64,000 nt of DNA from Bacteroidota bacterium (GTDB lineage Bacteria > Bacteroidota > Ignavibacteria > Tepidaquicellales > Tepidaquicellaceae), in the NCBI GenBank assembly GCA_018266845.1, contig JAFDZO010000003.1:1-64000 (forward strand), given 5' to 3'. The notes beneath the pieces were generated by a model. That model did no database searches, was not told the origin of the DNA, and was given only the letters and a program-made list of their open reading frames with translations. Positions 1 to 64,000 of this stretch are shown in pieces. Each line of letters begins with the position of its first letter. The stretch's first letter is position 1. The translations under genes and the position numbers were made by a program.

Positions 1-147
1 ATAAATTACGAAGAGAAAGACCCTGAATGCGACCTCTTCTACGTTCCAAATACTTCAATCAAGCAAAACGTGAATGCAGTAATTTCGAACAATCTTGGTT
101 TCGGCGGTCATAATACAGCATTGATATTCAAAAAATACGAAGAATAA
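1..147 (+). CDS. fabF: 3-oxoacyl-[acyl-carrier-protein] synthase II, C-terminal end
   Basis: The first 48 codons of the window are the tail of a condensing enzyme of fatty-acid elongation. The peptide contains NYEEKDPECDL, YVPN and then NNLGFGGHNTALIFKKYEE, which matches the C-terminal strand-turn of FabF/KAS II, where a glycine-rich FGFGG segment lies beside the active site and the protein ends in a short FKxYE tail. The start and the catalytic Cys-His-His lie outside the window. The rnc gene begins 18 bases downstream on the same strand, the common acpP-fabF-rnc order, so one transcript is likely. Confidence 0.9.
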   Translation: MNYEEKDPECDLFYVPNTSIKQNVNAVISNNLGFGGHNTALIFKKYEE

Positions 148-165
148 TATTCCTGACTATCCTCA

Positions 166-987
166 ATGTTTAACTTTTTCAAGAAGGCATTAACAAAGTA
201 TCTTCCGTTTTTTAAAAGCAAAGAAAAAACGGAAGACTTTCTCCTCAAAGCTATTCAGCAGATTGACTTCGACAGCTTTCAGAGCAGCATTCACTATAAA
301 ATTATTGATAAGACTTTTTTTATTACTGCTCTTACTCACCGCTCATTTATAAAGGTAAAAAAAGATTTTCAGGCAATCGGTTTAATTTCAAATGAGCGTC
401 TCGAATTTTTGGGAGATGCAGTTCTTGATTTGATTGTAGCAGAGTACTTATATAAAAATTTTCCTCTCAATGAAGAAGGCGACCTTACAAAATTTCGTTC
501 CATTTTAGTAAATAAAAAATTTCTGGCTGAAAGAGCAAAAGTAATCAATCTTCAAAAATACCTGCTTGCTTCTTTCACAGCATTGAAATCAATCGAAGAC
601 GGATACGATACAATTTTATCCGATGCTTATGAGGCTTTAATCGGGGCGATATTTCTTGATTCCGGTTACGATGCCGTTAAGGAATTTTTAAATAAGGAAA
701 TTTTTAACAAGCTTGATGTAAAATGGCTGAATCACTTTGATGAAAATCATAAGAGTAAATTCCTTGAGTATATTCAGGCGCATACGGATTACATACCGGA
801 ATATAGAGTAATAAAGGAAGAGGGACCCGAGCACAATAAACTTTTCACTGTTGAAGTGTTTGTAAACAACAGAAGCTTGGGAAGCGGTAAAGGAAAATCT
901 AAAAAACAGGCAGAGCAGGAAGCGGCAAAAAACGCGCTGAACCACTTAGACGTTATTGAAAAGATGGGCTTGAAAAAGAAAAAATAA
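166..987 (+). CDS. rnc: Ribonuclease III
   Basis: Double-strand-specific endoribonuclease that processes rRNA precursors and structured mRNAs in the cytoplasm. The signature NERLEFLGDAVL is at residues 76-87, with the acidic metal ligands E80 and D84. The second acidic cluster, DAYEALIGAIFLD, starts at D153 and includes E156. Residues about 196-260 form a double-stranded-RNA-binding domain ending in GKSKKQAEQEAAKNAL. At 273 residues it is longer than the roughly 226 of E. coli because of a basic 30-40 residue N-terminal extension and a lysine-rich tail. All catalytic residues are present, so it should be active. It lies directly behind fabF. Confidence 0.96.
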   Translation: MFNFFKKALTKYLPFFKSKEKTEDFLLKAIQQIDFDSFQSSIHYKIIDKTFFITALTHRSFIKVKKDFQAIGLISNERLEFLGDAVLDLIVAEYLYKNFPLNEEGDLTKFRSILVNKKFLAERAKVINLQKYLLASFTALKSIEDGYDTILSDAYEALIGAIFLDSGYDAVKEFLNKEIFNKLDVKWLNHFDENHKSKFLEYIQAHTDYIPEYRVIKEEGPEHNKLFTVEVFVNNRSLGSGKGKSKKQAEQEAAKNALNHLDVIEKMGLKKKK

Positions 988-994
988 TTCAGTC

Positions 995-1025
995 TTGTTT
1001 TTTTAATAAACTACTTCTATATTTG
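995..1025 (+). promoter_or_regulatory. Possible Bacteroidota-type promoter upstream of the porU leader
   Basis: TATATTTG at 1018-1025 fits the TAnnTTTG -7 element known from Bacteroidota, and a TTG at 995-997 lies 20 bases upstream, within the expected -33 spacing. Transcription would begin near 1032 and give a leader of about 170 bases before porU, with a strong terminator-like hairpin inside it. This is pattern matching only; chance matches are common in AT-rich DNA. Confidence 0.35.
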
Positions 1026-1119
1026 TTATAAATACAAATCAAAAAAAGGAGAAAGTCTAAAGAGTTTTTGTTATTAATTTAGTTTAAAAAACAATACCTT
1101 CTTATTTGATTACATAGAG

Positions 1120-1172
1120 ACCATTTATTAAAGTACATTCATTTCTTTGAACTTTAATAAATGGTTTTTTAT
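1120..1172 (+). terminator. Strong intrinsic terminator between rnc and porU
   Basis: A perfect 15-base inverted repeat (ACCATTTATTAAAGT at 1120-1134 and its complement at 1151-1165) with a 16-base loop is followed by a T-rich run. It can end the fabF-rnc transcript. It sits only about 30 bases before the porU start codon, so a promoter upstream of it would make it an attenuator. Confidence 0.8.
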
Positions 1173-1202
1173 TTTATATATTAAACTAAAAAATTTTAGA
1201 AA

Positions 1203-4200
1203 ATGACACTGAAAAATTCGGCAGTATTAATAGCGTTACTCTTATTAAATACTTCTATTTTTTCTCAGCAGGATAAAGCCCCTAAAATTGGTTTTACAGA
1301 TGACTCAAAGTCATTTACTGTTAAGGATGACAAGAAACAAACAGCCGATTATAAAATAGTTGCTTCTAATCAAAACTATATTGAAATTGAATTCACCCCG
1401 CAATATACAGGGAAAGATTTTGATTTTAAATACGCTCAGGCTGAAGGGAAAAAATACGGAGAGCCGGATTTAAGATTCCGCGCCTTTCCTCTTTATTTAA
1501 CTTCACAGATTAATAATAAAGTCGAGATTGTTGACTCAAGATATGAATTGATAAATAATGCAGAGGTAAAGCCCGTAGCAACTCCCAAAAAAATTATTAA
1601 AAACAAAGAAGAAGTAATCATTAGCGATTACATAAAAAACGATAAAGTATATTCATTAAACAAGTTTCTTCCTTCCGATGCCCCTGCAAAGTTAGGAAGC
1701 GCAGGAGCAATACGAAACCGTTACTTTGCTAACCTGATTGTAAATCCTGTCGAATACAACCCTGTTTCACGAACAGTAAAAAAATATTCTTACATAAAAA
1801 TTCGTGTTACCTTCGGAAGTTTCCCCGTATTGCTAAACAAACAATTAAGCAATGAAGAAAAAGATTTTTTAAAGGGAGTTGCGTTAAACTGGAAAGAGGC
1901 AGAAAACTGGTCAACAAATGAATTCAACCGGATAAAAGACAACGCAGTTACAAACAGCATTTTTGCTTCAGGTGATTTTTATAAAATGGAGATAAAAGAA
2001 TCCGGGATTTATAAGCTCGATAAAAATTTTCTTCAAAACGCAGGGATAAATGTCAGTGCAGTCAATCCTAAAACTATCAAGATTTACGGAAATGATGGAA
2101 TTGAACTTCCCTACTCCAATTGCGCCGAACCCCCAAATGACCCTATGGAAAATGCTATTTATGTTGAAGGCGAAAATGACGGCGTGTTTAACGATAACGA
2201 CTATGTTCTATTTTATGGGCAAGGACCCATTGAATGGCAATATGATACCGTAAGCTCCACTTATTTCCATTATCAAAATCCTTACTCAAGAGCAAACTAC
2301 TATTGGATTACCTATGGCGGCGGAAACGGCTTGAGAATGCAAAACGTAATAAGCCCGAATGTTTCAAACCCTGCTGCTCCGTCATACTTTATTGACAGAA
2401 CATTTGAAAACCCGGAAATAAACAATCTTGGCGCAACAGGACTTTTGTGGGTAAGCCAGAGAATAGGTGTAAATGAAAGTTTTACATTCAATAAAGAGCT
2501 TAAAGGCTATATAGACGGAACAGAAATAAACCTTCGGTTAAGAATTGGAAACGGCTCAACTGTTGATGATTATTTTAATATTGCAGACGCTAATTCCGGT
2601 TTTCAAACAATAAAATATATTTATCCGGTTTCAGGGTTAAACAGCTTTGCAAAAATTAATCTTGACTATTTGGGCGATTCAAGATTCGGAGTTCGTTACG
2701 CGCTTAGTGCGGGAAGAAACACAGCAAGCATCAAGGTTTCTTTGCCCTCTTCACTGGGTAATACGTCCCAGTCAGCAGGATATTATGATTTTTACGAGAT
2801 ACTTTACAAAAGGAGCTTTTCAAGCGCAGACGGCAATGTTCTTCGTTTTAATGCACTGGATACTACGGCAACAGTAGAATATAAACCTTCAGGATTTACA
2901 ACTTCAGATGTAAAAATTTTCGATGTTACAGATTACTCCGCTCCAAAAATTGTTACACCTATTTCATATTCCGGCGGGCAGGTAAGATTTCAGTCAGCAC
3001 AGTTAAAGAACCAGCCGAATGAGTTTTATGTAATTGGCGGGCAAAACTATAAAACACCTTCTTCAGCAACAAGAACTGCAAATCAAAACCTAAAAGGAAG
3101 CCTTTCTGCGGGAGCAGATATGATTGTATTTTATCACAAGGATTTTGTAAATGCAGTATCAAGATATAAAAATTACAGGGAGAATTCAGGATTCAATTCG
3201 TTAAAAATTGCATTAGTGGATGTAGAGCAGTTGTATAACGAGTTTTCAGGCGGAAAACTTGACCCGGTTGCTATGAGAAACTTTATGAAATATGCTTATA
3301 ATAACTTTACATTAAGACCTACGTTGGCATTTTTCTTTGGAGACGGCAGCTATGACTATAAAAACATCTATAACTTAAGCACAAAAAACTATCTTCCTCC
3401 GATTGAAGTTTCTTCAGATGCAAGCGATGAAATTGCCAGTTTTTGCAGCGATGATTTTGCAATGGAAATAAACGAGTGTTTCCCTTACCCGGTTCCGGCA
3501 AAACCGGATTTTGGAACTGGCAGAGTCTGCGCTAGCTCTAATGACGAAGCAAATATCTATGTAGATAAGTTAATCGCTTATGAAGACCCTGCAAACTTTG
3601 ACAGATGGAGAGATAAAATTATGTATGTTGCCGATGACGGCTGGACGACAGAAAACACACTCGGTCAGGAAGGTTCATTGCATACAGGTCAATGCGAAGA
3701 TGTTGCAGAAAATCATACGCCGAAGTTTTTTGAAAAAGAAAAAGTTTATATAGTTGCATATCCTGCTGTATATACTCCGCAGGGAAGAAGAAAACCTGAT
3801 GTCAATCCTGTAATTGTTAACGGATGGAATGAAGGCAGACTTGTAATTAATTACACAGGGCACGGCAGCACTGACTTATGGGCGCATGAGCATATTTTTG
3901 AAAGACAGGTCAGCATTCCTTTACTTAATAATAAAAATAGATACACTTTTTTAACTATTGCAAGCTGCGACTTAGCAAGATGGGATGACCCTTATGGAAT
4001 CAGCGCAGCAGAGCAATTAATTAATGAATCGAATAAAGGAGCAATAGGCGTAGTTGCGGCAGTAAGACCGGTTTATGCTGCCCCAAATGCTACTTTTAAT
4101 AATTTATTCTGGGATAACTTTACATTTCTTAAAGATACTTTGAATCTTCCTATCAGAATAGGAAAAGCAATGTTTAATACGAAACAGAATTTATTTCAGG

Positions 4201-5315
4201 ATAACGATTTAAAGTTTTCTTTAATTTGCGACCCTTCTTTGAGAATAGGAATCCCGCAGTATTTTACAAAAATTGACAGTCTAAACGGACCTCTTGGGCT
4301 TGATACTGCAAAGTTAAAAGCGCTTCAAAAGATTAGAATTGCCGGAAGCGTTTTACGCCCTGACTCAACATTCTGGGCTGATTACAATGGAACAATCAAT
4401 CTCAAAGTTCTTGATGTTGACAAACAAATTCACATAGAAGATTTTGGCTATCCTTTTGATTTCAGACTGGACGGAGGTACAATATTTACAGGAAGAGCAA
4501 ATGTTGTCAACGGCAAGTGGAGCGTAGAATTCATAGTTCCGAAAGATATTTCTTATAGCACAGGCAACGGAAAGATTTTAGCTTATTTTAAAAATTCTTC
4601 ATCAGATGGTGTCGGTTATACAAATCAGTTTACAATAAACGGAATAGACTCGACTGCCGTGCCGGATACAACCGGACCCACGGTAAATATTTATCTCGAT
4701 AGCAGAAATTTCAGAAACGGAGATTTAGTAAATCAAAGTCCGAAAATCATAGCCGATTTTTACGACCAATTCGGCATGAACTTAACAGGGACAATCGGGC
4801 ATAAGATTGAAGCAACACTCAACAATAATGAGCAGAATAAAATAGATTTAACACCTTATTTTAATACGACCGGCGGTTATCAAAACGGAACAGTAGAGTA
4901 TCAGCTTCAAAATTTACCTGCGGGCAAGAATACTCTTTCTATCAAAGCATACGATACGTATAACAATTACGCTGTAAAAACTATTGAGTTTAACGTTCAA
5001 TCTTCATCCAATCTTACTTTGGAAAATGTTTACAACTATCCTAATCCGATGAAGAGCGCAACTTCTTTTGTATTCAATCATAATTTCGATAAGCCTCTAA
5101 ATGCAACAATTAAAATTTATACAGTATCGGGAAGATTGATTAAAGAATTGAATAAAACTGGCATTACGGATAAATTTGTAATGTTAGATTGGGATGGCAG
5201 GGATAGCGATGGAGATGCTATTGCAAATGGAACTTATATCTATAAATTAACTATAAAATCGGAAGACGGTACTATATCACAAAGTAACGTCAACAAATTA
5301 GCAAAACTACAATAA
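1203..5315 (+). CDS. porU: Type IX secretion system sortase PorU (C25 gingipain-family peptidase)
   Basis: Outer-membrane-associated cysteine peptidase of the type IX secretion system. In studied Bacteroidota, PorU removes the C-terminal sorting domain from cargo and attaches the cargo to the cell surface. Residues 1-21 are a signal peptide ending in FSQ. The C25 catalytic pair is visible: H887 in NYTGHGSTDLW and C922 in TIASCDLARWDD. From about residue 1278 the protein has its own sorting-type domain, opening with YNYPNPMKSATSF and ending in the strand NGTYIYKLTIKS; known PorU proteins also carry such a domain. The length, 1370 residues, is usual for the family. It is followed 31 bases later by porV, its partner in the attachment complex. 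Confidence 0.93.
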   Translation: MTLKNSAVLIALLLLNTSIFSQQDKAPKIGFTDDSKSFTVKDDKKQTADYKIVASNQNYIEIEFTPQYTGKDFDFKYAQAEGKKYGEPDLRFRAFPLYLTSQINNKVEIVDSRYELINNAEVKPVATPKKIIKNKEEVIISDYIKNDKVYSLNKFLPSDAPAKLGSAGAIRNRYFANLIVNPVEYNPVSRTVKKYSYIKIRVTFGSFPVLLNKQLSNEEKDFLKGVALNWKEAENWSTNEFNRIKDNAVTNSIFASGDFYKMEIKESGIYKLDKNFLQNAGINVSAVNPKTIKIYGNDGIELPYSNCAEPPNDPMENAIYVEGENDGVFNDNDYVLFYGQGPIEWQYDTVSSTYFHYQNPYSRANYYWITYGGGNGLRMQNVISPNVSNPAAPSYFIDRTFENPEINNLGATGLLWVSQRIGVNESFTFNKELKGYIDGTEINLRLRIGNGSTVDDYFNIADANSGFQTIKYIYPVSGLNSFAKINLDYLGDSRFGVRYALSAGRNTASIKVSLPSSLGNTSQSAGYYDFYEILYKRSFSSADGNVLRFNALDTTATVEYKPSGFTTSDVKIFDVTDYSAPKIVTPISYSGGQVRFQSAQLKNQPNEFYVIGGQNYKTPSSATRTANQNLKGSLSAGADMIVFYHKDFVNAVSRYKNYRENSGFNSLKIALVDVEQLYNEFSGGKLDPVAMRNFMKYAYNNFTLRPTLAFFFGDGSYDYKNIYNLSTKNYLPPIEVSSDASDEIASFCSDDFAMEINECFPYPVPAKPDFGTGRVCASSNDEANIYVDKLIAYEDPANFDRWRDKIMYVADDGWTTENTLGQEGSLHTGQCEDVAENHTPKFFEKEKVYIVAYPAVYTPQGRRKPDVNPVIVNGWNEGRLVINYTGHGSTDLWAHEHIFERQVSIPLLNNKNRYTFLTIASCDLARWDDPYGISAAEQLINESNKGAIGVVAAVRPVYAAPNATFNNLFWDNFTFLKDTLNLPIRIGKAMFNTKQNLFQDNDLKFSLICDPSLRIGIPQYFTKIDSLNGPLGLDTAKLKALQKIRIAGSVLRPDSTFWADYNGTINLKVLDVDKQIHIEDFGYPFDFRLDGGTIFTGRANVVNGKWSVEFIVPKDISYSTGNGKILAYFKNSSSDGVGYTNQFTINGIDSTAVPDTTGPTVNIYLDSRNFRNGDLVNQSPKIIADFYDQFGMNLTGTIGHKIEATLNNNEQNKIDLTPYFNTTGGYQNGTVEYQLQNLPAGKNTLSIKAYDTYNNYAVKTIEFNVQSSSNLTLENVYNYPNPMKSATSFVFNHNFDKPLNATIKIYTVSGRLIKELNKTGITDKFVMLDWDGRDSDGDAIANGTYIYKLTIKSEDGTISQSNVNKLAKLQ

Positions 5316-5346
5316 TATATAAAAATAAACGGAGGAAAATCCTTTA

Positions 5347-6480
5347 ATGTTAAAGAAAATGAATGTGAAAATATTAGCAGCTTTAGTAATATTTTCGAGT
5401 TTAATAACCTTAAATTCCGATACTTTTGCGCAAAGCAGCAATGCAGTATCTACTGGGGTACCCTTTCTTTTAATTGGTCCGAATTCAAGATTCGCAGCCA
5501 TGGGAGAAACAGGTACAGCTATTGCAGACGATGCTTCAGCAATGCATTGGAATCCCTCCGGCTTGGCTTTTCAGACTACTGGAACTGAAGTTAATTTTAC
5601 ACACAGCCCTTGGCTTGCCGGTTTGAACATCGGCGACCTGTTTTATGATTATGTTGCAGGCAGAAAATATATTAAGAGCATCAATGGAACTGTCGGAGCA
5701 AGTTTAACATACCTGAACATCGGTGAAATTATTGTAACTGATGAAACAGGCAGAGAAACAGGAAACAACTACAAGGCTTATGAAATGGCTTTCGATGTAG
5801 CTTATGCAACAAAGCTTAGCCCAAGCTGGGGCGTTGGTATCACCACAAGATTTATTTATAGCCGCCTCTCGCCGAATAACCTTCAGGTCGGTAACGAAAA
5901 AGGTACAGGTACTGCATTTACAACAGCTTTTGATTTATCCTGCATGTGGAGACCTCAAACCGGCGCTAACTGGCTGAAGAATAAGTTTTCATTCGGATTA
6001 AATCTTTCTAATCTGGGACCGAAAATTTCGTATGTTGATGCTGCTCAGGCAGACCCGATTCCTACACAATTAAGATTCGGCTTTGCTTATGATGTTGTTA
6101 AAAGCGAATTCAACAACCTTACACTTACAGCGGATTTTTCAAAGCTCCTTGTAAACAGATATTATGATGATGCAAATCAGCCGCAGTCAGACCCGTTCTA
6201 CAAAGCTATTTTCACTTCATGGAAAGGCGGTCCTGAAGGAATTGCTAAAACGATTCAAACTTCTGTCGGCGCAGAATATTGGTATGGAGCTCCAAGACTT
6301 ATCGCTTTAAGAGCAGGATACTTCTATGAAGACCCTTCCAATGGAAACAGAAAGTTTGTTACACTTGGAGCAGGAATAAGATACAGTGTATATGGATTTG
6401 ACTTCAGTTACATCAGCGCTATAGAAGAAAATCACCCGCTTGCAAATACACTCAGGTTCGGATTGCTGGTAAATTTCTAA
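5347..6480 (+). CDS. porV: Type IX secretion outer membrane protein PorV
   Basis: Fourteen-strand FadL-like outer-membrane barrel that, in characterised T9SS, shuttles cargo from the translocon to PorU. It starts with a signal peptide (hydrophobic core ILAALVIFSSLITL, ending TFAQS). The mature protein opens with the family feature VPFLLIGPNSRFAAMGETGTA, followed by DDASAMHWNPSGLAF. The rest is alternating barrel strands ending in an aromatic strand, FGLLVNF. A Shine-Dalgarno GGAGG at 5331-5335 lies 11 bases before the ATG at 5347; the next ATG, four codons on, is an alternative. The pairing with porU supports the assignment over PorQ or a general FadL protein. Confidence 0.92.
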   Translation: MLKKMNVKILAALVIFSSLITLNSDTFAQSSNAVSTGVPFLLIGPNSRFAAMGETGTAIADDASAMHWNPSGLAFQTTGTEVNFTHSPWLAGLNIGDLFYDYVAGRKYIKSINGTVGASLTYLNIGEIIVTDETGRETGNNYKAYEMAFDVAYATKLSPSWGVGITTRFIYSRLSPNNLQVGNEKGTGTAFTTAFDLSCMWRPQTGANWLKNKFSFGLNLSNLGPKISYVDAAQADPIPTQLRFGFAYDVVKSEFNNLTLTADFSKLLVNRYYDDANQPQSDPFYKAIFTSWKGGPEGIAKTIQTSVGAEYWYGAPRLIALRAGYFYEDPSNGNRKFVTLGAGIRYSVYGFDFSYISAIEENHPLANTLRFGLLVNF

Positions 6481-6504
6481 ACCCGGTTTTACTCAAAAAG
6501 ATAA

Positions 6505-6544
6505 AAACCTGACAAGTCCGGGCGATTTGTCAGGTTTATTTTTA
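6505..6544 (+). terminator. Intrinsic terminator after porV
   Basis: An 11-base perfect stem (AAACCTGACAA at 6505-6515 and complement at 6527-6537) with an 11-base loop, followed by a T-rich run. It ends the porU-porV unit. The next start codon is at 6562, so the promoter of the next gene must overlap the hairpin or lie upstream of it. Confidence 0.85.
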
Positions 6545-6561
6545 TTAAGCATACTCTACAA

Positions 6562-9500
6562 ATGAAATTCACAGGAAAAGTTTTCTCATTTATCTTAGTT
6601 TTTACCTCTGCATTTGTTTTTGCGCAAAGCAGGCAAAATGATTTTAAGCTGTCTCACCCTATAAAATTCGGAGCAGAAAACAAAAATCTCTCGCAGAAAA
6701 ATTATTCGGCAGTACCGGACACATTCAAAGTTGTTGCGATATTAGCCGACTTTCAGCTTGATGACGATTCGCGCTCTACAGGAAACGGAAAATTCGATTT
6801 ATCCAACAAATATTTTAACTCCTCCACAGGAAGAGATACTATAATTGATTCTCCGCCCTATGACAGCTCATATTTTGCCGACCACCTGAAATTCCTTAAA
6901 AACTATTTTAACAAAGTATCTGACGGAAAAGTAATCATTAACTATGAATTATTCGGCAGCGTTGTTCACCTGCCTAATAAAATGCAGGATTATTCCCCGC
7001 AGCGAAATGAGAATCTTTCTAAGCTCGGCAATTTGTTTAAAGATGCATGGGCCCGCGCAGATAGTTTCATTACCTTTTCAAATTATAACCCGGAAAAAAC
7101 TGCCTTTGTAATTTTTCATTCGGGCACCGGCAGAGATATAGACCTTACTTCAATTTTCGGATTCGACCCTACTCCCTATGATTTACCTTCGGTTTATCTC
7201 GGTTTAAAAAACCTCAAAGAATTTTTTGGTTCATCATATCAGGGCTATCAAACCATTGAAGGTTTCACAATAAAAAATTCTCTTATCATCCCTTCAACGG
7301 AAGTAAGAGAGCTAAATCTTTCTTCCGGTAAAGTAATTCTTGAACTTGGAATGAATGGAATTCTGACAGCAAGTTTTGGCAGCTTTCTAGGGCTTCCCGA
7401 TTTATTTAATACAAACACAGGAAAAACTGCAATCGGCAGATTCGGATTGATGGACGGGCAGTCAATCTTCAGTTTTAACGGGCTTTTCCCGCCGGAGCCG
7501 TCTGCATGGGAAAAAGTTTACCTCGGCTGGGTGAACCCTATAACAATTTCTTCCGGCAGCGCAAATCTCAGGATAAAGACTTCATCAGGAAATACCGGTA
7601 ATATAGATTCAACTATCTATAAAGTTTTAATAAATAGCAAAGAGTATTTTTTAATAGAAAACAGAAACAGGGATTATCTAAACAACGGACAGAAACTTTT
7701 TGTAAGAAACAGGGCATTCAACGATGAAAAAGTTTTTACGAAAGACGTAGATAATTTTATATATTTTAATACTTCCGAAATAGGAGGAAACATCGTTGAT
7801 GTAGAAGATTTTGACTGGAGCTTACCCGGATTAATTAACGATACCATAAAATACCGCGGCGGCGTTTTAATATGGCATATTGATGAAAATGTTATTGATG
7901 CAAACTTCGCTTCAAACACAATCAATAATAACATTGAACATAAGGGAATAGATTTAGAAGAGGCAAAAGGTGCGCAGGAGTTAGGCGTTACCTTTAATAC
8001 CCCTTTTGGCTCTGTTACGGGAGACGGCACAATTGTTGATTATTGGTTTAACGGAAATCACTACGTGCCTTCCACTATCTATAAAAATGCGTTTACTCCG
8101 GCATCAATTCCAAATTCACTCAGCTACTCTCTGGCTAATAGCGGGATAAGCATAACTGAGTTTTCAAATCAGGATACACTAATGACTTTTAAAGTCAGTA
8201 TTGGAACAGATTTCATTAAACCTCTTGCCGGATTTCCAAAGTTTGTTGGTATTGATACCAGCGGAAATGCGCAGCCAGTGGGGCTTCGTTTTACTAATGC
8301 TAACAATGATGATATTTTTGTTAACGCAAACAATAATGGTTATGGATTTAAACCTAATGGAGCATCTATACCGGGTACGGCAAACGGATTAATTTTTCCG
8401 GATGCCGGAAAATATATTCTTGGCAGTATGCAGACAGATAATTATAGAACACTATACGGAGTTGGTGAACGATATGTGGCGAGTTATAATTCAAATAATC
8501 TGATAGTTATTCCAATGTTAAATTTTTATTCAGGAAATTCAAGCGCACCCTCTATTGGAATGACATCTTCAAATTTCTTTAACGTTGGTCTAAGCAATGG
8601 TTCAATATACAAATTTCAAGTAACCTCCTTAGGTATTCCTTCAGGAGTTAGAGTGGATTCTTTGAATTCACCGGTAGTAGGCTTTGCAAAAGCGCTTCCG
8701 GATTCTTTTACTTTCGCTAATGGTAATAATAAATACATAGTTACAGGAAGCATTATCGGAACAAACTCTTTTGATATTTTGACCGTTAATAATAACAACG
8801 AATTTTTTATCAACGGAACTAAACTCCCTAATAATTACGGTATCTCAAAAATTCTTTCCTCACCTGCTCTTGCTGATATAAATAACGACGGCAGACAGGA
8901 AATAATTTTTAATGGCGATAATAAAATATACGCTTTGAATTCTGCAGGGACGATTCTTGAAAACTTCCCTGTAAATTTCAATCAGAAAATTACATCCGGT
9001 GTCTCAGTTGCAGATATTAATAATGACGGAGTTTATGATTTACTTTTCACTTCTGAAACAGGCGATTTATTTGCTTATGGAACGAATGGTAAACTCGTTC
9101 AAGGGTTCCCTGTGAAAGCCGGAATAAATTCTAACTCTACGCCTGCCCTTGCTAACTTAAACGACACGCTCGGAATTTTAACTTATGGCAGAGACGGATA
9201 TTTGTATGCCTTAAAAACAACAACTGTTTACAATGAAAGCAAAGTGCTTTGGAAGAATTTCCTGAAAGATAGATTCCATTCCAATTACAGTACTCAATCA
9301 AATTACATAGCGCCCACTTATTCAGAAAAGCTTCCCTCCGATAAGGTTTATAACTGGCCCAATCCGGTGTACGACAATAAAACTTATATTCGGTATTATA
9401 TAAACGGAACTGCCGGAGTTGTGAGCATAAAAATTCTTGATTTATCCGGCGAGCTTGTAACTTCCCTGCCTTCTAAGAATATTTCTAACGCAGACAACGA

Positions 9501-9612
9501 GGTTGTTTGGGATGTTTCAGCAGTTCAAAGCGGAGTATATTATGGAGTGATAGAAGCAACAATTGACGGCGCAACAGAAACAAAGATAATAAAGATAGCT
9601 GTTGTAAAATAA
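6562..9612 (+). CDS. Secreted M6-metalloprotease-like protein lacking the zinc motif, with FG-GAP repeats and T9SS sorting domain
   Basis: Large secreted protein with a signal peptide (hydrophobic core ending FVFAQS). Residues about 50-420 follow the immune-inhibitor-A-like M6 peptidase fold: VVAILADFQ, then a segment ending LGLPDLFNT, then PSAWEKVYLGWVNP. The place where M6 enzymes have HEFGH just before GLPDL reads A270-S-F-G-S274, so both zinc histidines and the catalytic glutamate are gone. FG-GAP-like calcium motifs (DINNDGRQEI near 771, DINNDGVYDL near 816) suggest a propeller. Residues about 930-1016 are a sorting domain opening YNWPNPVYDN, so export by the T9SS encoded just upstream is expected. 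It is probably a surface binding protein, not a protease. Confidence 0.8.
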   Translation: MKFTGKVFSFILVFTSAFVFAQSRQNDFKLSHPIKFGAENKNLSQKNYSAVPDTFKVVAILADFQLDDDSRSTGNGKFDLSNKYFNSSTGRDTIIDSPPYDSSYFADHLKFLKNYFNKVSDGKVIINYELFGSVVHLPNKMQDYSPQRNENLSKLGNLFKDAWARADSFITFSNYNPEKTAFVIFHSGTGRDIDLTSIFGFDPTPYDLPSVYLGLKNLKEFFGSSYQGYQTIEGFTIKNSLIIPSTEVRELNLSSGKVILELGMNGILTASFGSFLGLPDLFNTNTGKTAIGRFGLMDGQSIFSFNGLFPPEPSAWEKVYLGWVNPITISSGSANLRIKTSSGNTGNIDSTIYKVLINSKEYFLIENRNRDYLNNGQKLFVRNRAFNDEKVFTKDVDNFIYFNTSEIGGNIVDVEDFDWSLPGLINDTIKYRGGVLIWHIDENVIDANFASNTINNNIEHKGIDLEEAKGAQELGVTFNTPFGSVTGDGTIVDYWFNGNHYVPSTIYKNAFTPASIPNSLSYSLANSGISITEFSNQDTLMTFKVSIGTDFIKPLAGFPKFVGIDTSGNAQPVGLRFTNANNDDIFVNANNNGYGFKPNGASIPGTANGLIFPDAGKYILGSMQTDNYRTLYGVGERYVASYNSNNLIVIPMLNFYSGNSSAPSIGMTSSNFFNVGLSNGSIYKFQVTSLGIPSGVRVDSLNSPVVGFAKALPDSFTFANGNNKYIVTGSIIGTNSFDILTVNNNNEFFINGTKLPNNYGISKILSSPALADINNDGRQEIIFNGDNKIYALNSAGTILENFPVNFNQKITSGVSVADINNDGVYDLLFTSETGDLFAYGTNGKLVQGFPVKAGINSNSTPALANLNDTLGILTYGRDGYLYALKTTTVYNESKVLWKNFLKDRFHSNYSTQSNYIAPTYSEKLPSDKVYNWPNPVYDNKTYIRYYINGTAGVVSIKILDLSGELVTSLPSKNISNADNEVVWDVSAVQSGVYYGVIEATIDGATETKIIKIAVVK

Positions 9613-9637
9613 ACTGCCGGACAAAACAATAAAATTT

Positions 9638-9665
9638 AAGCGGAGCCAAAAGCTCCGCTTTTTTT
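9638..9665 (+). terminator. Intrinsic terminator
   Basis: AAGCGGAGC (9638-9646), a five-base loop and GCTCCGCTT (9652-9660), followed by five more T, 26 bases after the preceding stop codon. A compact GC-rich stem with a U-run, textbook form. Confidence 0.92.
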
Positions 9666-9726
9666 ATGTAATACAAAATTAATTTCTATTTTCACTCCTT
9701 ACGATTATCTTCGGATTATTTCTTAA

Positions 9727-10827
9727 ATGGTAATTTTCGCTCTCTCAATCATAGCGCTCTATTTTTTAACTCATCTCTTCTTGAGATTTGGGCTGCAAAA
9801 ATCAATTTCTCTTCGCATTGTAAATCCAAACCCCAAAAATAAAGTAAGCATAGTAGTTGCAGCAAAAAATGAGGAAAAAATTATTTCCAAATGTATTGCA
9901 TCACTCAAAGAGCTTTCGTATCCGAAGGAAAATCTCGAAATTTTTCTCATCAATGACAAATCAACTGACACCACTAAAGAAATAATGCTAAAGGAAACGG
10001 AAGGATTAGATTATTTTAAGGTAATAGATTCAAGCAGTGAAAATGGCAGCAATCTTAAAGGAAAAGCGAATGCGCTGGATACCGCTATAAAGCAGGCAAA
10101 GGGAGAGTTTATTCTCGGTACGGATGCAGACTGTCTCGTAAATAAAGACTGGGTACAGGAAACTATTAAATACTATGATGATGAAACCGCTATGGTATGC
10201 GGAATAACGTATATAAATTTTTCCCAATCTGTTTTTCACAAAATGCAGGCGCTCGATTGGGTATATTTGCAAACTTTAGCATCTGCTAGCTCAGGGATTA
10301 ACATGACACTAAGCTGCATAGGTAATAACTTGTCATTCAGAAAAGAAACTTACGGGAAACTTGGAGGATATGGAAACATAAAGTTTTCAGTTACGGAAGA
10401 CTTAGCACTGATGCAGGAAATGCACGCTAAAAATTATATTATAAAATACCCGATAAACAAAAACTCACTTGTTGAAACACAGGCATGCAAAAATCTGGAT
10501 GAGCTTTTCAAGCAAAAAAGAAGGTGGTTCAGAGGCGGGTTAAAAATAAACATGCTTGGTCTTCTGCTCGGAATTGAAATGTATCCGGTGAACTTGCTGC
10601 TTATCTTCGGATTGTTCTTTCTAAATTGGAAAATATACCTTTTGTTTCTATTGATAAAAATGATTTCCGAGATAGTTCTTATCTCAAAACCAATGAGCAT
10701 TTATAAATTTACTTTGCTTTACAAATATTTTATACACTTCCAATTTTTCTTTGCGTTCTATGGGCTTGCCCTCCCCTGGACATTTTTGTTCAACACTAAA
10801 ATTCACTGGAAGGATAGAAAATTTTAA
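9727..10827 (+). CDS. Membrane glycosyltransferase, family 2
   Basis: Inverting GT-A glycosyltransferase anchored in the inner membrane, adding sugars from nucleotide donors to a lipid or polysaccharide; the substrate cannot be read from the sequence. Residues 1-20 are a membrane helix. The nucleotide-binding start is VVAAKNEEKIISKCIASL, the metal-binding DxD is D133-A-D135, the catalytic-base TED is at 223-225, and QxxRW is Q263-K-R-R266-W267, as in processive or ceramide-type GT2 enzymes. Two to three hydrophobic helices follow residue 270. Its stop codon overlaps that of the convergent gene at 10824 in a shared TTAA. Confidence 0.88.
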   Translation: MVIFALSIIALYFLTHLFLRFGLQKSISLRIVNPNPKNKVSIVVAAKNEEKIISKCIASLKELSYPKENLEIFLINDKSTDTTKEIMLKETEGLDYFKVIDSSSENGSNLKGKANALDTAIKQAKGEFILGTDADCLVNKDWVQETIKYYDDETAMVCGITYINFSQSVFHKMQALDWVYLQTLASASSGINMTLSCIGNNLSFRKETYGKLGGYGNIKFSVTEDLALMQEMHAKNYIIKYPINKNSLVETQACKNLDELFKQKRRWFRGGLKINMLGLLLGIEMYPVNLLLIFGLFFLNWKIYLLFLLIKMISEIVLISKPMSIYKFTLLYKYFIHFQFFFAFYGLALPWTFLFNTKIHWKDRKF

Positions 10828-11435
10828 AATTTCACTACCGGAAAATGAAATCTTGTATTAACGCTAAAAGTTGAATAAGATTTTGAATAAGAGTACTTTG
10901 CATATATATCAAAAATATACAGAGTGAAACCAAGCCCTCCTCCATATGCAAATTCACTTCGGCTCAACTCTACTCCGGGGATTGAGATTCCGTCAGGGCT
11001 GATAGTTGTCGAAGCGTTTATATACTTAGCTTCGAGAGTTGCAAAAGGAATAGTGAAATTCGTTTTTAAAAATTTTGAAAGAATAATATCAACACTTCCG
11101 CCAAATGAAGTTACCTTTGTATCATAGGTATTTAGAAGATAACTGTTCATAAATTCATCCTTGCCGTGATGTTTTGCAACCTCAAGTAACGCTCCTATAA
11201 CAAACGGATATATTTTTTTCGAAGAATATTCAAGCCTCACTCCAAATTGCGGAGCAATTTTTGAAGATGTCGAAAAATCACCTGTTGGGTAAACTGCTGA
11301 AAGTGTAGGAGAAATAAAAATTCCTCCGGGATTAGCCGTGCCTCTTTTCCCTGAAACGGGTGTAGAGTCCTGCTGACTGAATAATAAAACGGGCGAAATG
11401 CAAAAAATTATTGCGAAGAAAAGTTTTAGGTTCAT
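10824..11435 (-). CDS. Predicted outer-membrane beta-barrel protein
   Basis: A 203-residue exported protein with a clear signal peptide (LKLFFAIIFCISPVLLFSQ) and a body of alternating amphipathic strands such as YIFDIYAKYSYSKSY, ending in an aromatic strand (TRFHFPVVKF). The glycine- and aromatic-rich segment SEFAYGGGLGFTLYIF is typical of small outer-membrane barrels. I cannot assign a family or substrate. It is the last gene of the minus-strand unit starting at 15344, nine bases beyond the DUF2520 gene. Confidence 0.7.
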   Translation of the reverse strand: MNLKLFFAIIFCISPVLLFSQQDSTPVSGKRGTANPGGIFISPTLSAVYPTGDFSTSSKIAPQFGVRLEYSSKKIYPFVIGALLEVAKHHGKDEFMNSYLLNTYDTKVTSFGGSVDIILSKFLKTNFTIPFATLEAKYINASTTISPDGISIPGVELSRSEFAYGGGLGFTLYIFDIYAKYSYSKSYSTFSVNTRFHFPVVKF

Positions 11436-11444
11436 TTGTTTTGT

Positions 11445-12350
11445 TTAATTTGCTCGTAGATATTTCTTCAACAGACTATCCAGTTTAGTTTTCTCTTTTT
11501 TATTTATACTACGTTTTGCCTCTGCAAGTTCTGCTGCAAGCAAACCGAAATTAAGATACAAATCATGCAGTCTTTTATCAGCCATCCCAAGTTCCTTTGC
11601 ATGTCTCTCAATGATTTTTATATCATTTCTATCTATAGGTCCTGTAAGTGATTTTGCAACTCCCTTTTGCTTTATATTAGCAAGAGTCTTCTTGATTATC
11701 GGTTCATAAATCTCGTACACTTTTTTCTCATCTGCCCCAATTTTCTTTAAAATCTTAGAAGCCGCGTAAACAAGCCCCACAAGATAATTCGACGCAAACA
11801 CAGAAATCGTGTGATACAAAAATTTGTCCTTAGCATTAATTTTAATAATGCCTGAATGAAAATCCTTCGCTATATTTTTTACATAGCCTGAAGCAGTTTT
11901 CCCGCCTTCAATTCCAAAAAAAATATTCTCCAAATCACTTCCGCCGGCTGCTATATTTCCGAAAGTTTGTATTGGGTGAAACGAAACACAATTTGCAGCC
12001 GGAACATTCAGCATTTTGAAAACATGCGATGAAAGCGAACCGGAAATCTGAATAAAAATCTTGTTCTTTAAATTAAGTCCCGGTTTCTTTATTTCGCTAA
12101 TTGCAGCATCAATTAAAGAATCCTGAACCATTAAGAAAATTACGTCTGATTCGTTCAAAAACTCATATTCAATTTTGCGTGAAACCCTTACTTTATTTTT
12201 TAAAAGGGTTTCAGATAGATTTTTTTGCTTTCCTAAATTTCTGCCGGTAACAAACTCTAATGAGTATCTCTTCTTTAGTAATTCGTAAACAAAAGCAGAG
12301 CCTGTTTTACCTGAGCCAATTAAATAGATTTTTTTCTTTTTAAAATTCAT
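11445..12350 (-). CDS. Rossmann-fold NAD(P)-binding DUF2520 protein
   Basis: Predicted oxidoreductase of the Rossmann-like/DUF2520 family, with the layout of 6-phosphogluconate-dehydrogenase-type enzymes. The dinucleotide-binding loop IGSGKTGSAF is at residues 11-20. A helical C-terminal half follows, with the family-typical stretch KDKFLYHTISVFASNYLVGL and TGPIDRNDIKIIERH. The domain is known in some organisms next to ketopantoate metabolism, but its reaction is not established. The start codon overlaps the end of dtd by four bases, so the genes are translationally coupled. Confidence 0.85.
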   Translation of the reverse strand: MNFKKKKIYLIGSGKTGSAFVYELLKKRYSLEFVTGRNLGKQKNLSETLLKNKVRVSRKIEYEFLNESDVIFLMVQDSLIDAAISEIKKPGLNLKNKIFIQISGSLSSHVFKMLNVPAANCVSFHPIQTFGNIAAGGSDLENIFFGIEGGKTASGYVKNIAKDFHSGIIKINAKDKFLYHTISVFASNYLVGLVYAASKILKKIGADEKKVYEIYEPIIKKTLANIKQKGVAKSLTGPIDRNDIKIIERHAKELGMADKRLHDLYLNFGLLAAELAEAKRSINKKEKTKLDSLLKKYLRAN

Positions 12351-12793
12351 CTTTCCAGAATTATTGTAACCGGTCCGTCATTTACTAAACCCACTTTCAT
12401 ATCGGCAGCGAAAACGCCTGTTTTTATTTTTTCTTTGCCGAGCAATATTTTCAGCTCCGTTACCATTAGTTCGTAAAGTTCATTCGCCCTTTCGGGTTTT
12501 TCAGCAAGAACAAAACTCGGCCTGTTTCCGCTTTTCCCGTTATCCGCGCAGAGTGTAAATTGAGATATTACTAATATCTCACCCTGAATAGCTTTAACGC
12601 TTAAATTCATCTTGCCCTGTTCATCGGAAAATATTCGCAAATCTGCAATTTTTTTCGAAAGATATTTCGCCTGCTCTTCGTTATCGCCGCTCTTAACTCC
12701 TAAAAGAACTAAAAGCCCTTTACTAATTTTGCCGTAGAGAATGTTATCAATCGTAACAGATGCTTCCGATACTCTTTGAATTACTGCTATCAT
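12347..12793 (-). CDS. dtd: D-aminoacyl-tRNA deacylase
   Basis: Cytoplasmic proofreading enzyme that removes D-amino acids (and glycine) from mischarged tRNA. The start MIAVIQRVSEASVTID is the family N-terminus. SQFTLCAD at residues 77-84 and NDGPVT at 138-143, with the cross-subunit Gly-Pro pair at 140-141, are the two active-site motifs. The 148-residue length is standard. It overlaps both prmC and the DUF2520 gene by four bases. Confidence 0.96.
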   Translation of the reverse strand: MIAVIQRVSEASVTIDNILYGKISKGLLVLLGVKSGDNEEQAKYLSKKIADLRIFSDEQGKMNLSVKAIQGEILVISQFTLCADNGKSGNRPSFVLAEKPERANELYELMVTELKILLGKEKIKTGVFAADMKVGLVNDGPVTIILER

Positions 12794-13671
12794 TTAGTTA
12801 CCTCAAGCACTCTGTGGTTATCACTATAGTCTTTGAAAAACTCCCCCTGAATTTCTTTAAACTCGTTTAGAAGATTTTCAAGCGCACTCTTTTGATTATA
12901 AGCTATCTCAAAAAATAATTTTCCTGTGATAACCGGATTTGTATAAAGCTCAATTATTTTTTTATAAAAACTTAATCCGTCTTTAAAATCAGTCAACGAT
13001 ATAGAAGGCTCAAACTTGTTTACTTCTTCATCAAGAGATTCAAATTCATTAAAAGGAATGTACGGAGGATTTGAAACAATGTAATCTATATCTTTGCTGA
13101 AATTTTCAATAGTAAAAACATCTTTTTCTACAAACGAGATTTTATTTTTATCCCCGCCAAGCTTTTCAAGGTTAGATTCTGCGACTTCCAAAGCTCCTTT
13201 GGAAACATCAATGCCTACAATATTGTAGTCTATGTTTAGCCCATCAATTTTTTTTCCCAGCGCAATTGCAATGCAGCCTGAACCGGTCCCAATATCCAGA
13301 ATACTCACATAACTTTTTCCAGAGTTTTTAATATCTTCTAAGATTTTTTCAACAAGGATTTCTGTCTCCTGCCTTGGTATCAATACGTTTTCATTTACTC
13401 TGAAACGATAACCGAAAAAATAAGCATTACCTGTAATATATTGCAGCGGCTCATAATTCAATCTTCTTTTAAACCATTGGCGATACAACTCAAGTTCACT
13501 TTTTGTAAGCGGTTTTTCAAAATCAAGATACAGCTTTACTCTGTCGCAATCCATCACTTCGCAAAGCATCAGTTCAACATTCAGCCTTGGATTAGAAATA
13601 TTTTTTTTTGCTAATAGCTCAGTTGAAGATTTTATTATATCTAAAATTGTCGGATTAGAAATTCTTTCCAT
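12790..13671 (-). CDS. prmC: Peptide chain release factor N5-glutamine methyltransferase
   Basis: S-adenosylmethionine-dependent enzyme that methylates the GGQ glutamine of release factors, raising termination efficiency. The helical N-terminal domain ends with GNAYFFGYRF and VNENVLIPRQETE, the family linker. The SAM-binding motif LDIGTGSGCIAIAL is at 125-138 and the catalytic NPPY at 201-204. Length 293 is typical. Its usual neighbour prfA is not in the window. Here it sits between an amidohydrolase-like lipoprotein gene (sharing base 13671) and dtd. Confidence 0.95.
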   Translation of the reverse strand: MERISNPTILDIIKSSTELLAKKNISNPRLNVELMLCEVMDCDRVKLYLDFEKPLTKSELELYRQWFKRRLNYEPLQYITGNAYFFGYRFRVNENVLIPRQETEILVEKILEDIKNSGKSYVSILDIGTGSGCIAIALGKKIDGLNIDYNIVGIDVSKGALEVAESNLEKLGGDKNKISFVEKDVFTIENFSKDIDYIVSNPPYIPFNEFESLDEEVNKFEPSISLTDFKDGLSFYKKIIELYTNPVITGKLFFEIAYNQKSALENLLNEFKEIQGEFFKDYSDNHRVLEVTK

Positions 13672-15344
13672 TAATTAGCGATAGTTCTGGAATCGTAAAC
13701 AACTTTCCCGTTTATTATAGTCATTAAAACTTTTGTGTCTAACAGTTTTTTAACATCTGAATTGAAAATATCGTTGGAGATTACGACCATATCACAGAAC
13801 TTATCTTTTTCTATGCTGCCTTTTACTGACTCTTCAAATCCGGCAAAAGCGGGGTAGAGAGTGTACGACTTCAACGCCTCGAGCAATGACAACTTTTGTT
13901 CCTGTCCTGCAAAAACTATATTAGTATCAACCAACTGCCTTGATACAAGATAGTACATCTGGATAAAAGGATTAATTTGGTTGTAAGGAAATTCAGAACC
14001 TGTAAGTATGTATCCCGAAGACTTTTGCATAGAGTTCCACAATCCTGATTTTTTGCTGACATCAGGATTAATAAGCTGGGGAATGACCGTCATATCAAGC
14101 AGTGTCTTTTCAGGATTTACACTTGGAATAATTTTTAACTCCTTCAGCCTGTTTACATCAGCAGGGTCGGTAAATTCTACCGAGCTTAAAATTGTTCTGT
14201 GATCTTTCGGATTTTTGTCTTTGAGAATTTTTTCAATCGCATTTAGAGAACTATTGAATGCCCTGTCTCCAACCGTCTTCACGCTGAACTGAAAATTTTT
14301 CTCAATCGCCTGCTTAAATATTTTTTCTATTACAAATTCATCACTATAAGGAATTTTTCTTTTCGGGTCTTCCTTATAATCATCTTTCATTGCGGCATCC
14401 TGAATATCAAAACCTCCGTCGTAATCCAGACAAACCGAACGGACAGTCAGCTTATCTTTGTAATTTACTTCTATTCCTTTTTTCAGATAATCTTCAAACA
14501 GCTTATCATCACCTGTTAAAATTCCATACATTCTTATAGGAAAATTCCCCTTATCAATCAGTTCTTTAAAAACTTCCAGCCCGCCTTCACCTATGCTTCT
14601 ATCGTGCACTTCCGTTATACCGTATTTAAGCAGTTCCTTCACGCCTTTTCCTACTTGAGTAACTCTTTCTTCATGGGAGATTTCAGGGAGTTTCTCTTTA
14701 ACAATATCGGTTGCATCATCCACAAATATTCCCATTAACTCGCCTTTATCATTTTTTACAATCTCACCTTCACCCTTGACCTGAGTTTTATCATCAATTG
14801 CAAGTGTTGACATCAGTTTTGAATTTACAAAAGCAAGGCTGGCATCAAAGTTAACAAGATAAATTCCGTTATTTGACGAAATAGAGTCAAGGAAGTATTT
14901 GTTTAATCTGTCCTGCTCCTGTTCCGAAAGAAATCCTTCAATTAGTCCTATGCCTCCTAAAATTTCTCCTGCCTTCAAAGTTTTAACTCTTTCAGACAGG
15001 GCAATCTTTAAGTCATTCAGGTTTCTTACATAATACAAATTCACATAATTGAGATTTTCGGAAAATTCAATCAAAGAACCGTTTGCATCTATTAATCCCG
15101 GGATAACAACAGCTCCTTTAAGGTCAACGTTATTGGCTCCGCTATATTTCTCAGTTATTGTTTTGGTATTCCCGGTTTCAATAATTTTTCCGTCTTTTAC
15201 AGCAACAGCCTCAACAAGGGTGTTGTTGTTATCCATCGTATATATTTTGCCGTTAGTAAAAATCGTATCCGGTTTTTTAGAGCATGAACAAAGTGTAACA
15301 ACTAAAACAAAAAATAACGTAATGTTAAAAATATTTTTACTCAT
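13671..15344 (-). CDS. Amidohydrolase-3 (YtcJ-like) lipoprotein without metal ligands
   Basis: The overall layout is that of YtcJ-type amidohydrolases: TNGKIYTMDNNN at the start, PGLID near residue 82, VGDRAF at 358 and a C-terminal GKVVYDSR. A lipobox LCSC (C21 as lipidated residue) replaces the usual cytoplasmic start, so the protein should sit on a membrane. The metal ligands are missing: the PGLIDxHxH pair reads N88 and S90, the histidine before xxGDRA is K356, the histidine after HRxxIE is S388, and the GSD aspartate is E451. I infer a catalytically dead relative or one with a changed reaction. It heads the operon that includes prmC and dtd. Confidence 0.8.
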   Translation of the reverse strand: MSKNIFNITLFFVLVVTLCSCSKKPDTIFTNGKIYTMDNNNTLVEAVAVKDGKIIETGNTKTITEKYSGANNVDLKGAVVIPGLIDANGSLIEFSENLNYVNLYYVRNLNDLKIALSERVKTLKAGEILGGIGLIEGFLSEQEQDRLNKYFLDSISSNNGIYLVNFDASLAFVNSKLMSTLAIDDKTQVKGEGEIVKNDKGELMGIFVDDATDIVKEKLPEISHEERVTQVGKGVKELLKYGITEVHDRSIGEGGLEVFKELIDKGNFPIRMYGILTGDDKLFEDYLKKGIEVNYKDKLTVRSVCLDYDGGFDIQDAAMKDDYKEDPKRKIPYSDEFVIEKIFKQAIEKNFQFSVKTVGDRAFNSSLNAIEKILKDKNPKDHRTILSSVEFTDPADVNRLKELKIIPSVNPEKTLLDMTVIPQLINPDVSKKSGLWNSMQKSSGYILTGSEFPYNQINPFIQMYYLVSRQLVDTNIVFAGQEQKLSLLEALKSYTLYPAFAGFEESVKGSIEKDKFCDMVVISNDIFNSDVKKLLDTKVLMTIINGKVVYDSRTIAN

Positions 15345-15414
15345 TCTAAATAGTTTAAAATATAATAGTAATTTCGTATTTGAATTAAAATTTAATAATT
15401 TTAAGAGAGAAAAT

Positions 15415-16335
15415 TTACTCTGACGCTAAATTTTTTAATCTGATAAATTCTTCAGTTATCCTCACGGCATTAATTTTAGCCGTAAATTCCTCGGCAGCAT
15501 TTATTGCTTTAAGAGCGCTTTTCTTATCGCCCATATCAATATATGTTGCTGCGATAAGAGCATAAGTTTCGCAAAGCATTAGCATATTGCTTTGCCTCAG
15601 ATAAATATCAAGCACTTCCGAATAAATTTTCAAAGCATCGGAATAATTTTTCTGAAGCCTTTTTATTGAGCCTAATATATTTTTGGCAAATGCAAGGCTT
15701 GCCTCATCTTTAACGGTGTCTGTATATTTCTTTTTTATTTCAATTGACTGCAATACATAGTCAAATGCAATATCAACATTCTTAAGCATTAATTCCGTCG
15801 TAGCAAGATTCGTATATGCTGCACCAAGACCTTTTATGTCATTCAATTTTTCCTTAAGAGGAATCGAACGCAGATAATAAGTTTTTGCCGATTCAAAGTC
15901 ATCTTTGGAATAATATAAATTGCCCAAGTTATTCAAAAGCTTTGCAGTGAAGGTATCATAACCGTTTTTCTCGGAAATTTCAAGCGCAGCAAATGTATTC
16001 TTCAAAGCATCGGAAGAGTTTCCCAAATACGCAAGGTTCATTCCCAGCAGGCTCAACGCGTTCATTTGGGATTCTTTATCATCTAAAGTTTCATAAATAG
16101 GCAGCGCAGCCTTAAGATGCTTTACGCTATCGGGATAATTTCCCAGAGCAGTATAAACTCTTCCAAGCTGATAATGAGCCGCAGCCTCAGCCTCTTTATA
16201 CTCTGTTTCCGCAGCGGAATTCAAAGCCCTGATAAGAAGCTCAAGAGATATTTCAGGAGAATTTTCAAGAACAGAAACAGCCCTCGCAACAAGCTTATCA
16301 ATTTTTCTTTTCCCGCTGCTCAAATTATCAATCAC
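15415..16335 (-). CDS. Tetratricopeptide-repeat protein
   Basis: A 306-residue cytoplasmic protein made almost wholly of TPR units, for example HYQLGRVYTALGNYPDSVKH, LSLLGMNLAYLGNSSDALKN, LNNLGNLYYSKDDFESAKTY and YTNLATTELMLKNVDIAFDY. About six helical pairs form a scaffold for protein-protein contact. No enzyme, membrane or DNA-binding domain is visible. The start is GTG at 16333-16335, preceded by AAAAGGA on the minus strand; no in-frame ATG is nearby. Partner unknown. Confidence 0.82.
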   Translation of the reverse strand: MIDNLSSGKRKIDKLVARAVSVLENSPEISLELLIRALNSAAETEYKEAEAAAHYQLGRVYTALGNYPDSVKHLKAALPIYETLDDKESQMNALSLLGMNLAYLGNSSDALKNTFAALEISEKNGYDTFTAKLLNNLGNLYYSKDDFESAKTYYLRSIPLKEKLNDIKGLGAAYTNLATTELMLKNVDIAFDYVLQSIEIKKKYTDTVKDEASLAFAKNILGSIKRLQKNYSDALKIYSEVLDIYLRQSNMLMLCETYALIAATYIDMGDKKSALKAINAAEEFTAKINAVRITEEFIRLKNLASE

Positions 16336-16450
16336 ATGGTTTCCTTTTCAAAATTTCGCTTCTTATACAAAAATAATTGAATAAAAAACTACAATCATTG
16401 CCAAATTTCACCCTTGAGAAAATTTCAAAAAATGAGTAACTTATAGTTTT

Positions 16451-16524
16451 GCCGGAGTAGCTCAGGTGGTTAGAGCGTCGGAATCATAATCCGCAGGTCG
16501 GGGGTTCAAGTCCCTCCTCCGGTA
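16451..16524 (+). tRNA. tRNA with anticodon CAT (Met, or Ile2 if lysidine-modified)
   Basis: A 74-base cloverleaf: acceptor GCCGGAG with CTCCGGT (G-U at the first pair), D-arm GCTC/GAGC, anticodon loop ATCATAA with CAT, T-arm GGGGG TTCAAGT CCCTC, discriminator A. CCA is not encoded. The anticodon stem has one unpaired outer position. The first pair is a G-U wobble, not a C-A mismatch, and the initiator anticodon-stem GGG/CCC is absent, so an initiator role is unlikely. Elongator Met and Ile2 cannot be separated by eye. It stands alone, 75 bases before the next gene. Confidence 0.95.
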
Positions 16525-16598
16525 CTCATTTCCTCCAATTTTTTTCCTTATCACATTCAAGTTTAATTCGTATTTTAAAGCATTAAACCATCCCTACT

Positions 16599-19313
16599 TT
16601 GAAAATACTTGCTTTAAGCCGTGACATATCTTTGCTAAACTATGTTGACTATATTTTGTACAAAGACTACAAAATTGTAAAATCAACATCATTAGAAAAC
16701 CTTGATTCAGAATTAAACAGCTTTGATTTAATTATCATTGATCTCCCCTGTCTTGAAAGCAATCACCTGCTGCAAAGTATGGTAAAAGAATGCAGCAATA
16801 TTCCGCTGGTAATTCTCACAGAGGATAAGTCTGCTCCTATGCTAAACAGCTTGAAAAATGATTTTTTCATTAAGCCTGTTTTGAAAGAACCTTTAAGCAA
16901 GAAGGAATTAAAGGAAGCCGTAAAGGAAATATTAAAGAAAAAGAAACCGAAAAAAGATAAAGAGAAGCAGGAAGTATTTTTTGAAAATTATTTCCAATCC
17001 CCTTTAGAAAATATTGTTAACGAAAGCAAGGTGGTTTTTTTCAGAATCAGCGATTTACAGGATAAGCGAGTTGAATATATTTCAGACAATTACAAAAAAA
17101 TCTACAACGGAATCGAAAAGGTAAATACCTTAAAAGATTTTACCGGTGAGTATGAACAGCCTGTTATTTCTCACAATGCTCCGGTTTATCATGTTACTTA
17201 TCAGATAAAAAACTCTTCATCCTTTAGAATAGTAAAAGAAACCGGTATAGGAGTTTTTGATTCAAGCAAATATCTGACACATATAGTAGGCTGGATAACA
17301 GACTACACAAATGAATTTTTGCGCGCAAAGTTTTCCGCTTTTATTAAAATGGCAATTGCTTCAAAAACTGACTTTGCTAATATAGCCGATACTTTAAGTA
17401 AACTGGTTTACGACTTTTCACAGGAATTTTCCCACTGCGGTATTTCACTAAGCTTAATTTATAAAAACAAAGATTATTTCACGAAGGATTTTATCGCATC
17501 AGACTTTTCCGTCTCCTCCGATATTTCCAGTGAAGAGAAGAAAACAGGAGAAGTAATTTTATTTGCACCCGATAACTCCTTAAATGAAATACTGCAAGAG
17601 TTTTCAGAAACTCTTGCCGCGATAATATCTTCTTTAGATAATGTTAGCTCACTGAAAGAAAAATACTCAACTGAAACAGCAAAATTTACTCAGGAACTGA
17701 GTTTAACCTCCGGCAGGTTACAGCAGGCTGAAAGCGCTTTTCAGGATAAAGCCCGTTCTTATGATAATCTGAATGAACTATTCACCTCCGCAGTAAAAGA
17801 CAACAAATTACTTTCCGCAAAACTTAACCGGGCTGCTGTAATATTTGAAACAAACTCAGACGGAAAATTTCTTTCTGCAAACGAAAATTTCTACCGGGCA
17901 GTTAATGGAGATAAATCAAATTTTGCAGGAAAGTTCTTCGATGAAATATTTGAGAACTTAAACTGGCAGAATTTTCAATTTGAATTTTTCAACAATGCAA
18001 ATCAGGAGATAAAGCTAAAGCAAAAAGCCAGAGAAGGCAAAGCATTTTTTTTCAATTTTTTTGTTTCCCGTGAAGAAAGCGAAAACGGCTATAAATTTGT
18101 TTTCTACGGAAAAGATAATACTTCCTCAAAATCACTTGAGATTGAAATAAACAAGCAAGTTTCCGAGTATAATGTAAAAGTAAACGAGCTTATTGATTCA
18201 AAGCGGGTGAATGAACTCCTCTGGAACGAAATAGCAGCTCTCAAGGCAGAACTGAGCAGCAAAGAAGAGATGATTAAAAATTATGAGAAGTCTGTTTCAA
18301 ACAATGATGCTGAGCGTCAGGAAGAAAAGCAGAGATTCAAAGAAGAGAGCATGAGTTCAGGCGATAAAGAAAATGTCCCTGTAGAGACACATGATTCTGA
18401 TACTGAAAAAATAAAAGAAGTTGAAGAAGACAGCATATTTAAGAGTCTAAGGGGAATTGATTTCAAGGCAGGACTTGCAAATGCCGGCGATAATATAGAT
18501 ACCTACAATGAAATCCTTGTGAATTTTGAAAATGATTATGTTGATTTTTTACCTGACGTAAAAAATAAATATCTCTTAAACGAAAATGAGTATGTCAAAT
18601 CCCGCCTGTTAACTCTTGCTGAAGAAGCGAAGTATATAGGAGCGGATGATTTGGAAAAATCGGCATCACTTTTTCACGATAAGATAAATGATAACAAAGT
18701 AAATAATTTTGACTTTGAGTTGTCTGTTTTGGGTGTTCATTTGAATTTCACTCTTGATTCGATAAGAAAATATAAGGAAGATTATGAGACTAATAATCCG
18801 CCGGTTCATAGGGAAGAAAGTTCTTCTTTCGCGCAGCAGCAGATTATTGAAGAGCAAAATATAGAAGTAACCGAAGAGATAACTGAGGAAATAGCAAAAG
18901 TAGAAGTGGCAGAAGAAATAATAAAGGAAGAGATTTCATTAGAAAGTGAGCCGGAAATCATTCTGCCCATTCCTCCGGCGCAGGAAACTCAAACTGCATT
19001 AGAATCACAGGATGAAAACATAGAATCAAATTTTAATGAACTAATAGCTGAACCTACCGAAGAGAAAATTGAAGAAGGAATTATGCAGGAAACGGAAATA
19101 ACTGTGATAGAAGACAACCCTCTTTCGTTTTTAATAAACGATTTGAAAAGTTCTATACAAAACTCCGATGACATCTCAATTATTAAAGAGAAACTTTTTA
19201 AATTAAAATTTGAAAATCATGATTTCAGTAAAATAGAAAAAATAGAAACTCTTGAGAAAGACATCGAAAATGGCAATTTCCAGTCTGCTGCCAAAATATT
19301 GGAGCAGCTTTAA
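16599..19313 (+). CDS. Signal-transduction-like protein: degenerate receiver, PAS-like, coiled coil and HPt-like domains
   Basis: Residues 1-105 fold like a response-regulator receiver: phosphoacceptor-position D48 in LIIIDLPC, T74 and K92 in FIKPV, but the usual acidic pair reads R8-D9. Residues about 395-490 look like a PAS domain (FETNSDGKFLSANENFYRAV), flanked by coiled coil. Residues about 625-740 resemble a histidine-phosphotransfer domain, but the His site aligns with L671 in RLLTLAEEAKYIGADDLEKSA. The last 150 residues are strongly acidic and low-complexity. No kinase ATPase domain or output domain is seen. The start is TTG at 16599. It is convergent with rqcH, sharing TTAA at the stop codons. 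Function unknown; perhaps a phosphorelay-derived scaffold. Confidence 0.6.
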   Translation: MKILALSRDISLLNYVDYILYKDYKIVKSTSLENLDSELNSFDLIIIDLPCLESNHLLQSMVKECSNIPLVILTEDKSAPMLNSLKNDFFIKPVLKEPLSKKELKEAVKEILKKKKPKKDKEKQEVFFENYFQSPLENIVNESKVVFFRISDLQDKRVEYISDNYKKIYNGIEKVNTLKDFTGEYEQPVISHNAPVYHVTYQIKNSSSFRIVKETGIGVFDSSKYLTHIVGWITDYTNEFLRAKFSAFIKMAIASKTDFANIADTLSKLVYDFSQEFSHCGISLSLIYKNKDYFTKDFIASDFSVSSDISSEEKKTGEVILFAPDNSLNEILQEFSETLAAIISSLDNVSSLKEKYSTETAKFTQELSLTSGRLQQAESAFQDKARSYDNLNELFTSAVKDNKLLSAKLNRAAVIFETNSDGKFLSANENFYRAVNGDKSNFAGKFFDEIFENLNWQNFQFEFFNNANQEIKLKQKAREGKAFFFNFFVSREESENGYKFVFYGKDNTSSKSLEIEINKQVSEYNVKVNELIDSKRVNELLWNEIAALKAELSSKEEMIKNYEKSVSNNDAERQEEKQRFKEESMSSGDKENVPVETHDSDTEKIKEVEEDSIFKSLRGIDFKAGLANAGDNIDTYNEILVNFENDYVDFLPDVKNKYLLNENEYVKSRLLTLAEEAKYIGADDLEKSASLFHDKINDNKVNNFDFELSVLGVHLNFTLDSIRKYKEDYETNNPPVHREESSSFAQQQIIEEQNIEVTEEITEEIAKVEVAEEIIKEEISLESEPEIILPIPPAQETQTALESQDENIESNFNELIAEPTEEKIEEGIMQETEITVIEDNPLSFLINDLKSSIQNSDDISIIKEKLFKLKFENHDFSKIEKIETLEKDIENGNFQSAAKILEQL

Positions 19314-20809
19314 GAGTCATTTTGATTTTCCGGCAAGCCCGGTTTCACAAATATTACTTTTTCTTTTTCCATAATTACACTCCCCTCTTTAAATCCTTTT
19401 TTCTTCTTCACGTATTTACGCTCCGTATATGCAACGGGAACGTTACCGCCATTCCTTGCCTTGCTGTAGTATGCTGCTATTGAAGCAGCGGAGAGAATGA
19501 ACTTCTTATCTATTTCTTTTTTGTTTCCTGTTTTCAAAACGGTATGCGAGCCGCTGAATCCCCGCACGTGAAACCATAAATCATTCTGCGCCGAGTATTT
19601 CATCGTGAGCAAATCATTCGTTGCGCTGTCCTTCCCTACCCAAACTTCCAAATCCGTATCAACTTTAAATTTTCTGAACTTATTCGTTTCGTCTGCTCTT
19701 ACTTTTTCTTCCTTCATTGCTAATTTTCTTAAATTTTTAAAATCCTCATTGTTCTTTACCGATTCAATTTCTTCTTCAATCTTCATCTTCGCTGCTTCGG
19801 TATCTGCTAATTTTTTCTCAATCAATGCCACTGAACCTTTCTGCTTTTTATATCTTTCAAAATAGTTATTCGCATTTTCCTGCGGAGAAAGCTGTTCTTT
19901 CAATTTAATTGAAATATTTTCTTTCGGTATTTCAAATACCGTATCACCCTTTTTTATTTTCCAAATATTTTCAAGAATTTTATCGCCATAAAGTTTATAC
20001 TTATGGGATTCATTTATATTCTGAAGCTGTGTTTTTAAGCTCAAAACATTTTTCTCCGCCTGTCTTAGTTTCTTTGCAAGCGCGCTAAGAATCTCACCCT
20101 TTGCTTCTCCGAAATTTTTTTCCTTATATCTGCACTTTACCCAGTTTATTAAAAGCTCATTAATATTCTCGTATTCGTATTTTTCATAATCCGGTTTTTC
20201 TATTCCAAAAAATGAAATAAAAATGTTTTCATTCTTTTTATAGAGAAAGTATTTTGGAGCATTATAAATTTCTTTCAATTTTCCTAAATCGTTTACAATC
20301 TCAAAAGCATCTTTACCGAATTTACTTATTTCCTTCCGCTCATCATTTGCATCGGCAGCTTGCATCTGTATTACTTCGCTTAATTTTTTTCCCTCAACAT
20401 CTTTGGCATTTTTATAAGCAGAGATTACAATTCCAGTCTCTACGTAAAAGCAATTTTGTTTATGATTTATTAGATTAAAAAGAAGGCAGGAATTATCTTC
20501 AAAAAAAATGCTTATCAAACGGTCATCATTTACTAATGACACCATTGAAATTTTTTTACCGCAGCATTCTTCTAATATGTAAGCAGTATTTTTAGACGGA
20601 AGAATAAAACTTTCTCTCAATAAAAGATAAGTGAAATCATTTTCAATATTGAACTCAAGCACAATTTCATTATCATCTTTGGCGCAGCTTATATGCAGCC
20701 TGTTTTTCTCAAAAGTTGCAATTTTTTCTACTGTGTATCCTTTAATGCTTCTGTTTAGAAACTCACTTTCTTTTTCAAGAACATAAAAATTATTTATCCG
20801 CGAAATCAT
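19310..20809 (-). CDS. rqcH: NFACT-family ribosome quality control protein
   Basis: Homologue of Rqc2/RqcH, which binds stalled large ribosomal subunits and directs C-terminal alanine tailing of the stuck peptide. The N-terminal NFACT domain keeps D99-R100 in NDDRLISIFF (numbered from the upstream TTG), the pair needed in RqcH. A long coiled coil spans about 255-390. The NFACT-R domain follows: VGKDSATNDLLTMKYSAQND, LWFHVRGFSGSH and NVPVAYTERKYVKKKKG. I chose the ATG at 20807-20809; a TTG three codons upstream (20818) would give 502 residues. The protein is somewhat shorter than B. subtilis RqcH, mainly at the N-terminus. Confidence 0.87.
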   Translation of the reverse strand: MISRINNFYVLEKESEFLNRSIKGYTVEKIATFEKNRLHISCAKDDNEIVLEFNIENDFTYLLLRESFILPSKNTAYILEECCGKKISMVSLVNDDRLISIFFEDNSCLLFNLINHKQNCFYVETGIVISAYKNAKDVEGKKLSEVIQMQAADANDERKEISKFGKDAFEIVNDLGKLKEIYNAPKYFLYKKNENIFISFFGIEKPDYEKYEYENINELLINWVKCRYKEKNFGEAKGEILSALAKKLRQAEKNVLSLKTQLQNINESHKYKLYGDKILENIWKIKKGDTVFEIPKENISIKLKEQLSPQENANNYFERYKKQKGSVALIEKKLADTEAAKMKIEEEIESVKNNEDFKNLRKLAMKEEKVRADETNKFRKFKVDTDLEVWVGKDSATNDLLTMKYSAQNDLWFHVRGFSGSHTVLKTGNKKEIDKKFILSAASIAAYYSKARNGGNVPVAYTERKYVKKKKGFKEGSVIMEKEKVIFVKPGLPENQNDS

Positions 20810-20920
20810 AGAATGCAATTTTGTGCTTCTGATTTATAATAACAATTCAAAAACTTTTAGAATTGCATTTACCATTTTGCAGCATTAATTTATTAATATC
20901 CTAATTAATCATTACGTAAA

Positions 20921-22318
20921 ATGAAAATACTTCTTGATTTTTTACTTATACTTCTATTAGTAACAAATATATATGGGCAAAATTTGTATAAAGACTATAC
21001 TTTAAATGATACAATAAGAGGTGAAAAATTAACTCTCGGGACAAATAACATTGGTTATCAGCATAACAGCGAGAATGGTAATTACTTTAATTTTGGCATT
21101 AACTCAGTTTACAATAAATGGAAATTTACTCCTACTTCACAATACTTTCTTCAGGCAAATGCATATACAAGTTATTACCGTTCAAATTATTATGACCCAA
21201 CAATAATAGAACGGGGAGAGAGTTTTAGCAGAGATTATGATTATAGTTTTTCAAATTTTGTTTATCTTGGTGCAGGCGGTTCTCACTATTTTAAACCAAA
21301 CTCGGTATATTTATCTGTTGCAGCTTCTACGGAACTAAGAACCGAAAGCAACAATTATAATGGAGGCAATGGATACTCTAGTATAAAAGGTCAGGGATTT
21401 CTATGGACCGGATTAGGTTACGGAAGGATAAATAATGCTGAAGGATTAGAGCGTGCACAGGTAGTTTCTGAAATTTTATTTAAGAAAAATATTATTACTA
21501 AAAAATTATCACAACAAACTCTTAAAGAACTTGATAAAAAACTTTTTGAATTTAGAAATGGAAACTATCTGAACGATTATCTTGATGATGAATCTATAGC
21601 ATTTATGAAAGATGCCGAAGCAATTTTGATAAAAAACAATGAACTAAACAAAAGCTTAGATGCCGAAAGTTCCGTAAGATTATTACAAACTTTGTTAAAT
21701 GCCAGCAGACGGTACTACTTTTATCCGAGATATATAGGATACCAACTGGATGCCCAGCTGCAAACCCAGGTGTTTAGCGATGAAAAGCCAAAAGAAAATT
21801 ATCTGAAGTTTTCAGGAGTTTACGGATTACCGGTTTCAAACAAGACTAATCTTTTATTCACAACTTCTTACAGATATATGCTTAATAATGATGCTAGAGG
21901 TTTCATAGAGTGGTTTCCCAATTATTATTCTTTTTATGGTTTGCTTTCTGATTATAATAATGTTCAGTTTAATGTTCCGCATCGCGGACTAGGAGTCTTT
22001 TCTTCAAATGGATCTGAATATTTGAATGGACATAAATCTCAGATAAGCTTTGCTATCAATGCTACACATTCTTTAAACAGTACAGCTGGTTTATCATTAA
22101 TTGCACAATTCTACTATTACCCTGCTATTTCAGAAAATGGTAATATTAATTATTATTATAGTAATCCGTCAATTAATGAATATTACTATAATATTTCAGG
22201 TCAGTTAGATTATAATATTTATTCACAGCTATTTTCTCACATCAGGGCGGGATACGGTGAAGATAACAAAAGAAATGCATTTTCAGTAACAATTGATTTT
22301 GACTACACAATATTTTAA
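20921..22318 (+). CDS. Exported protein with predicted C-terminal outer-membrane barrel
   Basis: 465 residues with a signal peptide (LLDFLLILLLVTNIYGQ). The body alternates tyrosine- and asparagine-rich strands, for example FLQANAYTSYYRSNYYD and YYYSNPSINEYYYNISGQ, and ends in the aromatic strand FSVTIDFDYTIF, typical of outer-membrane barrels. A helical insert near residues 180-270 (KKLSQQTLKELDKKLFEF) interrupts the strands. The composition is more AT-rich than its neighbours. I do not recognise a family. It stands alone between rqcH and a non-coding stretch. Confidence 0.65.
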   Translation: MKILLDFLLILLLVTNIYGQNLYKDYTLNDTIRGEKLTLGTNNIGYQHNSENGNYFNFGINSVYNKWKFTPTSQYFLQANAYTSYYRSNYYDPTIIERGESFSRDYDYSFSNFVYLGAGGSHYFKPNSVYLSVAASTELRTESNNYNGGNGYSSIKGQGFLWTGLGYGRINNAEGLERAQVVSEILFKKNIITKKLSQQTLKELDKKLFEFRNGNYLNDYLDDESIAFMKDAEAILIKNNELNKSLDAESSVRLLQTLLNASRRYYFYPRYIGYQLDAQLQTQVFSDEKPKENYLKFSGVYGLPVSNKTNLLFTTSYRYMLNNDARGFIEWFPNYYSFYGLLSDYNNVQFNVPHRGLGVFSSNGSEYLNGHKSQISFAINATHSLNSTAGLSLIAQFYYYPAISENGNINYYYSNPSINEYYYNISGQLDYNIYSQLFSHIRAGYGEDNKRNAFSVTIDFDYTIF

Positions 22319-22410
22319 TCTTATTTCGCAACAGAGCCCCTGCAAAATAATCAATTTTCAAACAGCTATATATTACTACTTGTTATGCAGAAAAATTAAA
22401 GTAAAATATC

Positions 22411-22439
22411 TTGACATTATCATGTGATTGAAGTAATTT
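22411..22439 (+). promoter_or_regulatory. Candidate sigma-70-type promoter
   Basis: TTGACA at 22411-22416, a 17-base spacer and TAATTT at 22434-22439. The -35 box is perfect and the -10 box matches 4 of 6. Initiation near 22446 would give a transcript of about 180 bases ending at the terminator at 22597-22628. No long reading frame fits between the two signals. Confidence 0.4.
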
Positions 22440-22469
22440 TATCCATTCTTTCAAATAAAATCTTCTCAT

Positions 22470-22541
22470 ATGAAAAACATCTACTACTTAGCTGTTCTCA
22501 TTTTAGTTGTATTTGTAATTGCAAAAGAAGTGTTTTCATAA
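22470..22541 (+). CDS. Possible 23-residue single-membrane-span peptide
   Basis: The short frame MKNIYYLAVLILVVFVIAKEVFS has one lysine before and one after a continuous hydrophobic helix, the shape of small bacterial membrane peptides. It lies 30 bases after a promoter-like sequence and 55 bases before a strong terminator. There is no good Shine-Dalgarno sequence and a short hydrophobic frame can arise by chance, so this is a candidate only. The transcript could also be a non-coding RNA. Confidence 0.3.
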   Translation: MKNIYYLAVLILVVFVIAKEVFS

Positions 22542-22596
22542 AGAGCAGAGATTTTATTAGGAGTCCAATCTTTTTTCATACCCAAACCTATAAACT

Positions 22597-22628
22597 AAAA
22601 GGGAGCATTCCAACTGCTCCCTTTTTTT
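22597..22628 (+). terminator. Strong intrinsic terminator
   Basis: AAAAGGGAGCA at 22597-22607 pairs with TGCTCCCTTTT at 22615-22625 around a seven-base loop, continuing in T to 22628. The closest plus-strand gene ends 280 bases upstream, so it more likely serves the short unit starting near 22446. The remaining DNA from 22629 to 22805 shows no convincing gene. Confidence 0.85.
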
Positions 22629-22805
22629 ACATTTTACCTCTTTTTGTAACACTGATTTTTATGATGTATATGATTTCACTGATAAAATTAATTACCTGCC
22701 GATATTTCAATAAAAATAATGTTTATAGTTGTATTAAAATCTGTGGCATCATAAAAATCATATTAATCTGTGTTCCCGTTCAGCAAAAGCTGTGATTCAA
22801 ATTAT

Positions 22806-22845
22806 AAAAACAAAAAACCCTGACTCGATTTCTCAAATCAGGGTT
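22806..22845 (-). terminator. Terminator of the atp operon
   Basis: Read on the minus strand, AACCCTGA (22845-22838) pairs with TCAGGGTT (22823-22816) and is followed by a T-rich tract. It lies about 40 bases after the atpG stop codon. Confidence 0.8.
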
Positions 22846-22886
22846 ACTGAATATTATTTATTTGTATAACTAAGCTGCTTTTTTAT

Positions 22887-23753
22887 TTACGCATCTTTCA
22901 ATGCTTCAGCGCCGCCGACAATTTCAAGAATTTCCTTCGTAATCGCTGCCTGTCTTGCCTGGTTATATGACAGCTCAAGCACCTTTAATAAATCAGATGC
23001 GTTTCTAGTCGCCGTTTCCATCGCCGTCATTCTTGCTGCCTGCTCCGCTGCATTAGATTCAAGTAATGCTTTCCAGAACTGAACATTCAACTGCTTCGGA
23101 ATTAATGTATTCACAATTGCTTCTGCCGAGGGTTCATAAATGAAATCTGCTTTCATTGCTTTCTTTTCGTCAGCTTTGCTTTCCGATGCTGCAAAAGGTA
23201 AAAACTTTACAACTCTCGGAATCTGTTTCACCACATTTACAAATTCATTGTAAACTATTTCAACTTCATCAATCTCTTTGCTGATATATCTTCTTACAAC
23301 ATCGTTAACAATTTCATTTGATAGCTCAATTGAAAGACTGTTGAAAATTCCCGGATTGTTGCCGACTACATCCAGCTTTGATTTCTTGAAAGAATCATTC
23401 GCCTTTCTTCCCACTGTTATTACTTTTGTATTTGCTCCTGAACCGATGTGGTTGTAAGCAAATTTAAGAAGATTAGTATTGAATGAACCTGCAAGTCCTC
23501 TATCAGCAGTAACAACAACTACAAGCTTATTTTTTACTTCTCTTTTTTCAAGGAGAACGTTTAAGCTGGTATCAACGGAAGGAAGAAGCCCTTTCAAAAG
23601 CTCATCAATCTTTTCAGCATAAGGTCTTGCCTGAATGATTTTTTCCTGAGCCCTGCGAAGCTTTGCTGCAGCAACCATCTTCATTGCCTTGGTAATCTTC
23701 TGAGTGCTCTTTACACCGTTAATTCTGGTTTTTATTTCTTTTAGTGTTGCCAA
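22887..23753 (-). CDS. atpG: F1 ATP synthase subunit gamma
   Basis: Central rotating stalk of F1. The N-terminal helix TLKEIKTRINGVKSTQKITKAMKMVAA and the C-terminal helix LLKVLELSYNQARQAAITKEI form the coiled coil that turns inside the alpha-beta ring. At 288 residues it has the usual length. It is the last gene of the operon, 13 bases after atpA; atpD and atpC do not follow, so beta and epsilon must be encoded elsewhere, as in other Bacteroidota and Chlorobiota. Confidence 0.97.
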   Translation of the reverse strand: MATLKEIKTRINGVKSTQKITKAMKMVAAAKLRRAQEKIIQARPYAEKIDELLKGLLPSVDTSLNVLLEKREVKNKLVVVVTADRGLAGSFNTNLLKFAYNHIGSGANTKVITVGRKANDSFKKSKLDVVGNNPGIFNSLSIELSNEIVNDVVRRYISKEIDEVEIVYNEFVNVVKQIPRVVKFLPFAASESKADEKKAMKADFIYEPSAEAIVNTLIPKQLNVQFWKALLESNAAEQAARMTAMETATRNASDLLKVLELSYNQARQAAITKEILEIVGGAEALKDA

Positions 23754-23766
23754 TCTCTAATGTGAT

Positions 23767-25287
23767 TTATTTAACGGTAGATTTAAATCTTTCCGTAAAT
23801 TCTTTTAAGAATTTATTTAATCTTTCTGTAATCTCATCGGTAAGCTCTTTCTTCTCTCGTATATCTGTCAATATTGCGCCGTGCAGGCTTTCGCATTGGT
23901 CAATAACTTCTCTTTCGTATCTTGCAAGCTCGCCAACAGGAATTTCATCAAGGTATCCTCTTGTAGCAGCATAGATAATCAGAATTTGTTTTTCAACCGG
24001 CATCGGTGTGTACTGCTTCTGCTTCAAAATTTCTACAAGTCTCTCACCTCTTCTTAGCTGCTGTAATGTAGCTTTATCGAGGTCAGAACCGAACTTAGCA
24101 AATGCTTCAAGCTCTCTGTACTGAGCAAGGTCAAGACGGAGTGTACCGGCGATTTTTTTCATCGCTTTAATCTGAGCATTACCACCCACACGGGATACAG
24201 AAATACCTACGTTAATAGCGGGTCTGATACCTGCGTTGAAGAGGTTCGGCTCAAGATAAATCTGACCGTCAGTGATTGAGATTACGTTTGTAGGAATATA
24301 TGCAGATACGTCGCCTGCCTGTGTTTCGATAATCGGTAATGCAGTCAAACTTCCGCCGCCTAAATCAGCAGAAAGCTTTGATGCTCTTTCGAGCAATCTT
24401 GAGTGAAGATAAAATACGTCACCCGGATAAGCTTCACGTCCCGGAGGTCTTCTTAATAGAAGTGAAACCTCTCTGTAAGATGCTGCCTGTTTTGTTAAGT
24501 CATCATAAACTACCAAAGCATGTCTTCCGCTGTCTCTGAAATACTCGCCCAGTGTTGCGCCTGAATAAGGAGCAATGAACTGCATAGGAGCAGGGTCAGA
24601 TGCTGTAGCAGAAATAATCGTTGTATATTCCATCGCGCCTGCTTCTGTTAAGCTCTTCAATACCGATGCTACGGTAGAACCTTTTTGTCCGATAGCAACA
24701 TAGATACAAAATACATCTTTTCCTTTTTGATTGATGATAGCATCAATAGCAACAGCAGTTTTACCTGTCTGTCTATCGCCGATGATAAGCTCTCTCTGTC
24801 CTCTACCGATCGGAATCATAGCATCAACTGCTTTGATACCTGTTTGAAGCGGTTCAGTTACCGGCTGTCTTTGCATAACGCCGAGAGCTTTTCTTTCAAT
24901 CGGTAAAAACTTATCGGTTGAGATTTCTCCTTTGCCGTCAATCGGCTGACCGAGCGGATTAATAACGCGCCCGAGCATTGCCTCACCGACCGGCATAGAA
25001 GCGATTCTTCCTGTTCTTTTTACAGTGTCGCCTTCTTTTACTAAAGAAGAGTCACCGAACAAAATACATCCAACGTTATCTTCTTCTAAGTTCAACGCCA
25101 TTCCGAAAACGCCGTTAGGGAACTCAATCAGCTCACTTGCCATACATTTCGAGAGTCCGTAAACTCTGGCAACACCGTCACCAACAAACAATACTGTTCC
25201 TATATCATAGGAATCCATTTCGTTTTCAAACCCGGCAAGCTGTTTCCTTAATATCGCAGAAACTTCATCTGATTTTACCTGTGCCAT
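23767..25287 (-). CDS. atpA: F1 ATP synthase subunit alpha
   Basis: Non-catalytic nucleotide-binding subunit of F1. The P-loop GDRQTGKT is at residues 170-177, followed by the family signature around [14 protein letters not shown], with the arginine contributed to the beta catalytic site. Length 506 is standard. Codon use is more ordered and GC content higher than in neighbouring accessory genes, as expected for a highly expressed gene. Confidence 0.98.
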
Positions 25288-25321
25288 ATAAAAATTTAAA
25301 TTTTAAATTTGTTTTTAAAAA

Positions 25322-25876
25322 TTAGTTTAACTCTGCATCGCCGCTCTTATAAAGCTTTTTCAGCTTATCAAGCTGCGACTTTATGCTTGCATCAAGAATT
25401 GTATCTTTATAGCTTATCTGAAAACCGCCGATAATTGAGTTATCCACTTCAAACGTCGGATTGCTTTTCAGCTTAATAAAGCTGTCAATTTTCTTCTGCA
25501 TCGCTTCCTTTTCTTTTGCATCAAGTGCAATGGCAGTCTTAACAGTTACGTTCATTATGCCGAGTCTTTCATTTCTTAATGCCAGATAATCTTCGAAAAT
25601 AAATTTCAAAAGATTATCTCTTCCTCTCTCTATAAGAAGATTTATAAAGTTCATTGTTAATTCCGAGATTGAATCCCCCAAAATCATTTTTGCAATGCTC
25701 TTCTTCTTCAATCTGTTTATAACGGGGCTTTGGAAGAACAAAAATAAATCGCGGGACTCGTTCAGCATACCGATAATAAAATCAGCATCCTTTTTTACTT
25801 CGTCCAGCTTTTTTGCTTCTTCTGCCACTCCGTATAATGCGAGAGTGTATCGTCTTAAAATCTTGTAATGCATCAA
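25322..25876 (-). CDS. atpH: F1 ATP synthase subunit delta
   Basis: Peripheral-stalk subunit joining the b subunits to the top of F1. The 184-residue protein has the helical N-terminal domain (RRYTLALYGVAEEAKKLDEV) and the C-terminal signature IIGGFQISYKDTILDASIKSQL. It lies between atpF and atpA in the standard order. Confidence 0.95.
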   Translation of the reverse strand: MMHYKILRRYTLALYGVAEEAKKLDEVKKDADFIIGMLNESRDLFLFFQSPVINRLKKKSIAKMILGDSISELTMNFINLLIERGRDNLLKFIFEDYLALRNERLGIMNVTVKTAIALDAKEKEAMQKKIDSFIKLKSNPTFEVDNSIIGGFQISYKDTILDASIKSQLDKLKKLYKSGDAELN

Positions 25877-25924
25877 TAAATAGTTTAGATTCTGTTTCTA
25901 AAACAAAAAATCAATTAGTATCTC

Positions 25925-26488
25925 TTAGTTGCTTGAAGGAATCTGATTAAGGAAATCGTTGACGATTTTCTTTTGCTTAGTTTCGTCAAGATTTTCTTTT
26001 ATCACCTTCTCTGCCGTTTTGATAGCTAAGTCAGCAACTTCGCTTCTCAATTCGGATAAAGCTGATTCCTTTTCAGTCTGTATATCGCGCTTCGATTGCT
26101 CTAAAATCTGTTTTGCCTGCTCATTTGCCTTTTGTACGATTTCATCTTTTACTTTTTCTGCGGCTTCTCTTGCTTCATTAAGAATTTTCATTGACTCTGC
26201 ATTAGCAGATGCCATTGCCTTCTTATTTTCTTCAATCATCTTTTCGGAATCGGCTTTCAGTTTTTCGGCGCTCTCGATTGCATCTTTAATAGACTGCTCG
26301 CGTGTATGCAATGCTGTCAATAACGGTTTCCATGCTATCTTCTTTAAAAGGAATAATAATAATACGAAAATTATTATCGTCCAGATGATAAGACCCGGAT
26401 TTACCGTTAGGAGCGAACCTTTATGCTCGCCGCCTTCACTGAACAGCAATACAACAGACCAGTTATATAGTAGTGTTAAATAATGCAT
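25925..26488 (-). CDS. atpF: F0 ATP synthase subunit b
   Basis: Membrane-anchored peripheral stalk. The single membrane helix and its entry motif read LTVNPGLIIWTIIIFVLLLF, then KKIAWKPLL, then a long alanine-, glutamate- and lysine-rich coiled coil. The frame starts about 28 residues before LLTVNPG; this N-terminal piece is hydrophobic and could be a signal-like extension. I see no internal methionine near the usual start, so the long form is likely real. Confidence 0.95.
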   Translation of the reverse strand: MHYLTLLYNWSVVLLFSEGGEHKGSLLTVNPGLIIWTIIIFVLLLFLLKKIAWKPLLTALHTREQSIKDAIESAEKLKADSEKMIEENKKAMASANAESMKILNEAREAAEKVKDEIVQKANEQAKQILEQSKRDIQTEKESALSELRSEVADLAIKTAEKVIKENLDETKQKKIVNDFLNQIPSSN

Positions 26489-26582
26489 GATTCATAAAAA
26501 ATTATAATTACCGGGTTTTTAAATAATAAAAACCGGTAAACCTAAATAACATCTTGGACTTTTTTCTTGTAACTAAAAAATC

Positions 26583-26804
26583 TTATGACTTTGTAGCTAA
26601 AAGAATGCAGATAACAAGACCGAAAAGCGCAACACCTTCAACAAGAGCTGCAGCGATAATCATTGATGTTCTGATATCACCGATTGCTTCAGGCTGTCTT
26701 CCTGATGCTTCTAATGCTGAACCTGCAAGTCTTCCGATACCAATACCTGCGCCAATAACTACTAAACCTGCGCCAATACCTGCTGCTAAATAAGCTAAAT
26801 CCAT
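26583..26804 (-). CDS. atpE: F0 ATP synthase subunit c
   Basis: Rotor-ring proteolipid, 73 residues, two membrane helices with the glycine-rich first helix AAGIGAGLVVIGAGIGIG and the polar loop ASGRQPEA. The ion-binding carboxylate is E56 in AALVEGVALFGL. The residue after it is glycine and helix 1 lacks a glutamine at the matching place, so the Na+ signature is absent and proton coupling is likely. AGGAG lies upstream of the start on the minus strand. Confidence 0.97.
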   Translation of the reverse strand: MDLAYLAAGIGAGLVVIGAGIGIGRLAGSALEASGRQPEAIGDIRTSMIIAAALVEGVALFGLVICILLATKS

Positions 26805-26905
26805 TTGATTTATTCTCCTTTTGTTTGTTTAATTTATTTTTTTATTTAAAAAATTTAATTTCTTTTTTTAAGCTGATAACGAGCAACGAAAAACGGACAA
26901 CGAAA

Positions 26906-27859
26906 TCAGTGGTCCTGATGCATAGCCATATTCACATATAGAACAGAAAGCATCGTGAAAATATATGCCTGTAACAATGCAACGAATATCTCAAGCAAGT
27001 AAATGAACAACGCGAACGGTACAGCAATAACAGAGCCTACATATCCCATGATGAAAATCAAACCAACAAGCGAAAGAATAATGATTGTGCCTGCTGTAAT
27101 ATTGGCGAATAGACGCATAAGGAGTGAGAACGGCTTTGTGAACAAACCGATAAACTCCACTATAATCATAATTGGTAAAACGAAAACAGGAATTCCGGGA
27201 GGAACGAGTCCTTTAAGATAACCCCATACTCCGTTCTTTTTCATACCCATTGCCTGAGTTGCGCCGAATGTAATCAATGCAAGAGCAGCGGTTACGTTTA
27301 CGTTCTTTGTCGGCTGAGCCATAAATGGAAACAGACCAATGAAGTTTGCAAAAAGTATGAAGAAGAAAATCGTTAGGAAGAAAGGAAGGAGTTTCAGCCC
27401 GTCCTTACCCATATTTGCAACGACAATGTCGTCGCGTACAAACACTATAATAGATTCAATTAGATTGCCTAAACCTTTAGGCACTCTGTTCTTTGTGTTT
27501 GATGATGCTGCCGCTGCAAGCACAATTACAAGCAGTAAAGATGCAACAAGCATCATGAACATTGACTTGGTAATGGAAAAATCCAGCTCGATAGGTCCTA
27601 AATGAACCGGAGCAAATTTTGGCAGGTGAAGCTTTCCGAACATATAAAAATCAACATAATCATGGTCAACAACCTTACTTATAATATCGAGCTTTGTATT
27701 ATCCTCTTCGTGATGTTCGGTGTTTCCGGCAGGCGAATGGGTTTCCGTTTTATTCGGCGCAGCGCCTTCCTGATGAGTTTTCTCCTGAGAGAAAACGTTA
27801 TTGAAATTTAAAACTATTAAGCCAACAACAAGCAGTACTAAATTTTTCAATACTTTCAA
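26906..27859 (-). CDS. atpB: F0 ATP synthase subunit a
   Basis: Stator channel for protons. The essential arginine is in FSLLMRLFANITAG, and several membrane helices follow residue 95. The 317-residue protein is longer than the E. coli form because it begins with an apparent signal peptide (LKNLVLLVVGLIVLNFNNVFS) and a polar, histidine- and glutamate-rich stretch (residues 26-55). Such an N-terminal extension is known from Chlorobi and Bacteroidetes. Confidence 0.95.
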   Translation of the reverse strand: MKVLKNLVLLVVGLIVLNFNNVFSQEKTHQEGAAPNKTETHSPAGNTEHHEEDNTKLDIISKVVDHDYVDFYMFGKLHLPKFAPVHLGPIELDFSITKSMFMMLVASLLLVIVLAAAASSNTKNRVPKGLGNLIESIIVFVRDDIVVANMGKDGLKLLPFFLTIFFFILFANFIGLFPFMAQPTKNVNVTAALALITFGATQAMGMKKNGVWGYLKGLVPPGIPVFVLPIMIIVEFIGLFTKPFSLLMRLFANITAGTIIILSLVGLIFIMGYVGSVIAVPFALFIYLLEIFVALLQAYIFTMLSVLYVNMAMHQDH

Positions 27860-27879
27860 TTGATTAAGAACCTTTTTGT

Positions 27880-28278
27880 TTAAACTTTATTTTCAGGTTT
27901 TTTTGCGAAGTCCTTTGTTACAAACATTATTTCAAGAACAAGCAGTACTATATAAAACGCAAAAAAACTTATTACAAAAACCAGCCTGTCGAACTTAAAA
28001 ACCTGCAGGCATAAAAAAATCAGAAGTAAATTTATGAACATCCGCAGCACCATCGAACCGAGAACAACATTTATGAACTTCTTCGGCTCTAATTCCCTAT
28101 TTCTTACCAGAATCAAAGCTCCGGCATAAACATTCAGAAAGTTGATAATGAACGAAGTAAAAATCGCTCCGCGCCAGTCGTTCTTTCCTGCTGCAAGCAT
28201 GTAAATCAAAGCAGCAAGAAGCATAATCACGCTAACTGTAAACAGCCTCAGAACAAACTTCTTAAAGCTTTTATCCAT
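27880..28278 (-). CDS. Small four-helix membrane protein, AtpI-like
   Basis: 132 residues with about four membrane helices (FTVSVIMLLAALIYMLAAG, FTSFIINFLNVYAGALIL, VLRMFINLLLIFLCL and VISFFAFYIVLLVLEIMF) and a short basic tail. Its place between atpZ and atpB and its topology fit the AtpI/UncI group of assembly or Mg2+-related accessory proteins. Sequence identity to a named family cannot be judged by eye, so the name is inferred from position. Confidence 0.65.
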   Translation of the reverse strand: MDKSFKKFVLRLFTVSVIMLLAALIYMLAAGKNDWRGAIFTSFIINFLNVYAGALILVRNRELEPKKFINVVLGSMVLRMFINLLLIFLCLQVFKFDRLVFVISFFAFYIVLLVLEIMFVTKDFAKKPENKV

Positions 28279-28284
28279 CGAGTG

Positions 28285-28620
28285 TCAGTGCTTATATTTT
28301 TTTTCGTAATCTTTATCTTCTTCCTTATCCTGCTTTGCCAGCTTTTGAATGGTCAGATAAAAATTATAAAAGCCTCCAAAGAAACCAATCATAGTCAGAG
28401 CCAAAGTGAACCACGGACTTGTTTTAAGCCAGTCGTCCAGCTTCATTCCAATCCATAAAAAAACGAGTATCACTGCTGCCAGTGTAATCCCCAAACCTGA
28501 ATATTGCATATACCGGGAGTCGCTTTTGACTATCGGCTTGCTTAAAAAATCCTTAATAACGGACTTTTTAGAGCTTTTTTCGTTGGTATTTACCTGTTCA
28601 GGCGGGATGTCTTTATTCAT
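28285..28620 (-). CDS. atpZ: AtpZ-type accessory protein of the F0F1 ATPase
   Basis: 111 residues: a polar N-terminus, then two membrane helices with a short turn holding GMKLDDWLKTSPWFTL and GFFGGFYNFYLTI, the hallmark of AtpZ/AtpI-family proteins. It is the first gene of the operon (atpZ, atpI-like, atpB, E, F, H, A, G). In studied bacteria AtpZ with AtpI aids ring assembly or metal transport; the role here is inferred. Confidence 0.8.
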   Translation of the reverse strand: MNKDIPPEQVNTNEKSSKKSVIKDFLSKPIVKSDSRYMQYSGLGITLAAVILVFLWIGMKLDDWLKTSPWFTLALTMIGFFGGFYNFYLTIQKLAKQDKEEDKDYEKKYKH

Positions 28621-28680
28621 TTTTGAGATGCAAATAAAAAGACAAATTCAAAGATAGTAATTTTAAGAAATTTAATCAAT

Positions 28681-28975
28681 TTAATAATCTGTAACTTTGC
28701 CACAAAAACACTAAGGGCACAAAAGAAAAATTAAACAAATTTTCGCAATCTACTCTGTTATTCACGCCCCGCTGCAAATGCGGGGTAAACTCCGGCAGGA
28801 ATCCAAACATTGCCGTTGTTGGTCTCTGACCAACAACCACACAGGTCTTCTCCACTCCTGCTAAAGCTGGACGCGCTACATCAGAACGAGTTGAGATGTC
28901 TTCCCCCTCCTTAGTAAGCTATCATTTATCAAGTCCCGCTTTAGCGGGAGAGGGGTTAGGGGGAGGTTTAAAAGG
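28681..28975. repeat. Intergenic block of dispersed repeat fragments (copy A)
   Basis: The 404-base gap before the gene at 29025 holds no gene I can support. It contains several small palindromes: CCCCGC/GCGGGG (28767-28785), GTTGTTGGTC-TCT-GACCAACAAC (28815-28837) and TCCCGCTTTAGCGGGA (28934-28949). A GGGGTTAGGGGGAGG-like tail follows. The same units recur, rearranged, at 43255-43470. This suggests a family of degenerate intergenic repeats. Confidence 0.65.
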
Positions 28976-29024
28976 ATTGCCATTTAACTATATTATTAAG
29001 TAATTTTATACAAATGCAAATCCT

Positions 29025-30056
29025 ATGAGGACAAAATTATTTCTCTTACTGATTTTATCCTCCCTCACTTCCCTCTCTTATTCGCAAAAACTAAATCAGG
29101 AAGATTTTCAAGGTTTATGGTACAAAATTTATTCTTATAAAAATTTTGATTCCATATATAATCTGAAATTTAAAAAAATACAATTTGAGGAACCTATTTA
29201 TTATGATACACTATGGATTTGTTGTACTATCGATTCAAACAAAAAAAGTGATTCTCTAAATATTGATTGGACTTCTTCTACAATTGATTTAAATAATCCT
29301 GACGACAGAGGTGAGAGGATATTTATTATGGATGATGTTTATCCCTTTGAAGCTTTCGAGATAAAAAAGAAAGAAATAATTTTTTTTGAAAATTTATATG
29401 AATCTAATTTAGTTTATACATATAGGGAACGTAAAATAAAAAAAAATAATTCTGAAAACGCAGACTCGACATTCAATAACACATATCTTTTTAAAACAAA
29501 CTATATCTTAAAAGATAATTTCTTGTTTGTAAGGCAGTTCAACTCGGACATTTGGAGTAAAAACGAGATTTTACATTTTTCGGATGATACTTTAATATTA
29601 AGAAATTCTAAACAGAATTTTTATGATGTATATGTCCGGAAAAAAATCGACAATGAAATTAATTATAAAATTTCAGTCGTTTCGCTCCATCAGTCTTTCT
29701 GCTTTGGAAGTTGTCCTAAATTTGATTTAGTTATAAGTAATTCGGGTAAGATTTTCTTAAATTATACGGACGGATCTTTTAAGAAAAAAAACGGTGTGTA
29801 TTTCTATAAAATCACACAGGAAGAATTCGCTGATTTCTTTTCTATATTAAAGTATCTTAATTTAAACAAAATAGAAAAAACCGAATATTCTACTCACCCG
29901 CACGATTCACGTAGAAAATTAAAATTCTTTCTTGGTAATATGAAGGAAATAGAATTTAAAGACTTTACTGATTATGGTCCGGTAGAATTAAGAATTCTTA
30001 ATCAAATGATTTACAATTTGGTGAATAACATTGTTAATAAAAGAAATCAAAATTAA
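29025..30056 (+). CDS. Exported DUF6438-domain protein
   Basis: 343 residues with a signal peptide (TKLFLLLILSSLTSLSYSQ). The N-terminal half contains QEDFQGLWYKIYS, like a small lipocalin or calycin start. From about residue 215 comes a domain with FCFGSCPKFDLVISNSGKI and the later segment YSTHPHDSRRKLKFFLG, which I recognise as DUF6438, common in Bacteroidota secreted proteins and without a known function. The gene is visibly more AT-rich than the atp operon beside it. It follows the repeat block at 28681-28975. Confidence 0.7.
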   Translation: MRTKLFLLLILSSLTSLSYSQKLNQEDFQGLWYKIYSYKNFDSIYNLKFKKIQFEEPIYYDTLWICCTIDSNKKSDSLNIDWTSSTIDLNNPDDRGERIFIMDDVYPFEAFEIKKKEIIFFENLYESNLVYTYRERKIKKNNSENADSTFNNTYLFKTNYILKDNFLFVRQFNSDIWSKNEILHFSDDTLILRNSKQNFYDVYVRKKIDNEINYKISVVSLHQSFCFGSCPKFDLVISNSGKIFLNYTDGSFKKKNGVYFYKITQEEFADFFSILKYLNLNKIEKTEYSTHPHDSRRKLKFFLGNMKEIEFKDFTDYGPVELRILNQMIYNLVNNIVNKRNQN

Positions 30057-30106
30057 CAAATTACGAGCTCTTATTTGATTTGTTAAAGTTTTGAATTAAT
30101 AACTTA

Positions 30107-30640
30107 TCATTCCAAGCTCAGAATTTTCATCACCGTCTTCCAGTTCCTCGCAGTCCCCTTTATCTTATACTCTTTCTCTATAAATAAATTCGCTCCTCCG
30201 CTTGAGCCTACCACATCAGGATTTGCAGAGCAGAAATAATTGCTCCCCTGAGCACCAATTATTTCAACTGCAAATTTATCCGAAGAGACAGGCACTTTTA
30301 TTTTTCCGGCATCTTTATCTTTTACAAATAAAATGCTGAACTTGGGATTTTCAATTTTTATCTTCGCAAAAGGATTTTTCTGAACAATTTTCTCAAGCTC
30401 TTCTTTTGCCCTCACAAAAACCATTACATCAAAACCAAAAACTTTATCAATCTGCTTTTCAATTTTTGTTTCAAGTTTAACCGTATCTTTTTCATTCGAC
30501 TCGAACAAAACATTACCGCTTTGAATAAAAGTCTTCACATTTTTAAATTTCATATCGGAAAACATTTTTGCAAGCTCTGCCATTTTAATAATCTTCTGCC
30601 CGCTGACGTTTATCCCCCGAAGGAAAGCAATGTAATTCAT
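30107..30640 (-). CDS. DUF1697 family protein
   Basis: 177 residues with the exact family opening NYIAFLRGINVSGQKIIKM, then FKNVKTFIQSGNVLFES and the end KGTARNWKTVMKIL. DUF1697 proteins are small cytoplasmic proteins of unknown function found widely in bacteria. It is a single gene convergent with the DUF6438 gene. Confidence 0.92.
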   Translation of the reverse strand: MNYIAFLRGINVSGQKIIKMAELAKMFSDMKFKNVKTFIQSGNVLFESNEKDTVKLETKIEKQIDKVFGFDVMVFVRAKEELEKIVQKNPFAKIKIENPKFSILFVKDKDAGKIKVPVSSDKFAVEIIGAQGSNYFCSANPDVVGSSGGANLFIEKEYKIKGTARNWKTVMKILSLE

Positions 30641-30717
30641 TTATGATTTAAGATATTAGATTTAAGATGTTTTTTTTTAATATTAATTGTGAGAAAAATT
30701 TCAATCTAAAATGGCAT

Positions 30718-30904
30718 TATAAATTTTCCGTTAATAAAATCACGAGAACAATCGCAAGCGAGAAGTCTGTTTGAGCGAGCGAAAGCGAAGCGAGTTTACT
30801 TCGAGCGCGATTTTCGGAGTGATTTTTAGGAAAATTTATACAGCCTTGATTTTTTTGGTTCTTTTTGTATCAAGACAAAAAGAACAATGAAACAAAGTTT
30901 CATT
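30718..30904. repeat. Structured intergenic element, copy A
   Basis: A 187-base element upstream of the YyaL gene, with nested perfect stems: 12 bp (30718-30729 with 30829-30840), 8 bp (30736-30743 with 30819-30826) and 6 bp (30750-30755 with 30807-30812), capped by a region holding CTGTTTGAGC. Two more hairpins follow: GTTCTTTTTGT/ACAAAAAGAAC around the loop ATCAAG (30858-30885), and AATGAAAC/GTTTCATT (30886-30904). Copy B at 43495 has the same stems made of different bases. The sense strand and function are unknown. Confidence 0.75.
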
Positions 30905-30983
30905 CAATTTGCAACTCAAAAAATCCATTTAATAAAATTTCGCGTTTGCGTATCTTCCAATTTATCCAAAAATTCATCCTGCT

Positions 30984-33068
30984 TTGAAGCCCAATCGCTT
31001 AATCAATGAAAAGAGTCCTTATCTCATACAACATGCCTATAATCCCGTCAATTGGTACCCATGGGGCGAAGAAGCGTTTGAAGCAGCCCGCACACAGCAA
31101 AAACCGATTTTTCTTTCTATAGGATATTCCACATGCTACTGGTGTCACGTAATGGAGCGCGAAGTTTTCGAAAACGAAGAAATTGCGAAGCTGATGAACG
31201 ACACTTTCATTAATATAAAAGTTGACCGCGAAGAGCGTCCCGATGTTGACCGCGTTTACATGACTGCTTTACAGGCACTGACCGGTTCAGGCGGCTGGCC
31301 CATGAGTATGTTTCTCACTCCCGAGCTTAAACCATTTTACGGCGCAACTTACATTCCGCCTAAAGCAAAATACGGCAGAGCGGGTATAGAAGACATCATA
31401 AATGAAATTGATAAGGCATGGAAAGAAAAAAAACAGGATATATATACAAGCAGCGATAAGATACTCGAAGTGCTTTCCGAAAAAAGCAAAGCCGATGAAA
31501 AAGACTCTGCGCTAACGAAAGAAGTTTTCAATAAGTGCTATCAGCAATGCGTTTCGTCTTATGATTATACCTATGGCGGATTCGGTCAGGGGAATAAATT
31601 TCCGCGACCTGTTGTCTTCAATTTTCTGCTCCAGTATTTTTATTCCTTCGATAAAAACGATGCAAAAGATATAGTTACCTTCACTCTGAAAAAAATGTAT
31701 GACGGCGGAGTTTACGACCATATCGGCGGCGGATTTCACCGCTATGCCGTAGATAGCCAATGGCGCGTTCCGCACTTTGAAAAAATGCTTTACGATCAAG
31801 CGCAGCTTGTATGCTCGTTTCTCGACTGCTATGTTATTACTAAGAATAAATTTTTCCTTTACGTTGCTGAAGAAATTTTAAGATATGTAAAAAATAAACT
31901 CACTGATAAAAGCGGAGCGTTTTATTCCGCCGAAGATGCAGAGAGCGCGCTTGATGCTGATAATCCAAAAGAAAAAGAAGAAGGCGCATTTTACCTCTGG
32001 GAAAAAGAAGAAATAGAAGATGCTCTTGGTGATGATGCTGCTATTTTTAACTATCACTTCGGAATTCTTCCGCACGGCAATACGCTTAATGACCCGCATG
32101 AAGTTTTCGGAACGAAAAATGTTCTATACAATGCTTACGATATTTATGATACGGCAAAACACTTTAAGCTGCCCCCGAATGAAGTGCTAGATAAAATTAA
32201 TTCCTCTCTTAAAAAGCTATATATAGTACGGGAACATTGGCCCAAACCTCATCTTGATGATAAGATTTTAACTTCGTGGAATGCCCTTATGATTTCAGCA
32301 TATGCTTACGCATATAAAGTTACTTCTAAAAAAGAATATCTTGATTCTGCAAATGAAGCAAAAGATTTCATCTGTAAAAATCTAATGAAAAAAGATTTCA
32401 CTTTGCTGCACAGATACAGAGACGGTGAAGCAAGATTTGATGGCACGCTGGAAGATTATGCTTACTTTATTAAGTCTCTATTGGATTTATACGAAGCGGG
32501 ATTTAATGAAGAAGACTTGCAGCTTGCAATTGATTTGAATAACAAAACAACTGAATTATTTTACGATACTGAAAACGGCGGTTACTTCGATGTAAAAGAA
32601 AACACAGCGGATATAGTATTAAAAACAAAAGATACCTATGACGGCGCTGAACCCGGGGCAAATTCAATTCAGCTTCAGAATATTTTACGTCTATCAGTAA
32701 TAACTGACGATGAAGAATTAAAAGATATGGCAGAGGAAAGTTTGAGAGCATTTTCTGGCGACTTCAACAGAATGCCGTTTACTTCTCCGCAGATGCTTTG
32801 CGCGCTGAATATGTTATTAGAACCGGTTAAAGAAATTATTTTCACAGGAGATTTGAAAGACGAGAAAACAATTTCATTGCTTAGCGAAATAAATAAAAAA
32901 TATAATCCGAATATGATTGTAATACATGCAACGGAAAAACTTTTTGAATCTGCTCCGTATATAACAGATATAATCGCAGATTTCAAGACACCGAGGGTTT
33001 ACATCTGCGAAAATTACAAATGCAATCTTCCTGTTGATAATATAGAAGATTTGAAAAAATTACTTTAA
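30984..33068 (+). CDS. Thioredoxin-fold DUF255 protein (YyaL / SPATA20 type)
   Basis: Cytoplasmic 694-residue protein. The N-terminal thioredoxin-like domain carries [20 protein letters not shown] and C51-Y-W-C54 in [11 protein letters not shown], and an (alpha/alpha)6 barrel like that of glycan-processing enzymes follows. The family is widespread; its reaction is not established. The start is TTG at 30984: the family N-terminus fits exactly there and there is no upstream in-frame ATG. The structured element at 30718-30904 ends 79 bases before it. Aconitase follows after 41 bases. Confidence 0.92.
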
Positions 33069-33109
33069 AAATTCATAATATATAATTAATAAAATTTAAG
33101 GAGTGAAAA

Positions 33110-35359
33110 ATGGTATTTGATTTAGACCTTATCAGGAAAGTCTACAATGAATTTAAATCTAAAGTTGATGAAACTAAAAAGATTCTTGGCAGACCTCTGA
33201 TTTACGCTGAAAAAGTTCTTTACGCTCACCTATGGGAAAAAACATCAAGAGAGTGCGCGCGCGGAAAAGATTTCGTTGACTTCGCGCCGGATAGAGTTGC
33301 TATGCAGGATGCAACTGCGCAGATGGCTCTTTTGCAATTTATGTCGGCGGGCATTCCGAAAGTTGCCGTGCCTTCAACAGTTCACTGCGACCACCTGATA
33401 CAGGCGGAAGTCGGCAGCGAAAAAGATTTGCTTCGCGCATTCGATGAGAATAAAGAAGTTTATGATTTCCTTGCCAGCGTTTCAAATAAATACGGCATTG
33501 GATTCTGGAAACCGGGCGCAGGAATTATCCATCAGGTCGTTCTTGAAAATTATGCCTTCCCGGGTGGAATGATGATTGGAACAGATTCGCATACACCTAA
33601 TGCAGGCGGTCTTGGAATGGTTGCAATCGGTGTCGGCGGCGCTGACGCTGTTGATGTTATGGCAGGTATGCCGTGGGAATTGAAATTCCCGAAATTCATC
33701 GGTGTAAAGCTAACAGGCAAAATGAACGGCTGGACTTCACCTAAAGATGTTATCCTCAAGCTTGCAGGTATCTTAACAGTTAAAGGCGGTACAGGAGCAA
33801 TTGTAGAATATTTCGGCGAAGGTACTGCGTCTATTTCTTGCACGGGTAAAGGAACAATCTGCAACATGGGCGCGGAAATCGGAGCAACGACATCTATTTT
33901 TCCCTATGATAACAGAATGGCAGATTATCTCAAAGCAACCGAGCGCGCTGAAGTTGCCGCTCTTGCTGATGAGATAAAAGATTATTTAAGAGCCGATGAT
34001 GGAAGCGAAAAATATTATGACCAGGTTATTGAAATAAATTTATCTGAACTTGAGCCGCACGTAAACGGACCATTTACACCTGACCTTGCATGGCCCATTT
34101 CGAAATTCAAAGATGCAGTAAAAGAAAATAATTACCCCGAAGAATTAAAAGTTGCTCTTATCGGCAGCTGCACAAATTCTTCCTATGAAGATATGGAGCG
34201 CTCCGCTTCTGTTGCAAATCAGGCAATCGCTCAGGGAGTAAAAGCGAAATCTGAATTTGTAATTACACCCGGCTCTGAACAAATAAGAGCAACGATTGAA
34301 CGCGACGGGCAGCTTGAGACTTTTGAAAAAGTCGGAGGCATGGTGCTTGCAAACGCTTGCGGACCCTGCATCGGACAATGGAAAAGACATGACGTAAAAG
34401 ACGGCGAAAAAAATTCTATCATTACATCTTATAACAGAAATTTCTCGAAGAGAAACGACGGCAATACTGCTACTCACGCATTTGTTGCATCGCCGGAAAT
34501 CGTTACCGCATTCGCTCTTGCAGGCAGCTTAACTTTTAATCCTCTTACAGATACAATTAAGAATGAAAAAGGCGAAGATGTTAAGTTAGCAGTGCCGACA
34601 GGAAACGAACTTCCTGAACACGGATATTTAAAAGGTGAAAACGGATACATCGAGCCTGCGCAAGACGGTGCAAACGTAAATGTGTTAATTGACCCTGCAA
34701 GCACAAGACTTCAAAAGCTTGCGGCATTTGCTGCGCCAAATCTTAAAGAAGATTTTGAAAATCTTCCCGTGCTTATCAAAGTAAAAGGCAAGTGCACAAC
34801 TGACCACATTTCTATGGCAGGACCATGGCTGAAATACAGAGGACATCTTGACAACATTTCAAACAATATGTTCATAGGCGCAATAAACTTTTTCAACGAT
34901 AAGGCAAACTCAATAAAGAATCAGTTTACGAATGCTTATGACGAAGTTCCGAAAGTTGCAAGGGACTATAAAGCGAAAGGACTTGGCTGGGTTACAATCG
35001 GTGAAGAAAACTATGGCGAGGGTTCATCCAGAGAGCATGCTGCTATGGAGCCGCGTTTCCTTGGTGGAAGAGCGATTATTGTAAAATCTTTTGCGCGTAT
35101 TCATGAAACAAATCTTAAGAAACAGGGAATGCTTCCTTTCACTTTTGCAGACCCGAACGATTATGATAAAATTCTCGAAGACGATAGAATTTCTCTCGAT
35201 GTAACAAACCTCACTCCCGGTGAAAGAGTTATGATGAGAGTTACTCATGCAGATCCGAATGCAGATATAGATGTGATTATGCTTAACCATACTTTTAATG
35301 AACAGCAGATAAAATGGTTCTTAGCCGGAAGCGCTCTTAACCTGATGGCAAAGAAATAA
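33110..35359 (+). CDS. acn: Aconitate hydratase, mitochondrial-type
   Basis: Citrate-isocitrate isomerase of the TCA cycle. The [4Fe-4S] ligands are C354 in [11 protein letters not shown] and C417/C420 in [11 protein letters not shown]. The substrate-binding [14 protein letters not shown] and the C-terminal swivel signature [26 protein letters not shown] are intact. Length (749) and order match the mitochondrial-type enzyme rather than AcnA/IRP1 or AcnB. AAGGAG precedes the ATG. The GNAT gene follows after 12 bases. Confidence 0.96.
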
Positions 35360-35371
35360 ACCAAATTCATA

Positions 35372-35824
35372 ATGATTTCAATTGTCAGAACTGACAGTGA
35401 AAATCCTGATTTTCGTAAGTTAGTCTCAGAGCTTGATAAAGAGCTTTGGGCTACTTACGGAGATGTTCAGGCAGATTATGCGCCTCACAATGTAATCAAA
35501 ACAACTCTCCCCGCTGTAGTAGTTTACGAAAATAATATTCCCGTTGGCTGCGGCTGCTTTAAAAATTTTGATGATAAGTCCGTTGAGATAAAACGAATGT
35601 TTACTCTAAACGAGCATAGAGGCAAAGGCATTGCTGCAAAAGTTCTTGCCGGACTGGAAGCCTGGGCTAAGGAAAAAAAATTTAATTATGCCGTTTTAGA
35701 GACCGGAACACTCCAGCACGCTGCAATATATCTTTACAGAAAACTGGGATATTCTGATATTGAAAAATACGAACCCTATACAGATAAGGAACACAGTATC
35801 TGTATGAGAAAAAAATTGATATGA
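35372..35824 (+). CDS. GNAT-family N-acetyltransferase
   Basis: 150-residue acetyl-CoA-dependent transferase. The acetyl-CoA loop is NEHRGKGIAAKVLAGLEAWA (pattern Q/RxxGxG/A), preceded by strand EIKRMFTL and followed by ETGTLQHAAIYLYRKLGYSDI. The substrate is unknown; an amine of a small molecule or protein N-terminus is usual. It overlaps the next gene by four bases (ATGA), so the two are coupled. Confidence 0.92.
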   Translation: MISIVRTDSENPDFRKLVSELDKELWATYGDVQADYAPHNVIKTTLPAVVVYENNIPVGCGCFKNFDDKSVEIKRMFTLNEHRGKGIAAKVLAGLEAWAKEKKFNYAVLETGTLQHAAIYLYRKLGYSDIEKYEPYTDKEHSICMRKKLI

Positions 35825-36264
35825 TTGAAAATTTAAATTTTCTACTCGGCTCCTGGAAGGGTGAAGGGCACGCTGCCTACCCAACCATAGAATCAGCCGA
35901 TTATTTAGAAGAGCTAACAATTGAACCCCTCGATAGCACAACAATAACTTTCCTTCAAAAAACCTGGCGCAAAAAAGATAACAGTGTTCTCCATTGGGAA
36001 AGCAGTTTTATTCTTGGAAAAGAACCGGACACTTTTACTTTTATAAATTCACAGAATAACGGGAGAACGGAAGTAATGAAAGGAACACTTGAATCACCTG
36101 AAAAATTTATTTGCGACAGTGTTTACTTCAGCAATGACGAAAGACCTGTGAGAACACGGCGTGAATATTTCTTAGAGGATGACGCGCTTCAATATAAACT
36201 TTATCTTCAAACACAAAACCAGCCGTTTCAACTGCATCTTGAAGCAAAGTTGAAGAAATCATAA
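35821..36264 (+). CDS. Nitrobindin / FABP-like heme-binding-family protein
   Basis: 147-residue ten-strand barrel protein with the family entry LLGSWKGEGHAAYPTIE (GxWxGxG) and a conserved late histidine in QLHLEAKLKK, the place of the proximal heme ligand in nitrobindins. In characterised members ferric heme in this barrel scavenges peroxynitrite. Heme binding here is inferred from the motif positions. Translationally coupled to the upstream acetyltransferase. Confidence 0.78.
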   Translation: MIENLNFLLGSWKGEGHAAYPTIESADYLEELTIEPLDSTTITFLQKTWRKKDNSVLHWESSFILGKEPDTFTFINSQNNGRTEVMKGTLESPEKFICDSVYFSNDERPVRTRREYFLEDDALQYKLYLQTQNQPFQLHLEAKLKKS

Positions 36265-36318
36265 CAAGATTTTTTATTAGAATTGATTTCTTCAAAACAA
36301 AACCTCTGAAAATTATTG

Positions 36319-36864
36319 CCACGCCTTTTAAGGCGTGGATACAAATAGTTCAGGTATATTGGCTTTAGCCAAAACTTACTTCATTTCTTCAAATCCATAT
36401 TTCTTGATAAACTCATCATACTCTTCCTTAAATGTTTTCTTCTTGTGATGCTCAACCTGATTTTCAATATATTTTCTAACATCATTTAATTTTGATTCAC
36501 TTACAGAAACAGCAAAATACTCGTCCTGCCAAGAAAATTTTTCTTCAGTCAATTTATTTTTGTTTATCCAATGAGAAGACTCACCTTTTAAATATTGAAC
36601 AGTCTTAGAAAGAGTTTCTTCTCTATTAAGTGAAATTAAAATATGAACATGGCAGTATAACCATTTATTCTATCAATGAAAATATTTTTTGATTTTGAAT
36701 ATTCTAAGATATGAGTGAAAATTTTCTGCCTTATGGAATCAAATAGAAATGGTTTTCTTCCCTCTGTAGAAAATACGATATGTATCCAAATTTTGGTTTA
36801 AGGCATATATTTTGGCTAAAGCCAATAATTGGTATAACCAATATCCACGCCTTAAAAGGCGTGG
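36319..36864 (-). mobile_element. IS200-like / REP-associated (RAYT) element, decayed
   Basis: A 546-base unit bounded by CCACGCCTTTTAAGGCGTGG at 36319-36338 and its reverse complement at 36845-36864. Inside these, TTGGCTTTAGCCAA (36359-36372) and its complement (36812-36825) repeat the inversion, so the two ends form about 50 bases of imperfect inverted repeat, each a double hairpin. The broken transposase lies between. The hairpin ends without direct repeats fit single-strand (HUH, Y1) transposition. Confidence 0.8.
36376..36806 (-). pseudogene. IS200-like Y1 transposase, broken by a nonsense codon and a frameshift
   Basis: Conceptual translation gives MP, a stop codon, then TKIWIHIVFSTEGRKPFLFD, INGY, a frameshift near 36652-36660, the HUH motif CHVHILISL, LKGESSHWINKNK, WQDEYFAVSVSESKL and the catalytic-tyrosine helix VRKYIENQVEHH, ending YGFEEMK. 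All parts of a roughly 143-residue transposase are present but not in one frame. It should be unable to move itself; mobilisation in trans is possible because the ends are intact. Confidence 0.85.
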
Positions 36865-37012
36865 ATATTCAAAAAATTTTTATCTCAAATACCACAACAA
36901 TTCAAAAAATTTCTAATTTAAAAGATGTCAGAACACAAAAAATTCATCAACAAGTAGAGAAATTCCAAAAACCGACGATTTAATATTATGATTATAAAAA
37001 TAATATTCCAAA

Positions 37013-37051
37013 AAAAAATGCCTGTCGGATAAATCCTTCAGGCATTTTTTT
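37013..37051. terminator. Bidirectional terminator
   Basis: AAAAAATGCCTG (37013-37024) pairs with CAGGCATTTTTT (37039-37050) around a 14-base loop, with T-runs on both strands. On the minus strand it ends the gene at 37070-40159. Upstream of it, from 36865, I see no gene. Confidence 0.85.
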
Positions 37052-37069
37052 ACACCATATAACCGGAAG

Positions 37070-40000
37070 CTAATTCGCCTCTTTCTCCTTTTTCAGAATA
37101 ATTATTTCCGGCTTACCCGCATCCTTTAATTTTTTATTCAGAATCGGAAGCTGCTCTTTGAAAATTTTATCCACATTTGCTTTTGAGTTGTTAAGCTCGA
37201 ATAGCAGCCCGTCATATCTATTTAATATCTGCTCGGAAGGTTTTCCATAGTAAAACAAAATCGTTGTAAATATATCACTCACTTTTGAACGAAGCTTTTC
37301 CTCGCCGATTATTCCGGTTCCCTCTTTTGTTTCAGTCAAATTTTTTCTTTCATTTTCAACCTTGTTAAAGAAGTCCCCCAAATCATTTTTTAGCGAATTC
37401 GTTTCTTCAAGCCCCTTCTCTCTATCTTTAACATCATCACCGGCTTTCTTCAACACATCTACAAGAAACGCCAAATCTTCCGACATCTTGTAAGTATCCA
37501 TCAGATACTTTCTTCTTGCATCCCTGTCTTCCTGCGAATGAACCGATTTCGGATCAACCTTAATTTCAATCGTCCCCTCAACCGTCTTATCACCCTTGAC
37601 TAACTTCACTTTATATACTCCCGGCAGCACTTCGGGACCATTAAATCCTCCGAAATCTAATCTCGCGCCTGAAGCAACTTTCGGCGGCTTCATTCTCATA
37701 TCCCAATAAACTTTATTCAATCCCTTTCTCTTAGAGCCCGGAATCGTCTGCAGCACTTCGCCTTTGTCATCAAGTATCAGCACCTTCACGTCTTCCGTCA
37801 TTGGTCTTTCTTTAAGGTAATACAATATCAATGCATCGGTGTTCGGATTCGCCCCTCTGTAATTTCCCGCCTGATTCGGAAATCCGCCGAAGCTGTTATC
37901 ATCCGTCCAGATAGTTGGTCTTGTCGGAATCAATGCCATTTCAGAATCCAATATCTTCTGGCTCAGATTTCTTATTCCCGTAATATCATCTACAATAATT
38001 ACTCCCCTTCCGTGAGTTCCAAGCACTAAGTCATTCGTTACGGGATGAATAACTATATCCCTCACTGGAGTATTCGGAATTTTTGAATTCAGCTGCACCC
38101 AGTCCATTCCGCCGTTAATGCTCATAAACGCGCCGAACTCAGTTCCTGTAAACAAAAGATTTTTATTAACTAAATCCTCTTTTACCTTATGAGCAAATCC
38201 CTTTATATCGCTCGTTGAAATCTTTGTCCACGTTTTTCCCAAATTGCTTGTTTTATAAACATACGAATTCATATCTCCCATTGCATGCCCATCAACTGTT
38301 ATATATACTACGCTCCTGTCAAACCTGCTTGGCTCAATGCTTGAAATGCACAAGTACCTCGGCAGCCCTGAAATGTTTGCTGCCACATTTCTCCAGCTCT
38401 TGCCGCCATTCTCTGAAATCTGCACATTCCCGTCATCTGTTCCAACAAAAATTAATTCCTTATCTATCGGCGACTCAGCCACGGTAAATATCGTGCAGTG
38501 ATTTTCCGCGCTTGAGTTATCCACGCTTAATCCGCCCGATTCCTCCTGCTTCAACTTCTCCGGGTCGTTAGTTGTAAGGTCGCCCGAAATCCTCTCCCAG
38601 CTATCGCCCCTCGTTGTAGAACGGAACAAATACTGCGCGCCCATATACAGCACGCCCGGATTGCTGGAAGGCATGTATATCGGAGTGTTCCAGTTAAATC
38701 TCAGTTTGCTCTCGCCCTTCAGCGGCTGCGGTTTTATATCTTTTACTTCGCTTGTTTTTCTGTTAAGTCTTTGTATGTTTCCGCCCTGCGATTCCCAATA
38801 CACATAGCTTATATCCGTCAAGTCAGGCTGAACCCAGAACCCGTCGCCAAAGCCGATCGGCTCCCAGTCCTTGCCTCTCACTCCGCCCGGAGCGCTTGAA
38901 GGACCAACCCACGAACCGTTATCCTGCAAGCCGCCGTAAATATGATAAGGCGTTTCCATATCTGCTGCAATATGATAATACTGCGCAAGCGGAAGATTGT
39001 TCAGAAACATCCAGTTGTTGCCCTTGTCAAAAGACATATACACTCCGCCGTCAGTTCCCAGTAACATGTGCGCCGAGTTGTTCGGGTCTATCCACAACGC
39101 ATGCAAATCAGAGTGCACCCATCCGCCTTCCGTTGAAGCATCGTACCACGATTCCCCCGCATCATCACTGATTGATAAATTAAACGCCGGTCTGTACAAT
39201 CTGTTCGAGTTAGTCGGGTCAACTTTTAGCACCGAAAAATAAAACGGTCTTGCCGTTACGTTGGATGATGAGCTTTTTTTAGTCCATGTCTCGCCGCCGT
39301 CAGTTGATTTAAACAGCGCAGTGCTCTTCGCCTCTGCAATTGCGTAAATTATTTTTGAGTCCGAAGGCGACATTGCCAGAATTATTCTTCCAAGCAGCCC
39401 ATCGGTAAATCCTTTATCTATTCTGTTCCACGTTACACCGCCGTCAGTGCTTTTGTAAAGCCCGCTGCCCGGTCCGCCCGAGCTGAACGACCACGGCTTT
39501 CTTCTGAAATCCCACATCGAAGCATAAACTACATTCGGGTCTTTCGGGTCTATCATCACATCGGCGCATCCCGTATGATCGTCAATAAATAAAACCTTCT
39601 CCCACGTCGCTCCCCCGTTCATAGTTTTGTAAAGCCCTCTCTCCGGCGAGTCTCCCCATAGCGGTCCCGGCGCTGCCACGTAAACAACATCCGAGTTGCT
39701 CGGGTCAATTTCTATTTTGCTGATATGCTCCGTGCCTTCAAGTCCCACCTTCTTCCACGATTCCCCTGCGTCAACTGATTTGTAAAGTCCCTCTCCCACC
39801 GAAACACTGTTTCGCATGTTCGATTCGCCCGTGCCTACCCATATCGTTTCAGGATTTTTCTGGTCAATTCTTATATCGCCGATTGACTGAGTGTATTTAT
39901 CGAACACCGGCTTCCACAGCGTTCCGCCCGTGATTGATTTCCACACGCCTCCCGCCGCAGCGCCAACGTAAATTATGCGCGCGTCTTTGTTCACTGCGTC

Positions 40001-40159
40001 AATGGCTGTTACCCGCCCGCTCATTACGGTAGGACCAATCTGCCGCCCTTCGAACATTCCGAACGTTGAAGATGTAACTTTTACTTGTGCCTGTGCCTGA
40101 GAAAAAATTGTTAAAACGGTAAATACAAAAAGAAGAAGAATAGAGAGAACCCTTTTCAT
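37070..40159 (-). CDS. Secreted BNR/Asp-box propeller protein (VPS10/sortilin-like, glycosyl-hydrolase-like)
   Basis: 1029 residues with a signal peptide (LSILLLFVFTVLTIFSQAQAQ). At least ten Asp-box turns follow the pattern S/T-x-D/N-x-G-x-x-W, for example SVDAGESWKK, STDGGVTWNR, STDGGETWTK, SDDAGESWYD and SENGGKSWRN, spread over residues about 70-700. This gives one or two large beta-propellers like the luminal domain of sortilin. A strand-rich segment and a helical tail follow. I see no T9SS sorting domain, so periplasmic or unanchored export is likely. Enzyme activity is not shown by sequence. GC content is higher than in the flanks. Confidence 0.85.
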   Translation of the reverse strand: MKRVLSILLLFVFTVLTIFSQAQAQVKVTSSTFGMFEGRQIGPTVMSGRVTAIDAVNKDARIIYVGAAAGGVWKSITGGTLWKPVFDKYTQSIGDIRIDQKNPETIWVGTGESNMRNSVSVGEGLYKSVDAGESWKKVGLEGTEHISKIEIDPSNSDVVYVAAPGPLWGDSPERGLYKTMNGGATWEKVLFIDDHTGCADVMIDPKDPNVVYASMWDFRRKPWSFSSGGPGSGLYKSTDGGVTWNRIDKGFTDGLLGRIILAMSPSDSKIIYAIAEAKSTALFKSTDGGETWTKKSSSSNVTARPFYFSVLKVDPTNSNRLYRPAFNLSISDDAGESWYDASTEGGWVHSDLHALWIDPNNSAHMLLGTDGGVYMSFDKGNNWMFLNNLPLAQYYHIAADMETPYHIYGGLQDNGSWVGPSSAPGGVRGKDWEPIGFGDGFWVQPDLTDISYVYWESQGGNIQRLNRKTSEVKDIKPQPLKGESKLRFNWNTPIYMPSSNPGVLYMGAQYLFRSTTRGDSWERISGDLTTNDPEKLKQEESGGLSVDNSSAENHCTIFTVAESPIDKELIFVGTDDGNVQISENGGKSWRNVAANISGLPRYLCISSIEPSRFDRSVVYITVDGHAMGDMNSYVYKTSNLGKTWTKISTSDIKGFAHKVKEDLVNKNLLFTGTEFGAFMSINGGMDWVQLNSKIPNTPVRDIVIHPVTNDLVLGTHGRGVIIVDDITGIRNLSQKILDSEMALIPTRPTIWTDDNSFGGFPNQAGNYRGANPNTDALILYYLKERPMTEDVKVLILDDKGEVLQTIPGSKRKGLNKVYWDMRMKPPKVASGARLDFGGFNGPEVLPGVYKVKLVKGDKTVEGTIEIKVDPKSVHSQEDRDARRKYLMDTYKMSEDLAFLVDVLKKAGDDVKDREKGLEETNSLKNDLGDFFNKVENERKNLTETKEGTGIIGEEKLRSKVSDIFTTILFYYGKPSEQILNRYDGLLFELNNSKANVDKIFKEQLPILNKKLKDAGKPEIIILKKEKEAN

Positions 40160-40310
40160 AAAAATTGAGGTTAGGTTTATTGGATTTAATTTTATACGAA
40201 AATATTACAAAAGAGTTAGAAAAGGGAGGGGGAAAAGCAGGGGGAAAAGTAATAGATTTAAAAATTATATTTAACCACATATATTAACTAGAAGTAATTA
40301 TTCTTAATCG

Positions 40311-42146
40311 ATGAATCTTTTAGAATTATATTTACAAAAATTAGACGCAAGTGATCAAGACGAAAGTAATAGATATGATATTATAAGAGAATTTGGAAAT
40401 ATTATAACAGAATTGGAAAAATTAAATGATTCAAATTCTATCTTATTAGCAAAATTTGAATATGAGAACTTATATTTTCCCAAAAATATAGGTTCTGGAG
40501 TTTTGCATAATAGAGATTCTTTAACTCAAGAACAAATTAATTATTATTCAAAAAGATTTGATGATACTAAAAATTTATTTCTAAAATCTGAATATGGAAT
40601 TATTTTATATATAAATTCTATTGATAAAACCTTTAAGAAAGATAATTGGGTACTAAATTTTACAGAAGTTTTGTTTAAGCTAGTTCAACAATACTATTTA
40701 AAGATGTTGCAAATAGGTGATGATAAATATTATAATCAATATTTTATAGGTGCCCTTGATGACTTGTTACTTATTTTAAGGGGACGTGCCAAAAATAAAA
40801 ATGATTTTGAATCTATCCAATTTGCAGTTCTAGATTTTTTTTACATGAGAATTATTACGGCAGATACAAAAAATGCAAAAGAAAATTTTCTTGTTTTCCA
40901 TTCTGTAGATTTCATAAAAAAAGATTTAACAAAATATAAAGCAAAATTTGACCTATCAATAATTTTAACTAAAATTAATGATGCTTATGACTTCAATAAA
41001 GATATAAATTATCACTTTGCTATAGATTTCGCAAAGAAAGGAGAAGAATTATGTGTAATATTAGGGGTAGATAAATTAAATTGGAAAATTAAACAAGCTG
41101 AATCATATGAAAAATTAGCAAAAGAAGCAGAAATTAAAAAAAATTCCGTTGAAATCAGTTTTATCGAAGACGCATTAAAACTTTATAAAGAAATTAAAGA
41201 CGAAAAGAACGTAAAAAGATTATCTGATTTATATTTAAAAAAAAGAGCAGGAATCGGTATTACAAAATTTTCGCACGATATTCCTCAAGCAGAAGTTGAC
41301 CGTACACAAGAGACATTAGATACCATGCTCGAAAAATATTTTGATGAAGATTTGATAAGAATCTTAGGGATATTCCCTTTCATTGAAAAGCTAAGCATTA
41401 TAAAAAAAGAAGCTAAAGAAATGGAAAAGAACTCTTTAATGCTTAATATAGTTGTTACTGAAATAAAAGATAAATCCGGTAATACAATTGAATTTTTTAA
41501 TCCGTCTGAACCTGCACAAAAAGAAAGATTGGCTTTATTAAATACTTATTATATTTATTCACAATTTGCATTTAAAAAATTGGAATATTTTTTCTTTAAT
41601 GGAATTAAATCAGGTAAAATTACAAGAAATAATTTATTTAAAACTTTAGAAACAAGCTGGTTAGGCACTTCTTTTGTCAAAAAATATGTACAGGATACAT
41701 TTGAAATTAAACCTCTAAATAATTTAATACCAGGTATAAATTTAATATGGTCTGAATTAGAAAAATGTGTGCACGAGGAAGGCTATATTCCAAATTTAAT
41801 TTGCGGTATTGATTCCTTAGGAATTAAAATTGAATATTTGCTTAGGATTTTTTGTGAAAAGTTATCAATACCTACTTTCTACGTTGCTCAAGGGGATGGG
41901 AAAGTGAAAATGGAAAAAAGTATTAATAGTTTATTAGACGACGAACAATTATCTCAAAATATTAGTGAAGATGACTTATTCTTTATGAAATTCATTTTAA
42001 TAGAAAAAATAGGAAAAAACTTAAGAAACAAAATTTCTCATGGATTAATGGATGATTTTGAATATACCTCTATTGATGCTATATTACTAATAGTCATTTT
42101 AATAAAATTATCTTTTTATAAATTTATTGAAATAGAAAATGTATGA
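40311..42146 (+). CDS. DUF4209 protein with C-terminal HEPN-like RNxxxHG motif
   Basis: 611 residues, helical and very AT-rich. The C-terminal region carries NLRNKISHGLMDDFEY: R572 and H577 form the conserved RNxxxHG of DUF4209, which also fits the Rx4H pattern of HEPN ribonucleases. Residues about 1-300 are helical repeats without a named family that I recognise. There is no signal peptide or membrane helix. It is the first of three same-strand genes, overlapping the next by eight bases. HEPN-type nuclease activity, as in defence or toxin proteins, is an inference from the motif alone. Confidence 0.65.
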   Translation: MNLLELYLQKLDASDQDESNRYDIIREFGNIITELEKLNDSNSILLAKFEYENLYFPKNIGSGVLHNRDSLTQEQINYYSKRFDDTKNLFLKSEYGIILYINSIDKTFKKDNWVLNFTEVLFKLVQQYYLKMLQIGDDKYYNQYFIGALDDLLLILRGRAKNKNDFESIQFAVLDFFYMRIITADTKNAKENFLVFHSVDFIKKDLTKYKAKFDLSIILTKINDAYDFNKDINYHFAIDFAKKGEELCVILGVDKLNWKIKQAESYEKLAKEAEIKKNSVEISFIEDALKLYKEIKDEKNVKRLSDLYLKKRAGIGITKFSHDIPQAEVDRTQETLDTMLEKYFDEDLIRILGIFPFIEKLSIIKKEAKEMEKNSLMLNIVVTEIKDKSGNTIEFFNPSEPAQKERLALLNTYYIYSQFAFKKLEYFFFNGIKSGKITRNNLFKTLETSWLGTSFVKKYVQDTFEIKPLNNLIPGINLIWSELEKCVHEEGYIPNLICGIDSLGIKIEYLLRIFCEKLSIPTFYVAQGDGKVKMEKSINSLLDDEQLSQNISEDDLFFMKFILIEKIGKNLRNKISHGLMDDFEYTSIDAILLIVILIKLSFYKFIEIENV

Positions 42147-42621
42147 AATTGTAAACACCACATCTCTAAGAAAAAGATTTGCATTTCACGATAATATTGG
42201 ATTAGAGTTTCTATTGGAAAACTTACTAAATAAAGTCCCTCGATACTATTTTGATCCTTATGCAAAATTGATAAACTTACAATCCGATATTAGAAATAAG
42301 TTTGAAAAGCAAAAAGAAAAAATTTACGGATTTTTATACTATGATAAAAATCTAGAAGAAGCTTTTAATTATTCATCTGAATTTGTCATTAAGAATTTTG
42401 ATAATTCTAAATTAATTACACTTAGTTTAACAGATAGTGATAGTATTTATTATAGAATTTATTTGGAAAATGGAGATGATATTAGATATGAAATTTTTTA
42501 CAACGACCAAATGAATATTGCTTACAGTATTTATGAAAACAAAAAAGTTAAATATAGTAATTATGGTAATTTTGATAAAATGAACCAACAGATAATATTA
42601 TTAAAAGAAAATTTGAATTAG
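42139..42621 (+). CDS. Unknown protein of the DUF4209 cassette
   Basis: 160 residues, no recognised family, no signal peptide, no membrane helix. The N-terminal half is helical and charged (LQSDIRNKFEKQKEKIYGF); the C-terminal half looks strand-rich with many tyrosines and aspartates (LTDSDSIYYRIYLENGDDIR). It overlaps the upstream DUF4209 gene by eight bases and ends three bases before the next, so all three are probably translated together. Composition matches the cassette and not the flanking genes. Confidence 0.6.
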   Translation: MYEIVNTTSLRKRFAFHDNIGLEFLLENLLNKVPRYYFDPYAKLINLQSDIRNKFEKQKEKIYGFLYYDKNLEEAFNYSSEFVIKNFDNSKLITLSLTDSDSIYYRIYLENGDDIRYEIFYNDQMNIAYSIYENKKVKYSNYGNFDKMNQQIILLKENLN

Positions 42622-42624
42622 TAT

Positions 42625-43239
42625 ATGTACCCAGAAAGACTTCTCCCTTCTAATGATAAAAAAAATGATCTTTTAACAAAGTTTAACGATAACTGTTATT
42701 TGTGTCATTGGACTAAGGACAAAGATATTTTGGATGAACAAGGTAATTTGAAGCCTGAATGTGTTGAATTAAAAAGAATATTTGGACTTTCAAATAATTT
42801 AATTGGAGAAAATTCTAATAATATAATTTGTTCAGAAATTGACGATGTATATCTAAAAATAACCGATAAAAAATTTGATGAGAAATGGGATGGGAATGAT
42901 GACACAGTACCTAAACCTCACGAAATAAATTATGAAGTTATTGAATCTAGAGGATATTTTTTTATAAAAGTTGGGGAAATAAATCAGATTGAAGGTATTT
43001 TTCCACGAGGTTTTGAAAAAGACCCTACCTCTAATGAAGTGATCAAAAAGATTTACAAATTTACTGCAAATGTTGAACAAGATATTAGAATTACAAACTT
43101 ATGCCATTTTGAAATCAAAATTTATGAAGATGGTAATAAAGAAATAAAATCTAAAAAAGGTAGTTGGGGTAATATTGTTGCCCATGGTGTAAGATCAAGT
43201 TTAATTGATATTGCGTCTTTTGATATTAGCCTAAAATAA
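42625..43239 (+). CDS. Unknown protein of the DUF4209 cassette
   Basis: 204 residues, no recognised family. A CYLCHW segment near residue 29 contains two cysteines and a histidine, and single cysteines and histidines recur later (IICSEIDD, TNLCHFEIKI); whether they bind metal cannot be told. The middle is strand-rich (INYEVIESRGYFFIKVGEI). No signal or membrane segment. Third and last gene of the AT-rich cassette; intergenic repeats begin right after it. Confidence 0.6.
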   Translation: MYPERLLPSNDKKNDLLTKFNDNCYLCHWTKDKDILDEQGNLKPECVELKRIFGLSNNLIGENSNNIICSEIDDVYLKITDKKFDEKWDGNDDTVPKPHEINYEVIESRGYFFIKVGEINQIEGIFPRGFEKDPTSNEVIKKIYKFTANVEQDIRITNLCHFEIKIYEDGNKEIKSKKGSWGNIVAHGVRSSLIDIASFDISLK

Positions 43240-43254
43240 AAAATGGAGTTATAT

Positions 43255-43470
43255 ATTTACGCCGTTGTTGATCTTCTGACCAACAACAACAAGCTTTATA
43301 GCTATTGGTGAAAACACCAACAGCGGCGACGAAACAAATCCTACGTTAAACCACCCCTCCCCCTCCTTGGTAAGGAGGGGAACAAACAAAACTCATACAC
43401 AAATAGAAAACGCCCATTAAAAATTTCCCCTCGTTCCGATGTGGTACATCCCGTCTTTAGCGGGACTCCG
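43255..43470. repeat. Intergenic block of dispersed repeat fragments (copy B)
   Basis: Contains GCCGTTGTTGATC-TT-CTGACCAACAAC (an imperfect palindrome related to 28815-28837), CCCTCC/GGAGGG-rich palindromic DNA near 43365-43380, and CCCGTCTTTAGCGGGA (43451-43466), related to 28934-28949. A stretch at 43435-43475 is similar, in inverted orientation, to 28850-28890. No gene is supported in 43240-43888; the frame at 43439-43756 runs through repeats. Confidence 0.6.
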
Positions 43471-43494
43471 GCTTCGGAAAGGATACCCGACCAT

Positions 43495-43672
43495 TAAAAA
43501 TTTGCGCCCGGAAAATTCTAAGAAAAAGCGTAAGCGAGAAAAACTGTTTGAGCCGAAGGCGAGTTTTTTTCGAGCAGCTTTTTCGAAAGAATTTTTAGCA
43601 AATTTTTACGTGGTCTTGATTTTTTGGTACTTTTGCATCAAGGCAAAAGTACATATAAAGCGAAGCTTTATA
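43495..43672. repeat. Structured intergenic element, copy B
   Basis: The same architecture as 30718-30904: stems of 11 bp (43495-43505 with 43598-43608), 8 bp (43512-43519 with 43588-43595) and 8 bp (43522-43529 with 43577-43584), the conserved CTGTTTGAGC (43544-43553), then GTACTTTTGC/GCAAAAGTAC around ATCAAG (43627-43652) and TATAAAGC/GCTTTATA (43654-43672). A further hairpin AAGGGGC/GCCCCTT is at 43684-43701. The stems differ from copy A yet pair perfectly. Confidence 0.75.
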
Positions 43673-43829
43673 GTAAGCAAAGAAGGGGCTTTCGCCCCTT
43701 ACTATAAATCAACAATAAAACTGTTTTTACAATATTTACAAACCCCCGTTTTCTAACAAACTACTGTTTTTACACAATTTCAATCATAGTCTCCAAAATT
43801 ATACTATTATTTAAACAATAATTTATGAA

Positions 43830-43855
43830 AAAACTTACGAGGGGGCGTAAGTTTT
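43830..43855 (-). terminator. Palindrome 1, probable terminator of the 43889 gene
   Basis: AAAACTTACG, loop AGGGGG, CGTAAGTTTT. Read on the minus strand it is followed by a T-run, so it can end the transcript of the gene ending at 43889. A core of 25 bases is repeated exactly, in inverted orientation, at 45752-45776. Confidence 0.7.
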
Positions 43856-43888
43856 GCTATATAAAAAATCAGCAATTTACCCCGAAAC

Positions 43889-44620
43889 TCACTTTTTTTC
43901 AGGCATTACATAATCCGTATCTTCTGTCGGAACGTTCAGGGTAAGCGTCTCAATCACCGCCTTTTGGGAAGCTCCCATGGGCGAGTCCGGCGCATTGATT
44001 TCCACCGAAAACGGGAACAAAAACCCATCTACCGACTTATAATTGCCATAAATGAAATCCGTAGCCACCTCTTTTTCGCCAATCTTCCTTTTCGTGGATT
44101 GCTTCAAAAGCAGCCCGCTTTGCGTATCAAAAAAGAAATAGCTCACGTCTCCGTCCTTGTCGGTCAGCTTCACTTTGTTGACCTCAGTCCCCTCCATATC
44201 CTCCTTGCCGATAAACTCAGCCTTGCCTCCCTTTTCAGAGTAGTTCACGATTTTGCTCTCCAAATCCGCGTTATTATTGAGGGATTTGGCATCCAGCTCA
44301 GACATCTTCTCCGGTTCTCTCGCTCCCTGAAACGGGTTCAGCATCCAGGCACTCGTGCCGTCCGTAGCCTGAATCATGGTCATGCCCTGAATCTGCATTT
44401 CCATCTTCATTTTGCCGGGTCGTTTGTAGAGGCGGGTAAAGTTAATATCCATGCTGCCGGCGCTGAATTTACCGGAAACTTTAGCGGATTTGATAGAGTT
44501 AATTTTTTCCATTCCGCCAATGGCTTTAATGTAGGCATTGACAACATCGTCTGCTGTCTGCCCAAAAGAAACAGAAGCAAAAAAAGCTAAAAAAACTGCT
44601 GTTATTAAGGTTTTCATCAT
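43889..44620 (-). CDS. Outer-membrane lipoprotein-sorting-protein-like (LolA-fold) exported protein
   Basis: 243 residues with a signal peptide (TLITAVFLAFFASVSFGQT). The mature part opens TADDVVNAYIKAIGGMEKIN, followed by FTRLYKRPGKMKMEMQIQGM and YFFFDTQSGLLLKQS, the half-barrel layout of LolA/LppX-type proteins in Bacteroidota. It probably binds a lipid or lipid-like ligand in the periplasm; whether it serves lipoprotein transport is open. GC content is higher than in the cassettes on either side. It lies 45 bases after the Kir channel gene, between two inverted palindromes. Confidence 0.78.
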   Translation of the reverse strand: MMKTLITAVFLAFFASVSFGQTADDVVNAYIKAIGGMEKINSIKSAKVSGKFSAGSMDINFTRLYKRPGKMKMEMQIQGMTMIQATDGTSAWMLNPFQGAREPEKMSELDAKSLNNNADLESKIVNYSEKGGKAEFIGKEDMEGTEVNKVKLTDKDGDVSYFFFDTQSGLLLKQSTKRKIGEKEVATDFIYGNYKSVDGFLFPFSVEINAPDSPMGASQKAVIETLTLNVPTEDTDYVMPEKK

Positions 44621-44665
44621 TTTGATTTGGTTAATATTTTATACTAAAATTTCCCGAAATTGTTA

Positions 44666-45658
44666 CTATAAATTTTCAGCCTGAACCGGCAGAGAAGCGC
44701 TTTCAAATTCGTCAATTTTGTCGAGCATCAGGTTCACATAGCCGTCAGAGTCGTTTGAATACATTTTAGAAAACTTGGCTCCGATAATAATCTGCTCATT
44801 GGTATAGGAAAACTTCTGATGCACCTGTTGACTTATCCTCTCATCATAGGCTTTAAATAGAACCAGAATTTCAAGAGATGAGTTTCTAAAATCTTCAATT
44901 TCTTTAGAAAAAAACGGGCTTTCCTCATCAATAGGATGCACAATGTTCCAGCTAAGAGCAAACATATTTATCATGCGGCGTTCGAGTTTAAGGCTCTCAA
45001 AAGCCCTTATGGTTTTCCCGGATTCGTCAAGTTTATTGTAAGCAATGAAGACCTCGACCTGGGCATCAATGAGATGACTGTGCCGGGTATTTGCTATTCT
45101 GAACATCAAAGAGGTAATATCTCTATATGGAGAAATTAAACAGTTTTTGCTACGAAGAAGCTTTATATCAGGGCGTGAAAATCGGGCAAATAAAAGTCCG
45201 GTTATCAGTGCAAAAACAAGCAATCCGAGCAGAGCTTCGATTGCAGCGATGATATTCATCATCCAACCGGATGGAGCCAAATGACCATAACCGACGGTTG
45301 TAATGGTTTGCACCGAAAAGAAAAAACAATCGCGGTATTTTTCAAGCGCAGAAATGCCTTCTGCCCCGCGGAGGTTTTCGTGTCCTATAAGATAATAAAG
45401 CGAGGCAAAGAAAAAATTCTCGAGAATGTAAAAAAGCAAAACATAGAATATAAATTTCGACCATGAAATTGCAAGCAAATTCTGATAGAAGTGAAAGCGC
45501 TCAAAAAATGAAAGCCCCGTTCGACGCAGATTGAACGAGCCATCGAAGTTCAGCAGACGCTGGTTTGGGTTCGCGGCGTTTGTGCCGAGACCTAAATCTT
45601 TAAAATCCTCCTGCTTTGGAAGGGGGGCAGATTTTGGGGAGCGTTTTATTCCTAGCAA
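44666..45658 (-). CDS. Inward-rectifier-type potassium channel (KirBac-like)
   Basis: 330 residues. Two membrane helices flank a pore loop with the K+ filter T121-V-G-Y-G125, followed by APSGWMMNIIAAIEALLGL. The C-terminal cytoplasmic domain opens ARFSRPDIKLLRSKNCLIS and continues as an immunoglobulin-like strand-rich fold, as in KirBac channels. The long N-terminus includes an RRTG slide-helix approach. The start is TTG at 45656-45658; no in-frame ATG is near. It probably sets membrane potential or K+ uptake. Confidence 0.92.
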   Translation of the reverse strand: MLGIKRSPKSAPLPKQEDFKDLGLGTNAANPNQRLLNFDGSFNLRRTGLSFFERFHFYQNLLAISWSKFIFYVLLFYILENFFFASLYYLIGHENLRGAEGISALEKYRDCFFFSVQTITTVGYGHLAPSGWMMNIIAAIEALLGLLVFALITGLLFARFSRPDIKLLRSKNCLISPYRDITSLMFRIANTRHSHLIDAQVEVFIAYNKLDESGKTIRAFESLKLERRMINMFALSWNIVHPIDEESPFFSKEIEDFRNSSLEILVLFKAYDERISQQVHQKFSYTNEQIIIGAKFSKMYSNDSDGYVNLMLDKIDEFESASLPVQAENL

Positions 45659-45751
45659 AATTATTCCGTTTTAGCAAAAATAGAGATTTTTTTTTGAAAA
45701 GGTAAGGGGGCTAAAAATAAAAGCGCTAAATTGCTGTAAAAATATGGGGTG

Positions 45752-45776
45752 AAACTTACGCCCCCTCGTAAGTTTT
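45752..45776. repeat. Palindrome 2, inverted copy of palindrome 1
   Basis: AAACTTACG, loop CCCCCT, CGTAAGTTTT. The loop is the reverse complement of the loop of palindrome 1, so the whole 25-base core is an exact inverted copy; flanking bases are not shared. No T-run follows on the minus strand, so it is a poorer terminator than palindrome 1. Confidence 0.75.
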
Positions 45777-45859
45777 GAGCTAAATCATTGTTTTTTCAAA
45801 CCTGCACTCAACGAATAAATCAAGATAATTCTGATAAAACAATTACTTATCTCCTCTTC

Positions 45860-46738
45860 TCAAAACAAAACCAGTTTGAAGGTAAGAACAATTTTCTGAT
45901 AATCGTCATATTCAATATCATCCACAACATTATCCCCTCTCACAAATTCGTATCTGATGCCGGCGCTGTTTTTTCCGTCGTTCACAAAATAATACGTAAT
46001 GTTCCCCCTGAAAAAATTAAAATATTTTCTGTTGTAAATATCGTAGCTGAACTTTGTTCCGAAATAATAACTAACGTTCAAATCAACCAAGTCCCTCTTT
46101 TCTTTTAAGAAATAGATACTCCAGTCAAACTTCAAATGCGCCGATGAGTTCTGGTCGAAGTTTGAAGCAGCATCATCAATCCTTTTTGTATAATCAAACC
46201 CAAGCGCAAAATTATTTTTATACTTCAAAACATTTTCAATTATGGAAAGCCGTGTGCCTCCCGGAACAATTGCCTTTACAAAATTATTTTTTATCGAAGG
46301 AAAATAGGGATTGATGTAATAAGTGAAGGAATATGTATTATACTTTTTTGTAACAAAATCCCTTTTATACCTCACGTCTAAAAAATTATCGAGTATAAAA
46401 TTTTTTGCAGCATCAGAGATATTTACATTAGCTAACGCTCCCAACTTAAAATTATCGCGTTTAGTTTTTCTGAAAGTATTTTTTTCAACTTCCACATAGG
46501 GCAGAAACCAGAAATTGCTTTTCTCATTAAATTTCACTTTGTACCCTAATGCAGAATGAAGATTAAAATATACTGCTCCCGTATCAGGAATGTAAACATA
46601 AAACTCGGCAGGATTAAATGAATTGTCGTTGAACGAACGCGCAATATTAAGTCCCGGCTGAACGTTATCAGAAATTATTTGCGCATTTGTTTTAACTGCA
46701 AAGAGAATCAGTATAAATAAAAAAAGTTTGACTTTCAT
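45860..46738 (-). CDS. Predicted outer-membrane barrel protein
   Basis: About 292 residues from the ATG at 46736-46738, with a signal peptide (KVKLFLFILILFAVKTNAQ). The body consists of alternating strands rich in Phe, Tyr and Asn (YNTYSFTYYINPYFPS, RKYFNFFRGNITYYF) and ends in QKIVLTFKLVLF. A start six codons earlier (46756) is possible but would put the whole signal peptide behind a six-residue polar lead. The start codon lies inside the terminator-like hairpin at 46716-46760. Family and substrate unknown. Confidence 0.65.
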   Translation of the reverse strand: MKVKLFLFILILFAVKTNAQIISDNVQPGLNIARSFNDNSFNPAEFYVYIPDTGAVYFNLHSALGYKVKFNEKSNFWFLPYVEVEKNTFRKTKRDNFKLGALANVNISDAAKNFILDNFLDVRYKRDFVTKKYNTYSFTYYINPYFPSIKNNFVKAIVPGGTRLSIIENVLKYKNNFALGFDYTKRIDDAASNFDQNSSAHLKFDWSIYFLKEKRDLVDLNVSYYFGTKFSYDIYNRKYFNFFRGNITYYFVNDGKNSAGIRYEFVRGDNVVDDIEYDDYQKIVLTFKLVLF

Positions 46739-46760
46739 TAGGAGCGTGAAAGTCAAACTT
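46716..46760 (-). terminator. Terminator hairpin overlapping the next start codon
   Basis: On the minus strand AAGTTTGACTTTCA (46760-46747), a nine-base loop and TGAAAGTCAAACTT (46737-46724) are followed by a T-run to 46716. The 14-bp stem is perfect. It lies 34 bases after the stop of the 46794 gene, as a terminator should, but its right arm is also codons 1-5 of the next gene. Confidence 0.75.
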
Positions 46761-46793
46761 AGGCAAAATTGTGAAAATTGTAAATGAAGTAAA

Positions 46794-48296
46794 CTAAAAT
46801 TGAAAATCTATCGGTATAGATAAAATTAAATTAACGTTATGCCTTTTGCTTGCGGGATATTCTTTATCACTTTTTAGAATGTTATTATATTCATATGTCA
46901 AACCAATTAACGGTAATAAAGAGTTTTTATCTTTTTGTGTTAAATATATCCCAACACCTATTAGCCATGGATTATCATTAGCAATTTTAAAATTAGTATA
47001 AGTTGAAAATGCGAAAGGAGTGGAATCTAAAATCCTACTGTAAAATGCACTTTTAATGCTATAAGATGTAAAAGTGTTGTAATCTCCAGAATATGCAACT
47101 ATATCTTTCTCTACAATTCTTTTATTAATACCCAAACTATCAGAAAAAGTAGAGCTTTGTTTTAACTTGACTTCGTCTAAATCATCCTCAACATTGTTAT
47201 CATTTAAATTAATTCCAATTGAAAAATTTAGGAATGAATTTAATTTCTTCCAATAAAAATTATAGAAGAAGGCAATTGAATAAATATAGTTCAAAGTGTC
47301 ATGTAATTGTATTGCATAAATTTTAGATTTATCAAAAAGTGTAAATTTTGATGCTGATATATTCCCAATAAGACTTAAACTTGAAACATTAGGAGACGAG
47401 AACTTACCATGCATATTTGCAGAAAATTTGCTGTTAAAACTATCTAGTTTCGATTTTAAATTATCAGAGTACGATTTTAAATTATTTACAATCTGAATTC
47501 GTGCATCATTTAAATTATTTATATAACTTTCTTCTATAGAATTTTCACTGCTCAATTTAGTTTTAACGTCATATTTAGTGTTTTGTTCAATTAAATATTT
47601 TCTTTGCTCACTTATAATATTAATAAATTTTTCTATTTTTTCATTAACTAGTATTTCTTCTGTGTTTTCTGGGTTATAAGATATTAAGTTAGCAAACATT
47701 TCTTTTAAAGAGTTTTTGATAGCTTTTTCAATATAATCATTTTCCAATGTATTTAATATTTTTAATAAGTTTTCAAAAAAATCTTTAACTTTATTATTTT
47801 GTAATTTAATTTGTTCTTTTTGTTTTATTTTTATCTCATCAGATTCTCCTAATGGTATATTTATTTTATTTAAGTCTTCTATATATTTTTTTTCATAGAT
47901 TTGCATAGGTAATAATAACTCATCAATTAGTAAATTATTTCTCATTACTATTTGGTCAATTATTTTTGTTGTATTTGTTTCTTTACTATCTCGAAAATTA
48001 TAATTTAGTACCAAACTTGAGCTAGCACTAGGAGTGAATCCACCTTCGGTAAATAATGATGATATACTCCCATTAGATTTTCCTTTTAGATTCAAACCAA
48101 TATTCCATTTTTCATCAAGCCTAAAAAAATTACCGATTTGAATACTTTTATCAGCTATATTTACACTAATGGAACCATTTAAATTTTGGTAAAGAAAATC
48201 TTTTCCTTTTGAATCTTGAATTAAAGTTTGTGCTAATAAATTATTTACAGTAATAAAATAACAAATTATAACTATGATTTTATAATTGATAGACAT
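46794..48296 (-). CDS. Exported protein with coiled-coil insert and barrel-like C-terminus
   Basis: 500 residues with a signal peptide (YKIIVIICYFITVNNLLAQ). Strand-like segments occupy about 25-110 (IGNFFRLDEKWNIGLNLKG) and 310-500 (PWLIGVGIYLTQKDKN, LPLIGLTYEYNNIL, ending LSIPIDFQF). Between them is a long charged helical or coiled-coil region (about 115-300). I do not recognise a family; an outer-membrane barrel with a periplasmic coiled coil is the simplest reading. Very AT-rich. Its ATG overlaps the stop of the upstream small gene (TAATG on the minus strand), so it is the last gene of a four-gene cassette. Confidence 0.6.
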   Translation of the reverse strand: MSINYKIIVIICYFITVNNLLAQTLIQDSKGKDFLYQNLNGSISVNIADKSIQIGNFFRLDEKWNIGLNLKGKSNGSISSLFTEGGFTPSASSSLVLNYNFRDSKETNTTKIIDQIVMRNNLLIDELLLPMQIYEKKYIEDLNKINIPLGESDEIKIKQKEQIKLQNNKVKDFFENLLKILNTLENDYIEKAIKNSLKEMFANLISYNPENTEEILVNEKIEKFINIISEQRKYLIEQNTKYDVKTKLSSENSIEESYINNLNDARIQIVNNLKSYSDNLKSKLDSFNSKFSANMHGKFSSPNVSSLSLIGNISASKFTLFDKSKIYAIQLHDTLNYIYSIAFFYNFYWKKLNSFLNFSIGINLNDNNVEDDLDEVKLKQSSTFSDSLGINKRIVEKDIVAYSGDYNTFTSYSIKSAFYSRILDSTPFAFSTYTNFKIANDNPWLIGVGIYLTQKDKNSLLPLIGLTYEYNNILKSDKEYPASKRHNVNLILSIPIDFQF

Positions 48297-48607
48297 TATT
48301 TTTTAATTTTAATTTTATCGACAATTGCTATGTAGCCTTCATTTTCTGCTAAGTACTCTTCTGGTGGATACTTTTTTATTATATCATCCCCTATTTTTAT
48401 TTCAAGATTTCCTTTGTCCCCTATTATACCTTTACTTGAAAAAGCAAAATTGAAAAAGTCATCATAAGTTTCTATTTCATCAAAGAATTGCTTCCATAAA
48501 TCGTTAGATGTCTTTAATAATAAAACAGGTTTTTGCTTTTCTATCGTTATATAATTTCTATCAAATGGAGTTCCTGTAAACTTTACTTCTACATTTACTT
48601 TTGGCAT
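48296..48607 (-). CDS. Small unknown protein of the nuclease cassette
   Basis: 103 residues from the ATG at 48605-48607 (PKVNVEVKFTGTPFDRNYIT). A start at 48652 would add 15 residues but overlap the preceding gene by 17 bases, so I prefer the shorter form. Strand-rich, with a GDKGNLEIKIGDDIIKKYP segment; no signal peptide or membrane helix. No recognised family. Coupled to the next gene through a shared TAATG. Confidence 0.55.
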   Translation of the reverse strand: MPKVNVEVKFTGTPFDRNYITIEKQKPVLLLKTSNDLWKQFFDEIETYDDFFNFAFSSKGIIGDKGNLEIKIGDDIIKKYPPEEYLAENEGYIAIVDKIKIKK

Positions 48608-48635
48608 ATATTTATTTTTTAAGTTTGAAATAATT

Positions 48636-49265
48636 TTAATTTTTAAATGCATCTGCTACCTTATTAAAAGAATAAGGTATGACCCCGATTCCGAGAGGAA
48701 TAATAAAAGCCAATAAATTACTAAAATCAGGTAGCTTTGCATAAGGGTATTTTATTATTCTATAAATTGTAAAAGTTGCTATACTCAAAGATATAATTAT
48801 TGCTGCTAACCCGGAGAAGAAAGCTATAAATCTGCTTGAACTTTTTTTCTTCACAGATTCATTAACTTGATTTTTGTTACTGTCTAAAACTGCATTTCCC
48901 GAAGAATCAAATTTTGGAATTTCTACGTACTCAGATAAAGTATCTCCTAAATCGAACCTAGATTTTAATAAAAATATTATACAAAGGAATGAAAAAAATA
49001 AAAACATTACAGGAGTAATCCATATTATAATTTTCTCAAAAGTATCAAGATCTTTTTTATATTCACTAATACCTTCAAATTTTTCTGTTAAAGTTTTTAT
49101 ACTTTCTTCGTTCTTTTTTTCTAAAGTTTTGACATTTTTATCTAGTTCTTCAACTTTTTCTGTAACCTTAATTATTTCCTTTTTTATATCATCTGTTGGA
49201 TCTGCAAAAGCCTTAGATACGAAAAAGAGAGCAGTAAAAAAAAACAGCAATAGAATTATTTTCAT
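48636..49265 (-). CDS. Membrane coiled-coil protein of the nuclease cassette
   Basis: 209 residues: a signal peptide or first helix (IILLLFFFTALFFVSKAFA), a coiled coil of heptads (DDIKKEIIKVTEKVEELDKN, VKTLEKKNEESIKTL), a membrane helix (IIIWITPVMFLFFSFLCIIF), a polar stretch, then two more hydrophobic segments (FIAFFSGLAAIIISLSIATF and LLAFIIPLGIGVIPYS). It looks like an inner-membrane protein with a periplasmic coiled-coil domain. No named family recognised. It lies 22 bases after the nuclease-like gene. Confidence 0.6.
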   Translation of the reverse strand: MKIILLLFFFTALFFVSKAFADPTDDIKKEIIKVTEKVEELDKNVKTLEKKNEESIKTLTEKFEGISEYKKDLDTFEKIIIWITPVMFLFFSFLCIIFLLKSRFDLGDTLSEYVEIPKFDSSGNAVLDSNKNQVNESVKKKSSSRFIAFFSGLAAIIISLSIATFTIYRIIKYPYAKLPDFSNLLAFIIPLGIGVIPYSFNKVADAFKN

Positions 49266-49287
49266 TTCAAAAAAATTGTTTTATTAA

Positions 49288-50274
49288 TTAAAATTTTAAA
49301 ATGGGATTTCCATTATTATCTTTAAGTACCGTTGAAGATTCATTAAAAACTATTTCATTTGGTTCAAACAACATTTTTCCTGAATCATCAAATAAATTAT
49401 AGATGAATATTTTCTTATTTATCAAGCTTGAATATTCTAATTTTTGATTTAAGTAATCAAAGTAATCTTCCAGTCTGAAGAAAAAATCTTCTTGATTTTT
49501 CATTAGAAATTGTCTGAACCCGGAAATGGAAAAAGTACTCCCGTTTAATTCCTTATCATATGTTACAAGACGTCTAAATATCTTAGGAAAAAGAACCGGT
49601 TTTTGTTTGTCTTTTTGCGCATCATATTGAGATCCAATAACAAATCTTAAAGATTTATCAATTGGCGCTATCTCTTCAGAATAAAATTCCCAAATATTTA
49701 TTTTTTCTTTTTTTAACTTTGAATTTATAGCATCTATTTCTGATTTGAGCATTTTGTCATAATATGTAGGGAATGCTAAACTATTTTCAATCATCCAAAG
49801 ATTTATATTTATTCGAATTCCTTTATTATTCCAAAAAATTATATCTCCGACAAATCTACCGTACCTGTCAAAGACATCATTTGGTTCATATACATTTTCT
49901 GTATATAATTGACAATTTATCAAATTCTCTGTTTTGGTTGTCATCTGATCTAAGTGCTTTTGTAATTCATAAGCAGCAGTTTTACCCATATTTTGGCAAT
50001 AGTTTTCAAAATGAAGTTCAGGCGCATCAATTCCCTGTAATCGCACTTTTACTACTTTTTCTTTGATATGTTTTTTGAACTTTCCATTTTTATCAAAAAC
50101 TCCAGCATTGAATAAGACGTTTGAATTTATTGTCACACCATTTTCGTTAGTATATTCAAAATTTTCAGTTTCTAGTACAACCTTCACAGTGTCACCATCA
50201 CTTCCTTCTTCTTTAGTATTCAAAGGCCAAAATTGAGTTAGATCAATTGTCCCATTTGCAATTAGTTTTCCCAT
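49288..50274 (-). CDS. Staphylococcal-nuclease-like protein
   Basis: 328 residues with an SNase (thermonuclease) domain over about 20-200. The calcium and catalytic residues align exactly: D26-G-D28, R78 and D83/E86 in VRLQGIDAPEL (same spacing as R35, D40 and E43 of S. aureus nuclease), and R140 in DRYGRFVGDI (R87). An insert of about 35 residues separates the first two strands. There is no signal peptide, so the protein should be cytoplasmic, unlike most SNases. A C-terminal domain of about 120 residues is unknown. First gene of the AT-rich cassette. Confidence 0.8.
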   Translation of the reverse strand: MGKLIANGTIDLTQFWPLNTKEEGSDGDTVKVVLETENFEYTNENGVTINSNVLFNAGVFDKNGKFKKHIKEKVVKVRLQGIDAPELHFENYCQNMGKTAAYELQKHLDQMTTKTENLINCQLYTENVYEPNDVFDRYGRFVGDIIFWNNKGIRININLWMIENSLAFPTYYDKMLKSEIDAINSKLKKEKINIWEFYSEEIAPIDKSLRFVIGSQYDAQKDKQKPVLFPKIFRRLVTYDKELNGSTFSISGFRQFLMKNQEDFFFRLEDYFDYLNQKLEYSSLINKKIFIYNLFDDSGKMLFEPNEIVFNESSTVLKDNNGNPILKF

Positions 50275-50587
50275 AATTAGATTAGTTAATTTCTCCCACC
50301 CGTTTCGGGAGGGAGCTTACATGGCGAGTTAGCTCCGCGTCCCGAATTTGGATAGTCTTGACACAAGAATGTTAGGAGAAAGTCTTTAATGTTTTTGAAT
50401 ATCTCCAATATTGAAAAAATATTTTTTGCGCGCAGAGAAAAAAATCTTCGATTGCTGGTAAGGCAAAGAAGCGCAGCACTATTCAAAAAACAAATAAGTT
50501 GTTTTTTGATTTATTTTTGGGGATTTTTAAGTCAATTATATTTTTCCCTGCTGGCAAAACAATTTTAACCCCTGAAAAGCTCTAACT
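50275..50587. other. Intergenic region without a gene
   Basis: No reading frame here is convincing. There are small palindromes near 50296-50345 (CTCCC...GGGAG, GGAGCT...AGCTCC) and a perfect 10-bp stem CAAAAAACAA/TTGTTTTTTG at 50484-50508 followed by T-rich DNA, which could act as a weak terminator. The region separates the divergent nuclease cassette from the gene at 50588 and must hold both promoters. Confidence 0.5.
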
Positions 50588-52063
50588 ATGAAACTGAAAG
50601 AGCATGGCACAGTTTTGCTTTTAAAGTCATTACCCAAAAGTGAAATCGAACAAATTGAAAAGTTCATTTCATCTCCGTACTTTAACTCAAACAAAAATAT
50701 CGCCTCGTATTTCTCCGAGATTGTAAAATTTCACCCGTTATACGAGGGAGAAAATTTTGAGAAAGAAATTCTATACTCAAGAGTGTACAAAGATAAGGCG
50801 TACAACGATTCGAACTACAGGTGGATAATGAGCGAGATTACTAAGCTTATAGAAAAGTATCTGGCGCAGAATGAATACGATAAGGATAAACTAATGCAGA
50901 ATTTTTATCTTTTGCAAAATCATACTCAAAATCACCGCGCAAGCTGGATTGCAAAAGCGATTACTAACAATGAAAAGCTGCTCTCGGAATATCCCGATAA
51001 GGATTACGTTTTTTTCTTCCACAAGTACATTCACTACACCCATGAAATGAACTTGAGATATACTTTCAAAAATTCTATTAAGGCAAGCGACTTGGAATTT
51101 CTATATGAGAAATTTCAAAAAGCATTTATTTCATACATCAATCATTTTATCATCGGAATTGCATATGATTATCTCAACGCCGGAATTATTTTCTCGTTCT
51201 ATCAGAAAAACGGAGTAAATAAAAAGATTAATGAGATAATAAAGATTTTGGATTTCGCAAAGATAGCAAAGAGTATTGAACCTCAGAATGAAGACAGCGA
51301 TACTCTTAACGCCCTGATTATGATTTTAAATATGTATCTTAACTTTAACGATAACGCTTACTATAAAGAGTTCAGAAAGTTTTTAAATGAAAATACCAGG
51401 AAGATTTCACGGGAACAGCTGAGCGGATATTATTCTAAATTAATTTCTTATTGCAGGCTGAAAATAGTAAACAGTATAGAGGAAGAATTTTTCAGAAAAG
51501 AGCTGCACGGGCTTTGTGAAGATTTTATCGGTAAAAAATATTTCATTCAAGAAATAACAAGAAGCCTGACTCCAAACTTATTCAGAATAGCTCTTGAGAA
51601 TTCGCTTGAGCTTGAAAATTATGACTACGCAGAAAATTTTTTAACAAAAAACATTGATGCCATCAGCATAGAAAAAAGAAACGATGTGCTAAATTTTGGA
51701 AAAGCTTTGCTATGTTTTTACAAGGGAGATTATGGTAATTCTCTGGAGTATCTAAGCAGAACGGACGGAAGCCTTTTTGCAATAGACCAGAAAGCTTTGC
51801 GTATGCTGCTTTTTATAGAGCAAAAATTTTATTTTGAGTGCGGAACGGAATTAAAATCCTTTAAAAAATTTCTTTCCACTAACAAGTTTCTTTCACCTGA
51901 AACAATGGAAAGATGGATGAACTTTACACATATTGTGTCATTGCTTTTAGATAACTATGAAAAGAAAAACAAACCCGGAAAAAAACTAATCAGAGATTTA
52001 TTAAGTTCAAAGAAGCAGGTTTATTTCCATAAGTGGTTTTTGAAAAAAATAAACGGGCTGTAG
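50588..52063 (+). CDS. Unknown helical protein, paralogue 1 (491 residues)
   Basis: I do not recognise this family. The protein is cytoplasmic, wholly helical, and homologous over its full length to the 491-residue protein at 58424. Shared points include LREH/LKEH at the start, SSPYFNS against QSPFYNN near residue 30, YYSKLISYCRLK against FHYSKLISYCFLR near 282-292, ALRMLLFIEQKFYFECG against AMKIMIFYSLSYYNEGL, and FHKWFLKK against YKDWLIKT at the end. Repeated helical pairs suggest a TPR-like scaffold. It is convergent with a small secreted-peptide gene whose terminator overlaps its stop codon. Confidence 0.65.
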   Translation: MKLKEHGTVLLLKSLPKSEIEQIEKFISSPYFNSNKNIASYFSEIVKFHPLYEGENFEKEILYSRVYKDKAYNDSNYRWIMSEITKLIEKYLAQNEYDKDKLMQNFYLLQNHTQNHRASWIAKAITNNEKLLSEYPDKDYVFFFHKYIHYTHEMNLRYTFKNSIKASDLEFLYEKFQKAFISYINHFIIGIAYDYLNAGIIFSFYQKNGVNKKINEIIKILDFAKIAKSIEPQNEDSDTLNALIMILNMYLNFNDNAYYKEFRKFLNENTRKISREQLSGYYSKLISYCRLKIVNSIEEEFFRKELHGLCEDFIGKKYFIQEITRSLTPNLFRIALENSLELENYDYAENFLTKNIDAISIEKRNDVLNFGKALLCFYKGDYGNSLEYLSRTDGSLFAIDQKALRMLLFIEQKFYFECGTELKSFKKFLSTNKFLSPETMERWMNFTHIVSLLLDNYEKKNKPGKKLIRDLLSSKKQVYFHKWFLKKINGL

Positions 52064-52078
52064 AAAAATCTACAGCCC
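52055..52078. terminator. Bidirectional hairpin between convergent genes
   Basis: GGGCTGTAGA (52055-52064), loop of four A, TCTACAGCCC (52069-52078). The left arm contains the last codons and the TAG stop of the upstream gene. A T-rich tract follows on the minus strand, so it best terminates the small gene at 52089. Confidence 0.75.
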
Positions 52079-52088
52079 GCCGTAATGC

Positions 52089-52307
52089 TTATTCCAGAGG
52101 ATAAGCAGTTACGAGATTTCCATCTTTATCATACACGAATACCCACATTACGCCCTCAACATTTTGGTAAACGTAAGTGTAATCTTCGCCATTGAGCGTT
52201 AGCTCAATAGATAAAGCAGGGGCTTTTGAATTTGCTTCTTTGTAGCTGCCGGAGAAAAGTAAGCTTGCAGCAACTAAAAGAGCAAAAAGAAAAGTTTTGA
52301 AGTTCAT
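52089..52307 (-). CDS. Small secreted peptide, paralogue 1
   Basis: 72 residues with a signal peptide (FKTFLFALLVAASLLFSGS) and a mature part of about 45 residues ending VMWVFVYDKDGNLVTAYPLE. It aligns with the 79-residue peptide at 57994 (VMYIFVYTLDWKLVNIYPE). A strong Shine-Dalgarno sequence (AAGGAGG on the minus strand, 52322-52316) lies eight bases before the ATG, better than most genes here, suggesting high expression. No cysteine. It is divergent from the 270-residue helical gene (195 bases between start codons) and convergent with paralogue 1. Confidence 0.75.
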   Translation of the reverse strand: MNFKTFLFALLVAASLLFSGSYKEANSKAPALSIELTLNGEDYTYVYQNVEGVMWVFVYDKDGNLVTAYPLE

Positions 52308-52502
52308 AGTTGTAACCTCCTTTTGTTTTTAGTTACATCACAAGTTTACTTTTATTTAAAAACGGTTATTAAAAAATTTTTGTCAATTTCTGAAATGATT
52401 CAGGGGCAATTTTTTTGTTCATTTTTTATTTTTCATAGGAGAAATTTTCATTTCAAATCCTGATTTTCTGAAATTAGCGGTTTTTCAAAGAATTCAATTT
52501 TT

Positions 52503-53315
52503 ATGGTTAAAGGGAAAATTATAGAATATTTAAAGGCGCTTTCGCGAGAAGAATTTGAAAGGCTTAATGATTTTTTGCACTCCCCTGTGTTTATTAACAG
52601 CAAAACTGCCAGGGCGTTTTACTCGTTTGCAAAGAAAAAAAAACGAGATGACAGGATTATTGAGTTCACCTGGAAGGATATATCAGACTATGTTTACAAA
52701 GGAGAAAAATACAACGAAAACAGAGTGATGAAGCTGGTATCGGATTTCTGTAAGATACTAGAAAGATATTTTGAGTTTTTGATTTTTGAAAAAGATGAAA
52801 GATACAGGAAGAATGCTTTGCTGCAATCGCTGAGGAAACGAGAGCTGAAAAAACATTTTCAGAAGGAGTATGAGGAAATTGATTTTAAGGATATAAACAT
52901 TACTGCTGATGACTGCTATTACGCTTATGCAAATTATTTAGAAAAAAGTATTGTTGTAAAGAAGATTGATTTGAAAATTATGGAGAGTAAATTCGGTGAT
53001 ATAATAACTTTTGTAAAGCTGGAGCATTTGATTATGAAAGCAATGAATAAATCGGATGCTCCAATTTATTTGGAAAAAGAAATTCTGACTTACTTACATA
53101 AAAACGAAGGGAAACTCCTTAAAGAATTTCCCTCGTTGTATTATCGGTATCAGGTTTACAAAATGTTTACAGCAAAAGAGCAGATGAAAATATATTATGA
53201 ATTGAAAAGGTTTCTTGGAAAGAACGGAAAGAAATTTGATAAGCAAGTAATGGATTATTTTAGGAACAGCCTTCTTATTAGTAGAATAAAAATTAGAGAA
53301 GCAAGATTTACTTGA
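52503..53315 (+). CDS. Unknown helical protein, short paralogue (270 residues)
   Basis: Homologous to the first 290 or so residues of the 491-residue proteins: IIEYLKALSREEFERLNDFL and HSPVFINSKT at the start, RVMKLVSDFCKILERYFEFL in the middle, and YYELKRFLGKNGKKFDKQVM near the end. It then stops, so about 200 C-terminal residues are missing, and no remnant lies in the 46 bases before the next gene. It is either a true short member or an old deletion. Divergent from the small secreted-peptide gene. Confidence 0.62.
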   Translation: MVKGKIIEYLKALSREEFERLNDFLHSPVFINSKTARAFYSFAKKKKRDDRIIEFTWKDISDYVYKGEKYNENRVMKLVSDFCKILERYFEFLIFEKDERYRKNALLQSLRKRELKKHFQKEYEEIDFKDINITADDCYYAYANYLEKSIVVKKIDLKIMESKFGDIITFVKLEHLIMKAMNKSDAPIYLEKEILTYLHKNEGKLLKEFPSLYYRYQVYKMFTAKEQMKIYYELKRFLGKNGKKFDKQVMDYFRNSLLISRIKIREARFT

Positions 53316-53361
53316 ACAAATAGTTTTCTATATCTCTGATTTTGTTTATAATTTACTCACA

Positions 53362-54267
53362 TTAATCTTCGTGAATAATTACATTCATAACAAACCTATC
53401 GGGACCTTTATTATCTTTGGATTTTTGCTTATTATCTTTTAAGGGAGGGTTATCATCTGTTTTAGTTAATTCAAACCAAACTTTATCACTATAATCAGTG
53501 TTTCTAAAAACGTTTTTGTAAGGTTCAAGTTTTATTGTATTTGCAGCCCTATCGTAATAACTACTTTCAATTAGTATGTATTTAATCTCCTCTCCAAAAG
53601 ATAAATCAAAATAAAATTTTACAGGACTATCAATATCACGTAAAGTATAGTTATTTTTATAAGTAACAACATAGAGATTATAGCTATTATAATTAGCCGA
53701 TTCATTATTAATATAGAGACGATAAATTTTATCACTTTCTGCGTGTGGGATAGACTCTACCGGAAATTCAGGGTAACGCATTTTAGAGTTTATATCATCA
53801 TCATGAATTACTAATGAAGTAATTTCATTTAGATAAAATTCGGAACTATCTTTTGTTTGAGTGAATTCATACCATATGTAATCATTTGAATAACTACTAC
53901 GATCCTTACATTTATTTATCAGTAAAGAGTCTTGTTCTAAATTAAGCCCATCAAAACTTGATAAAATGATCACCTTACTAAAAATAAACATCGGGTCTAT
54001 ATTGTTTACATAAAAGTACTCCCCACCCGTCAAACAATATTTGTAAGCTGGGTTAATCGAGTCTTTAGCAGAATATATAAATATGGAATATTTATTATTA
54101 TATCCCGATTCATTTCTAATATATAATTTTTTATATATTAATAATTGAGTCAAGTTTTTTCCACAATTGTTCTCAAGCTTTATTTCAACCGCCCGGCATT
54201 TATTTACTACACTATTAAAAGATAATAGAATTAAAAAAGACACTAAGATATTTTTTCTTATTAGCAT
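53362..54267 (-). CDS. Exported protein with an internal duplication
   Basis: 301 residues with a signal peptide (KNILVSFLILLSFNSVVNKC). The mature part is two copies of a strand-rich unit: YIRNESGYNNKYSIFIYSAK and DYIWYEFTQTKDSS in the first, YINNESANYNSYNLYVVTYK and DKVWFELTKTDDNP in the second, about 130 residues apart. The tail is lysine- and asparagine-rich. No family recognised. Very AT-rich. It lies eight bases after the ATPase gene on the same strand, so it is probably cotranscribed with it. Confidence 0.62.
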   Translation of the reverse strand: MLIRKNILVSFLILLSFNSVVNKCRAVEIKLENNCGKNLTQLLIYKKLYIRNESGYNNKYSIFIYSAKDSINPAYKYCLTGGEYFYVNNIDPMFIFSKVIILSSFDGLNLEQDSLLINKCKDRSSYSNDYIWYEFTQTKDSSEFYLNEITSLVIHDDDINSKMRYPEFPVESIPHAESDKIYRLYINNESANYNSYNLYVVTYKNNYTLRDIDSPVKFYFDLSFGEEIKYILIESSYYDRAANTIKLEPYKNVFRNTDYSDKVWFELTKTDDNPPLKDNKQKSKDNKGPDRFVMNVIIHED

Positions 54268-54274
54268 ATATTTA

Positions 54275-57200
54275 TTATTTTGAAATTTTCTGAATATATT
54301 GTTTTACATCGTGGCTTGGAAATGCAGAATAGATTTGTCTCAATTTTTTACTAAATCTCTTTTTATATTGCAAAAAATCTCTCGTTTTGATTATTTTTTT
54401 TTCATTCATAATAGATAAAAATAAAAAATATCGAAAACTTAATTCTGCATAAACCAATTTATCCTTAATTTTTGCAAGGATATTATCCAGTCTCTTTAAT
54501 ATTTCAAAAGTTTTAAAAGTCGACTTGCTGTCACAATCTATTAAAGCAATGTAAAAAAATTTATAAAACGTTCCATAAAGAATATCATTTTTTAAAAACT
54601 TGCCTATCTCAAGAAATTTACCAATATATTCTAACGCATTAATATTTCTCCCTAAATAAAAAAAATTTTCACTTAGATTCAGGTAAACTTCTTTTAAATA
54701 TTTATCTAATAAGTTTTCACTTATTATTTTCTGAGCTTTTAGGTCATTTCGTAAAGCATGCTTATACCTTTCTTGTCTTCTATATACACACCCAATATTT
54801 AGCAAACACTTTGCTATGTTTTCACTTTTCTTCATTGAACGTTCGATAAATAATTGCTTCTTAAAAAAACTCAAACTACAACTGTAATTTCCTTTTATCA
54901 TATTTATTAACCCAAGATTTGAATATGATATGGACATAAGTTGTATAGATTTAAGCTTTTTGGAAATAGAGAACATTTCGGAAAAATACTGTTGTGCGAT
55001 ATTATATCTACCAAGTTTCATATTCACATTCCCCAAAGAATTATTCAATATCGCAATATTAAATTGGTCGTTAAGCAATCTATAAATATGCTTTTGCTTT
55101 TGTAGTTTTTTTTCGCATGAAGTAAAGTCATCAGAAATAAAATCCAAACTTGCCATATTTCCAAGACACATGGCTATTTCTTTAAGTGCACCGATACTTG
55201 AAAAATAAAAATACGACTCTTGGAAAAACTTTGCAGATTGCAAGTATTTTTTTTGTGAAAAAAAAATACTACCGATTTTAATACATGTTTCACCCAATAA
55301 AAATCGGTTGTTCAATATTCGAAGTATTTCATAATTATTTCGCAAATTTTTCAGCGCCTCTTCGTGTCTCCCCTCAATAGCATTTAACCTAGCAAGAAAA
55401 TTATAAGCCTTAGAAATGTACACCAAATCATCTTCCTCTTTAGAATTTAATAGTAATTTATTACAAAATGTATTTGCGTCTTTTAGTTTTCCCCTTTTTA
55501 TAAATAAGTCACACGCGCCAGAATATGCCTGTAATTTTTGTGGCGGTGATCCAAAATTACAAACTTTTAAAAAATATTTTAAAGCTAATGAAAATTTTCC
55601 AGTGTTTAAATAAAATTGAGCCAATAAAAGCAAGACACTATGATGTATTTCTTTATCACATTTATCTGTGGATTTAATCCAATTAATGAAAATCTTTAAT
55701 TCACTCCAATCACCCAAGGTATACAAAACACTACAATGTTTAACAAGAAAATTACAGTCTAAAGATTTTTTTTCTTTCTCTTTCAAATATTTTTCATAAT
55801 ACCCTCTCGCCTTTTCTAAATCCCACTCTGCTTTCGCCCTATCACCCGCTTTCTCCAGATACTCAATCATCTTTTCTTTGTGCGCCGCTTTTGTGAAATG
55901 ATCTGCGAGAGCGAAATAGTAATGCTCAATTTTATCGCTGTAAATATATTCTATTTCAAAGCCGATGCGCTCGTGAATTAGTTTCTTTTCATCTTTCTCA
56001 ATTGAATCATATATTCCTTCTAAAATTAAATCGTGCTTTAAGAAAATTTCTTTATCATTAATTGTGATAAAATTATTTTCGAAAAGAAGGTAAAGTTCGT
56101 CTTCCGTTATTGCATTAAAATTATACTTGAGTAAAACTCCGTTTACGATTTTCGCATCAATTTCTTTTCCAAGCGCAGAGGAAATTTTCAAAAACATAAC
56201 AAGGTTCTGCGGCAGAAGCTCAAGGCGGGTTTTAATAATTTCCTTTACGGAGTCAGGTATAGCAGTTTTATTGTCTTTAATAAATTCTACAATCTCCTGC
56301 ACAAATAAAGGATTGCCGCCCGATTTATGCAGCAGCTCAATTTGCTTTTTCTTTGACAACGTTAATCCGCTTTTAATCAGTAGGGATTCAATAAATTTTT
56401 TCGCTGCTTCCGGCTCAAGCGAGTCGAGATAAATTTCCTCTTTCTCACCGGCATCCTGATTAATGTTTATTTTATAACCCGTTCTGTGGATAAAAATAAA
56501 TTGAAGTGAATAATTTCGCTCAAAGTCATTTCTGAAATCATCGAGAATAAAGTTTATTGCTTTTACAGTGCGTGAGTCAGCCCACTGGACATCATCAAAT
56601 GCAATTACCAGAGGCGATTTTTCCATTGAACACAAATATGCCAGCGCTCCGATAAAATTTCTTATTGCTAAAATTTTGTTTTCATTATTTTCATCGCGTG
56701 TGTTTTTTGCAGAGGATTCTTTCAGCAAGGAAATTAAATCGGGTATAGAGGAATTAAGATTACTCCTTAGCTTGTTATCTTTTATCTTAGCTGCAAAAGC
56801 GCGTAGAGATACTTCCGGTTTTTCATCTTTAAATATTTTTTTCAGCAGACTAACAAAATGACCATAGGCGCTGCCGTAATTTTCATTTTCCAAATAAAAA
56901 CAATTTTTACAATAGCGGGAGTTGAAGTAATAATTCACTAAGGCAGTTTTTCCAATGCCCGGCTCTCCGCTGATGAAAACAGAATTAAAATTTATTCCTG
57001 ATAGCTCTGACTTCAGCCTGTTGTAGCTTTTCTGCAGAGTTTTTATTTCTTTTTCCCGTCCGAAAAATTCAGTTCGCTTCTTTTTTATTTCATCTTTGAG
57101 AAAATAAAAATCCCCGCCGTTCATTTTTTGAGGAGCAAAGCTGTAACTGTTCTTTAAACGGGCAAACAGGGAATGAGAAACAAGTATTCCTTTTTTGAAA

Positions 57201-57583
57201 TCAGGAACATCGTAATTATAGAAAATATAGTAGAAGGCATGTTCGGAAAATTCGTCTTCAAAAATCACTCTATCGCAGTGCGCAAAAATTTTAGAAGAGT
57301 ATTCTGTTTTGAGGCGGCGGATTATTTCGGCGGCAAGACGGAAATTGCCTTTCAGCTTATCGTCATGATTAAAAATAAAAACGACTTTGCCATCAACTTC
57401 ACGATATAGAATATCCACAGGAAAATTATTTTCCGCTAATACCTTGTGCAGGTCTTTGTTTTCAGCTTCAGCAATGCAGAAAACAAGATTTTTATATAAT
57501 GAAGCATCAGGACTTAAATAAGCCTGAGGCGCGCCGGGGAAAAATTTGTTGCATGCTGCTATATGAAGAAGCGCATTGAACAA
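54275..57583 (-). CDS. AAA+ ATPase with TPR repeats and a cyclase-like N-terminal remnant
   Basis: 1102 residues. Residues about 30-175 resemble the end of a class III nucleotide-cyclase-type module but without visible catalytic aspartates. The ATPase domain opens FFGREKEIKTLQKSYNRL, with Walker A GEPGIGKT at 206-213, Walker B LVIAFDD at 325-331 and QWADSRT behind it, as in MalT-like and cyclase-associated STAND ATPases. From about 570 come ten or more TPR units (LGNVNMKLGRYNIAQQYFSE, YSNLGLINMIKGNYSCSLSF). No DNA-binding domain is seen. The start is TTG. Probably a ligand-sensing scaffold; partner unknown. Confidence 0.75.
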   Translation of the reverse strand: MFNALLHIAACNKFFPGAPQAYLSPDASLYKNLVFCIAEAENKDLHKVLAENNFPVDILYREVDGKVVFIFNHDDKLKGNFRLAAEIIRRLKTEYSSKIFAHCDRVIFEDEFSEHAFYYIFYNYDVPDFKKGILVSHSLFARLKNSYSFAPQKMNGGDFYFLKDEIKKKRTEFFGREKEIKTLQKSYNRLKSELSGINFNSVFISGEPGIGKTALVNYYFNSRYCKNCFYLENENYGSAYGHFVSLLKKIFKDEKPEVSLRAFAAKIKDNKLRSNLNSSIPDLISLLKESSAKNTRDENNENKILAIRNFIGALAYLCSMEKSPLVIAFDDVQWADSRTVKAINFILDDFRNDFERNYSLQFIFIHRTGYKININQDAGEKEEIYLDSLEPEAAKKFIESLLIKSGLTLSKKKQIELLHKSGGNPLFVQEIVEFIKDNKTAIPDSVKEIIKTRLELLPQNLVMFLKISSALGKEIDAKIVNGVLLKYNFNAITEDELYLLFENNFITINDKEIFLKHDLILEGIYDSIEKDEKKLIHERIGFEIEYIYSDKIEHYYFALADHFTKAAHKEKMIEYLEKAGDRAKAEWDLEKARGYYEKYLKEKEKKSLDCNFLVKHCSVLYTLGDWSELKIFINWIKSTDKCDKEIHHSVLLLLAQFYLNTGKFSLALKYFLKVCNFGSPPQKLQAYSGACDLFIKRGKLKDANTFCNKLLLNSKEEDDLVYISKAYNFLARLNAIEGRHEEALKNLRNNYEILRILNNRFLLGETCIKIGSIFFSQKKYLQSAKFFQESYFYFSSIGALKEIAMCLGNMASLDFISDDFTSCEKKLQKQKHIYRLLNDQFNIAILNNSLGNVNMKLGRYNIAQQYFSEMFSISKKLKSIQLMSISYSNLGLINMIKGNYSCSLSFFKKQLFIERSMKKSENIAKCLLNIGCVYRRQERYKHALRNDLKAQKIISENLLDKYLKEVYLNLSENFFYLGRNINALEYIGKFLEIGKFLKNDILYGTFYKFFYIALIDCDSKSTFKTFEILKRLDNILAKIKDKLVYAELSFRYFLFLSIMNEKKIIKTRDFLQYKKRFSKKLRQIYSAFPSHDVKQYIQKISK

Positions 57584-57731
57584 ATTTTTAGGGGTTTAGT
57601 TATGCAAATTTATAGAAATTTTTTATTAAATGTAAAGTATTTTTTTAATAGTTTGTGTAATATTTCAAAAAATAACCGAAATATGAAAAAAAATGTGAGA
57701 AAAAAAGGTAAGTAGAAAAGGAATTTTTGGG

Positions 57732-57780
57732 CAAAAAAAAATACTCCATCCGAAAAAGTATTAAAAAGATGGAGTATTTT
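57732..57780 (-). terminator. Strong terminator on the minus strand
   Basis: AAAATACTCCATC (57738-57750) and GATGGAGTATTTT (57768-57780) form a perfect 13-bp stem around 17 bases, and the minus strand continues in T (57740-57733). It would end the transcript of the small peptide gene at 57994, leaving about 210 untranslated bases. The rest of 57584-57731 shows no gene. Confidence 0.8.
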
Positions 57781-57800
57781 AACGAGGTGAGATTTTAGCT

Positions 57801-57923
57801 ATGAGAAACTCTTATGGTAAACGGGAGAATAAACTGAAGGGGGGCTTAAATTTATTTCTCCCAAACTATACTGTAAAAACTCAAAGAGCTTTTAGAGTTC
57901 AAAACCTCCCCCGAAAAAACTAA
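57801..57923 (+). CDS. Possible 40-residue reading frame
   Basis: A frame opening MRNSYGKRENKLKGG and ending QNLPRKN, basic, without a membrane helix. GAGGTGA at 57784-57790 lies ten bases upstream and would be a fair ribosome-binding site. It lies between a hairpin and a CTCCC/GGGAG inverted repeat (about 57906-57937), antisense to the 3' part of the peptide transcript. Evidence is weak; it may be chance. Confidence 0.25.
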   Translation: MRNSYGKRENKLKGGLNLFLPNYTVKTQRAFRVQNLPRKN

Positions 57924-57993
57924 AAAAACGAGGGAGCGTTTTGATTCACCATTATTAATTCAATTAATTAAAACAATTCAAACTTTTAAAGAA

Positions 57994-58233
57994 CTAGCCT
58001 CCTCCATGAGGACCGCAGGATTCCGGGTAAATATTTACTAATTTCCAATCCAGCGTGTAAACGAATATATACATTACATCATTAATGAGTACCTTTTCAT
58101 ATCTATATTCCTCTTCGACTTTTGAAGAGTTTGCTATTGAACTACTTTCAGCCAATACTGATGAAGGAATACTAAACGCCGCTCCTGATATTAGTAAAGC
58201 AAATAAAAGGATTTTTAAAAATACTTTTCTCAT
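57994..58233 (-). CDS. Small secreted peptide, paralogue 2
   Basis: 79 residues with a classic signal peptide (FLKILLFALLISGAAFSIPS, cleavage after VLA at about residue 28). The mature part of about 50 residues contains VMYIFVYTLDWKLVNIYPE and ends in SCGPHGGG, a single cysteine followed by a glycine tail. The core matches the 72-residue peptide at 52089; the tail does not. It is divergent from the 491-residue helical paralogue 2 with 190 bases between start codons, almost the spacing of the first pair. Function unknown. Confidence 0.72.
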   Translation of the reverse strand: MRKVFLKILLFALLISGAAFSIPSSVLAESSSIANSSKVEEEYRYEKVLINDVMYIFVYTLDWKLVNIYPESCGPHGGG

Positions 58234-58423
58234 ACTGTGGGTTAATTTTACCTTTTAACTAAAATCTATACAAATATTATCAAAGAATATTTAATATGCA
58301 AAGAAATTTTTTTTATTTTTCCGTGCATAAAAAACGCGGAAATGATGAATATTGTTTATTTTTTAGTTTTTTTTTAATATTTTAAAGAAAAAATTTAGTT
58401 AATTTTCCGCTTATTTCTTAAAA

Positions 58424-59899
58424 ATGGATTTGAGAGAACATAACATAATTCAGATACTGAAATCAACTTCTAACGAAGAATTAAAGTTCATTAAGAACTT
58501 TTTTCAATCTCCGTTCTACAATAATCTTTCAAAGATTGTTGAACTTTTTGAAATACTGAGGAAATTTTCTCCTGATTTTTCCTCCGAAAAGCTCAATACA
58601 AATTATCTTTTTAAAAAACTCTACCCCGGCAGCGCATATAAGCATTCTACAATCACAAACCTGATTTCTAAAATGCAAAAGCTGCTCGAAGAGTATCTGA
58701 TAGTATCTAACATACAAAAAAATCCTTTCAAAAAGAATGAATTTTTGCTCCAAGAGTACTTTGGAAGAAACCTGAAAAACCTTTCTTATAAGAATATTTT
58801 CAATCTCTCAATGGAGGAAATTTCTAAAGAGGATATTGATTCGGATTTCTTTAATACAAGCTTTAGTTACGATACCTACAGAATTAACTACATAATGAAC
58901 TACGGTTTCGACAGCCCAAAAAAGGCAGTGGAAATTCTTTCACAAAGCTTCCTAAATGTGAACGTTAATTTTATTAATTTTTTCATTATGGAGCTTATGT
59001 CTAATTATATTAACTCCATTATTTTGCTTTCTACAAGCGATACAAATAATGTAAAATCCAAGATTGATAAAGTCATCAGCGATTTAAACATAAAACAGCT
59101 TATAAAAAATATTGAACCGTATAACAAATACACATACATTATTAATCTTTACCTGAAATTGTTAGAAGCATTTTCAAATCAGAATAACATTGAATATTAT
59201 CATGCTTACAGAAAAGAATTATTTAAGAATAAGGACAAGCTGAACAGAAACGAGATTTACTTTCATTATTCTAAACTTATCTCCTACTGTTTCCTCCGAA
59301 GAAATAAAAGCGATAATTTCGATTACGAAAAAGAAATTTTTGATATTTGCGAAATTGTGCTCAATAACGAATACTACATCAGCTTTGAATCAAAATTTCT
59401 TCCCATTAATCTTTACAAAATAATTATTAATAACTCTATTGCCCTTGAGAAGTATGACTGGCTGAAAAATTTTATTGCAGAGTTCAGCGGCAAGGTGAAT
59501 CCAAGACTGGAACAGGATGCGAGAAATTTTGGCGCCGCTAATCTGAACTTCGCTTTGGGAGAATTCAACAACTGCCTCACAGACCTCAACAAAATTCGAG
59601 ACAACGTTTTTCTTCTTGAAATCCGGGCTATGAAAATTATGATTTTCTACAGCCTTTCTTATTACAACGAAGGTTTGAACGATTTAAAATCATTCCAAAA
59701 GTTTATAAAAATAAACAAGACGTTCACCCAGCAAAGAAGGCAAATTTTAATCAATTTTTTAACATATATGGATAAGTTATTTTTGTATAAGCTTTCAAAT
59801 AGAAAATCTGAAATAGGCTATTACAGGAAAAAACTTGCTACCGAAGAAAATTGCCTCTATAAAGACTGGCTAATAAAAACTTATCAAAAAATAAAATAA
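58424..59899 (+). CDS. Unknown helical protein, paralogue 2 (491 residues)
   Basis: Full-length homologue of the protein at 50588 and exactly the same length. It starts DLREHNIIQILKSTSNEELK, with SPFYNN near residue 30, and ends YKDWLIKTYQKIK. Helical throughout, no signal peptide, no enzyme motif. Apparent pairs of helices (FALGEFNNCLTDLNKI, MIFYSLSYYNEGLNDL) suggest a TPR-like superhelix. It starts 190 bases from the divergent small secreted-peptide gene, and DUF1844 follows after 19 bases. Confidence 0.65.
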   Translation: MDLREHNIIQILKSTSNEELKFIKNFFQSPFYNNLSKIVELFEILRKFSPDFSSEKLNTNYLFKKLYPGSAYKHSTITNLISKMQKLLEEYLIVSNIQKNPFKKNEFLLQEYFGRNLKNLSYKNIFNLSMEEISKEDIDSDFFNTSFSYDTYRINYIMNYGFDSPKKAVEILSQSFLNVNVNFINFFIMELMSNYINSIILLSTSDTNNVKSKIDKVISDLNIKQLIKNIEPYNKYTYIINLYLKLLEAFSNQNNIEYYHAYRKELFKNKDKLNRNEIYFHYSKLISYCFLRRNKSDNFDYEKEIFDICEIVLNNEYYISFESKFLPINLYKIIINNSIALEKYDWLKNFIAEFSGKVNPRLEQDARNFGAANLNFALGEFNNCLTDLNKIRDNVFLLEIRAMKIMIFYSLSYYNEGLNDLKSFQKFIKINKTFTQQRRQILINFLTYMDKLFLYKLSNRKSEIGYYRKKLATEENCLYKDWLIKTYQKIK

Positions 59900-59918
59900 C
59901 CGATATATTATAATCAAT

Positions 59919-60227
59919 ATGGAAAAAGATAAATCAACTCAGCTTTTTTTCTCTCTTGTTTACAGTTTCCAGATGCAGACAATGATGCACCTTGGAAAAC
60001 TGAAAAATCCGGTTTCGGATAAAATAGAAAAAGATTTAATGGCAGCACAGGCAACAATTGATTTAATTGAAATGCTCTCCGAAAAAACCAAAGGCAATCT
60101 TGCTGAGGAGGAGAAAAGGTTTTTAGAAAGCGCTCTCTCTGATTTAAAGCTAAACTACGTTGAGGAAAGCTCTAAGCCGGAAGAAAAAATTGAAGAGAAA
60201 ACAGATAGCGGAACGGAAAATAAATGA
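59919..60227 (+). CDS. DUF1844 protein
   Basis: 102 residues: QLFFSLVYSFQMQTMMHLGKL and then LMAAQATIDLIEMLSEKTKGNL, the helical signature of DUF1844, with an acidic tail. The function of this family is not established. It overlaps nadK by four bases (ATGA), so the two are translationally coupled. Confidence 0.9.
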   Translation: MEKDKSTQLFFSLVYSFQMQTMMHLGKLKNPVSDKIEKDLMAAQATIDLIEMLSEKTKGNLAEEEKRFLESALSDLKLNYVEESSKPEEKIEEKTDSGTENK

Positions 60228-61081
60228 TATTCGGCATCACGGGAAATATTGAAAAAGAAAACCTTCACTCTGTCATAGAAGATATAGGAAATTTTCTGTT
60301 AAAAAAGAAAATCGGGTTTTTTATTGATTCAAAGCTTTTCCGTACAAATTCGAAATCAAAGTTTAAAAAATTTTCCGCTTCAGTAAATTCCATTTTAAGA
60401 AAAAAAGATATTATACTTTTATCATTGGGGGGAGACGGAACGTTTCTCCGCTCTGCCCGCCTTGTCGGGAGCAGAAACATCCCTATTCTTGGGGTAAACC
60501 TTGGCAATCTTGGATTTCTTGCAGAGGTCAGAACTAATGAGATTACCCATTTTATTAATGATATTTTGAAAGGGAACTACAGAGTTACAGAAAGGGTAAT
60601 CCTTGAAGCGCAAATAAACCGCAAGAAAATATTCGGGCTGAATGATATTGTAATTGATAAAGCCGACTCTATAAGAATGATTAACATTGATGCCTTCTAC
60701 AATGATGAAAAAATATTTAAAGTCATAGCCGACGGAATAATTATCTCAACTCCAACGGGATCAACCGGCTACTCTCTTTCATCAGGAGGACCTGTTATCA
60801 GTCCGCAAAGCTCGGTTTTTTCGGTAACGCCAATCTGCCCGCACTCATTAAATATACGCCCGATAATTATCCCCGATGACGGGCATATTACTATCAGAAC
60901 ATTAGGAAGCTCCATAGCCCGCGTTACGGCAGACGGACAGACATATATTTCAGGAAAATCCCCCTTAGAAGTCAGGCTGAAAAAAGCTGACTACACTGTT
61001 AAGCTTGTAAAGCGGACGGGAAAAACTTACTTCGATACTTTAAAGAAAAAATTATTATGGAGTGAGGACAAAAGAAGATAG
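60224..61081 (+). CDS. nadK: NAD kinase
   Basis: Phosphorylates NAD+ to NADP+. GGDGT is at residues 69-73, with the substrate loops GVNLGNLGFLAE and NDIVIDKAD. PTGSTGYSLSSGGP (177-190) is the conserved NE/D-and-GGDG family companion motif. Length 285 is typical. The protein is cytoplasmic. The stop codon is directly followed by the stop codon of the convergent pdxJ, with no bases between. Confidence 0.96.
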   Translation: MIFGITGNIEKENLHSVIEDIGNFLLKKKIGFFIDSKLFRTNSKSKFKKFSASVNSILRKKDIILLSLGGDGTFLRSARLVGSRNIPILGVNLGNLGFLAEVRTNEITHFINDILKGNYRVTERVILEAQINRKKIFGLNDIVIDKADSIRMINIDAFYNDEKIFKVIADGIIISTPTGSTGYSLSSGGPVISPQSSVFSVTPICPHSLNIRPIIIPDDGHITIRTLGSSIARVTADGQTYISGKSPLEVRLKKADYTVKLVKRTGKTYFDTLKKKLLWSEDKRR

Positions 61082-61798
61082 CTACTTTAACTGCTCTTTA
61101 TATTTTTTTACAGCGTTTTCAAAACCCATATACAGCGCATCGCAAACAAGCGCATGACCGATTGAAACTTCCATCAAGCCCGGAATATTATCATAAAAAT
61201 ATTTTAGATTATCTAAATCCAAGTCGTGCCCTGCATTAATTCCGATATTTAACTCATTAGCTCTTTTTGCAGCAGAAACAAAATCCGCTATAGCTTTTTC
61301 TTTCCCGTTAAAAAAATTTTTCGCATAAGATTCCGTATATAGTTCGATTCTATCAACTCCTGTTTTCGCTGCTCCTTCAACCATTTTTACATCGGGGTCA
61401 ACAAAAATTGAAGTTCGTATTCCGGCGTTTCTAAAAACAGAAATTATTTCTTTTAAATAATTTTCATTTCCTATAGTATCCCAGCCATGGTCAGAAGTTA
61501 ACTGGTTTTGCGTATCGGGCACAAGAGTTACCTGCGCAGGCTTGTTATCTAAAACCAGCTTTACAAATTTTTCTTCGCGCGGATTTCCCTCTATATTAAA
61601 TTCTGTTGTAATTACTTTTTTAATTGCGGGAACATCGGAATACTTGATATGCCTTTCATCAGGGCGCGGATGAACCGTAACTCCGTCAGCGCCGAACCTC
61701 TGCGCATCAATTGCCGCTTGTACAACATCAGGGTTATTATGTCCCCTGCTGTTTCTTATCAGAGCAAATTTATTTACGTTTACTGAAAGTTTTGTCAT
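61082..61798 (-). CDS. pdxJ: Pyridoxine 5'-phosphate synthase
   Basis: Last step of the DXP-dependent vitamin B6 pathway, joining 1-deoxyxylulose 5-phosphate and 3-amino-2-oxopropyl phosphate. H43 in VTVHPRPDERHI and E70 in FNIEG are active-site residues, and GINAGHDLDLDN supplies the C-terminal histidine. The N-terminus reads KLSVNVNKFALIRNSRG, the Bacteroidota variant with lysine where E. coli has histidine. Five bases downstream of the SecB-like gene. Confidence 0.96.
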   Translation of the reverse strand: MTKLSVNVNKFALIRNSRGHNNPDVVQAAIDAQRFGADGVTVHPRPDERHIKYSDVPAIKKVITTEFNIEGNPREEKFVKLVLDNKPAQVTLVPDTQNQLTSDHGWDTIGNENYLKEIISVFRNAGIRTSIFVDPDVKMVEGAAKTGVDRIELYTESYAKNFFNGKEKAIADFVSAAKRANELNIGINAGHDLDLDNLKYFYDNIPGLMEVSIGHALVCDALYMGFENAVKKYKEQLK

Positions 61799-61803
61799 AT
61801 AGT

Positions 61804-62322
61804 TTACAGTTCAGGAATTTTTATATCGTATAGCTGCCTGCTTCCGTTATTTCTTTCTTCCAATATTTTCGTTACTGTCTGCTCAACATCAATCGCCGGA
61901 AGGTAGTAAGTTCCGCACTCAAATTGAGACGTTACGCTTGCAAGATAGCCCCTCACCTGCCCGAATAAAACGGCAAACGAATGAATGATAAACTGCATAT
62001 CCACGTTCTCTCTAAGAGCAGTAGTGCCCGCTACTCCGTTAGCAATAAGAGTAAACTGTATAGCGCTTTTATCAACAGGCATTCCGTCATCATCGCAATT
62101 TGATTTCATATAAATAAACAAAGCAATATCTCCTGCTTCATTCAATTCGTAATCGAGCGATAAATCTATGGGGTACTTTTTTAAAGAGTAAACATTATCG
62201 AACAAATCAAGACTCTCGCTCTCTGCAATCTCATTCGTGAGAAAGGTATCGGGAAGATACGTTACAGAAAGAGAGCTTACTTTAAATTTTTTTAAAAATA
62301 TTTCCGATTCTATTGCATTCAT
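61804..62322 (-). CDS. SecB-like chaperone
   Basis: 172 residues. The strand-rich body and the C-terminal segment FAVLFGQVRGYLASVTSQFECGTY with LPAIDV follow the SecB fold, in which a strand pair is followed by a helix and the motif ending in a proline. SecB binds unfolded preproteins, and SecB-like proteins also serve toxin-antitoxin-chaperone systems; no toxin-antitoxin pair is next to it. It lies between wecE and pdxJ in one unit with one- to five-base gaps. Confidence 0.7.
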   Translation of the reverse strand: MNAIESEIFLKKFKVSSLSVTYLPDTFLTNEIAESESLDLFDNVYSLKKYPIDLSLDYELNEAGDIALFIYMKSNCDDDGMPVDKSAIQFTLIANGVAGTTALRENVDMQFIIHSFAVLFGQVRGYLASVTSQFECGTYYLPAIDVEQTVTKILEERNNGSRQLYDIKIPEL

Positions 62323-62323
62323 A

Positions 62324-63451
62324 TTACTTGTAAAATTCTTTAACTTTTTCGCAGATAAAATTTACCTGCTCCACCTCAAGCTCGTGATACAAAGGCAGGC
62401 GGAGAAGCCTTTCGCTTTCTTTAGTTGTAAATTTGTCTTCGCCGGAAAATCTTCCGTATATTTTCCCTCCGGCAGAAGAATGAAGAGGAACATAGTGAAA
62501 GACAGACTGCACGCCGTTTTCTTTTAAGTGAGCAATCATTCTTTTTCTCTCATCGTAATCTTTCAGCTTAAAATAAAATATATGCCCATTAGGCTTGCAG
62601 TGTTTGGGAATAGTCTGAAGCTCAAGATGCTCTTTTGCATCCGGCGCGGATAAATTTTCCCTGTAAGCATCAGCCAATAAATTTCTTTTTTTGGTAATCT
62701 CATCAGCGATTTCAAACTGCGCATAAAGGAATGCAGCATTAAACTCGCTTGGTGAGTAGCTGGAACCTATATCTACCCAGCTGTACCTGTCAACAATTCC
62801 GGCTTTAAATTTATTTATGTTAGTTCCTTTATCTTTTACAACTTCGGCGCGCTCGGAAAAATTTTCATCGTTCACTAAAATCGCCCCGCCCTCGCCGCAT
62901 TGAAAATTTTTCGTTTCATGAAAGCTGAGCGTTCCGAAATGCCCTATGCTGCCAAGCTGTCTGCCGTGATATGTTGCGTTAAGGCAATGCGCAGCATCCT
63001 CTACAACAAACAAATTATGCTTATCCGCAATTTCCATTATCTTATCCATATTACATCCGACTCCCGCATAATGAACTAACACAATCGCCTTCGTTTTCGA
63101 CGTAACTGCCTCTTCAATTTTATTTTCATCTATGTTCATAGTATCGGGGCGTATATCCACAAAAACAATTTTAGCTCCGCGAAGAACATAGGCATTTGCC
63201 GCGGAAACAAATGTGAATGAAGGCATAATAATTTCATCGCCCTCTTTAATATTCATCAAAAGCGAGGTAAGCTCAAGGGCATGCGTGCAGGAAGTTGTAA
63301 GGAGAGCTTTAGTGGTATCAAAGTAATTCTTCAGCCACTCGTTGCATCTGCGTGTAAACTCACCGTCTCCGCAGAATTTATTGTTCTCAATTACTTCCTG
63401 TAAATATCTTTGTTCAGACTGAGTTATAAATGGTTTATTAAACGGTATCAA
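62324..63451 (-). CDS. wecE: dTDP-4-amino-4,6-dideoxygalactose transaminase
   Basis: PLP-dependent sugar aminotransferase of the DegT/DnrJ/EryC1 family, converting dTDP-4-keto-6-deoxyglucose to the 4-amino sugar used in surface polysaccharides. The PLP lysine is K181 in SFHETKNFQCGEGGA. The N-terminus IPFNKPFITQSEQRYLQEV and the SCTHALEL and EDAAHC segments are those of the WecE/RffA branch. Length 375 is standard. It overlaps the upstream glycosyltransferase by four bases. Confidence 0.92.
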   Translation of the reverse strand: MIPFNKPFITQSEQRYLQEVIENNKFCGDGEFTRRCNEWLKNYFDTTKALLTTSCTHALELTSLLMNIKEGDEIIMPSFTFVSAANAYVLRGAKIVFVDIRPDTMNIDENKIEEAVTSKTKAIVLVHYAGVGCNMDKIMEIADKHNLFVVEDAAHCLNATYHGRQLGSIGHFGTLSFHETKNFQCGEGGAILVNDENFSERAEVVKDKGTNINKFKAGIVDRYSWVDIGSSYSPSEFNAAFLYAQFEIADEITKKRNLLADAYRENLSAPDAKEHLELQTIPKHCKPNGHIFYFKLKDYDERKRMIAHLKENGVQSVFHYVPLHSSAGGKIYGRFSGEDKFTTKESERLLRLPLYHELEVEQVNFICEKVKEFYK

Positions 63452-64000
63452 TTCTTTAATTTAATTTTATTGTAAACGTCAATAATATTATCAAACATAA
63501 TATCTAAAGTAAATTTTTTATGCAATAGTTTCAATGCGTTACTGCCATATTTTCCTATGAGGTTTTTATTATTTAATAAATAAATAATTTTTTCCGTCAT
63601 TGCTTCAGGATTTCTATCAGGGACAAAAAAACCTGTCTCTCCCTGTTCTATCATTTTTGCTACATCCCCTACATCCGTTACCACAGCGGGAATCCCCTGC
63701 GCCAGCGAATACAAAACCGAGAACGGAAATGTCTCTCCCCCTCCCTCAATTGACGAATGCAGATACACATCAAACGATGAATACACTGCCTGCATGTCAT
63801 CCCTAAATCCGGGGAAAATTATTTTATCTGATATATTTAGATTAGCAGCCAAACCCTTCAAATCTTTTTCAAGCTTTCCGTTACCGACAATCATCAGCTT
63901 TACGTTATCAAATTTTCCGCAGACCTGCGCAAAAGTTTTTATCAGGTATTCCTGCCCTTTAAATTCAACAAGCCTCCCTGTATTTCCGAATAGAACAATA
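63448..64000 (-). CDS. Glycosyltransferase family 4/1, C-terminal part
   Basis: The frame is open to the window edge on the minus strand and reads VLFGNTGRLVEFKGQEYLI, then LMIVGNGKLEKDLKGLA, IIFPGFRDDM, the donor-site YLHSSIEGGGETFPFSVLYSL (E in the EX7E motif) and GIPAVVTDVGDVAKMIE. This is the nucleotide-sugar-binding half of a retaining GT-B glycosyltransferase. The internal ATG at 63894 is not the start. With wecE it points to a polysaccharide locus beyond the window. Confidence 0.92.
   Translation of the reverse strand, partial: IVLFGNTGRLVEFKGQEYLIKTFAQVCGKFDNVKLMIVGNGKLEKDLKGLAANLNISDKIIFPGFRDDMQAVYSSFDVYLHSSIEGGGETFPFSVLYSLAQGIPAVVTDVGDVAKMIEQGETGFFVPDRNPEAMTEKIIYLLNNKNLIGKYGSNALKLLHKKFTLDIMFDNIIDVYNKIKLKN

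Follow-up and report, generated by a model that had tools for sequence, protein, structure and literature searches.

What joins the helical proteins and short secreted peptides that are encoded side by side in this DNA? In the 64,000-nucleotide stretch analysed here (the window), the first-pass annotation described such peptide and helical genes as a repeated unit, and interpreted them as a pheromone with its cytoplasmic receptor. The evidence presented below is best explained differently: each protein of the helical family is probably a local, autoregulated regulator of its own divergent exported gene, acting through a paralog-specific pair of direct-repeat operators.

Genes of the locus

The gene positions in the first-pass annotation were all confirmed, as follows:

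50588-52063, forward strand: regulator A, 491 aa, an HTH-like N-terminal domain followed by a TPR-like superhelix
52089-52307, reverse strand: secreted peptide A, 72 aa
52503-53315, forward strand: regulator gene of 270 aa, N-terminal part only and probably truncated, divergent to peptide A
53362-54267, reverse strand: gene for a 301-aa protein
54275-57583, reverse strand: STAND ATPase gene, 1102 aa
57994-58233, reverse strand: secreted peptide B, 79 aa
58424-59899, forward strand: regulator B, 491 aa, modelled by AlphaFold (pLDDT 84) as a five-helix N-terminal domain plus a TPR-like superhelix

The two 491-aa proteins were homologous (31% identity, E = 3.6e-56), and the 270-aa protein matched their family across the N-terminal part only (E = 4e-22). 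Since no continuation of the 270-aa gene was found in any frame, it is probably truncated. The two peptides were likewise homologous (39% identity when aligned) and fell within one profile family; the signal peptides attributed to both were judged by hydropathy rather than SignalP. The divergent gaps between peptide and helical genes were 195 and 190 bp, as first described. There are indeed two divergent pairs among the three helical and two peptide genes, but regulator A has no peptide gene on its 5' side; the 72-aa peptide gene is convergent with regulator A and divergent to the 270-aa gene. The exported protein initially described as duplicated seems, on visual inspection, to be a single 301-aa protein made up of two similar halves. 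No known RNA families were detected within 50000-61000.

The corresponding locus of a genome from the same genus (G001, locus L061) has the order 503-aa regulator, peptide, peptide, 491-aa regulator. Orthologues of regulator A (L061 8273-9784), peptide A (9807-10022), peptide B (10528-10767) and regulator B (10961-12436, 69% identity) were all identified, while the 270-aa, 301-aa and STAND genes had no counterparts. The STAND ATPase and the 301-aa protein, originally placed within the locus, were therefore rejected as core members of the unit.

Pairing with exported-protein genes

Neither Pfam nor NCBIfam contained a model for the 491-aa helical family, and no relatives were found on viral contigs. 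Family matches numbered 35 in the window's own genome and 36 to 57 per genome in four relatives surveyed from the same order. This is probably an undescribed and very large family of probable DNA-binding regulators, with up to 57 copies per genome. Tandem copies exist, and some members are without a clear divergent partner.

A divergent exported-protein gene was the 5' neighbour of 31 of 42 family genes, compared with 21 of 230 control genes (p = 5e-18). The same layout was observed in other families of the order, and the few members outside the order (L085-L088, L090, L091) keep it. With respect to the peptides, the proposed divergent unit was upheld: 46 pairs were identified, the gap being 109-259 bp in 41, and the helical gene was divergent in 15 of 20 further peptide matches followed up. 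The peptide gene was almost never present without a regulator gene. Short-peptide pairing was confined to one clade of the family tree (43 of 48 members); regulator A belongs to this clade by its position in the tree, yet lacks a divergent peptide gene.

The reverse proposition, that the helical gene is tied to a short peptide, failed for most paralogs, which have no short peptide and face genes for large exported proteins, chiefly type IX cargo; the first-pass annotation had itself named this outcome as one that would refute its proposal. Among 141 distinct members, 42 were paired with a peptide and 61 with another divergent exported protein, the majority of partners being large type IX secretion cargo. 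All six divergent partners tested carried the TIGR04183 C-terminal sorting domain, at 40-44 bits (cut-off, 23 bits). A pheromone system as the whole answer was rejected, because most paralogs have no peptide.

The short peptides themselves carried no TIGR04183 domain. Their conservation resides in a beta-rich core of ~30 residues, which is not polymorphic. Derivation of the peptides from truncated T9SS sorting domains is not claimed; profile comparison (E = 0.013, probability 3%) placed them slightly above shuffled controls.

Secreted partners that vary in sequence, with many paralogs per genome, would also be expected if the two genes formed a toxin-antidote or self-recognition pair of the sort used in contact-dependent or kin discrimination. 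This is very improbable, given that the peptide core is conserved, that the tested cargo bears ordinary T9SS sorting domains, and that such a pair would leave the phased operator pairs described below unexplained. Nor did the two regulators have a PADLOC match, on which ground a defence system was rejected.

Direct repeats in the shared intergenic regions

The intergenic DNA of the locus contained three direct-repeat pairs and one candidate promoter:

50453-50463, forward strand: candidate distal operator of regulator A (TGCTGGTAAGG), in a 96-bp direct-repeat pair
50549-50559, forward strand: candidate proximal operator of regulator A (TGCTGGCAAAA), 39 bp before the ATG
52387-52396, forward strand: candidate distal operator of peptide A and the 270-aa gene (TTTCTGAAAT), in a 78-bp direct-repeat pair
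52465-52474, forward strand: candidate proximal operator of peptide A and the 270-aa gene (TTTCTGAAAT)
58272-58302, reverse strand: candidate promoter of peptide B (TTTG N19 TAATATTT), Bacteroidota-like, a weak consensus match
58312-58324, forward strand: candidate distal operator of peptide B and regulator B (TTTATTTTTCCGT), in an 86-bp direct-repeat pair
58398-58410, forward strand: candidate proximal operator of peptide B and regulator B (GTTAATTTTCCGC)

Across the family, the repeat pairs were paralog-specific and spaced at 75-78, 86-88 or 97-99 bp, that is, in steps of one DNA turn. These spacing classes were first derived from a discovery set, in which a repeat pair was present for 23 of 42 peptide-paired genes (shuffles 2.7, sd 1.7) and 21 of 77 cargo-paired genes (shuffles 5.0, sd 2.2); control genes gave 14 of 191, with 11.9 expected. 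Genomes outside the class definition also showed an excess (20/55 against 3.4 expected, p = 4e-11), and this persisted when only those of their regions with no relationship to the discovery set were counted (16 of 46, with 2.9 expected, p = 8e-9). Over all independent regions, a repeat pair occurred in 53 of 165 where 10.2 were expected. Only about a third of regions have a pair in the spacing classes above scan noise. Inverted-repeat operators were considered and rejected, as their mean z of 0.19 marked no excess, compared with 0.99 for direct repeats.

The repeats were kept where the remaining intergenic DNA had diverged. The TGTTGGYAA pair of regulator A is retained in G001, 97 bp apart, and the TTTCCGC pair of the peptide B and regulator B region is likewise 86 bp apart there. 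Repeat sequences differed between paralogs but were conserved between orthologues, as would be expected if each paralog binds its own repeats. They could also be bound by a different protein. As the first-pass annotation suggested, one intergenic region appears to control both genes of a pair.

Taken with the back-to-back pairing, these repeated sites, of which a regulator often has its own pair, suggest control of one secreted product by one regulator. Such a regulator, standing back-to-back with either a large type IX cargo gene or, in one clade, the gene of a secreted peptide of ~70 aa, would bind, in the intergenic region that the two genes share, a paralog-specific repeat pair whose sites would lie on the same face of the helix, perhaps looping the DNA between them. 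In the best-resolved cases the distal site is immediately upstream of the promoter of the partner gene, a position from which it could activate that gene. For peptide B, the distal operator starts 10 bp upstream of the TTTG of the candidate promoter, whose consensus match hardly exceeds that of shuffled sequence. The proximal site could repress the regulator gene, whose start is 10-60 bp further on.

Predicted fold and likeness to known systems

AlphaFold models comprised an N-terminal domain of ~95 aa, with helix 74-99 as its presumed recognition helix, followed by a TPR superhelix, an assignment also reflected in profile matches to consensus TPR proteins (E = 4.8e-6). The nearest solved folds to the N-terminal model were almost all DNA-binding HTH proteins (CadC, SaeR, ArlR, CovR, AdeR, TcpP, ToxR, PerR/Fur and KorA). 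The top Foldseek match was weak (CadC, prob 0.98, E = 0.57, rmsd 2.0 over 54 columns), and ~20 OmpR-type entries gave Z-scores of 4.2-5.7, weak in absolute terms, to a model that has no beta wing. As modelled, the domain may resemble an OmpR/PhoB-type HTH. Relationship to OmpR by sequence was rejected, since hhalign against 31 OmpR domains gave E = 0.07, within the shuffled range. No Pfam HTH, including the lambda-repressor type (PF01381), matched the window proteins or the 53 members searched.

One-to-one pairing with exported proteins might also describe a dedicated cytosolic chaperone or pilot that binds its partner before secretion, the repeats belonging to some other regulator; TPR superhelices often bind protein ligands. 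This is distinctly unlikely. The repeats differ between paralogs and are conserved between orthologues, the modelled N-terminal domain resembles DNA-binding domains, and chaperone genes are seldom arranged divergently instead of in an operon.

SARP/AfsR-type regulators, in a possible parallel to the modelled architecture, join an OmpR-like N-terminal fold to a helical, TPR-like region, and direct-repeat operators are typical of that class. Unlike them, the present family has no match to Trans_reg_C (PF00486) or BTAD (PF03704), either in the window proteins or among the families matched by any of 53 members; its operator pairs are 75-99 bp apart, with a single regulator for each exported gene. 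In Bacteroidota, genes for surface or secreted proteins come under local regulators such as SusR-type regulators and ECF sigma/anti-sigma pairs. These resemble the present system in having many paralogs per genome, each adjoining the exported system controlled, but the system here differs in its protein family, its cytosolic HTH-TPR architecture, its single-cargo pairing and the absence of a membrane receptor.

The RRNPP systems (Rap-Phr, Rgg-SHP, PlcR-PapR, NprR-NprX, AimR-AimP) bear directly on the peptide clade, where a secreted peptide or fragment might re-enter the cytoplasm, bind the TPR domain and switch the regulator in a quorum or self-recognition circuit. Here too a cytosolic TPR protein of ~490 aa lies beside a short secreted-peptide gene, and Rgg-SHP pairs are often divergent. 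Published screens look for adjacent genes that encode a TPR receptor of 250-500 aa and a propeptide of 10-100 aa that carries a Sec signal (PMC10075063); the sizes and spacing of the present pairs fall within these bounds, the Sec signal being recognised by hydropathy only. Both the confinement of peptide-paired regulators to one clade and the near-constant company of peptide and regulator would be consistent with such a circuit. The C-terminal fold does resemble that of the proposed receptors, Rap proteins being the best structural matches (Z = 15.0) with NprR and AimR also listed, but the Rap score is tied with those of unrelated TPR proteins (LGN, Z = 14.1). The N-terminal domain looks OmpR-like and does not match the HTH family seen in known RRNPP receptors. 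Rap-type receptors have no HTH, and so the missing PF01381 rules out the transcription-factor branch only. Further differences are that this family is Gram-negative, that no sequence homology was detected, that the cargo-paired majority has no such propeptide, and that what is conserved in the peptide is a ~30-residue core and not a short terminal tag. Peptide signalling of this kind, which would be an extra step added to local regulation, is unlikely, and the pheromone or self-recognition role first proposed was not supported.

A broader extension of local regulation is possible but doubtful: a lineage-specific system in which the TPR domain of each HTH-TPR regulator detects the cognate partner within the cytoplasm, with the phased operator pair providing feedback on both genes and the peptide clade forming a Gram-negative analogue of Rgg-SHP. 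The sensed form would then be an unexported protein, a processed fragment or a returning peptide.

Literature searches returned nothing relevant on how these bacteria choose which type IX secreted proteins to make, and the mechanism of that choice appears to be undescribed. If local regulation by these proteins is correct, it would represent a very large expansion of local regulators in one lineage, with about 30-57 paralogs per genome, each tied to one secreted product through an operator pair of its own, and would offer a directly testable code that ties cargo to regulator and DNA site. RRNPP-like peptide signalling beyond Gram-positive bacteria would have a definite candidate in the peptide clade.

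The locus and its counterpart in a related genome

All seven genes of the locus, in which the first-pass annotation had proposed that a secreted peptide and a divergent helical protein form a signalling pair, were found where that annotation had placed them:

50588-52063, plus: putative regulator A, helical protein of 491 aa
52089-52307, minus: peptide A, 72 aa
52503-53315, plus: third helical protein, 270 aa
53362-54267, minus: protein of 301 aa
54275-57583, minus: STAND ATPase, 1102 aa
57994-58233, minus: peptide B, 79 aa
58424-59899, plus: putative regulator B, helical protein of 491 aa

No Pfam family reached its cut-off for the helical proteins, the peptides or the 301-aa protein. Pfam identified AAA_16 and TPR domains in the ATPase and gave no match in its N-terminal ~170 aa, a region which we take to resemble a degenerate class III cyclase domain. 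The 270-aa protein is probably a truncated family member, since its match to the helical family was confined to the initial part and no frame contained a continuation.

In G001, a genome of the same genus, the gene order was regulator A, peptide A, peptide B, regulator B; the 270-aa, 301-aa and ATPase genes were extra in the window, between the two peptides. The divergent partner of peptide A in the window was the 270-aa gene, and this partner was missing in G001. The arrangement suggests a decaying copy next to an intact one. Divergent to regulator A was an SNase-domain protein (PF00565; 49288-50274, minus); at this position G001 has a 211-aa protein whose N-terminus is lipoprotein-like.

A non-coding stretch immediately 3' of peptide B (57733-57990, minus) is a candidate structured RNA. 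It was about 90% identical to G001, and its folding was much stronger than that of shuffled sequence (z = -6.15 and -4.99); the predicted fold is branched, with an intrinsic terminator after it. There was no Rfam match, and among the loci searched a covariance model detected it only in the window's genome and G001.

Family distribution and divergent exported partners

Relatives of one 491-aa protein were present in 38 of 40 related genomes. Family matches, a few of them fragments, numbered 35 in the window's own genome and 36, 45, 50 and 57 in G009, G010, G025 and G032 respectively, with only 1-6 in other relatives. A survey of 198 genomes from across the phylum placed full-length members almost wholly in the same order; the few outside it came from families f7 and f10 of the class (in f10 a split match) and from one more family elsewhere in the phylum. 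Matching loci L081-L083 came from MAGs named Ignavibacteria or Bacteroidetes bacterium, consistent with where the first-pass annotation places the genome. No Pfam or NCBIfam match named the family across 53 aligned members, which gave scattered, weak TPR-type matches.

Most members had a divergent exported-protein gene directly 5'. With one crude gene caller used for all genes, 31 of the 42 family genes had such a neighbour, compared with 21 of the 230 others (p = 5e-18). The partner was a short peptide in 42 of 141 distinct members and another exported protein in 61, where genomes were mostly MAGs, export was called from hydropathy, start codons from a heuristic and genes from the crude caller; of the 16 in the 'divergent other' class, several also had a signal-like segment downstream of a start codon that had been mis-called. 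All six large partners tested scored above cut-off for TIGR04183, the T9SS type A sorting domain. Members outside the order shared the divergent layout (L085-L088, L090, L091). At five loci (L080, L077, L097, L111, L121) regulator genes stood in head-to-tail pairs with gaps of -4 to 41 bp, an arrangement in which two regulators might serve one partner.

Predicted structure and candidate operators

The AlphaFold model of regulator B, built from six sequences, was all-helical (mean pLDDT 84). Residues 128-491 best matched Rap proteins (RapI, Z = 15.0, rmsd 4.8 over 284), followed by NprR (13.4) and AimR (about 12). However, LGN (14.1) and other TPR proteins were tied with or close to Rap, so the model indicates a TPR superhelix and no more specific identity. 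The first 120 residues, modelled alone (pLDDT 81), matched DNA-binding domains almost exclusively: CadC, SaeR, ArlR, CovR, AdeR, TcpP and ToxR, then PerR/Fur and KorA (Z = 4.5-5.7 over 65-73 residues). The uniformity of this list, rather than any individual score, suggests a DNA-binding likeness; when a profile was compared with those of OmpR domains, the expected helices lined up but the result was not significant.

Alignment of intergenic regions from orthologous pairs revealed blocks kept amid a diverged background, each present as two copies pointing the same way. In one genus the block was GAGTTGCTTAT; in another group it was TTGTCGCA. The candidate pairs in the window were:

50453 and 50549: TGCTGGYAA, 96 bp apart (97 in G001)
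52387 and 52465: TTTCTGAAAT, 78 bp apart
58317 and 58403: TTTTCCG, 86 bp apart (86 bp in G001 too, as TTTCCGC)

In every upstream region the best direct repeat was sought, one copy being required to lie 8-65 bp ahead of the regulator start. Three spacing classes emerged (75-78, 86-88 and 97-99 bp), in steps of about one DNA turn, accommodating 23 of 42 peptide-paired genes (2.7 in shuffles), 21 of 77 cargo-paired genes (5.0) and 14 of 191 control genes (11.9 expected). Because the classes were read from these same data, they were fixed and applied to two further genomes, where 20 of 55 regions conformed (3.4 expected, p = 4e-11). After clustering by DNA similarity, 16 of the 46 held-out regions that had no relation to the discovery set fell in the classes (2.9 expected, p = 8e-9), as did 53 of all 165 independent regions (10.2 expected). 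A Rayleigh test favoured clustering, with a broad optimum of 10.5-12 that did not pin the period. For several peptide pairs, the start of the distal repeat lay 10-18 bp upstream of the -33 element in a putative Bacteroidota-type peptide promoter, an arrangement that is suggestive only, since the promoter match barely exceeded shuffled sequence.

The peptide clade and a proposed mechanism

A profile of 25 peptides was searched against the 40 relatives and the window's own genome. Its seeds were chosen beside helical genes and the informative matches are therefore the others. Twenty matches had no helical gene already listed alongside; 15 of these proved to have a divergent helical gene, three lay at contig ends, one had none and one was spurious. 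Of 46 pairs, 41 had a peptide-regulator gap of 109-259 bp. A tree built for 192 regulators placed every one of the 43 peptide-paired members in a single clade of 48 (support 94), the other five including regulator A and its G001 orthologue. A ~30-residue core (V..DG.WWIYVY..DG.LV..Y) is common to the peptides and, judging by the alignment, resembles a small beta-rich fold.

At L022 (G005), two tandem peptide genes (gaps 222 and 488) with identical C-terminal ends, GGVIRVITQPIG, lay beside one regulator. In two genomes, a convergent gene for a small exported protein, presumably Spy/CpxP-like, followed directly downstream of a peptide-paired regulator (L082, 5533-5916, minus; L083, 5613-6002, minus).

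We propose that each family member would bind its own candidate operator pair. Because the two sites stay on one face of the DNA helix, binding would probably be cooperative or involve looping. The bound regulator would activate or repress the divergent exported gene, and would control its own gene through the proximal site. The likely sensor is the TPR domain, whose ligand may be the partner protein, its fragment, or something else. The peptide clade fits published screening criteria for RRNPP peptide-receptor systems (PMC10075063), and an RRNPP-like loop, in which the peptide would be processed, imported and bound, is a reasonable hypothesis for this clade.
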